Both the position numbers and the translations under genes were made by a program. The notes below the pieces were generated by a model that saw nothing but the letters and a program-made list of their open reading frames with translations, ran no database searches and was not told the origin of the DNA. A stretch of DNA of 26,441 nucleotides from a virus. Shown piece by piece: positions 1 to 26,441 of this stretch; position 1 is the stretch's first letter; the number at the start of each line of letters is the position of its first letter. The stretch lies in the IMG/VR virus record IMGVR_UViG_3300044614_002718, positions 1 to 26,441 of that record; one strand, given 5' to 3'.

Positions 1-289
1 CACCTTTTGAACGAGGAATCACATGGTCAAGTGTTAGGTCTTTTTTAGATCCACAGTATTGACACTCATGATCATCCCTCTTGTAAATTAAGGATCTTGT
101 TGGATAAGCATCCTTTCCGTGTTTGAAGGGTATTTTCACATAATTGACTAAACGTATAACACGCTTAGAGATCAATTTTGCTTTCTCCTTAAAAAGAAGA
201 ACAATTGCTCTTTTCCAATTTGTGAAATGTAATGGTTCATAAGAACTGTTCAGAACCAGTACTGTTGAATGTGGTTCTACTAATTCCAT
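1..289 (-). CDS. HNH endonuclease-family protein, 3' end cut by window
   Basis: The first 96 codons are visible, starting at the ATG at 289-287; the end lies outside the window. The N-terminal part (VLVLNSSYEPLHFTNWKRA) is typical of phage and bacterial HNH proteins. It is followed by a zinc-binding CQYCG pair and the HNH core start LTLDHVIPRSKG. The family cuts DNA using a metal ion held by the two His and the Asn. It lies directly downstream of tRNA-Arg(ACG) on the same strand, so it could be read through from the tRNA array. Unlike the HNH genes inside the array it matches a widespread stand-alone HNH family, so it may be an ordinary phage nuclease rather than a homing element. Family call is firm; role is inferred. 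Confidence 0.85.
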   Translation of the reverse strand, partial: MELVEPHSTVLVLNSSYEPLHFTNWKRAIVLLFKEKAKLISKRVIRLVNYVKIPFKHGKDAYPTRSLIYKRDDHECQYCGSKKDLTLDHVIPRSKG

Positions 290-322
290 TGTCCTGTTAC
301 ACCTATTGTATTTAGATTGAAA

Positions 323-399
323 TGGCACCCTCTGCAGGATTTGAACCTGCGACTTCTTCGTTCGTAGCGAAGCACTCTAGTCCACTGAGTTAAGAGGGT
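323..399 (-). tRNA. tRNA-Arg(ACG)
   Basis: Acceptor ACCCTCT pairs with AGAGGGT, then discriminator G and an encoded CCA. D-stem is ACTC/GAGT, anticodon stem CTTCG/CGAAG around loop CTACGAA, and T-arm GCAGG-TTCAAAT-CCTGC. All pairs are Watson-Crick. It is the last tRNA of the array in the direction of transcription. Confidence 0.95.
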
Positions 400-401
400 A
401 T

Positions 402-476
402 TGGCCAAGGGCCAGAGACTTGAACTCTGAATTGCGGTTTTGGAGACCGCCGTGTTACCAATTACACCAACCCAAG
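402..476 (-). tRNA. tRNA-Trp(CCA)
   Basis: The D-stem GTGT/ACAC, anticodon stem GCGGT/ACCGC with loop CTCCAAA, and T-arm CAGAG/CTCTG are perfect, and CCA is encoded. The acceptor is imperfect: CTTGGGT against GCCCTTG gives two adjacent T-T mismatches at pairs 2-71 and 3-70. Only 2 nt separate it from tRNA-Arg(ACG). Confidence 0.9.
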
Positions 477-497
477 AAATTTGGATATAAAATCCAA

Positions 498-576
498 TAC
501 CCCACCTCAGACTTGAACTGAGAATCCGAAGAAATAGATTTTGAGTCTACCGCGTTTACCATTTCGCCAGTGGGGC
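498..576 (-). tRNA. tRNA-Leu(CAA), class II
   Basis: Acceptor GCCCCAC pairs with GTGGGGT (last pair G-T). D-stem is GCG/CGC, anticodon stem GTAGA/TCTAT with loop CTCAAAA. A longer variable region (about 11 nt) precedes T-arm CTCAG-TTCAAGT-CTGAG; discriminator is A. CCA is not encoded. It is the only Leu tRNA here with a class II-like variable region. Confidence 0.88.
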
Positions 577-593
577 ATTTTACGATTCAAATA

Positions 594-601
594 TATAAAT
601 A
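594..601 (+). promoter_or_regulatory. Late promoter TATAAATA
   Basis: Perfect T4-type late element, 23 nt before the ATG of the plus-strand HNH gene at 625. The same spacing is seen before the HNH gene at 2901. Confidence 0.7.
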
Positions 602-624
602 GGTTTGAATCTATCGTGATAGTT

Positions 625-1025
625 ATGAAAAAATGTAACGAATGTAATTTACTACTCGATTTAAATATGTTTCCTTTAAAATAAAAGAAAAAGGAATTAA
701 ATCAAATAAATGTAAAACATGCACAAGAGATTATGGAAAATTACATTACAATAAAAATAAACAATTATATAAAGAAAGAGCAAAAAATAATAGAAAAAAA
801 GAAATACAAAAGACAAAGGATCTTATATCTGAATTAAAAATTAAATGTGCAGAATGCGGAGAAACTCATCCAGCAACCTTAGATTTTCATCATACTGATC
901 CAAATGAAAAAGAAAACAATATCGCAAGTATGAATTCCAGAAAACGTATTTTGGAGGAATCAAAAAAATGTATTGTTCTTTGTTCAAACTGTCATCGTAA
1001 ACTACATTGGAAACAACGTCAATAA
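625..1025 (+). pseudogene. HNH homing-type endonuclease, frameshifted
   Basis: Frame 0 from the ATG at 625 encodes 19 residues with a first zinc pair (CNEC) and stops at the TAA at 682. The -1 frame continues with KCKTC, then CAECG, the HNH core DFHHTDP, and CSNCHRKLHW, ending at 1023-1025. The joined product would be about 133 aa, normal for this small zinc-finger HNH type. The break falls at the heptamer T-TTA-AAA (675-681) directly before the stop. It could be a simple one-base deletion, a sequencing error, or a -1 frameshift site; I treat it as broken. The protein is related to the HNH gene at 2901 (CGE-HPATL-FHH-DP). It sits between two tRNA-Leu genes on the opposite strand, behind a late promoter. 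Confidence 0.75.
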
Positions 1026-1050
1026 AATAATTTGCAAAAATATTTGCAAA

Positions 1051-1125
1051 TACCCACGGTGAGATTCGAACTCACACTTGAGAGATTTTAAGTCTCTTGC
1101 CTGCTGCCGATTGGGCTACGTGGGC
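1051..1125 (-). tRNA. tRNA-Leu(UAA) with a short variable loop
   Basis: Acceptor GCCCACG/CGTGGGT, anticodon stem AGAGA/TCTCT with loop CTTAAAA, T-arm GTGAG-TTCGAAT-CTCAC, discriminator A, no encoded CCA. The variable region is only 5 nt (CAAGT), a class I form, although bacterial Leu tRNAs normally have a long arm. The D-stem has three pairs (GCC/GGC), as in Leu tRNAs. Confidence 0.88.
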
Positions 1126-1130
1126 ATAAG

Positions 1131-1412
1131 TTACGCTTTTATAAGATAGGTTTTACTACAGTTTCCTGCATCATATTTTCTAATTTGCTTTAGAAATCTA
1201 TCCTTTATGAGACGTTTTAAATCAGAATCAAATTTTACCTGACGTGTATATCTGCTATCAACAAGAAGTTGAAAATCTGGATTTTGGTCAAAGTAAGTTT
1301 TAATCAAATTTCTACGATCTTTACCCATAGGATAACGATATAGAACTTCTCTAAATTCATGTATTGATTCTTTAGGTAAAGATTCTAAAATTTGATTAAA
1401 GGTAATATTCAT
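1131..1412 (-). CDS. Hypothetical protein, 93 aa
   Basis: This 93-residue protein starts at the ATG at 1412 and ends 5 nt before the 5' end of tRNA-Leu(UAA). I do not recognise a family. It is charged and rich in Lys and Arg (for example DRRNLIKTYFDQ and KRLIKDRFLKQIRKY), with no signal peptide, membrane segment or cysteine motif. It is inside the tRNA array, on the same strand, between two Leu tRNAs, so it is probably co-transcribed with them. A nucleic-acid-related role would be only a guess from its basic charge. It is real enough by length, position and fit between tRNAs, but no function can be given. Confidence 0.6.
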   Translation of the reverse strand: MNITFNQILESLPKESIHEFREVLYRYPMGKDRRNLIKTYFDQNPDFQLLVDSRYTRQVKFDSDLKRLIKDRFLKQIRKYDAGNCSKTYLIKA

Positions 1413-1451
1413 AACTTAAAATATTTTGTTTGTTTGAAGATTTCTCTTCAA

Positions 1452-1524
1452 TGGGCGTGAGAAGATTCGAACTTCCACTTTATGGCTTCTAAGACCACTC
1501 TCTCTACCGTTGGAGTACACGCCC
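1452..1524 (-). tRNA. tRNA-Leu(UAG) with a short variable loop
   Basis: Acceptor GGGCGTG/CACGCCC, anticodon stem GTGGT/GCCAT with loop CTTAGAA, T-arm GGAAG-TTCGAAT-CTTCT, discriminator A, no CCA. The variable region AAAGT is 5 nt, again class I. Anticodon TAG reads CUA Leu codons under the standard code. Confidence 0.87.
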
Positions 1525-1570
1525 GAAAAAATTTCTAGAGATCTAGAAATTATAAAGAACTAAAATCCAA

Positions 1571-2050
1571 TCAATCGTGTTGATCAGAGTAATCCTGACA
1601 AGTAATACCCTCACGGGTCACAATGATTAGATTATCCTCACCCAAAGTAATACGCAGGACATCTTCCATTGCATCACTTTGAATGAATCTGCACAAATCT
1701 TTAACGAATTCAACATCAATACCGATATTCTTATTAGATTCTTTTTCTACATTCCAGGCACCAAAAGCCCAGACATTTTTATCATCACCATCATATTCAC
1801 CCCAAGATAGAGTACTAAATTCTTCAGAATTGGTGCAATTAGAAAAAGTGGGATCGTTTACAGAGAAAACACATGCATCACCATCATTAAAATATGGTGC
1901 ATACTGAGTCCAAACAATCACATTAATTGCTGGATTTTTATTCCAAAAATCAGAAAGAATTTCCTTTAGTTTCGCTTGAGCTTTCTTAGTGAATTCTTGG
2001 CGATACTGATTGTACTCTTCAATAAAGGCATCAATAAGTTTAGTTTGCAT
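1571..2050 (-). CDS. Conserved phage-type hypothetical protein, 159 aa
   Basis: I chose the ATG at 2050 (MQTKLIDAFIEEYN); the longer reading to 2119 would overlap the upstream gene's end in a way that gives an implausible N-terminus. The protein has a charged helical first part (about residues 1-40), then a mixed segment with VIVWTQYAPYFNDGDACVFSV and a Trp/Asp-rich middle (LSWGEYDGDDKNVWAFGAW). It resembles hypothetical proteins I associate with T4-like cyanophages, but no function is known to me. It follows the 2056-2418 gene by 5 nt, so the two are likely translated from one message. Confidence 0.7.
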   Translation of the reverse strand: MQTKLIDAFIEEYNQYRQEFTKKAQAKLKEILSDFWNKNPAINVIVWTQYAPYFNDGDACVFSVNDPTFSNCTNSEEFSTLSWGEYDGDDKNVWAFGAWNVEKESNKNIGIDVEFVKDLCRFIQSDAMEDVLRITLGEDNLIIVTREGITCQDYSDQHD

Positions 2051-2055
2051 AATAA

Positions 2056-2418
2056 TTAATCCGCGAGTGAAATGAATTTGGTTTCTTTTTTGTGAGATTT
2101 GCCCGTACCAGACATCCAAGGTTCGGCTGTCATGTTTTTAAGGTAATTCTCTGGAGTCGGAATGAATCCAAGATCTTGAATGATGTGATCTTCAGCGACA
2201 TCCCTAGGGGAGTAGGTAATTCCAGCAGAGTTAGTTCTAACTCTTCCGAACATTTGCTCAACCAGATAACACCCAAAAGAGGAGTGTAAAATGGCTCTGT
2301 GTCGAATATCGGGAAAGGCGATTTTACTGCTATCAATGAAATCATCAATATCAGCATAATCATCTGGAACACCACCATACTTCTTAGCATGAATTCTTCC
2401 GTGAAGAAAAGGTTTCAT
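2056..2418 (-). CDS. DUF6915-like protein, 120 aa
   Basis: The start is the ATG at 2418 (MKPFLHGRIHAKKYGG); an upstream in-frame ATG at 2469 would add an unlikely hydrophobic leader. The pattern HAKKYGG-x-DDY, IDDFIDSSK, DIRHRAILHSSFG and a C-terminal IIQDLGFIPTPENYL matches the DUF6915 family as I remember it: small proteins of unknown function in bacteria and phages, with a conserved RHRA-x-H-x-G stretch. The conserved His and Asp residues might bind metal, which is inference. It pairs with the downstream gene at 1571-2050 in a two-gene unit inside the tRNA array. Confidence 0.72.
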   Translation of the reverse strand: MKPFLHGRIHAKKYGGVPDDYADIDDFIDSSKIAFPDIRHRAILHSSFGCYLVEQMFGRVRTNSAGITYSPRDVAEDHIIQDLGFIPTPENYLKNMTAEPWMSGTGKSHKKETKFISLAD

Positions 2419-2498
2419 TTGATGAATTTCGAACAGAATCAATATAACAGGACTGCTCAAGAAAATCAAGCAGATTGTGCCAGTCTGAAAACTGGCAA

Positions 2499-2571
2499 TG
2501 TCCGTGAGAGGATTCGAACCTCCAACACCTACCCCCTCAAGGTAGTGCCTCTTCCGTTGGGCTACACGGAC
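2499..2571 (-). tRNA. tRNA-Leu(GAG) with a short variable loop
   Basis: Acceptor GTCCGTG/CACGGAC, anticodon stem CTACC/GGTAG with loop TTGAGGG, T-arm GGAGG-TTCGAAT-CCTCT, discriminator A. The variable region GTGTT is 5 nt, making this a third class I tRNA with a Leu anticodon. Confidence 0.87.
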
Positions 2572-2575
2572 ATAG

Positions 2576-2647
2576 TTCCAGAACTAGGATTCGAACCTAG
2601 ATAGACGCCTTCAAAGGGCGGAGTCCTGCCAGTTAGACGATTCTGGA
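2576..2647 (-). tRNA. tRNA-Gln(UUG)
   Basis: Acceptor TCCAGAA/TTCTGGA, D-stem GTCT/GGAC, anticodon stem CCGCC/GGCGT (outer pair mismatched) with loop CTTTGAA, T-arm CTAGG-TTCGAAT-CCTAG, discriminator A. It lies 4 nt upstream of tRNA-Leu(GAG). Confidence 0.93.
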
Positions 2648-2669
2648 GTGAATGTGGAATAATCCACAA

Positions 2670-2745
2670 AGTTCAGGGTGGGATTTGAACCCACGATAAA
2701 AGATGCTTTGCAGGCATCCGCATTCGACCACTCTGCCACCTGAAC
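2670..2745 (-). tRNA. tRNA-Cys(GCA)
   Basis: Acceptor GTTCAGG/CCTGAAC, anticodon stem GATGC/GCATC with loop CTGCAAA, T-arm GTGGG-TTCAAAT-CCCAC, discriminator T. Confidence 0.93.
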
Positions 2746-2777
2746 ATTTGAACTATCTGGTTAACCAGATAGTTGAG

Positions 2778-2851
2778 AGCCCAATGTCAGATTTGAACTG
2801 ACGACCTATTGTTTACTAGACAATTGCTCTAGACCACTGAGCTAATCGGGC
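2778..2851 (-). tRNA. tRNA-Thr(AGU)
   Basis: Acceptor GCCCGAT/ATTGGGC with one G-T pair, D-stem GCTC/GAGC, anticodon stem ATTGT/ACAAT with loop CTAGTAA, T-arm GTCAG-TTCAAAT-CTGAC, discriminator T. An A in the first anticodon position is unusual for a phage Thr tRNA. Confidence 0.88.
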
Positions 2852-2869
2852 GATTTTATGTTTGAAACT

Positions 2870-2877
2870 TATAAATA
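2870..2877 (+). promoter_or_regulatory. Late promoter TATAAATA
   Basis: Perfect late element ending 23 nt before the ATG of the HNH gene at 2901. Confidence 0.7.
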
Positions 2878-2900
2878 GTTTCACAAACATTTAAATTAAA

Positions 2901-3245
2901 ATGACACATTACCAATCATATGGAAAGACTTGGTATGAAAAAAATAAAGAATCCGAAAAATTGAAAACAAAACAAAGAAAAAATGAACTTAAAGAATGGT
3001 TTTTAGAATACAAATCAACACTAAAATGTGAAAAGTGTGGTGAAAACCATCCAGCAACTTTACAATTTCATCACTTAGACCCATCAGAAAAAGAAATAGG
3101 AATTTCTAAAGCATTAACAAATGGATGGTCTAAAAAAAGAATAATTTCAGAAATAGATAAGTGTCAAGTTTTGTGTGCAAATTGTCATTTTAAAACACAT
3201 TATGATTTGGAAATGGGGTGTAGGACGGGACTTGAACCCGCATAA
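2901..3245 (+). CDS. HNH homing-type endonuclease, 114 aa
   Basis: A small basic HNH protein. An N-terminal Lys-rich region (about 1-40) is followed by the first zinc pair (KCEKCG), the HNH core LQFHHLDP, and the second half VLCANCHFKTH. These motifs bind a metal ion and cut DNA. The last dozen residues (after THYDLEMG) and the stop are read from the antisense strand of tRNA-His: the ORF overlaps that tRNA by 32 nt. It is a paralogue of the frameshifted gene at 625. It has its own late promoter and runs against the tRNA array, as expected for a mobile insertion between tRNA-Thr(AGU) and tRNA-His. No partner protein is visible; I take it as free-standing. Confidence 0.85.
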   Translation: MTHYQSYGKTWYEKNKESEKLKTKQRKNELKEWFLEYKSTLKCEKCGENHPATLQFHHLDPSEKEIGISKALTNGWSKKRIISEIDKCQVLCANCHFKTHYDLEMGCRTGLEPA

Positions 3246-3290
3246 ACCAGATTCACAATCTGGCGCATTGACCAATTATGTTACCTACAC
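3214..3290 (-). tRNA. tRNA-His(GUG)
   Basis: Acceptor GTGTAGG/CCTACAC, discriminator C and encoded CCA. Anticodon stem CCAGA/TCTGG with loop TTGTGAA, T-arm GCGGG-TTCAAGT-CCCGT. Discriminator C73 fits His; the base before position 1 is T, so the extra G-1 is not encoded in the DNA. The 3' end is antisense to the end of the HNH gene at 2901-3245. Confidence 0.93.
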
Positions 3291-3291
3291 A

Positions 3292-3363
3292 AGGCAGTGG
3301 GTAGAATTGAACTACCGACATAGAGGGTATGAATCTCTTGTTCTACCACTGAACTACACTGCC
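3292..3363 (-). tRNA. tRNA-Met/Ile2 (CAU)
   Basis: Acceptor GGCAGTG/CACTGCC, D-stem GTTC/GAAC, anticodon stem AGAGA/CCTCT (inner pair mismatched) with loop TTCATAC, T-arm GGTAG-TTCAATT-CTACC. A normal G1-C72 pair argues against an initiator. Whether it is elongator Met or a modified Ile tRNA cannot be told. One nt separates it from tRNA-His. Confidence 0.88.
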
Positions 3364-3366
3364 AAA

Positions 3367-3451
3367 CGGAGAGTAGAGGATTCGAACCTCTGGTGCTGTT
3401 ACACACAAGACCTTTCCAAGATCTCACCATAAACCACTCGGACAACTCTCC
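3367..3451 (-). tRNA. tRNA-Ser(GGA)
   Basis: Class II tRNA. Acceptor GGAGAGT/ACTCTCC, anticodon stem AGATC/GGTCT with loop TTGGAAA, long variable arm, T-arm AGAGG-TTCGAAT-CCTCT, discriminator G. Confidence 0.93.
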
Positions 3452-3455
3452 AAGG

Positions 3456-3538
3456 CGGAAGATGCTGGACTCGAACCAGCGGAGGTTTTACCCTCACGGT
3501 TTAGCAAACCGCTGCATTAACCACTCTGCCAATCTTCC
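3456..3538 (-). tRNA. tRNA-Ser(GCU)
   Basis: Class II tRNA. Acceptor GGAAGAT/ATCTTCC, anticodon stem GCGGT/ACCGT with loop TTGCTAA, variable arm GAGG-GTAAAA-CCTC, T-arm GCTGG-TTCGAGT-CCAGC, discriminator G. Confidence 0.93.
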
Positions 3539-3541
3539 ATT

Positions 3542-3617
3542 TGGTAGTCCCAACGGGATTCGAACCCGTGTTTCAACCTTGAGAGGGTTGCGACCTAAAC
3601 CGCTAGTCGATGAGACT
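3542..3617 (-). tRNA. tRNA-Glu(CUC)
   Basis: Acceptor AGTCTCA/TGGGACT, discriminator A and encoded CCA. D-stem GACT/GGTC, anticodon stem CAACC/GGTTG with loop CTCTCAA, T-arm ACGGG-TTCGAAT-CCCGT. It resembles tRNA-Glu(UUC) at 4167-4239 in the anticodon and T arms, suggesting duplication and divergence. Confidence 0.92.
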
Positions 3618-3623
3618 TTAAAG

Positions 3624-3678
3624 CGTCGTATGTGGCGAATCGAACCTCATTTTGAGGATTATGTCGTCACATACGACG
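3624..3678 (-). repeat. tRNA-like hairpin, perfect 11-bp inverted repeat
   Basis: CGTCGTATGTG (3624-3634) is repeated inverted as CACATACGACG (3668-3678). The 33-nt interior holds a second 5-bp hairpin CCTCA/TGAGG. On the tRNA strand the interior contains a T-loop signature GGTTCGATTC followed by the outer stem, so it looks like a tRNA that lost its D and anticodon arms. It sits between tRNA-Glu(CUC) and tRNA-Ile, 6 nt and 2 nt from them. It has no 3' T run, so it is not a typical terminator. Confidence 0.6.
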
Positions 3679-3680
3679 GA

Positions 3681-3752
3681 TTGGAATGGTGAGATTTGAA
3701 CTCACGACTTCTGCGTTATCAGCACAGCACTCTACCACTGAGTTACATTCCA
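3681..3752 (-). tRNA. tRNA-Ile(GAU)
   Basis: Acceptor TGGAATG/CATTCCA, D-stem ACTC/GAGT, anticodon stem CTGTG/CGCAG with loop CTGATAA, T-arm GTGAG-TTCAAAT-CTCAC, discriminator A. Confidence 0.93.
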
Positions 3753-3919
3753 TTAATGAGTTGCTGACTCTTCCCTTTACCTCTCCCCTATTCGCATCCC
3801 CAAGAGACGGGGCAGGGGTGATTCCGATTTTTCACCGTAGATATCATAAGAGTTATGCAGGATAGCGACTCCTACCTCCGTAATCTATCGCGTGTTTTTC
3901 ATATTGGGCAGCAACCCAA
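3753..3919 (-). other. Structured spacer between tRNA-Phe and tRNA-Ile
   Basis: No tRNA or convincing ORF. Several inverted repeats are present: CCCC/GGGG around AAGAGAC near 3798-3812, GGTGA/TCACC near 3817-3836, and ATTGGG/CCCAAT at 3903-3920, which borders tRNA-Phe. It may be transcribed as part of the tRNA precursor; a stable small RNA is possible but not shown. Confidence 0.4.
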
Positions 3920-3993
3920 TGGGAACACCCGGAATTGAACCGAGACCTCATGTTCTTCAGACATACGTGCCGACCAACCTACACCATGTTCCC
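3920..3993 (-). tRNA. tRNA-Phe(GAA)
   Basis: Acceptor GGGAACA/TGTTCCC, anticodon stem TATGT/ACATG with loop CTGAAGA, T-loop TTCAATT, discriminator A. Confidence 0.92.
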
Positions 3994-4071
3994 ACACGTT
4001 ACAGTCTATACGTTATAGACCTTTAACCGACGTAAGTAAAATCGGTTGGAGTTTTACTAGTATTCTCCAAG
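3994..4071 (-). other. Spacer with three hairpins
   Basis: GTCTATA/TATAGAC (4004-4020, 3-nt loop), AACCGA/TCGGTT (4025-4047) and TTGGAG/CTCCAA (4046-4070) follow one another between tRNA-Pro and tRNA-Phe. No coding signal. They may guide processing of the tRNA precursor. Confidence 0.45.
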
Positions 4072-4144
4072 TCTGAGAGGTTGGATTTGAACCAACGTCC
4101 TCACCCTTCCAAGGGGTGCCGTCTGACCTCTGACATACTCCCAG
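4072..4144 (-). tRNA. tRNA-Pro(UGG)
   Basis: Acceptor CTGGGAG/CTCTCAG with one G-T pair, anticodon stem CACCC/GGGTG with loop CTTGGAA, T-arm GTTGG-TTCAAAT-CCAAC, discriminator A. Confidence 0.92.
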
Positions 4145-4166
4145 ATAAGATCCTCATAAAGAGGAA

Positions 4167-4239
4167 TAGTCCCAGCGGGGTTTGAACCCGCGTTTCAACC
4201 TTGAAAGGGTCGCGTCCTGACCAATTAGACGATGGGACC
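4167..4239 (-). tRNA. tRNA-Glu(UUC)
   Basis: Acceptor GGTCCCA/TGGGACT (first pair G-T), D-stem GTCT/GGAC, anticodon stem CGACC/GGTTG with loop CTTTCAA, T-arm GCGGG-TTCAAAC-CCCGC, discriminator A. Confidence 0.92.
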
Positions 4240-4415
4240 TTGATAGGAGGGGTATCTCGCAAGTGAGATAGTATTCACCAGTAAGTTATAGACCTATCTC
4301 CGTCAACTTACGGTTAGGGCAAGAATCCCTCCTCAATTCCAGTTCTTGCTACAACATTTCTCTACACACTGGCAAACTCTAAGAAATGCGTGAGAGTTAG
4401 AATACTGACTCTCAA
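4240..4415 (-). other. Hairpin-rich spacer in the tRNA array
   Basis: No tRNA fold or credible ORF. It carries nested or serial inverted repeats: TATCTC/GAGATA (4253-4270), GTAAGTT/AACTTAC (4281-4311), GCAAGAA/TTCTTGC (4319-4349) and AACTCT/AGAGTT (4375-4398). The density is well above what I see in the coding parts. Candidate structured RNA or tRNA processing signals. Confidence 0.4.
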
Positions 4416-4487
4416 TTGCTCCGGCTGGACTCGAACCAGCGACCTACCCCCACGATGGGGCCACTCTACCAACTGAGCTACAGAGCG
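4416..4487 (-). tRNA. tRNA-Thr(CGU), irregular
   Basis: Acceptor pairs GCTCTG/CGGAGC are good, but position 1 gives a C-A mismatch with 72. Anticodon stem GCCCC/GGGGT encloses only 6 nt (ATCGTG), so CGU is read by counting from U33. T-arm GCTGG-TTCGAGT-CCAGC is perfect and discriminator is A. The anticodon assignment is therefore tentative. Confidence 0.7.
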
Positions 4488-4540
4488 GTTCAGTTTATCA
4501 ATACTGCCCTTACAGAAAACTGAAAAAACTGCAGGGACGA

Positions 4541-4613
4541 CCGCCCATAGGGGATTTGAACCCCTGATACCTCTTAGACAGAGAGGCGTGCTAGACCACT
4601 ACACTAATGAGCG
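4541..4613 (-). tRNA. tRNA-Asp(GUC)
   Basis: Acceptor CGCTCAT/ATGGGCG with one T-G pair, anticodon stem CCTCT/AGAGG with loop CTGTCTA, T-arm AGGGG-TTCAAAT-CCCCT, discriminator G as expected for Asp. Its 5' base abuts the CCA of tRNA-Gly(GCC) with no spacer. Confidence 0.93.
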
Positions 4614-4688
4614 TGGAGCGAAATATCGGATTTGAACCGATGACATCAACCTTGGCAAGGTTGCGTTCTACCACTGAACTAATTTCGC
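4614..4688 (-). tRNA. tRNA-Gly(GCC)
   Basis: Acceptor GCGAAAT/ATTTCGC, discriminator T and encoded CCA, D-stem GTTC/GAAC, anticodon stem CAACC/GGTTG with loop TTGCCAA, T-arm ATCGG-TTCAAAT-CCGAT. The CCA ends exactly where tRNA-Asp begins. Confidence 0.94.
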
Positions 4689-4691
4689 AAG

Positions 4692-4801
4692 AGGGTATGG
4701 ATAGGATTTGAATCTACGATGCCTTAGGCGACTGCTGTACACACAGTCCATCATACCACTATGATAGGATCCTATCATAGACTTTTCGATGAGACATACC
4801 C
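4692..4801 (-). tRNA. tRNA-Tyr-like (GUA) with a palindrome in the D-loop
   Basis: Acceptor GGGTATG/CATACCC (7 bp) encloses about 96 nt. The anticodon stem ACTGT/GCAGT has loop GTGTACA, and a variable arm GCC-TAA-GGC follows, as in class II Tyr tRNAs. The T-arm is weak (GTAGA against CCTAT). The D region has a TCAT/ATGA stem but its loop contains a perfect 22-bp palindrome at 4759-4780. Without it the length would be 88 nt, normal for Tyr. A second, better Tyr tRNA lies at 4919-5009, so this may be a decayed copy. Confidence 0.6.
4759..4780. repeat. Perfect 22-bp palindrome inside a tRNA
   Basis: Each arm is CTATGATAG, and the centre is GATC. As RNA it would form a 9-bp stem with a GATC tetraloop. 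It lies in the D-loop of the tRNA-Tyr-like sequence at 4692-4801. Confidence 0.9.
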
Positions 4802-4821
4802 ATAAGTTTCCCCGAAGGGAA

Positions 4822-4895
4822 TGGACTCGAAGAGAATCGAACTCTTCACAGTTTGCTTGCAAAGCAATCTCGCCAGCCTTGGTACATGCGAGCCC
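4822..4895 (-). tRNA. tRNA-Ala(UGC), unusual D-arm
   Basis: Acceptor GGGCTCG/CGAGTCC, anticodon stem TTGC/GCAA with loop TTTGCAA, T-arm AAGAG-TTCGATT-CTCTT, discriminator A. The D region (CATGTACCAAGGCTGG) does not form a standard D-stem; CTCGC/GCGAG or CCA/TGG can pair instead. Isotype is clear but function is less certain. Confidence 0.75.
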
Positions 4896-4918
4896 ATTGT
4901 TACCTCTAAAAGAGGCAG

Positions 4919-5009
4919 TGAGAGAGGAGGGAATCGAACCCCCGATGGTTCTTATGTAACGCTTTTACAGAGCGCCTCTACACATATTCGCAACAGTAGC
5001 CACTCTCCC
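4919..5009 (-). tRNA. tRNA-Tyr(GUA)
   Basis: Class II tRNA. Acceptor GGGAGAG/CTCTCTC, D-stem GCTAC/GTAG with a loop lacking the usual GG, anticodon stem GCGCT/AGCGT with loop CTGTAAA, long variable region, T-arm GGGGG-TTCGATT-CCCTC, discriminator A. Confidence 0.85.
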
Positions 5010-5113
5010 AAATTTAAATTTAGACGTAATAGGCGGGTTGAACACATGCTACCCATATAATTGCCTACGTTCCCTCAAGAGTTATTCACTCTCGTTAGTT
5101 CCATACGCCTAAA
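5010..5113 (-). other. Spacer with a tRNA-sized hairpin
   Basis: ACGTA...TACGT (5024-5028, 5066-5070) encloses AGGC/GCCT and GGGT/ACCC around an interior containing TTCAACC. A second hairpin AGAGT/ACTCT is at 5078-5092. No ORF. It may be another degraded tRNA-like element; this is weaker than the one at 3624-3678. Confidence 0.4.
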
Positions 5114-5185
5114 TGGGTCTGGTGGGACTCGAACCCACAACTTCCAGGTTAAAAGCCCGTTACTCTACCATTGAGTTACAGACCC
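5114..5185 (-). tRNA. tRNA-Lys(UUU)
   Basis: Acceptor GGGTCTG/CAGACCC, D-stem ACTC/GAGT, anticodon stem CGGG/CCTG with loop CTTTTAA, T-arm GTGGG-TTCGAGT-CCCAC, discriminator A. Confidence 0.93.
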
Positions 5186-5226
5186 ATTAAAAGGTTTAAA
5201 TTTTCGAGGTTCAAAAGTGATGTGTT

Positions 5227-5243
5227 TCAACCACCTTTATAGA
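5227..5243 (-). repeat. 17-nt repeat, copy 1
   Basis: On the minus strand it reads TCTATAAAGGTGGTTGA. An identical copy is at 6661-6677. The TATAAA core suggests a promoter or start element in front of tRNA-Lys and the following array, but I see no good -35 box here. Confidence 0.6.
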
Positions 5244-5304
5244 ATACCACCTTCAGATCTTTGAGGAGTGAATGGTGGACACTTAGGAAACTGTCACAAG
5301 CAAT

Positions 5305-5337
5305 AAAAAAGGGGAGAAACCTTTTTGGTCTCTCCCC
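5305..5337 (-). terminator. Strong intrinsic terminator inside the tRNA array
   Basis: On the minus strand an 11-bp stem (GGGGAGAGACC with GGTTTCTCCCC, one G-T pair) and loop AAAAA are followed by six T. It would stop transcripts coming from tRNA-Gly(UCC) and upstream, so the main array from tRNA-Lys on needs another start or antitermination. Confidence 0.85.
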
Positions 5338-5362
5338 TGTCTTGCCCTTGTTAGAATCTATA

Positions 5363-5446
5363 CTATAGATCCCAATCCGCAAACAGGGGAGTTCCCGCGA
5401 TATGCCAATAGCGGCAATCGAGGAGACTAAACTGTTTTTCTGGCAT
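5363..5446 (-). CDS. Possible 27-aa peptide
   Basis: A short ORF from the ATG at 5446 to a TAG encodes MPEKQFSLLDCRYWHIAG and nine further residues ending in FADWDL. It is the only reasonable ORF in the 5186-5511 gap. A late promoter (TATAAATA) lies 33 nt upstream, and the strong terminator at 5305-5337 follows 25 nt after the stop, so promoter, ORF and terminator form a neat unit. No clear ribosome binding site is visible, and I know no homologue. It could equally be chance or a structured RNA, since CCGC/GCGG repeats lie within it. Confidence 0.3.
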   Translation of the reverse strand: MPEKQFSLLDCRYWHIAGTPLFADWDL

Positions 5447-5479
5447 GGGGTAAGACATTGTTTTCGACCTAAGTGTTAT

Positions 5480-5487
5480 TATTTATA
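5480..5487 (-). promoter_or_regulatory. Late promoter TATAAATA
   Basis: Perfect minus-strand late element, 33 nt before the 27-aa ORF and downstream of tRNA-Gly(UCC). Confidence 0.6.
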
Positions 5488-5511
5488 AGACTTTTATTTC
5501 TAAAAGTCAAG

Positions 5512-5583
5512 AGCGGGGTATCGGAATCGAACCGACGACATCTAACTTGGAAGGATAGCGTTCTACCGCTGAACTAACCCCGC
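5512..5583 (-). tRNA. tRNA-Gly(UCC)
   Basis: Acceptor GCGGGGT/ACCCCGC, D-stem GTTC/GAAC, anticodon stem CTATC/GTTAG (one T-T mismatch) with loop CTTCCAA, T-arm GTCGG-TTCGATT-CCGAT, discriminator T. Confidence 0.92.
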
Positions 5584-5591
5584 ATAAGACA

Positions 5592-5620
5592 ATCATACAT
5601 TATATATATGAGTTTGTCAA
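5592..5620 (-). promoter_or_regulatory. sigma70 promoter before tRNA-Gly(UCC)
   Basis: TTGACA (5620-5615), a 17-nt spacer and TATGAT (5597-5592). The predicted start is within a few bases of the tRNA 5' end at 5583. Confidence 0.75.
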
Positions 5621-5621
5621 G

Positions 5622-5663
5622 CGCCTCAGGCAGGATTCGAACCTGCGACAAACCGCTTATGAG
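5622..5663 (-). pseudogene. 3' half of a tRNA-Met/Ile2 (CAU)
   Basis: From the anticodon loop onward the sequence is a normal tRNA: CTCATAA, 3' stem strand GCGGT, variable TTGTC, T-arm GCAGG-TTCGAAT-CCTGC, acceptor 3' strand CTGAGGC, discriminator G. The 5' half (acceptor GCCTCAG, D-arm, 5' anticodon strand) is absent. In its place are a consensus promoter and the end of the HNH gene 5679-6242. Confidence 0.85.
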
Positions 5664-5666
5664 AAT

Positions 5667-5695
5667 ATTATAAAACATTTAAGTTAAATTGTCAA
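5667..5695 (-). promoter_or_regulatory. Consensus sigma70 promoter overlapping the HNH gene end
   Basis: TTGACA (5695-5690), 17-nt spacer, TATAAT (5672-5667): a full consensus match. The -35 box lies in the last codons of the HNH gene, and the start site would fall at the anticodon loop of the truncated tRNA. Confidence 0.8.
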
Positions 5696-6242
5696 ATGTT
5701 TGTTTTCTTATTTCAAAATGTATCTCCCTATGACAATTTGCGCAAACACAAATACATTTATCTAATTCTCTTTTTTGGTCTTCCCATTTTCTAATTTTCA
5801 TATTGCCGAAATTTTTATCTTTTTGTGTTGGATCTATATGATGAAATTCCAGAGCATCAATACATTTATCATATCCACACCTTTCACATTTTCCACCCTT
5901 ATATTCAACTGCTTTTATTTTATTATTTCTCCATCTTTGTCCTGTTTTTTTATTAGAACATTTTTTACACTGGGATGCCCACAATTTTTTTCTTTTTCTC
6001 CAATATCCAGTATCTTCAGTTAAAAGAACTCCACAACAAGAACAGTTTTGTATTGGATTTCCATTAACTCTTTCTACAGGGTTAAGTGTATATGGGTTTT
6101 CCGAAAAAGGTTTAAAATTTGTATTTAAGTTAAATTTTTTTAACCAATACCTAACTGTTGTTTTTGATTTATTTTCTATATCAGATATTTGAGATGTTGA
6201 TAATCCAGTTTCAATATATTTTTTTAATTTATCTTTATCCAT
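5679..6242 (-). CDS. HNH homing-type endonuclease with N-terminal HTH, 187 aa
   Basis: Residues 1-40 (KKYIETGLSTSQISDIE, TTVRYWLKKFNL) look like a helix-turn-helix DNA-binding domain. Residues about 66-95 hold zinc pairs (CSCCG, CKKCS). The HNH nuclease follows: CERCGYD, LEFHHIDP, and CVCANCHREIH near the C-terminus. This order, a specificity domain before HNH, is usual for homing enzymes. Its 3' end abuts the 3' half of a tRNA-Met, whose 5' half is missing. A late promoter (CATAAATA) lies 21 nt upstream of the ATG, flanked by the inverted repeat ATAGTTCAG/CTGAACTAT (6241-6249, 6275-6283). Unlike the other two HNH genes in the array it runs in the direction of the tRNAs. Very AT-rich. Confidence 0.88.
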   Translation of the reverse strand: MDKDKLKKYIETGLSTSQISDIENKSKTTVRYWLKKFNLNTNFKPFSENPYTLNPVERVNGNPIQNCSCCGVLLTEDTGYWRKRKKLWASQCKKCSNKKTGQRWRNNKIKAVEYKGGKCERCGYDKCIDALEFHHIDPTQKDKNFGNMKIRKWEDQKRELDKCICVCANCHREIHFEIRKQTFDNLT

Positions 6243-6263
6243 AGTTCAGAGGTTTAATATTAC

Positions 6264-6271
6264 TATTTATG
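6264..6271 (-). promoter_or_regulatory. Late promoter CATAAATA
   Basis: NATAAATA element 21 nt upstream of the HNH gene 5679-6242, inside the loop of a 9-bp inverted repeat (6241-6249, 6275-6283). Confidence 0.6.
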
Positions 6272-6288
6272 CAACTGAACTATTATAA

Positions 6289-6360
6289 CAGGCATACCTG
6301 GATTCGAACCAGGAATAAGGGTTTAGAAGACCCGTGTGATATCCCTTTCACCATACGCCC
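6289..6360 (-). tRNA. tRNA-Arg(UCU)
   Basis: Acceptor GGGCGTA/TATGCCT with two G-T pairs, D-stem GTGA/TCAC, anticodon stem CGGGT/ACCCT with loop CTTCTAA, T-arm CCTGG-TTCGAAT-CCAGG, discriminator G. First tRNA of the array. Confidence 0.92.
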
Positions 6361-6389
6361 AAGAGACCCTCTGATTTGTGCTTCACTTC

Positions 6390-6418
6390 ATAATACTCAA
6401 CTTATCTAGAATTGTCAA
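6390..6418 (-). promoter_or_regulatory. sigma70 promoter heading the tRNA array
   Basis: TTGACA (6418-6413), 17-nt spacer, TATTAT (6395-6390), pointing to tRNA-Arg(UCU), whose 5' end is about 25 nt past the likely start. Confidence 0.78.
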
Positions 6419-6660
6419 GTATTACTTTGTTGAAGGATAGGCATAGAGGGTCGTAATGGATTATGCGTGATATATCTCAAGGATATAACAGAGGCATAAC
6501 CTCTATCAGTAGATAAGGCAGGTGAGGTACGTGTCGTGCGTTTCAGAAGTGTCACCGACTCCCATTCTCCTTTTGCTTTCCTTACCTTATCTAGAAAGAA
6601 TCGGACATTTCTAACCCTTTCGTCACACTGAAAGAATGAAGCAGTCAGTGCCGTGATCTC

Positions 6661-6677
6661 TCAACCACCTTTATAGA
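6661..6677 (-). repeat. 17-nt repeat, copy 2
   Basis: Identical to 5227-5243 (minus strand TCTATAAAGGTGGTTGA). Here a TTGACA sits upstream at 6703-6698 across the stop of the Hc1-like gene, 17 nt from a weak TACTCT and 22 nt from TATAAA. Confidence 0.6.
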
Positions 6678-6699
6678 GTACTACAGAAACCAAGGGGTG

Positions 6700-6894
6700 T
6701 CAACCCCCCTTTGCTTCCTTCCTGGCGTTCTTCTCTTCAGTGATCTCGCCACGGCGTGTCTTGACCAGTTTAGCGATCTCCTGAAGCGCCTTACGTGCGC
6801 GTGTACCAGCAGCATTATTGCCGCCAGCAAATTTTTGATCTTCTACTTCCCATGCTTTAACCGCATCAAGTAGTTGTTGTGATGTTTCGGACAT
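6700..6894 (-). CDS. Histone H1-like (Hc1-type) protein, 64 aa
   Basis: The start is set at the ATG at 6894 (MSETSQQLLDAVKAWE), which has GGAG 7 nt upstream; the ATG at 6906 contains that Shine-Dalgarno site. The core KFAGGNNAAGTRARKALQEI and the following LVKTRRGEITEEKNARK match the Hc1-like histone H1 family as I know it, which has GNKAAGTRARKALQELKK. These are small helical basic proteins that bind and compact DNA. The gene is clearly more GC-rich than its neighbours, which suggests transfer or strong codon selection. Role in the phage is inferred: binding phage or host DNA. The early-type motif at 6661-6703 overlaps its end. Confidence 0.8.
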   Translation of the reverse strand: MSETSQQLLDAVKAWEVEDQKFAGGNNAAGTRARKALQEIAKLVKTRRGEITEEKNARKEAKGG

Positions 6895-6936
6895 AATAAT
6901 CTCCATAAAAATAAGATATGTTTATATATAAGACTT

Positions 6937-7323
6937 TTAGTTGCAGTTTTCGACCCACGGAGAACAGATTCTTATTTCTCCTCCAAGTGCCTTACATTCT
7001 TCTGTATAACATACAGAATTATCTATAGGTTTCTCAAAATATTTTGGTTGGTATTTTTTGTCTGCTTCTCGAATAATACGGTCATACTCTGGAGTGACAT
7101 TACGAATTGCTTTATCCACATCTCTCTTTACTCTGCTGTCTAATGATTTTTGATCTTTGATTATATATTCGTTAAGTTCAGCATTTGGAAAATATTTTCG
7201 CTGTATCTCATCAATTAAATTATTCCAATGAGTTTCTTCAATACCTGTGCATCTTGCAAGTGATCCCACAAGAGTAGTAAGAACTGCTATAATAACTACA
7301 ATTTTTATAGTTTTATTTTTCAT
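6937..7323 (-). CDS. Small membrane-anchored protein, 128 aa
   Basis: The N-terminus has two Lys and then a hydrophobic helix (IKIVVIIAVLTTLVGSLA, about residues 6-23) followed by Cys25. LARC resembles a lipobox but has Arg at -1, so lipidation is doubtful; a signal anchor is more likely. The rest is a charged helical domain (about 30-95) and a C-terminal segment with four Cys that could form two disulfides outside the membrane. I know no family. It follows the lysozyme gene and has its own late promoter, so a lysis role such as a spanin-like link between membrane and envelope is possible, but this is inference. Confidence 0.65.
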   Translation of the reverse strand: MKNKTIKIVVIIAVLTTLVGSLARCTGIEETHWNNLIDEIQRKYFPNAELNEYIIKDQKSLDSRVKRDVDKAIRNVTPEYDRIIREADKKYQPKYFEKPIDNSVCYTEECKALGGEIRICSPWVENCN

Positions 7324-7352
7324 AAAAAAGGAGGGTTATGAGTGCCCTCCTT
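7324..7352 (-). terminator. Intrinsic terminator after the lysozyme gene
   Basis: Minus-strand stem AAGGAGGG/CCCTCCTT followed by T's, directly before the ATG of the next gene (7323). Confidence 0.7.
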
Positions 7353-7359
7353 ATTTATT
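7352..7359 (-). promoter_or_regulatory. Late promoter AATAAATA
   Basis: NATAAATA element 28 nt upstream of the gene at 6937-7323. The terminator hairpin lies between the two, so it would be in the 5' leader. Confidence 0.5.
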
Positions 7360-7374
7360 ATTCAGTTGTATAAA

Positions 7375-8034
7375 TTAGGCATCAATCTCAGTTAGAACAA
7401 GACGATTTGCATAGTCATAAGCATAATCTGTTCTTGCTCCAGTGTGTCCCCAACGGATCCACTTTCTAGCAAGTCTCATATAATCACTAATGGATTTTCC
7501 AGGAGTTTTCATTTGGTTCTCAATCATCTTCCAATCACCTTCATGTAGCATATACTGCAATTGAGTATCAAGTGTTGAAGGATCTCCACCAATACGAGCA
7601 GCAAACTTACCAAGACCATAATATCTTGGTGCATTCGTCCACTGAAGGATTCCTACTCCGCCGCTTCTGCAAGCGTGATAAGGCACTCTTGCGCCACCTT
7701 CACAGATATTAGGAGTGAAAGTAGATTCTTGTCGGATATTGCCCATAATGGTTGCTAGGGCGTTTTTGTCAGTAATACCACGTTTCTGTAAAAATTCCAG
7801 AGTACGTGATTCATTAGCATTACATCCTTTACAAACTAACCTTTTAATTTTTGGTTTTTCGGGAACAACCTCTTTGGTCGCTGTCTCCTTAGTTTCTTTT
7901 GTTTCTTCTGGAGCAATTACAAGTGGTGCTTGAATTGTAGAAGAAGTTGCGAAACTCGGTGCTGGCATCGTTGCCGCTGATGTTGCAACCGCACCTAAAA
8001 TTGCTACGGTTACATTTGTTAGGTTTTTAAACAT
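7375..8034 (-). CDS. Secreted tail-lysozyme-type muralytic enzyme, 219 aa
   Basis: Residues 1-29 form a signal-peptide-like segment (VAILGAVATSAATMPAPSFA). A Glu/Lys/Thr/Pro-rich linker follows (about 40-65), then a CKGC pair. The enzyme domain spans about 77-215: SRTLEFLQKRGITDKNA, IMGNIRQESTF with probable catalytic Glu103, GGVGILQWTNAPRY, and WIRWGHTGARTDYAYDY. This matches the phage tail lysozyme family (Phage_lysozyme2 type), which cuts peptidoglycan glycan strands. A signal sequence in place of tail domains suggests an exported endolysin rather than a tail part. A long, structured 5' leader and an early-type promoter at 8176-8204 precede it, and a terminator follows. Confidence 0.85.
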   Translation of the reverse strand: MFKNLTNVTVAILGAVATSAATMPAPSFATSSTIQAPLVIAPEETKETKETATKEVVPEKPKIKRLVCKGCNANESRTLEFLQKRGITDKNALATIMGNIRQESTFTPNICEGGARVPYHACRSGGVGILQWTNAPRYYGLGKFAARIGGDPSTLDTQLQYMLHEGDWKMIENQMKTPGKSISDYMRLARKWIRWGHTGARTDYAYDYANRLVLTEIDA

Positions 8035-8063
8035 TAATTTTAATAGAACTCTACATCCGTATA

Positions 8064-8100
8064 GAAGATGGGGTCTACCTTTTTCTCAAAAGGCATCTTC
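8064..8100 (-). promoter_or_regulatory. Hairpin in the 5' leader of the lysozyme gene
   Basis: GAAGATG (8064-8070) pairs with CATCTTC (8094-8100), with CCTTTT/AAAAGG nested inside. It lies 30 nt before the ATG and could affect translation or RNA stability. Confidence 0.45.
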
Positions 8101-8133
8101 CACGGCTCTAATTTCAAGTCAAAGACTCATAGT

Positions 8134-8156
8134 AAAAAACCCTACTCATAACAGGG
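8134..8156 (-). terminator. Weak terminator or attenuator in the lysozyme leader
   Basis: On the minus strand CCCT/AGGG with a 9-nt loop is followed by six T. The stem is only 4 bp. It lies between the promoter at 8176-8204 and the gene start at 8034. Confidence 0.35.
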
Positions 8157-8175
8157 ATCCTTTAAGGATTTTATC

Positions 8176-8204
8176 ATAATAAGTGATTATTTAGGTTTTG
8201 TCAA
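8176..8204 (-). promoter_or_regulatory. sigma70 promoter upstream of the lysozyme gene
   Basis: TTGACA (8204-8199), 17-nt spacer, TATTAT (8181-8176). The leader to the ATG at 8034 would be about 135 nt. Confidence 0.75.
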
Positions 8205-8209
8205 GATGT

Positions 8210-8689
8210 TCACTTTCCAATCTGTCCACCAGATCTTGAAACACCTGTTCCTCTTCCTCCAGGAACAGTACCAAATCTGCCAGATACTCTAGCGTCAGAT
8301 GGTTCTGCTGGACCTAAATCTCTTCCAGTTTTTCTGTCAACGGATCTTCTTCTTCTAACATTATCAGTCGTCCCAACAGAACTTGTAGGAGTACCTCTGA
8401 AAGTAGCGTATCCAGTATTCTGACGCATTCTACCAGTTCTCTGCATTGTAGTTGCTTTAGTTTCTGGTTTTGGATCAGATTCTTTTGCTTTAGTATCTGA
8501 ATCCGAAATTCCTTTCTTGATTTTAGTTAATCTACTAAAAACTTTAGGAGAAGGTTTTTCTTTCGCAGTTCTTTCAATCTGAGATCTCTTTTGTTTAGCA
8601 GTTTCTGCAGGACTCTTACCACTACCCTTTAGAGATCCAGTATTCCACTTTATTTGTGCTTCTAAAATAAATTGCTGAAAAGTTTTCAT
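8210..8689 (-). CDS. Basic protein with T4-type capsid-targeting peptide, 159 aa
   Basis: The N-terminus MKTFQQFILEA closely matches the capsid-targeting sequence of T4 internal proteins (MKTYQEFIAEA in IPI and IPIII). It ends in I-L-E before Ala, the (L/I)xE site cut by the T4-type prohead protease, so cleavage after Glu10 is predicted. The rest is low-complexity, rich in Lys, Arg, Ser, Thr and Gly, ending in a Gly/Arg-rich tail (GRFGTVPGGRGTGVSRSGG). This fits a protein packed with DNA into the head and released into the host. A GATAAATA late promoter lies 16 nt upstream. Sequence match is direct; packaging and injection are inferred. Confidence 0.72.
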   Translation of the reverse strand: MKTFQQFILEAQIKWNTGSLKGSGKSPAETAKQKRSQIERTAKEKPSPKVFSRLTKIKKGISDSDTKAKESDPKPETKATTMQRTGRMRQNTGYATFRGTPTSSVGTTDNVRRRRSVDRKTGRDLGPAEPSDARVSGRFGTVPGGRGTGVSRSGGQIGK

Positions 8690-8705
8690 CTTTTATTTTT
8701 AGAAG

Positions 8706-8713
8706 TATTTATC
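8706..8713 (-). promoter_or_regulatory. Late promoter GATAAATA
   Basis: NATAAATA element 16 nt upstream of the capsid-targeted protein at 8210-8689; its last base touches the stop of the upstream gene. Confidence 0.6.
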
Positions 8714-9060
8714 TATTCCTTTACGTCAATCTCCTGCTCATCAGTCCATTCTTCATTCTCAATAGAAAGATATTCAATCTCTTCGGTTCCCTCAGAAATA
8801 TTAATCCATTCACTAAATTCCGCTTCAAGTGCTCTTGCATTTCTATGACGATCTGCTTCATGAAGTAACTCAATCTTTTTCATTGCCCATTCTCGGCATT
8901 GATTCAAATAGGGATTTTCAATAGATGTTTCCAAGGTTTCTTCTTCCTCAATGATGGGAGTTTCAGGTTCTGAAGGTTCCTGAGTACTCTCATATACTAC
9001 TTGATTTTCTTCCTTTGTCAAGTAGTGATAAAATTTTCTAATCGCGTCAAAGAGACTCAT
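8713..9060 (-). CDS. Acidic hypothetical protein, 115 aa
   Basis: The protein has an amphipathic N-terminus (LFDAIRKFYHYLTKEE), a Glu/Pro/Thr-rich middle (about 25-45), a helical segment (YLNQCREWAMKKIELLHEAD, ARALEAEFSEW), and a very acidic C-terminal third. No signal peptide or membrane segment. I do not recognise a family. It lies just before the basic capsid-targeted protein at 8210-8689. An acidic partner for a basic DNA-binding protein is possible but is only inferred from charge. The start at 9060 is the first ATG. Confidence 0.6.
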   Translation of the reverse strand: MSLFDAIRKFYHYLTKEENQVVYESTQEPSEPETPIIEEEETLETSIENPYLNQCREWAMKKIELLHEADRHRNARALEAEFSEWINISEGTEEIEYLSIENEEWTDEQEIDVKE

Positions 9061-9100
9061 TTCTTTTTTTAACTATATATCCATAATAGCATAATTTTGA

Positions 9101-9562
9101 ATGACTTGGAAATATAATTCACAAGATTTCACAGAAGCACCTAAGGGAATGGAAGGATTTGTATATCTTATTACAAATTTAACGAATAATAAAAAATATA
9201 TTGGTAAAAAACATTTCTGGACTAGACAAAAAGATCGTAAAACAGGTCGTAGAAAAACTAAAGAAAGTGATTGGCAAAAATATCTGAGTTCATGCGATGA
9301 ACTTAAAGAAGATGCAAAAAATATTGGAGAGGATAAATTTTTAAAAGAAATATTACATTTATGCCCTCATAAGAAATCCATGAGTTTTTATGAGACTATG
9401 GAACAATTTAAAAGAGATGTAATCTTCAAAGAAGATTATTATAATACCAATATTGAAGGTAAATTTTTTACTAGTGAAGTTGAAAGAATTTATAATTTGG
9501 TAGAACATTCACTAATAAATAATGATGTCTCTAGGAACCGCAATTCTCTACAGGCAGATTAG
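9101..9562 (+). CDS. GIY-YIG-like endonuclease, 153 aa
   Basis: Residues about 18-40 (GMEGFVYLITNLTNNKKYIGKKHF) carry the GIY-YIG signature in the form VYL...YIGKK, followed by a charged segment (RQKDRKTGRRKTKESDWQKY) that suits the family's DNA contact region. A later helix with Glu (FYETMEQFKRDVIF) may supply the metal-binding Glu. These enzymes are small homing or Seg-like nucleases in T4-type phages. No NUMOD region follows, so it is a short version. It is on the plus strand, against the neighbouring genes. A terminator-like hairpin follows the stop. No perfect late promoter is visible; TATATATC at about 9074 is a weak candidate. Confidence 0.75.
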   Translation: MTWKYNSQDFTEAPKGMEGFVYLITNLTNNKKYIGKKHFWTRQKDRKTGRRKTKESDWQKYLSSCDELKEDAKNIGEDKFLKEILHLCPHKKSMSFYETMEQFKRDVIFKEDYYNTNIEGKFFTSEVERIYNLVEHSLINNDVSRNRNSLQAD

Positions 9563-9585
9563 GTGCTCTTATGGGCACCTCTTCT
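9561..9585 (+). terminator. Terminator after the 9101-9562 gene
   Basis: AGGTGC/GCACCT stem (9561-9566, 9575-9580) followed by a T-rich run. It also overlaps the stop codon. Confidence 0.5.
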
Positions 9586-9587
9586 AT

Positions 9588-9595
9588 TATAAATA
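9588..9595 (+). promoter_or_regulatory. Late promoter TATAAATA
   Basis: Perfect late element 25 nt upstream of the ATG at 9621, close to the 23-nt spacing seen before the plus-strand HNH genes. Confidence 0.7.
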
Positions 9596-9620
9596 ATACT
9601 GCGGTTCATAGAGAATAAAA

Positions 9621-10358
9621 ATGACTTCACAAAGTCCTAGAATTTATTTGTATAAGATTACTTTTGAAGAAGTTCCATATTACTATTATGGAGTTCATAA
9701 GGAAAAGAAATTTAATGAACAATACTGGGGTTCTCCAGTGGCACACAAATGGTGTTGGGAACTTTATACTCCAAAGAAACAAATATTGGAGATATTTGAA
9801 TTTAGTGATAATGGATGGAAAGAAGCATTAAAAGTTGAAGAAAGATTGATAAGACCAGTATTTAACACAGATAAATGGTGTCTTAATGAAAATTGTGGTG
9901 GAAAAATATCATTAGAATCCAGTAGAAAAGCAGGAAGATATGTATATGAATCTAAAATAGGTTGTTTTAAATTAACAAAGAAAGAAAGATTGGAAGTAGC
10001 AAAAAAAGTTGGACACTCAAGTTATATTAATAAAACAGGTGTATTTTCATTAGATCCTGAAACTAGAAGTGTTTTAGGAAAAATTAATGGAGAAGCATTG
10101 ATGGAGAAAGGTTTAGGTATATTTTCTATGACACCTGAAGAAAAACATTTATTGGGAGTAAGAAATGGAGAAAGAAATAAAAAATTAAAACTAGGTATTT
10201 GCGGACTTCCAACAGAAGAAAGAAGTAAAAGGTGTAAAGAAATTAATTCTCAAAAATGGAAATGCACCATAACTGGATACATTTCAAATGCTGGAGGATT
10301 ATCCAGATATCAAAATAAAAAAGGAATAGATACTTCTAATAGAATTAGAATAAAATAA
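9621..10358 (+). CDS. GIY-YIG-type homing endonuclease with NUMOD repeats, 245 aa
   Basis: The N-terminal domain (about 1-95) has YLYKITFEEVPYYYYGVHK and NEQYWGSPVAHKW, a divergent GIY-YIG signature, with VEERLIRP supplying a Glu. Residues about 105-210 contain four tandem NUMOD3-like units: GCFKLTKKER, GVFSLDPETRSVLGKINGE, GIFSMTPEEKHLLGVRNGE and GICGLPTEERSKRC. Such repeats bind DNA in homing enzymes. The C-terminus is short and basic. It is free-standing on the plus strand after another GIY-YIG gene, between the acidic 115-aa gene and the 446-aa gene. It has its own late promoter. The catalytic core is only loosely conserved, so activity is uncertain. Confidence 0.8.
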   Translation: MTSQSPRIYLYKITFEEVPYYYYGVHKEKKFNEQYWGSPVAHKWCWELYTPKKQILEIFEFSDNGWKEALKVEERLIRPVFNTDKWCLNENCGGKISLESSRKAGRYVYESKIGCFKLTKKERLEVAKKVGHSSYINKTGVFSLDPETRSVLGKINGEALMEKGLGIFSMTPEEKHLLGVRNGERNKKLKLGICGLPTEERSKRCKEINSQKWKCTITGYISNAGGLSRYQNKKGIDTSNRIRIK

Positions 10359-10432
10359 TTATATCTTAAGAGCTCTGAAGCTTCTTAGAGATTACAACCT
10401 ATCTTCAAAGGCGACAAACCTAGTCTAGCAAT

Positions 10433-10459
10433 AAAAAAGGGGTCTTGTCAAGACCCCTT
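10433..10459 (-). terminator. Terminator after the 446-aa gene
   Basis: Minus-strand stem GGGGTCTTG/CAAGACCCC with a tiny loop, followed by six T. Confidence 0.85.
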
Positions 10460-10474
10460 AGAGATGTTATGATT

Positions 10475-11815
10475 TCAATTATTATATGGTGGATGTTTTC
10501 TCTTTTTTAATTGCATAGTCATATATTTGCGATTCATATTTCCTTCTTTATCATATGAACCTTTTTGTCCTCTTGTTTTTTTCACACTGCGACTAAGTTT
10601 ATGAAAACTTTCTGGAGTTCCAGGACTTGCTTCACCACCTCTTGATTCGAGAATTTCTTCTCTCCACTCTTCACTCATATTTGCCATAATAACAGTTGCT
10701 GCTTCTTCAGTTTCAGCATATCCTTCGTTTAGAAGGTGCTCTAGAACTATATCATAAAGATCTACAGTTTCAACTTCTTCAGTCAGATAACCCTCAGCAA
10801 TCTCTCCAACCTCATGATCGCTGAATGACTCAAGAACTTCAAATGCTTCCTCAAAGGTCTCAGCATAACCTTCATTGATCAAATCCTCAAGAATCATTTC
10901 AGCAAGAAGATCAAAATCTTCACCAAGTCTTCTTTGGAGTTTTACATTTTGAGCAGCAGTTTGCATATTTCTCTGTTGTTGAGTAAGAGTTTTGCCTGCC
11001 TTGGTTTTTCCTACTGGGGGAAGTGACTTGCCCTTAGATCCCTCAGAACCCATTGAACCACCACGAGAAGAGACGCTACCACCAGAAGATGCTACTTCTT
11101 TTCTACCCACACCTTCTCCTCTATATGTGGTGCTTCTAATCTTTTCCTTAGCAGCAGTTTTTACTTTCTTACCAACAGATTCCTTAGATGGTGGAGTATA
11201 ATCGCCAGAGGATGCCTTTTCAGTTTTACCTGAGGTTACTTCTGGTGGTCTTTTTTGTCCTTTTTGTTTTGTTGTTGCTCTACCAATATTTTTGCGAGCA
11301 ACATCACGCATTTTTATTTTTGCCTGACGAACTTTTCTTTCTGAAGCAGAATCTGTTCCTGCCAAAGCTCTTTTTGCTTTCTCTGCACCAACTGCAAGTT
11401 TTCTTCCAATCTTTTTAGCAACTCTAGAGATAGAACCTTTAATTCTTTCTACTCTTTCTGCCCTTCTTTGAGATCTTTCTTCCTTTTCTTTTGCCTTTCT
11501 CGCTTCCTTTCTAGCAGAAACTCTTTCCTTTGCTGCCATTACGGAACCTTGACCAGTAGTTACTTTTGAACCGCTGGAACTTGGACGATTTTCTGATGAT
11601 GTTACTCTTGCTTCAATCAGAAAATCATCAAATAACTCAAAACACTCATTTAGATCAAGATTTTCTTCAGTAATGACCTCTTCCATTACTTGATCAAGTT
11701 CATTGTCAGAAAGTTCATCAATAAACTCAAAGTCTTCTTCTACTGTTAAAATATCCTCTCTTAGTTCCTCATCATAAACAGCAGCATATGCTTCGTAAAG
11801 ATTAAAAGCGTTCAT
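10475..11815 (-). CDS. Charged low-complexity virion-type protein, 446 aa
   Basis: Residues 1-68 are strongly acidic and end in DFLIEA, an (L/I)xE-Ala site like those cut by T4-type prohead proteases (Glu68/Ala69). Residues about 69-225 are very basic and Ala-rich (RKEARKAKEKEERSQRRAER, VGAEKAKRALAG), likely coiled or DNA-binding. A Ser/Gly-rich stretch follows, then a second acidic region (about 300-395) with two related units: LINEGYAETFEEAFEVL and LLNEGYAETEEAATVIM. The C-terminus is basic again. Proteins of this kind are annotated as structural in T4-like cyanophages. A TATAAATA late promoter lies 32 nt upstream, and a strong terminator follows. Internal head protein is my best guess; no enzyme motif is visible. 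Confidence 0.65.
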   Translation of the reverse strand: MNAFNLYEAYAAVYDEELREDILTVEEDFEFIDELSDNELDQVMEEVITEENLDLNECFELFDDFLIEARVTSSENRPSSSGSKVTTGQGSVMAAKERVSARKEARKAKEKEERSQRRAERVERIKGSISRVAKKIGRKLAVGAEKAKRALAGTDSASERKVRQAKIKMRDVARKNIGRATTKQKGQKRPPEVTSGKTEKASSGDYTPPSKESVGKKVKTAAKEKIRSTTYRGEGVGRKEVASSGGSVSSRGGSMGSEGSKGKSLPPVGKTKAGKTLTQQQRNMQTAAQNVKLQRRLGEDFDLLAEMILEDLINEGYAETFEEAFEVLESFSDHEVGEIAEGYLTEEVETVDLYDIVLEHLLNEGYAETEEAATVIMANMSEEWREEILESRGGEASPGTPESFHKLSRSVKKTRGQKGSYDKEGNMNRKYMTMQLKKRKHPPYNN

Positions 11816-11847
11816 GTTGTTAATTGTTAGTTTTACTTTTATTTATT

Positions 11848-11855
11848 TATTTATA
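11848..11855 (-). promoter_or_regulatory. Late promoter TATAAATA
   Basis: Perfect late element 32 nt before the 446-aa gene, immediately after the nrdB terminator. Confidence 0.7.
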
Positions 11856-11880
11856 AAAAAAGAGGGTCTTGAGACCCTCT
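11855..11880 (-). terminator. Terminator after nrdB
   Basis: Minus-strand 9-bp stem AGAGGGTCT/AGACCCTCT with a 2-nt centre, followed by T's. It separates the nucleotide-metabolism genes from the late gene downstream. Confidence 0.85.
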
Positions 11881-11885
11881 TTATC

Positions 11886-13061
11886 TTATAGTTTAAATCC
11901 ACTAAAAGTATCAGTTTTCATATCTTGTTTAATTCCACCGACCAAATATGAAGTAATCTCCGTTTCCTGGGGTGCCACTTGAACAGATTTAGAATTAATC
12001 CAGTGTTGTGTCCAAGGAAGAGGATTATGATTTGCAGAAATATCATAAACTGGTTTAAGACCAATCGCTTTCATGCGACGATTAGCGATCCATTCAACAT
12101 ATTGCTGAAGTAGTTTGTCGTTCAGACCAATCATAGAACCATCCTTAAACAGATAATCTGCCCAACGCTTTTCTTCATTTACAGCACGATCAAACATCTT
12201 ATAAACCCACTCTTCTTCTTCTTTTGCAATTTTCTGCATCTCAGGATCATCACCTTCTCTCCACTTATTCAGAATGTTCTGAGTAAGTGCTAGGTGTTGA
12301 TTTTCGTCTCTTGCGATGAGTGATATGATTTTCGCAGATCCTTCCATAAGTTTGAGTTCACCAAAGGCGAAACTGCAAGCAAAGCTAACGTAGAAGCGAA
12401 TACCTTCAAGAATGTTAACGTTTGCGATTGCTCTGTAAAGTTTTCTTTTAACGTCATTGAGATTTTCCTTAGCGTAAGTGACTCCTTCAAGTCTGTGCTT
12501 CCAGGATTCGGAAGTACCATAATAATGTGCGGAATTAATGAAGTCATTATATGACTCTGTAACGCTCTCAGCACGCTCCAGAATGCGCTCATCGCCAACG
12601 ATAGTATCAAATACCTCAGAAGGATCCGAATAAACATTTTTGATAATATATGTGTATGAGCGACTATGAATCATCTCCATAAACTCCCATACAGTCATAC
12701 ATGCCTCTAGTTCAGGAAGAGAACAATAAGGTATGAATGCCATTCCAGGTCCACGACCTTGAACTGAATCAAGCATGATTTGATACTTCAAATTTGAAGT
12801 GTAAATATGCTTTTGTTCTGGACGAAGTGTTTGATAATCACCACGATCTTTTTGAAGAGAGACTTCTTCAGGTCTCCAAAAATATCCAAGTTGTTGAGTT
12901 GTTAATTTCTCAAAGATTGGGTATTTGTAAGAGTCATACCTTTGTACCCCCAAAGGTTGACCAAAAAACATTGGTTGCTTTTTTGTATTTACTTTTTCGG
13001 TATTAAATACCGTCATTCCTTTAATTGATTCTTCAGTTGTTGACATAAAATCGTACTGCAT
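11886..13061 (-). CDS. nrdB: Ribonucleotide reductase class Ia, beta subunit
   Basis: Makes and holds the diiron-tyrosyl radical that NrdA uses to reduce ribonucleotides for phage DNA synthesis. All expected ligands are visible: Asp98 (IMLDSVQG), Glu129 and His132 with radical Tyr136 (FMEMIHSRSY), Glu219 (NILEGIRF), and Glu253/His256 (ARDENQH). At 391 aa it is a normal length for the family. Two early ATGs (13061 and 13046) are possible; I keep the first. It follows nrdA by 65 nt on the same strand and ends at a strong terminator, so the two form an operon with the primase upstream. Confidence 0.97.
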   Translation of the reverse strand: MQYDFMSTTEESIKGMTVFNTEKVNTKKQPMFFGQPLGVQRYDSYKYPIFEKLTTQQLGYFWRPEEVSLQKDRGDYQTLRPEQKHIYTSNLKYQIMLDSVQGRGPGMAFIPYCSLPELEACMTVWEFMEMIHSRSYTYIIKNVYSDPSEVFDTIVGDERILERAESVTESYNDFINSAHYYGTSESWKHRLEGVTYAKENLNDVKRKLYRAIANVNILEGIRFYVSFACSFAFGELKLMEGSAKIISLIARDENQHLALTQNILNKWREGDDPEMQKIAKEEEEWVYKMFDRAVNEEKRWADYLFKDGSMIGLNDKLLQQYVEWIANRRMKAIGLKPVYDISANHNPLPWTQHWINSKSVQVAPQETEITSYLVGGIKQDMKTDTFSGFKL

Positions 13062-13126
13062 TTTTATCTTTGATAGGTTGACTCAACTTCACATAAAGTA
13101 TTTAAGATTTTGAATTGTCATGAAAT

Positions 13127-15430
13127 TTAAATAGTACAACTCTCACAATTGTCTTCATCAGATTTCATAATTTCACTCAACAAAGATTGAAGTTCTTGTT
13201 TTGGTTCTTCTACCACTTCATCGGTCTTAATATCATAAGTATTCTGATAATAACTGGTCTTCCAACCATACTTATATGTTGTAAGAAGATCTTGCGCCAT
13301 CACACTAACAGGAACTTCATTATCGGCATAATTTTCTGGGTTATACGACCAGTTTCCACTAATCGCTTGATCGAAGAATTTTTGCATAACAGCAACAATA
13401 TTGATATAACCACGATTGCTATGCATATCCCAAAGAAGCGTATAATGGTTCTTAAGAGATTGATACTGGGGGACAATTTGCTTAAGAGGTCCTTTCTTGG
13501 ACTTTTTAATGGACAAGAATCCGCGAGGGGGTTCAATTCCGTTTGTTGCATTTGACACAACGGAACTGCTCTCCGATGGCATCTGTGCGGACAGTGTTGA
13601 GTGCCTGAGACCGTGTTCCAAGATGGATGCTCTAAGTGATTCCCAATCATGCTCTAATGGAATGGATGAAATTTCGTCTACGTCTTTTTTATATGTATCA
13701 ATGGGAAGAATACCCTCAGAATACTTAGTGCGCCCAAAATATTCACAGTAACCCTTTTCTTTGGCAAGTTGATTAGATGCCTTTAGTAGGTAATATTGGA
13801 AGGACTCAGAAAGTCCATGTACTGCGTCCCATGCCTCTTGTGAGTCGTAGTTGAATCCAAGTTTAGCAAGATAGTGTGCAAGACCAATATAACCAATCCC
13901 AAGAGCACGACGCCGTTTTGTAAAATTCTCTGCAGCCTTTACTGGATAATTTTGATATTCAATTAATTCATCCAAAGCACGAACAGAAAGATCACAAAGT
14001 TCTTCAAGTTCTTCATCAGACTTGACTTTGCCAACGTTGATTGCAGAAAGAATGCAGGTTGCAATTGCGGGATGATTATCATCATCAATATGTTGAAGAG
14101 GGATAGTTGGAAGAGTGATTTCTTGACAAAGATTTGACATTACAACTTGATCCTTAAAGGAACTATGAGAGTTGCAATGATCAATATTCATAATATAGAT
14201 CCGACCCGTTTCAGCACGCTCTTTGAGTATGTTGAGAATAAGTTCTTGCGCCTTAATAGTCTTTTTCGGAATAGACGAATCTTTTTCATATTGTACATAG
14301 AGATTGTCAAACTCAGGGAGTCCGAAAGAATCATAAAGTCCAGGTACATCGTGTGGGGAGAAAAGCGTGATTTCGCCATCTTGAATGAACCTTTCATAGA
14401 AGAGTTTACTGATTTGAATGCTGTAATCAAGTTTTCTAACACGGTTATCCTCTGTACCCTTATTATTTTTAAGAACAATAATATCTTCTATTTCTTGGTG
14501 CCAAATTGGACAATGAACAGTCGCTGATCCACCTCTGATGCCGTTTTGAGTGCATGAACGGACAGTTGCTTCAGATCTCTTAAGAAATGGAATGAGACCA
14601 GTATGAATTACTTCACCACCTCTAATTTTACTGTTAATGCCACGAACTCTTCCATAATTGATACCAATTCCAGCACGTTGAGCAACATATCTAAAGACCG
14701 CAGAATCACTAGATTCAATACTGGGAAGAGTATCATCAACATCAACAAGAACACAAGATGCAAACTGACGAAGTGGAGTTCTTACTCCTGCCATGATTGG
14801 AGTTGGAATATTAATCTTATGCTTAGAAATAGCATCGTAATATCTTTTCACATATGACATTTTAGTTTGCTTTGGATATTCGGCAAACATTGTCAGAGCA
14901 ATCATCATATACATGAATTGAGGAGTTTCATAAACGCCCCCAGTGCTTCTATCTTGCACAAGATACTTATCAACTACCTGTCTCAATCCTGCATATGTAA
15001 AAAGATAATCGCGGTCATGATCAATATAAGAATCTGCACGCTCAATCTCTTCTTTTGAATATTTGTTAAAAATATCATTATCATACACTTGAGCATTTAC
15101 ACAATTGTAAATATGTTGCTCTAATGATGGAAGTTCTTTCATTCTTCCATAAATCTGTTTTCTCACTGAAAATAGAAGAAGCCGAGCAGCGACATACTGA
15201 TAATTTGGATGATCCAAATCAATCAGATCACTTGCACTCCTAATCAAGATTTCTTGAATTTCTTTTGTTGAAATGCCATCATAAAATTGAATACCTGAGG
15301 TCATTTCAACTTGACTCGCAGAGACCCCTGCAAGACCCCTACACGCCTCTTCAACCATCACATGCATCTTTTCTAAGTCAAGAGACTCAATCGTTCCATT
15401 TCTCTTGATTACCTTTGTTCCGTTACTCAT
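13127..15430 (-). CDS. nrdA: Ribonucleotide reductase class Ia, alpha subunit
   Basis: Catalytic subunit that converts ribonucleoside diphosphates to deoxyribonucleotides. An N-terminal ATP-cone (about 1-90, KRNGTIESLDLEKM) precedes the barrel. Redox cysteines Cys226 (FASC) and Cys459 (IATC) and the active loop Asn433, Cys435, Glu437 (SNLCQEITLPT) are all present. The radical-transfer tyrosines appear as SYYQNTYD near residue 730, and a C-terminal Cys pair (CESC, 762-765) serves reduction by thioredoxin or glutaredoxin. At 767 aa it is full length. The start overlaps the end of the primase gene by 8 nt, showing translational coupling; nrdB follows. No intron or intein interrupts it. Confidence 0.97.
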   Translation of the reverse strand: MSNGTKVIKRNGTIESLDLEKMHVMVEEACRGLAGVSASQVEMTSGIQFYDGISTKEIQEILIRSASDLIDLDHPNYQYVAARLLLFSVRKQIYGRMKELPSLEQHIYNCVNAQVYDNDIFNKYSKEEIERADSYIDHDRDYLFTYAGLRQVVDKYLVQDRSTGGVYETPQFMYMMIALTMFAEYPKQTKMSYVKRYYDAISKHKINIPTPIMAGVRTPLRQFASCVLVDVDDTLPSIESSDSAVFRYVAQRAGIGINYGRVRGINSKIRGGEVIHTGLIPFLKRSEATVRSCTQNGIRGGSATVHCPIWHQEIEDIIVLKNNKGTEDNRVRKLDYSIQISKLFYERFIQDGEITLFSPHDVPGLYDSFGLPEFDNLYVQYEKDSSIPKKTIKAQELILNILKERAETGRIYIMNIDHCNSHSSFKDQVVMSNLCQEITLPTIPLQHIDDDNHPAIATCILSAINVGKVKSDEELEELCDLSVRALDELIEYQNYPVKAAENFTKRRRALGIGYIGLAHYLAKLGFNYDSQEAWDAVHGLSESFQYYLLKASNQLAKEKGYCEYFGRTKYSEGILPIDTYKKDVDEISSIPLEHDWESLRASILEHGLRHSTLSAQMPSESSSVVSNATNGIEPPRGFLSIKKSKKGPLKQIVPQYQSLKNHYTLLWDMHSNRGYINIVAVMQKFFDQAISGNWSYNPENYADNEVPVSVMAQDLLTTYKYGWKTSYYQNTYDIKTDEVVEEPKQELQSLLSEIMKSDEDNCESCTI

Positions 15431-16400
15431 ATTTTTTCCAAGTAGTAAACTTAAGTTTTGCTTCTAAACCAGAATAAGTATTTGATTCTATCACATCTTG
15501 AACATTAAGTCCAGACAAGACCATCTCATTAATATCCTTCTCTTTTATAGTAGAAGGCCAGATAACAACTTTTTCTCCCCTCTCAATGACTTTAGAAATC
15601 CTTGCCAGAATTTCAGCATTTCTTGGTTCGTTGTCATAAACCCAGACAAAATCACTGTCAATCCATTTTCCAATATCACCATCAGCACCGCACATAGCGA
15701 TAGAATTATTAACGAATTCGGAATCAAAAGGTCCTTCTATAATATAGACCGTTTTACCCCGTTGAATTCTATCAAGTCCATATATTTTTGGCGCATCATC
15801 ATCTAACATGATGGTAATATATTTAATCAAACTAGAACCAAGGGTTCTTCCCTGAAATCCTATCAATTCTTTTTTATAAAAGAGTGGAATTACTATTCTT
15901 GGTTCATCATATTTTAAATCCTTATCTTCAAATGTTTTTTTAATTGAATTAACCCATAACTTAAATTTGTCCGTGTAATAAAATTTATCTGGATTTAAAT
16001 TTCTACTTTCTAGATATTTTTTTGCTTCTTCATTAGAAGAAGATTTTGGTAAATTTATGTGAGTTTTAAACTTTGGTTTTTCAAATTTGAAGACTGGTTC
16101 TTCTGTGGGGAAATTCTTGCCAGAATGACCTTCCTTGAACTTTTCAAAAGTGTATTGCTTATGCAAGTTAGCATCAATATCCTTTAAAAAGTTATTAAAA
16201 GATATGTTTATACCACAGTTATGACATTTATAGTTCGTGTTGTTTTTAACCTGATATAAGTATCCTCTTGCTTTATTCTTATTTTTTTGAGAGTCGCCGC
16301 AGATCGGGCAACGAAAATTGTAAAGGTTATGTTTTACTTTCTTAAACTTGTTCAGTTTTGGCGAAAGAATACCAATGTATTTTACATCAACAAAATCCAT
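15423..16400 (-). CDS. 61: T4 gp61-type DNA primase, 325 aa
   Basis: Makes RNA primers for lagging-strand synthesis together with the gp41 helicase, also in this window. The N-terminal zinc finger has Cys31/Cys34 (RCPICGDS) and Cys59/Cys62 (KCHNCG), in the spacing of T4 gp61, with NKARGYLYQ between. A TOPRIM-like core follows: VYIIEGPFDSEFVNN with a conserved Glu, then a later acidic motif FVWVYDNEP. I set the start at the ATG at 16400; the frame extends only two codons further to a TTG. A promoter with TTGACT-17-CATAAT lies at 16423-16451. The end overlaps nrdA. Confidence 0.93.
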   Translation of the reverse strand: MDFVDVKYIGILSPKLNKFKKVKHNLYNFRCPICGDSQKNKNKARGYLYQVKNNTNYKCHNCGINISFNNFLKDIDANLHKQYTFEKFKEGHSGKNFPTEEPVFKFEKPKFKTHINLPKSSSNEEAKKYLESRNLNPDKFYYTDKFKLWVNSIKKTFEDKDLKYDEPRIVIPLFYKKELIGFQGRTLGSSLIKYITIMLDDDAPKIYGLDRIQRGKTVYIIEGPFDSEFVNNSIAMCGADGDIGKWIDSDFVWVYDNEPRNAEILARISKVIERGEKVVIWPSTIKEKDINEMVLSGLNVQDVIESNTYSGLEAKLKFTTWKKYE

Positions 16401-16422
16401 GGTCAAATTCTAGTGTCCTAGT

Positions 16423-16451
16423 ATTATGACACGAAACTCATCTGAAGTCAA
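16423..16451 (-). promoter_or_regulatory. sigma70-like promoter of the primase gene
   Basis: TTGACT (16451-16446), 17-nt spacer, CATAAT (16428-16423), about 22 nt upstream of the ATG at 16400. It likely drives 61-nrdA-nrdB. Confidence 0.65.
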
Positions 16452-16551
16452 TGTTCTGGCGGCAGAGTGCGGACATGATTCCAGTCCATTTGATTACGGA
16501 GTTGGTGAATTTATAAAGTGCGTAAGATGTGAGTTTCCTCTTTTTTCTTAG
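16426..16551 (+). CDS. Doubtful 41-aa ORF with a zinc-knuckle-like pattern
   Basis: An ATG-to-TAG ORF encodes MTRNSSEVNVLAAECGHDSS and 21 more residues, including IKCVRCEFPLF. The pattern CGH-x(n)-CVRC could bind zinc. It lies alone on the plus strand in the gap between the primase gene and the 130-aa gene, overlapping the primase promoter. There is no ribosome binding site or promoter in the sense direction. It may be chance, but it fills the gap with a sensible composition. Confidence 0.3.
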   Translation: MTRNSSEVNVLAAECGHDSSPFDYGVGEFIKCVRCEFPLFS

Positions 16552-16570
16552 CAGTTTTGCCATGTTAGTA

Positions 16571-16963
16571 TTATTTTTTAACTTCTATGTTATTGTTATT
16601 AATTGTATTTGATATATGATTTGTAATTATTGGAGCAACAAAAATTAAAACTGCCATAACTCCAGCAGCCATCCATCTAAATTTTGTTATGTCTTCTAGT
16701 TTAGTTTCTACAGTTTCAACTCTAGATACAACTTCTTTATGATCCTTATCATTACTAATTTTTAGATCATCTATCATTTTAATGATTAAAGTGTCAGATT
16801 TATTGCACTGCTCTATTCTTTCCTCATGAACAGCAAGCATCTTAGTGATATTTGCATTTACATCACTAAGTTTTGTTATAGCGTCATCAATTTTTGTAAC
16901 TATATTTACAAAATCCATGAGTCTTTGTTCAAGGACTGCAATCTTTACTAATTCCTCTGACAT
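16571..16963 (-). CDS. Coiled-coil protein with C-terminal membrane anchor, 130 aa
   Basis: Residues about 1-100 are a charged helical region with heptad-like spacing (LEQRLMDFVNIVTKIDDAI, VETVETKLEDI), probably a coiled coil. One hydrophobic segment follows (WMAAGVMAVLIFVAPIITNHI, about 101-121), then a short polar tail. This resembles XhlA-like or phage tail-anchored proteins in overall plan, but I cannot assign a family. It could be a lysis-related or membrane-associated virion protein. The late element at 17036-17043 is 72 nt upstream. Confidence 0.65.
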   Translation of the reverse strand: MSEELVKIAVLEQRLMDFVNIVTKIDDAITKLSDVNANITKMLAVHEERIEQCNKSDTLIIKMIDDLKISNDKDHKEVVSRVETVETKLEDITKFRWMAAGVMAVLIFVAPIITNHISNTINNNNIEVKK

Positions 16964-17034
16964 TTTTTTCTAAAGCAAAGTGTATTAATAACAAAGTCAC
17001 TTCGCCAATTATTATAGACTAATTAAGTTTATTA

Positions 17035-17292
17035 TTATTTATTCTCTAGATCTTTTACCCATTTTTTATAATCTTTGGGTATTGAACGGTAGTCAATTTT
17101 ACTATTCTTCTTTCTTCTCATAAATTTTAAAACTCCGTCAAATCCAGCATTGGGACCAGAAGAATCGGCAGAAGAACTAAATCCAGGAGAACCATTAGGT
17201 GTGCTAGTACTCATAGTGGGAGAAGATGTCATAACCGGCGCTGACTCATTCAATCTTCTAAAGTAGTTAATTACTTTATCAATCTTGTTCAT
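17035..17292 (-). CDS. Hypothetical protein with Ser/Pro-rich centre, 85 aa
   Basis: A helical N-terminus (KIDKVINYFRRLNES), a disordered Ser/Thr/Pro/Gly segment (about 20-50), and a basic C-terminus (FMRRKKNSKIDYRSIPKDYKKW). It starts at the ATG at 17292, 14 nt inside the end of the upstream 130-aa gene, so the two are coupled. I recognise it only as the kind of small protein conserved in T4-like marine phages; function unknown. Confidence 0.65.
   Translation of the reverse strand: MNKIDKVINYFRRLNESAPVMTSSPTMSTSTPNGSPGFSSSADSSGPNAGFDGVLKFMRRKKNSKIDYRSIPKDYKKWVKDLENK
17036..17043 (-). promoter_or_regulatory. Possible late promoter AATAAATA
   Basis: NATAAATA match overlapping the stop of the 85-aa gene, 72 nt before the coiled-coil gene at 16571-16963. 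Spacing is longer than at the other sites. Confidence 0.4.
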
Positions 17293-17671
17293 CTTTGTTA
17301 TAGATTTTTTGAAGTTGTTCTAAACAATTTAAATCAACTGGAATATTGTGAATATGAGTTTTCGGATATTCTGGAAAACGATTCAAAAATATAATAAAAG
17401 TTTTTACTTGAGACCACATTTCCTTCTCAAGTTTAAAAAATAGCATTGGAGTAGTTGCCTCACCGAATATATTATAAAGAACTATAAAATGATTTATTAA
17501 CAGGTGAGTTTTTAAGTCACCTGTTTTTTTATATCTTTTTAAAAGTCGTTTAATATATTTAAAATGATTTAGATCCTTATGAAAGTCATCTTTAGTGACT
17601 GCTTGAGGATTCTCATAATTTTTTATGGCAAATAAAAGGAAATTATCCTCATTCAGTTCATTAAAAATCAT
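17279..17671 (-). CDS. Conserved T4-like phage protein of unknown function, 130 aa
   Basis: A soluble mostly helical protein. The stretches LLFAIKNYENPQAVTKDDFHKDL, YIKRLLKRYKKTGDLKTHLL and HFIVLYNIFGEATTPMLFFKL are, to my memory, strongly conserved among T4-like marine phages, but no function is assigned. No cofactor motif is visible. It overlaps the 85-aa gene by 14 nt and lies between the Ig-domain structural gene and small late genes, so a virion or late role is likely. Real gene with high confidence; function unknown. Confidence 0.8.
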   Translation of the reverse strand: MIFNELNEDNFLLFAIKNYENPQAVTKDDFHKDLNHFKYIKRLLKRYKKTGDLKTHLLINHFIVLYNIFGEATTPMLFFKLEKEMWSQVKTFIIFLNRFPEYPKTHIHNIPVDLNCLEQLQKIYNKDEQD

Positions 17672-17677
17672 ATGTTA

Positions 17678-18499
17678 TTAGGAAACTGTCATTGTTGCGA
17701 TTCCGGATGTCACTGTAGATCCTCCAGAAGTAATTATGACACGATACTTGTAATTATTTTTACTTGCATTAGTATTTGCAATGTTCAAGTTAGAAGATGT
17801 TTGACCAGAAAGATTAGCAAATGTCCCTGTATTAGGATCTTGCTGCCACTGGTATGATAGAGGTGCATATGAAGGTGTTACCGAAGCAGTTACGCTAAAG
17901 GTTGCTGTTGCTGTAGTTCCTACTCCAACAGATGCGGGTTGTGATGTAATTGAAATAATAGCATCAGCAAGAACTGCGTCATCTCCAGCATCACCAGAAG
18001 ATGTATAAGAAGCAGCACCACTTGTTATTTCAGACATGGCAACAAGAGTTTCAGACTTAACTCTCAAATTACCATGCATATCAATGTAAGTGTGAATTCC
18101 AACCCATCCAGCGTGAATTCCACCATATTGAGTAGAAACTCCAAGTGCCGAAATTTCATACTTATCTACACCGTATACTTCATGCTTAGGATTTGCATTA
18201 TACTGGAATGCAGAATCTTCAAGTGTATATACTGGTTCTTCGGAAATTGAATATGCAACTCCTGCAATTGCAGCACCACTTAAATATTGAGTTGTGGCAA
18301 TTGAAATAAGTCTATCTGAGGTAATTCCAGAAATTACTGCAGAACCAAAAGTTCCGCCAGTTCCAACAGTAATTACATCTCCAGCTGAAATACCTGCAGC
18401 AGTGAATGAAGTCCCAGATCCAGTAATGGTTTTTGCAGCATAATCTACAGTTACTGTTCCAACTGAATAGAGACTATCTGCGGTTCCCCAAAGTGCCAT
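17678..18499 (-). CDS. Virion structural protein with C-terminal Ig-like domain, 273 aa
   Basis: The N-terminal part (MALWGTADSLYSVGTVTVDY, then Gly/Ser/Thr/Ala-rich beta segments) is typical of cyanophage structural proteins. A middle region (about 90-150: YNANPKHEVYGVDKYEISALG, GGIHAGWVGIHTY) resembles a conserved structural motif. Residues about 183-273 form an Ig-like domain: SITSQPASVGVGTTATATF, LSYQWQQDPNTGTFANLSG, and YKYRVIITSGGSTVTSGIATM, with the key Trp. Such domains decorate T4-type heads and tails and may bind cell-surface sugars. A TATAAATA late promoter lies 35 nt upstream. Confidence 0.8.
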   Translation of the reverse strand: MALWGTADSLYSVGTVTVDYAAKTITGSGTSFTAAGISAGDVITVGTGGTFGSAVISGITSDRLISIATTQYLSGAAIAGVAYSISEEPVYTLEDSAFQYNANPKHEVYGVDKYEISALGVSTQYGGIHAGWVGIHTYIDMHGNLRVKSETLVAMSEITSGAASYTSSGDAGDDAVLADAIISITSQPASVGVGTTATATFSVTASVTPSYAPLSYQWQQDPNTGTFANLSGQTSSNLNIANTNASKNNYKYRVIITSGGSTVTSGIATMTVS

Positions 18500-18534
18500 T
18501 CTTGTTTACCTTTACTAAATTTTTTTGCTATGAA

Positions 18535-18542
18535 TATTTATA
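18535..18542 (-). promoter_or_regulatory. Late promoter TATAAATA
   Basis: Perfect late element 35 nt before the Ig-domain structural gene, directly after the upstream terminator's T run. Confidence 0.7.
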
Positions 18543-18570
18543 AAAAAGGAGAAGTGTATTACTTCTCCTT
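18543..18570 (-). terminator. Terminator after the 61-aa gene
   Basis: Minus-strand stem GGAGAAG/CTTCTCC (extended by AA/TT) with a 7-nt loop, then six T. It is followed at once by the late promoter of the next gene. Confidence 0.8.
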
Positions 18571-18595
18571 CCAAGTATTTAATTTACTTAAATTA

Positions 18596-18781
18596 TTATT
18601 TTTTTGGGCAACTTACAAGTAATTTTGTTCTTACCATTTCAACTACAATATTATCAATATCATTATCAGTGCTTGTAGCATACTTCTCAAGAAGACTTAC
18701 TACAAATCTTTTTACTTCGCAACTTTGCCAAAACATACCAACAAGAGTTTCACCTAGTTTTACTAATACGTTCCAGTTCAT
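18596..18781 (-). CDS. Small hypothetical protein, 61 aa
   Basis: A compact protein (MNWNVLVKLGETLVGMFWQS, then a charged helix and VVEMVRTKLLVSCPKK). AAGGAGGAA just before the ATG at 18781 is a strong ribosome binding site, which supports translation. It has two Cys and no clear membrane segment. I do not recognise a family. It is flanked by the terminator at 18543-18570 and the 691-aa gene upstream. Confidence 0.65.
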   Translation of the reverse strand: MNWNVLVKLGETLVGMFWQSCEVKRFVVSLLEKYATSTDNDIDNIVVEMVRTKLLVSCPKK

Positions 18782-18824
18782 TGTTCTTCCTCCTTATGGA
18801 AGTGGTTATAATTATTTAGAATAA

Positions 18825-20900
18825 TCAATCTCTTGGAGAACTTTCTAGGTGCTTAGATGTGCTAGATAACCATTTTGCCTTTTGTGGGGTCATTTTTTGA
18901 GGTTTTCTATTTGGTTGCTTTCTAGTACCAGTTTCTACAGATTTTTCACCATACTTTTCTTTATAACTTTTCAATACAGCATCAAGAGCTGAATCTCCTT
19001 CACCAATTGTTTCACCTTCTTCGCTCAATCTTTTTCCCTTTTCCAGATCTAATAATTTTTGCAGCACACGTATTCTTCCTGTTTCTTGTTGCTTTTGAGT
19101 GGTTTTAGGAGACTTTTTTTGGGAAGATGCACCTCTTGGATTAGACAGTGCTTCTTCTACTTTTTTAGGAATTCCCTCATGCTTGGTTTTAGCAAAGTCA
19201 CGAATTTTTTTCTCGCTCATAGTATCGACAATTTTAAGAACTTCTGCACTTGCTTCAGATCTTGGAGTTTCACCTCTTTTTACTGAAAGAGCAAGACCGA
19301 AAAGTTTTTGCTGTTGCTCACTTTCTGCCTTTTCTTGAAGTTCTAGTTCTTCTTTCATCTTACGAACAAAAGTACCTGCCGCTCTGCCAGCAGCTGCTGC
19401 AGGAGACTTACCTGCCTTTAGAGATCCAGCGCCAGCACCGGCAGCACCAGCAGCTGCCATTGCTGCTTTTTTAGCGACAGGGGCAGCTGATTGAACTGCT
19501 CTACCAGCAGCAACCTTTGCCTTTCTTCTTGCTCTAGTTGCAGTGGCAGATTGCTCTGCCTTTTTACCACGCTCACGAAGTGCATCATAAACTGCCTTTC
19601 CTTCAGCAGCTCTTCTTTCTCCGACTTTTCTTGCTGTATCTACAGTTTTCTTGAGCAATTCCGTATCCTTTGCAGCTCTATCCTTTAATGCACCGAAAAT
19701 CTTTCCAGCAATTCCTTTCTTCTTATCTTCTGTAGATTTTTTGGAAGAAGGTGCCTGTGTTTCCTTTGCCTTTTCTACTGCTTTTTTAGTTTTATCTGCA
19801 GTAATCTTTTTCTTTGCTGCTTCTTTTTTATCAATTTCCGCTTTTATTTCTTCATAAGATTTTCCACCCTTTCTCTTTTTAGCAGATCTCTCTTCACTTA
19901 AGAAATATTCTTCTGCTAAGTCAAAAATAAACTCATTAAATTTATTTTCACCTAGTTCTTCAATTACGATATCTATACCATTCTCATTTAATTCACAATT
20001 ATAGAAAAATTCAGTTGCAATATCTACTGTCTCGAAAATATAATCTTCACTAAGTTCAAATGATTCAACAATTTGACCACCAAGAATTTCTTCAGTAACA
20101 TCAGGATTAATTACTACCGATTTATCCTTATAATTATCAACAGGTTTTTCAGTTATTTGCTTCTCTTTTCTAGTAGCAATCTCATCATTTACCCCTGCCA
20201 CTTCTTTAAGATCTTCTCTCCAATTTGAGAAACCTTCACTTACGCCATAAGTAGACTTAAGTTTTCTCTTTTTAGATACTGATTTATCTCTAAACATTGC
20301 CTTTTTAATGGCCCTGTCCTTTACGCCAGCATACTCGTGACTATTTGGTTCCTTTGTACCATCACCATCGGCATCACCAACAGTATTTTTGCCACCACGT
20401 CCATATTTCTTTTCATATTTCTCACCTGCAGCATAAGTAACTTTATTAGAACTTACTTCAACTGAAGAAATAGTTGGTTTTGCTCTTAATGTGGAAATTT
20501 CACTATATGGAACATTTCTACGATCTATTGTCCCATTTTTGTAATTAATAGTTACCTTAACCATTCTTTCAGACGATTCTTCAGAAACTGAAGTTGTTCC
20601 GCCTGATTTAATTCCAAGTTTTTCTTTTGCGGTCTTTATTACTTCTGCACCGTATTTAGTTTTTGCAGATCTGATTTGAAATGCCCTTTCAACTGGGATA
20701 TTATTCTTTCTCATCAAATGACGAACGTCATAGATGAATTGACGAACCTTCTTTTCAAAAGAATCAACATCACCATCAGAATCAAGATCTGAAGAAGATT
20801 TTTTTTCTGGGGGAGTTGATGCCCCAGGTTTTCCTAATTGTGGTTTAAATACTTCTTCAAGATATACTTGATGTAAATCAGATGCAATATGAGACAGCAT
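18825..20900 (-). CDS. Large charged virion-type protein with EF-hand-like loops, 691 aa
   Basis: Two calcium-loop patterns occur: DLDSDGDVDSFE (about 40-51) and DADGDGTKEP near 176-185, the latter before HEYAGVKDRAIKKAM, a sequence I associate with cyanophage structural proteins. Residues about 268-338 are acidic (FELSEDYIFETVDIATEFFY) and end in YFLSEERSAKKRKGG, where LSE could be a prohead-protease-type site. A long basic, Ala-rich region follows (about 340-540) with AAGAAGAGAGSLKAGKSPAA. The acidic-then-basic order mirrors the 446-aa protein at 10475-11815. No enzyme motif is seen. A CATAAATA late promoter lies 27 nt upstream; the gene follows the nucleotidyltransferase gene by 4 nt. Probable internal head protein; inferred. 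Confidence 0.65.
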   Translation of the reverse strand: MLSHIASDLHQVYLEEVFKPQLGKPGASTPPEKKSSSDLDSDGDVDSFEKKVRQFIYDVRHLMRKNNIPVERAFQIRSAKTKYGAEVIKTAKEKLGIKSGGTTSVSEESSERMVKVTINYKNGTIDRRNVPYSEISTLRAKPTISSVEVSSNKVTYAAGEKYEKKYGRGGKNTVGDADGDGTKEPNSHEYAGVKDRAIKKAMFRDKSVSKKRKLKSTYGVSEGFSNWREDLKEVAGVNDEIATRKEKQITEKPVDNYKDKSVVINPDVTEEILGGQIVESFELSEDYIFETVDIATEFFYNCELNENGIDIVIEELGENKFNEFIFDLAEEYFLSEERSAKKRKGGKSYEEIKAEIDKKEAAKKKITADKTKKAVEKAKETQAPSSKKSTEDKKKGIAGKIFGALKDRAAKDTELLKKTVDTARKVGERRAAEGKAVYDALRERGKKAEQSATATRARRKAKVAAGRAVQSAAPVAKKAAMAAAGAAGAGAGSLKAGKSPAAAAGRAAGTFVRKMKEELELQEKAESEQQQKLFGLALSVKRGETPRSEASAEVLKIVDTMSEKKIRDFAKTKHEGIPKKVEEALSNPRGASSQKKSPKTTQKQQETGRIRVLQKLLDLEKGKRLSEEGETIGEGDSALDAVLKSYKEKYGEKSVETGTRKQPNRKPQKMTPQKAKWLSSTSKHLESSPRD

Positions 20901-20904
20901 TTTT

Positions 20905-22125
20905 CTAACTTCGTTTTACTTTATACTTATTTATGAATTTTTTGACATTAAAATTATCAATTTTCTTAGTATTTGTTAGTGACATCACATACTTTCTCAA
21001 TGCATCAGTTCCAACCTCTCTTTGATTGCCTGGAACGCCAGATATATTTGTCCATTCTACAACGTCTCTAATCCAAGGTTTGAACATTACATTATCTTCA
21101 GTAACACAAATAAGATAATTTGTTCCTCTACGAATAATCTTTCCAATCAATCCAGTGTTCAAGTTTTCTACCCATTCTCCAATCTTATAAATTTTTTCTG
21201 CAAGATAATTTTCTCTAAGATTTTTCATATCGCACTTTGGGGCAATCTCCCACACTTCACATCCTTCGTCAATATTCATGGATTGACGAAGAATATTATA
21301 AAGTTTTTGAGATTTTGTGGATCCAAATTGATCTGGAATTCCTTTACGAAAATTCTCATAATTCCCTTCAATTACAAACTTTCTCAACTTGGAAGCAGAA
21401 ATGCCATCTACACTATCAGAATCAGGATCTCTGTCACCAGCAGAAATTACATTAATTTCTTCAAAAATATACAAATTATTATTATACTGATTTGTCAATT
21501 TTTCAAACTCATTCTGACGATCAGATCCAACAACAATATTTACTTTTGTATAACCTTCCTCACAAAGATTCTTGAGCACATCTAAGATATTGCGGATACT
21601 TTCATCATCCACAATTTTATCACTATGCTCTGGATACATCTCACGCATCACAGAAATTTTTGTGGGAGGATCTAAAGGATTTTTCTTTGGGTCATATGAT
21701 CTTGAAGGATAGATCCTATAGTCATTATATTCAGCAACCTCAGACAAAACATCAAACAATTTTTGATGCCCAAGTGTTGGAGGATTAAACCTACCAAAAA
21801 CTACAGATATTTCTTCTTTAACCTGATGTGATGCAGGAACAAGTGGAGAAAGTTTAGATTTATCTTGGTCAGGATCTCTTTTTCCAATCTTTTGTTTTTG
21901 ATTGAAAAACCTCAATTTAGATATACCACCGTTAGTAAGTTCAGAATCTGCAACATATTCTCCAGTTTTACTATCGTGATATCCTCCATGACCATCTGGA
22001 ATTAGTCTACCACCACTTGGAAGACGAACTCTCTTTGCATTAAAGGCAGCAAGATTTTTATTCTTGTCCACAAATTCCGACAAAGAATCGTTTGCTTCTT
22101 GAATGAACTGAGAAAACTTTTTCAT
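20905..22125 (-). CDS. Capsid-targeted cytidylyltransferase-fold enzyme, 406 aa
   Basis: The N-terminus MKKFSQFIQEA matches the T4 capsid-targeting sequence (MKTYQEFIAEA), with predicted cleavage after Glu10 (I-Q-E). After a linker with PSGGRLIPDGHGGYHDSKTG, a nucleotidyltransferase domain begins at about residue 106: SVVFGRFNPPTLGHQKLF holds the (H/T)xGH motif as TLGH (117-120), NIVVGSDR is a core strand, and GISASKLRKF (241-250) matches the ISSTxxR motif. Enzymes of this fold join a nucleotide to NMN, phosphopantetheine, glycerol phosphate or similar. Which substrate is used cannot be told. The C-terminal 130 residues have an unassigned domain. A late promoter (AATAAATA) lies 19 nt upstream. 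Packaging and delivery into the host are inferred from the N-terminus. Confidence 0.8.
   Translation of the reverse strand: MKKFSQFIQEANDSLSEFVDKNKNLAAFNAKRVRLPSGGRLIPDGHGGYHDSKTGEYVADSELTNGGISKLRFFNQKQKIGKRDPDQDKSKLSPLVPASHQVKEEISVVFGRFNPPTLGHQKLFDVLSEVAEYNDYRIYPSRSYDPKKNPLDPPTKISVMREMYPEHSDKIVDDESIRNILDVLKNLCEEGYTKVNIVVGSDRQNEFEKLTNQYNNNLYIFEEINVISAGDRDPDSDSVDGISASKLRKFVIEGNYENFRKGIPDQFGSTKSQKLYNILRQSMNIDEGCEVWEIAPKCDMKNLRENYLAEKIYKIGEWVENLNTGLIGKIIRRGTNYLICVTEDNVMFKPWIRDVVEWTNISGVPGNQREVGTDALRKYVMSLTNTKKIDNFNVKKFINKYKVKRS
20928..20935 (-). promoter_or_regulatory. Late promoter CATAAATA
   Basis: NATAAATA element 27 nt before the 691-aa gene, inside the 3' end of the nucleotidyltransferase gene. 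Confidence 0.55.
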
Positions 22126-22144
22126 ATGTAGTTAGATATACTTA

Positions 22145-22152
22145 TATTTATT
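22145..22152 (-). promoter_or_regulatory. Late promoter AATAAATA
   Basis: NATAAATA element 19 nt before the capsid-targeted nucleotidyltransferase gene, overlapping the stop of the ligase-like gene. Confidence 0.6.
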
Positions 22153-23083
22153 TGTGCCAATTATTTTGAACACTGAAGTTTGCTCGACTAAAAACTTCAC
22201 GATTAACTAACTTATACATTCCATATTTATTAAACATTACATAACCTTCAGAATCAATACGATCTTGACCGATATATGCATCAGGTCCATTGTTGCGACA
22301 CAGATAGAGACAATCCTCCTTGATAGACCTTACCAGCAACCACAACTCAATCAAATGAGGATCACACTCAAACTCGTGAGGATCAATTTGACGACCTTCA
22401 CGAATACAAACATTAATTTGCTTTTTCAATTCAGGAACTTCCTTATCATCAACAAAATTAACCATCGTGGACATTTGGCGAACAAAAGCACAAATCTCTT
22501 CTACATCAAAAAATGATTCTTGATTGTGAATAATATAAGATTTTGGCTGAACAAATTTGACAAAATCAGTAGAATCCAACATGGCAGTTAGTGGTTCTGA
22601 TACAGCATCACGAAGATTTATGGGGGCATAATAAAAAGTATGAGGTGCCAAAATAATTGTTTGACGAACAACTTCTGGAAACTTATAGGTAATAGTATTT
22701 GGCGTGTATTCATCAGAACCACCAAACCCAATGAAATCTGCCTGAACAACTCCAGAAATACGAGGTAGATATTTCAAGCAAGCACAAAGAATCTCAATCA
22801 AAGATGTCTGGGTTACTTCATCATACAGAGCAAATACATCTGCTTCAGTATAACAAATTTTGATTTTCTTTTTGTTAAAAACGCTTTTAGTCCCCACAAA
22901 GAACCGACCATTCTCTGGGTTTGTACCAAACACCACTGCAGGACTTCCATCCATCTTGACAGACAGATGTTCATAAGGGGTCACAAACCAATCAAGAACA
23001 GAAAGGTCTCCATTCAGGATGGTGTCTTCAGGATGTTCAAGGTGAACGTTCTTGGTCATTTCAGATTCCATTTTTTTCATCAT
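22148..23083 (-). CDS. Ligase-fold nucleotidyltransferase-like protein (DUF6267-like), 311 aa
   Basis: The sequence VKMDGSPAVVFG (Lys43) is the KxDG motif I of the DNA/RNA ligase and capping superfamily, where Lys takes up AMP. Near the end, SEGYVMF (Glu about 279) fits motif IV and MYKLV fits motif V. HLEHPED before and GRFFVGTKSVFNKK after motif I match the DUF6267 family of T4-like phages as I know it. It may adenylate a nucleic-acid end or another substrate; no oligonucleotide-binding domain is evident. The start is uncertain: the ATG at 23083 directly follows the upstream terminator, and MTKNVHLEH (23059) with GGAA upstream is an alternative. The capsid-targeted nucleotidyltransferase follows. 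Confidence 0.72.
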   Translation of the reverse strand: MMKKMESEMTKNVHLEHPEDTILNGDLSVLDWFVTPYEHLSVKMDGSPAVVFGTNPENGRFFVGTKSVFNKKKIKICYTEADVFALYDEVTQTSLIEILCACLKYLPRISGVVQADFIGFGGSDEYTPNTITYKFPEVVRQTIILAPHTFYYAPINLRDAVSEPLTAMLDSTDFVKFVQPKSYIIHNQESFFDVEEICAFVRQMSTMVNFVDDKEVPELKKQINVCIREGRQIDPHEFECDPHLIELWLLVRSIKEDCLYLCRNNGPDAYIGQDRIDSEGYVMFNKYGMYKLVNREVFSRANFSVQNNWHK

Positions 23084-23086
23084 AGC

Positions 23087-23111
23087 AAAAAGGGAGGAAC
23101 AAAGTCCTCCC
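23087..23111 (-). terminator. Terminator after mazG
   Basis: Minus-strand stem GGGAGGA/TCCTCCC with a 6-nt loop and five T, ending just before the next gene's first ATG. Confidence 0.8.
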
Positions 23112-23139
23112 CCCTGTGACAGTTCTTAAACTGGATCAA

Positions 23140-23553
23140 TTACAAATCACCTTGCTTACGATTCTCTGAGTAATATACATCAAAAGTACCTTCAGGATAA
23201 CGAGCACTTAGTTTCTCATAATTCATGTCAAGAATCTCATCAATATTAGTATCAAGTGCCATACATGCCTGAGCGACATACCACATAATATCTCCAAGTT
23301 CTCTCTTCATATGAAAGACATTTTCCTCATTATAAGGTTTACCTTGAAGAATAATTTTCTTAACCACTTCGGTAAATTCGCCCGCTTCTGCACTCATACC
23401 CAGAGCAGCAGTAAGTAGACGAGGAACATCAGCATTATCACCCACCTCAAGTTCAGTCATACGAGAAAGAAGTTGAGCAATGTCACTACTTGCTGGACTC
23501 GTCGTTTGACGAACAAATTCAATATACTTATTAGAATCAATTTTTTGTTCCAT
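23140..23553 (-). CDS. mazG: MazG-type nucleotide pyrophosphohydrolase, 137 aa
   Basis: Hydrolyses nucleoside triphosphates to monophosphates and pyrophosphate. The metal-binding acidic residues are visible: Glu56, Glu59 and Glu62 in SAEAGEFTEVV, and Glu85 and Asp88 in RELGDIMWYV. This is the single-domain length common in T4-like cyanophages, where MazG is a frequent host-like gene thought to adjust nucleotide pools. Its ATG overlaps the end of the helicase C-part at 23553, so it is translated with it, and a terminator follows. Context is nucleotide supply and replication. Confidence 0.92.
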   Translation of the reverse strand: MEQKIDSNKYIEFVRQTTSPASSDIAQLLSRMTELEVGDNADVPRLLTAALGMSAEAGEFTEVVKKIILQGKPYNEENVFHMKRELGDIMWYVAQACMALDTNIDEILDMNYEKLSARYPEGTFDVYYSENRKQGDL

Positions 23554-23984
23554 TAGAATTTAAATCCTCCGAATTTTTCTTTTAGTGATGGTTTTGGACT
23601 TTCCTCATAATCATACTCCCCTTCTCTTCCAGAGTCAAGTATGTCCTTCTGAGCATTCTGCTCAACGTCATAAAGTCTCATTTTTGCTCGATCAATGCCG
23701 ATTACAAATCTCTTATAAACGGTTGGGTCATTATAACGATTTTTCAATTGCTTCACCATAATCTGACCAAGTTCCTCAAGTTCTTCAGTAGAAATAAGTG
23801 CAAACATTAGGTCTGCAGTTGCGGGAAGACCAAAGGATTCAGATGTATCAGTTAATTCAACATCGCTACTACTATTATGTGTGAGAATATCATTCGCATA
23901 GAACAAATGATTTCCAGACACTTCAATATCTACAAGTTCTCTTTCATCAAGTTCTTCAATTTTTAGAATTTTTTTCAGTATCAT
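23553..23984 (-). CDS. 41: C-terminal split intein fused to gp41 helicase C-terminal part
   Basis: Residues 1-37 are the C-terminal half of a split intein: MILKKILKIEELDEREL through GNHLFYANDILTHN, with the final His36-Asn37 and a Ser at +1. It is nearly identical to the C part of the known gp41-1 split intein. Residues 38-143 (SSSDVELTDTSESFGLPATA, LMFALIS, VKQLKNRYNDPT, RFVIGIDRAKMRLYDVE) are the C-terminal part of a DnaB-like helicase. Protein splicing in trans with the product of 24834-26162 would yield about 460 aa, close to T4 gp41. The start ATG lies 35 nt after the GIY-YIG gene. TATAAATC and CATAAATT upstream are imperfect late elements. Confidence 0.95.
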   Translation of the reverse strand: MILKKILKIEELDERELVDIEVSGNHLFYANDILTHNSSSDVELTDTSESFGLPATADLMFALISTEELEELGQIMVKQLKNRYNDPTVYKRFVIGIDRAKMRLYDVEQNAQKDILDSGREGEYDYEESPKPSLKEKFGGFKF

Positions 23985-24019
23985 TTAATTTAAAATTTAT
24001 GAGTGATTTATAATTTCAG

Positions 24020-24784
24020 TCAGTTCTTCATCCTCCCATTAATATATCCACAAGAAATAAAACTTTGATAGTCCCAAACATCAGCACACATACAGTTCAC
24101 CCCATTATTCATCCAAATAACACCTTTTCCATTTTCCCACCCAGAATTTAAATATTCATTTAGATTTCCTTTTTTGATAAATTTTCTTTCTTTTAAATCT
24201 TTGTTATGTATCCAAGTTCTACCAACAGAAGATTTAGCAATATTATTTTTATGTTCCTCTGTAAGTTTTTGACCTCTTTTACTTTCTGCTATTTTATCTT
24301 TTGTTTCTTGAGTATGATTTGTATTAAATTTAGTATATAAACCAAGAGAATATCTATGCTTTTTAGTTTTTTTCATTTTCTCTTTTGATTGTGTAGAAAA
24401 ACTTATTCCATAGTTCCACGCCCTACCATTTCTAATGTTCTCTTCTATTTGTTCTTGATTTGCTCCATGATAGTGTTTTTCATAATTACAAGTTTCATAT
24501 TTCATATTATATCCACATCCATCCCTATAATGAGATTTATATTTACGAATATAATAATCTTCTTTTATTCTTGCTTCATTTTCATCAACTTCTTCTATCA
24601 CTTCAATAGTAAAGTTTCTCTTACCATATTCAATAATAGCATCAGACAGAAGTTTATTTCCTTGGTGCCTTCCAAGAGCGATATGTTCTTGTAATCTTCT
24701 ATCCAATTCATTTTTAGTCAAACCAACATAATACATATGTGGATTAACTGCTGTGTTGGTAATTAGATAAATCTTTACTCTCAT
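24020..24784 (-). CDS. GIY-YIG homing endonuclease between the split intein halves, 254 aa
   Basis: Residues 1-95 are the nuclease: KIYLITNTAVNPHMYYVGLTKNELDRRLQEH holds the GIY-YIG pair in the form IYL/YYVG, the catalytic Arg29 region, and a later Glu in ARIKEDYYIRKY. Residues about 150-195 contain NUMOD3-like units (KFNTNHTQETKDKIAESKRG, LTEEHKNNIAKSSVG). Two repeats of a C-terminal DNA-binding motif follow (IHNKDLKERKF...YLNSGWENG and IWMNNGVN...FISCGYING). It is free-standing with its own late promoter at 24806-24813 and does not share a frame with the intein parts. It presumably cuts uninterrupted gene 41 to spread the cassette. Confidence 0.92.
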   Translation of the reverse strand: MRVKIYLITNTAVNPHMYYVGLTKNELDRRLQEHIALGRHQGNKLLSDAIIEYGKRNFTIEVIEEVDENEARIKEDYYIRKYKSHYRDGCGYNMKYETCNYEKHYHGANQEQIEENIRNGRAWNYGISFSTQSKEKMKKTKKHRYSLGLYTKFNTNHTQETKDKIAESKRGQKLTEEHKNNIAKSSVGRTWIHNKDLKERKFIKKGNLNEYLNSGWENGKGVIWMNNGVNCMCADVWDYQSFISCGYINGRMKN

Positions 24785-24805
24785 ATCAGTAAGTTATACT
24801 ACTAT

Positions 24806-24813
24806 TATTTATA
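24806..24813 (-). promoter_or_regulatory. Late promoter TATAAATA
   Basis: Perfect late element 21 nt before the GIY-YIG gene, in the short gap after the helicase N-part. Confidence 0.75.
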
Positions 24814-24833
24814 AGAAGTAAAACTTACACATA

Positions 24834-26162
24834 CTATTCCTTTATATAAAGACACATACCTTCTTTCAACCCCCCTTTGATATTCACCTCACCATTTTGA
24901 GTTGGGAACAAGTGTTCTTCACTACAAATAATTTCTTTACCATCTTCCAAAGTAATCTTATAAGATTTCTTTTTAGATTTTGGAAAGACATTTAGAACTT
25001 GATTATAACCAGTATTTGAAAGCACCAAATCCCCAACTTTAATATTTGAAAGTTCTTTCATACCTTGTGGCGTTTGAACTTGTGTTTTCAAATCTAGGCA
25101 ATACCCCGAACGAGTAGTTTGTGTTGCACTTACAATAGGAACGTTAAATTCTACTGCAAGTCCACGAAGTTCTTCTGCAATCGCTTTGATATATGAATAA
25201 GAATTAATATTACTATTGGTCTTATATCTTGAAGAGGCACAGATATTTAAATAATCAATGAAAATGATATCTGGTTTAAATGATTTTTTGAGTGAGAGTT
25301 CATTCAATAATCCTTTAAAGTGTCCCGAATGTGCAGAAGCAGTAGGATACTCTTTAATGATTAAAGTTCCTTGTGTTTTCTTTGCAATGCTGTTTACCTT
25401 TGTTTCAAAAACAGACTTGGGAAGTTCTACAATGTCTTTAATATTTACATTTAGGAGATTTGAGTCAATTCGTTCAGCAATTTTCTCTTCTGCCATTTCA
25501 AGCGTAATGTACAGAACGTTCCGTCCTTGGAGCAAGACGGAGCTAGCCACATGGCACATGAATAAAGATTTCCCGACACCAGTACCAGCAAGTGCGATAT
25601 TGAGAGTTTTGTTAGGGAGACCACCTTTCGTAATAAGGTTAAAGTATTCAAGATCAAATTCAATTTTATCCTCCGATTTATGATAAGACTCATATCTTTC
25701 TTCATAATCAAGTAAGTAATCGTGACCTACATGGTTATCAAATGAAACTGCAAGAGCATCCTGTAGAATAGATGGAATTGCATCCCTATTTTTATTGCCA
25801 GTTCCATCAGCAAGTTGAATAGATTCCATTAAGGCCAAATAAATGGCGCGATCACGACACCATTTTTCTGTAGTGTTTACTAACCAGTTTTTTTCAACTG
25901 CAATATCTTCAAGATGACTGACTAAATGAGTTAACTTTTTAAATTGTTCCTCATTTACATCTGATCTCTTTTCAATTTCAATGCAGAGAATTTCTTTTGT
26001 AGGAATATCATTGTACTCTAGAACAAATTTAGAGATTTCTTCAAATACAATTCTCTGTTCAGAATCTTCAAAATATTCTTCTTTAATAAAAGGTAAAACT
26101 TTTCTTAGATATTCTTCATTGTGAATAAGATTGCGTAAAACTAAAAATTCTATTTTTTCCAT
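24834..26162 (-). CDS. 41: gp41 replicative helicase N-terminal part fused to N-terminal split intein
   Basis: Residues 1-354 are a DnaB/gp41-type helicase that unwinds DNA at the fork and works with the primase gp61. Walker A is AGTGVGKS (192-199), Walker B lies in DIIFIDYLNI, and the last helicase motif is SATQTTRSGY. At Cys355 an intein begins: CLDLKTQVQTPQGMKEL, VGDLVLSNTGYN and EEHLFPTQNGEV, ending in GMCLYIKE. It is 88 residues, the size and nearly the sequence of the N part of the gp41-1 split intein. The reading frame then stops. Trans-splicing with 23553-23984 would restore the helicase. The ATG overlaps the upstream stop as TAATG. Confidence 0.96.
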   Translation of the reverse strand: MEKIEFLVLRNLIHNEEYLRKVLPFIKEEYFEDSEQRIVFEEISKFVLEYNDIPTKEILCIEIEKRSDVNEEQFKKLTHLVSHLEDIAVEKNWLVNTTEKWCRDRAIYLALMESIQLADGTGNKNRDAIPSILQDALAVSFDNHVGHDYLLDYEERYESYHKSEDKIEFDLEYFNLITKGGLPNKTLNIALAGTGVGKSLFMCHVASSVLLQGRNVLYITLEMAEEKIAERIDSNLLNVNIKDIVELPKSVFETKVNSIAKKTQGTLIIKEYPTASAHSGHFKGLLNELSLKKSFKPDIIFIDYLNICASSRYKTNSNINSYSYIKAIAEELRGLAVEFNVPIVSATQTTRSGYCLDLKTQVQTPQGMKELSNIKVGDLVLSNTGYNQVLNVFPKSKKKSYKITLEDGKEIICSEEHLFPTQNGEVNIKGGLKEGMCLYIKE

Positions 26163-26441
26163 TAGATATAGTGAAGATACGTGCTCATAATGTACTTTAT
26201 ATTACTTATTGGGGGATTCCCCTTATGGACAAATAACCAAAGTGGGGGAAATACTAACATACTTCCAACCTTTGGTGTAATACTCAAATTTTCAAAAACA
26301 GTTTCTCCCCCTTCAGCAACATCATTCAAATACCATAGAAATGCAAGATATCTTCTAGAAGAAGAATAATCTAAAACATCTACATGAGTATCGAACTGAT
26401 CTTCTTTTTCGGGAAAGTATTTTTTAATTCTAAACTGTTCA
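26162..26441 (-). CDS. 2OG-Fe(II) oxygenase, 5' end outside window
   Basis: The last 92 codons are visible. The iron ligands appear as HVD in FDTHVDVLDY and as His in LFVHKGNPP. Between them are AFLWYLNDVAEGGETVF and KVGSMLVFPPLW, typical of the prolyl-4-hydroxylase-like 2OG-Fe(II) oxygenases common in T4-like cyanophages. The Lys after the distal His region (SNIKYIMSTYLHYI) may bind 2-oxoglutarate. Substrate unknown. Its stop overlaps the ATG of the helicase gene. Confidence 0.9.
   Translation of the reverse strand, partial: EQFRIKKYFPEKEDQFDTHVDVLDYSSSRRYLAFLWYLNDVAEGGETVFENLSITPKVGSMLVFPPLWLFVHKGNPPISNIKYIMSTYLHYI

What the first reader, a model, noticed from the sequence alone, without database searches (positions are those of the whole stretch)
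23553..26162. Gene 41 fractured by a gp41-1-type split intein with a GIY-YIG gene between the halves
The helicase stops 88 residues after Cys355 of the N half and resumes in a separate ORF beginning with a 37-residue C-intein ending HN-S. Both intein parts nearly match the fast gp41-1 split intein, first known from metagenomic reads, but with substitutions. Here the full phage context is visible: a free-standing GIY-YIG endonuclease with its own TATAAATA late promoter fills the gap. Essential replication helicase would depend on trans-splicing, while the homing enzyme is expressed late and separately.
Basis: partly seen in the sequence, partly recalled or inferred. Interest (0 to 1): 0.85.

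Follow-up and report, generated by a model that had tools for sequence, protein, structure and literature searches.

The report
Cyanophage helicase gene split by intein
A virus of cyanobacteria carries its essential DNA-unwinding enzyme as two separate genes whose products should stitch themselves together, with a DNA-cutting "homing" gene parked between them; this is a clean, now well-populated example of an arrangement already described from metagenomes, not a new kind of system.

Summary
Gene 41 (T4-type replicative helicase) is broken after residue 354. The N half ends in an 88-residue N-intein, the C half begins with a 37-residue C-intein, and a 254-aa GIY-YIG-type gene lies between. The intein is gp41-1 (PDB 6QAZ/6RIZ) with substitutions. 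It is not an assembly break: 47 other viral contigs carry it, 38 of them with the same GIY gene beginning at nearly the same place. The nearest helicase relative (L002) is uninterrupted and shows the precise empty site (insert 1,227 bp). Carriers are scattered almost at random on the helicase tree while the insert stays about 91-97% alike, so it moves as a unit, and it brings Ser in place of Gly at +1. The 52-nt leader of the GIY gene is nearly invariant and has the I-TevI layout: a late promoter inside a hairpin ending 4 nt before the start codon. The kind is known (fractured genes; Dassa 2009, recalled from memory, not held here). New here, as far as I could check: population-scale mobility, the regulatory leader, repeated loss of the endonuclease, changing cargo genes, and relatives whose helicase is broken twice. 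Splicing and cutting remain untested.

The parts
25101..26162 (-). N-terminal part of gene 41 helicase (N-extein, residues 1-354, ends ...TTRSGY)
   Evidence: 91% identical to uninterrupted L002
24837..25100 (-). N-intein, 88 aa, gp41-1 type, starting Cys1
24785..24836 (-). 52-nt leader from the TAG stop (24834-24836) to the GIY start; near invariant in the GIY-bearing loci
24817..24828 (-). 5' arm of the inverted repeat (GTAAGTTTTACT; one mismatch in this window)
24806..24813 (-). TATAAATA, T4-type late promoter -10 motif, inside the hairpin loop
24789..24800 (-). 3' arm of the inverted repeat (AGTATAACTTAC), ends 4 nt before the ATG
24785..24795 (-). AACTTACTGAT, identical to the consensus of uninterrupted gene 41 at +17 to +27 after the insertion site; possible operator-like copy of the homing site
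   Evidence: 8 of 5000 shuffles as good; suggestive only
24020..24784 (-). GIY-YIG-type homing endonuclease gene, 254 aa
23874..23984 (-). C-intein, 37 aa, ends ...ILTHN
23553..23873 (-). C-terminal part of gene 41 helicase (C-extein, 106 aa, begins SSSDVELTD) and stop

Best explanation
A mobile element made of a gp41-1-type split intein and a GIY-YIG homing endonuclease has inserted into gene 41 of a T4-like cyanophage. Both helicase halves are made from the replication-gene transcript; the intein halves find each other, splice in trans (Cys1, Asn at the C-intein end, Ser+1) and give a 460-residue helicase joined at TRSGY-SSSD. On transcripts that read through from upstream, the endonuclease start lies at the foot of a hairpin and is poorly used; a late promoter inside the hairpin makes a short transcript without the 5' arm, so the endonuclease is made late. 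In mixed infection it would cut an uninterrupted gene 41, and repair would copy the whole 1,227-bp insert plus a few flanking bases, including the Gly-to-Ser change at +1 needed for splicing. Shown by sequence: parts, empty site, unit mobility, selection on all three genes, conserved leader. Inferred: splicing, cutting, timing.
For: Intein identity and invariant Cys1, block-B His, His-Asn and Ser+1 in all loci where they can be read. Purifying selection: pN/pS 0.17 N-intein, 0.14 C-intein, 0.24 GIY. Exact empty site in L002; the 80 closest other gene 41 copies are uninterrupted at that codon. Carriers need at least 24 label changes on the helicase tree, near the shuffled mean of 28, while the insert is 0.91-0.97 identical against 0.69-0.76 for flanking extein DNA. 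All 36 close GIY relatives found sit in this gap. +1 is Ser (AGT/AGC) in all readable carriers, Gly in most non-carriers. Leader 0.971 identical, with the late motif in every GIY-bearing locus. Read-through versus late-transcript accessibility of the start is 0.39 versus 0.60 in the window. Precedent for hairpin plus late promoter in I-TevI, segB and mobE: PMC2988022.
Against: No expression or enzymatic data. The hairpin has little covariation (one compensatory pair), one mismatch in this window, and a fold hardly better than shuffles here (z -1.0), though z is -3.3 in L086. No Shine-Dalgarno is visible, unlike I-TevI. The GIY assignment rests on PHROG profiles and motif residues; Pfam GIY-YIG and PDB profile searches gave nothing and the fold prediction failed (pLDDT 40). 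Accessibility in read-through RNA is within the range of other window genes (mean 0.47).
Confidence: 0.85

Rival explanations
1. The GIY-YIG gene is an independent free-standing homing gene that merely settled in the gap of an already split intein and homes on another site; the intein itself is immobile or moved by ordinary recombination.
For: GIY is absent in two kinds of loci that keep the split intein: L082-085/L125/L127 and L109. Free-standing T4 endonucleases often cut away from their own insertion site (PMC2988022).
Against: The GIY family was found nowhere else in the scanned viral contigs, at a nearly fixed distance from the N-intein; both GIY-less types show deletion scars (leader remnant; fused GIY tail), so they are losses; insert and GIY travel together over a scrambled helicase tree.
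Confidence: 0.12
2. The two helicase pieces work as a non-covalent two-subunit enzyme without splicing, as the Aeh1 NrdA pieces do.
For: Genes in pieces that work without splicing exist in T4-like phages (PMC3653736, PMC10448857).
Against: Complete, conserved splicing residues and strong constraint on both intein halves; near identity to gp41-1, one of the fastest known split inteins (PMC7090010); the break lies inside the RecA-like ATPase core.
Confidence: 0.03
3. Gene 41 is a dead gene in this phage, or the break is an assembly fault.
For: None found; the window is one 26 kb metagenomic contig.
Against: 47 further contigs from 41 data sets carry the same split intein in gene 41; ORFs intact and pN/pS low.
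Confidence: 0.02

Closest known systems
Fractured genes with split inteins (Dassa et al. 2009, NAR 37:2560; from memory, not held here) and the gp41-1 split intein (PDB 6QAZ, 6RIZ)
   Same: Same host gene, same insertion junction (native junction SSS, PMC7090010), same split point, free-standing endonuclease gene between halves, phage origin
   Different: About 8% intein substitutions; here empty sites, mobility, leader structure, endonuclease losses and cargo genes are shown across about 36 distinct carriers
T4 I-TevI, segB and Aeh1 mobE regulation (PMC2988022)
   Same: Late promoter placed inside an RNA hairpin before the endonuclease start; possible operator resembling the homing site
   Different: Sits in a split-intein gap, not an intron or intergenic space; no clear Shine-Dalgarno; covariation weak; repression untested
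Split PolB intein with HNH endonuclease in Pseudomonas phage MIJ3 (PMC6892783)
   Same: Isolated phage with an endonuclease ORF between two split-intein halves
   Different: Different host gene, intein and endonuclease family
Shigella phage ESh36 gene 41 (ON528746; L129)
   Same: Gene 41 broken by a split intein with an ORF between the halves, in an isolated T4-like phage
   Different: Insertion about a dozen codons further on (DIAE|S), N-intein 46% identical, different intervening ORF

Membership tests
gp41-1 split intein | N- and C-intein sequence match and split point | tested here: met
   match to 6QAZ/6RIZ over both parts, split at the same residue (88/37)
gp41-1 split intein | Cys1, block-B His, C-terminal His-Asn, Ser+1 | tested here: met
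   all readable loci
gp41-1 split intein | Trans-splicing activity | not testable with these tools
   needs expression of the two halves
Fractured gene (split intein with free-standing endonuclease gene between halves) | Two ORFs, each with half an intein, and a separate endonuclease ORF between | tested here: met
Fractured gene (split intein with free-standing endonuclease gene between halves) | Uninterrupted relatives with the exact empty site | tested here: met
GIY-YIG homing endonuclease | Profile match | tested here: met
   PHROG 314 (5e-22) and 5123 (4e-11); Pfam and PDB profiles silent
GIY-YIG homing endonuclease | Catalytic Tyr, Tyr, Arg, His, Glu | tested here: met
   KIY 4-6, YVG/YIG 19-21, R29, H34, E75 conserved in 14 members (assignment to I-TevI positions by eye, from memory)
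GIY-YIG homing endonuclease | Cuts the uninterrupted allele | not testable with these tools
   needs a cleavage assay
I-TevI-type late expression | Late promoter inside a hairpin that masks the start in read-through RNA | tested here: inconclusive
   motif and hairpin conserved; covariation weak; accessibility change modest
I-TevI-type late expression | Operator resembling the homing site | tested here: inconclusive
   11-nt identity at +17 to +27 of the empty site, 8/5000 shuffles as good
Group I intron | Catalytic intron RNA in the gap | tested here: not met
   only tRNAs in the window reach Rfam thresholds

The most novel reading that the evidence does not exclude
Split intein, endonuclease and leader form one integrated, temporally controlled and possibly self-repressing mobile element that sweeps through cyanophage gene 41, installs its own +1 Ser, gathers cargo genes (DNA methylase, virion-type late genes) in the gap, and in some phages meets a second split intein so that one essential helicase is assembled from three polypeptides by two trans-splicing reactions.
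Probability: 0.45. Interest if true: 0.6.

Novelty: new member of a known kind. Interest (0 to 1): 0.42.

Why it matters
gp41-1 is among the most used split inteins in biotechnology, yet its natural setting has been known mainly from metagenomic reads. Dozens of natural variants, exact empty sites, repeated endonuclease losses and a contiguous-to-split series at a second site make the question of how split inteins arise and spread directly testable, and supply natural sequence variants.

Tried and rejected
Assembly fault: rejected (47 contigs). Group I intron joining the ORFs: none. Structure of the GIY protein: prediction failed (pLDDT 40), so no fold search was run. PDB profile search of GIY: none. 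Covariation support for the hairpin: too little variation; a first pair count was set in the wrong register and repeated. Co-conversion from codon diversity: only short and uneven signals (Arg CGT at -4, Gly GGG at -2, AGT at +1), so the claim is kept to the +1 codon and a few bases. In one search one count in the shuffle test was miscoded; one search replaces it. The key 2009 paper is not in the library, nor the 2012 gp41-1 kinetics paper.

Full report
Observation. On the minus strand gene 41 is in two ORFs, 24834-26162 and 23553-23984, with a third ORF, 24020-24784, between them. The first ORF is helicase residues 1-354 followed by an 88-residue N-intein that begins with Cys355; the second is a 37-residue C-intein ending HN followed by SSSD and, in all, 106 helicase residues. 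The helicase parts match consecutive stretches of PHROG 19. The intein parts match the gp41-1 crystal structures.

Not an artefact. A scan of IMG/VR with the N-intein gave 47 contigs, from 41 data sets by contig name. Of these, 38 carry the GIY gene after the N-intein, at +53 nt in 36 and at +56 or +60 in two; 7 lack it (L082-085, L125, L127, L109); two end too early to tell. Three more loci came from the GIY search. The 80 closest gene 41 copies in a separate scan are uninterrupted at this codon. L002, the nearest relative of the window helicase, aligns to window 25110-26162 and 23158-23864 with only 18 nt between, a precise empty site; the insert is 23874-25100, 1,227 bp.

Constraint. Among dereplicated carriers pN/pS is 0.17 (N-intein), 0.14 (C-intein), 0.24 (GIY); Cys1, the block-B His, His-Asn and Ser+1 are invariant where readable. 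Non-carriers mostly have Gly at +1 (TRSGY|GSSD), so the insertion appears to bring its own Ser.

Mobility. On a tree of flanking helicase DNA with the five codons next to the site left out, the carrier label needs 24 changes, 11 of them forced by starred branches; shuffled labels average 28. The window's sister is the empty L002. Yet mean pairwise identity is 0.911 for the N-intein, 0.971 for the leader, 0.941 for the start of GIY and 0.932 for the C-intein, against 0.688 and 0.761 for flanking exteins (the upstream figure includes a few loci misaligned by a second insertion). Close relatives of the GIY protein were found only in this gap. This is what homing of the whole unit would give.

Leader. 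The 52 nt from the N-intein stop to the GIY start read TAGTATGTGTAAGTTATACTTCTTATAAATAATAGTAGTATAACTTACTGAT in the commonest forms, with few variants. A 12-bp inverted repeat flanks TATAAATA and ends 4 nt before ATG. T4 I-TevI, segB and Aeh1 mobE have this layout, in which early read-through RNA masks the start and the late transcript does not (PMC2988022). Predicted start-site accessibility rises from 0.39 to 0.60 in the window and similarly in most relatives, not in L123. Covariation is weak. The last 11 nt, AACTTACTGAT, equal the consensus of uninterrupted gene 41 at +17 to +27; 8 of 5,000 dinucleotide shuffles do as well, and no other 120-nt stretch of gene 41 that was compared shares 10 or more nt with the leader. 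By analogy with I-TevI autorepression this could be an operator; it is a lead, not a result.

Losses and cargo. In L082-type loci the first 22 leader bases run into the end of an ORF seen downstream of GIY in other loci (L091), and in L109 the N-intein runs into what looks like the GIY tail: the endonuclease was lost at least twice while the split stayed. L121 has a frame-broken GIY. After GIY the gap holds nothing (window, L120, L123), a DNA methylase (L108, L110, L118; PF01555), late virion-type ORFs, some with their own TATAAATA (L087, L160), or ORFs of unknown function (L091, L102).

Context. Longer carriers hold psbA, so their hosts are cyanobacteria; the window itself has class Ia ribonucleotide reductase, primase, MazG, a 2OG oxygenase and 24 tRNAs. 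In the phage isolate collection the gp41-1 intein was not found: all N-intein matches are below 60% identity.

Verdict. Ordinary in kind, being the published fractured-gene arrangement and essentially the gp41-1 locus itself, but unusually well documented here. The statement about the 2009 paper rests on memory of its abstract (26 loci, free-standing endonuclease between split-intein halves, some with control elements brought in with the endonuclease gene); it could not be read. So the leader's control elements may already be described there.

Noticed in passing
L094:1216-2339, also L095, L116, L118, L123: A second intein at the Walker A loop of the same helicase (CVHPETKV...SSHN|TGVGKS) is split after about 16-20 residues in these loci, so together with the gp41-1 break the helicase is in three pieces. 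L094 has an antisense HNH-like ORF in that gap (HNH by eye; Pfam silent).
   Followed up: partly
L082:1424-1849 and L116:4075-4517: The same Walker A intein is contiguous in L082, and in L116 split by nothing more than an overlapping stop-start (TAATG), giving a natural series from whole to minimally split to split-with-insert.
   Followed up: partly
L113:2287-2970: A further split intein about a dozen codons downstream of the gp41-1 site (DTSE|CIF...KN|SFGLP), so two split inteins lie almost next to each other; the same site is used in Shigella phage ESh36.
   Followed up: partly
L108, L110, L118 gap; L087, L086, L160 gap: DNA methylase or late virion-type genes sit between the endonuclease and the C-intein half, as if the gap were a landing place for cargo.
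   Followed up: partly
L172:1929-2432 (record G003): psbA of this carrier cyanophage appears in two pieces with two group I intron matches nearby.
   Followed up: no
window 326-6360: 24 tRNA genes, all on the minus strand, with an HNH endonuclease gene at 5679-6242 among them.
   Followed up: no
window 9621-10358 (+): A second homing endonuclease ORF (PHROG 314, E 5e-7), on the strand opposite to most neighbours.
   Followed up: no
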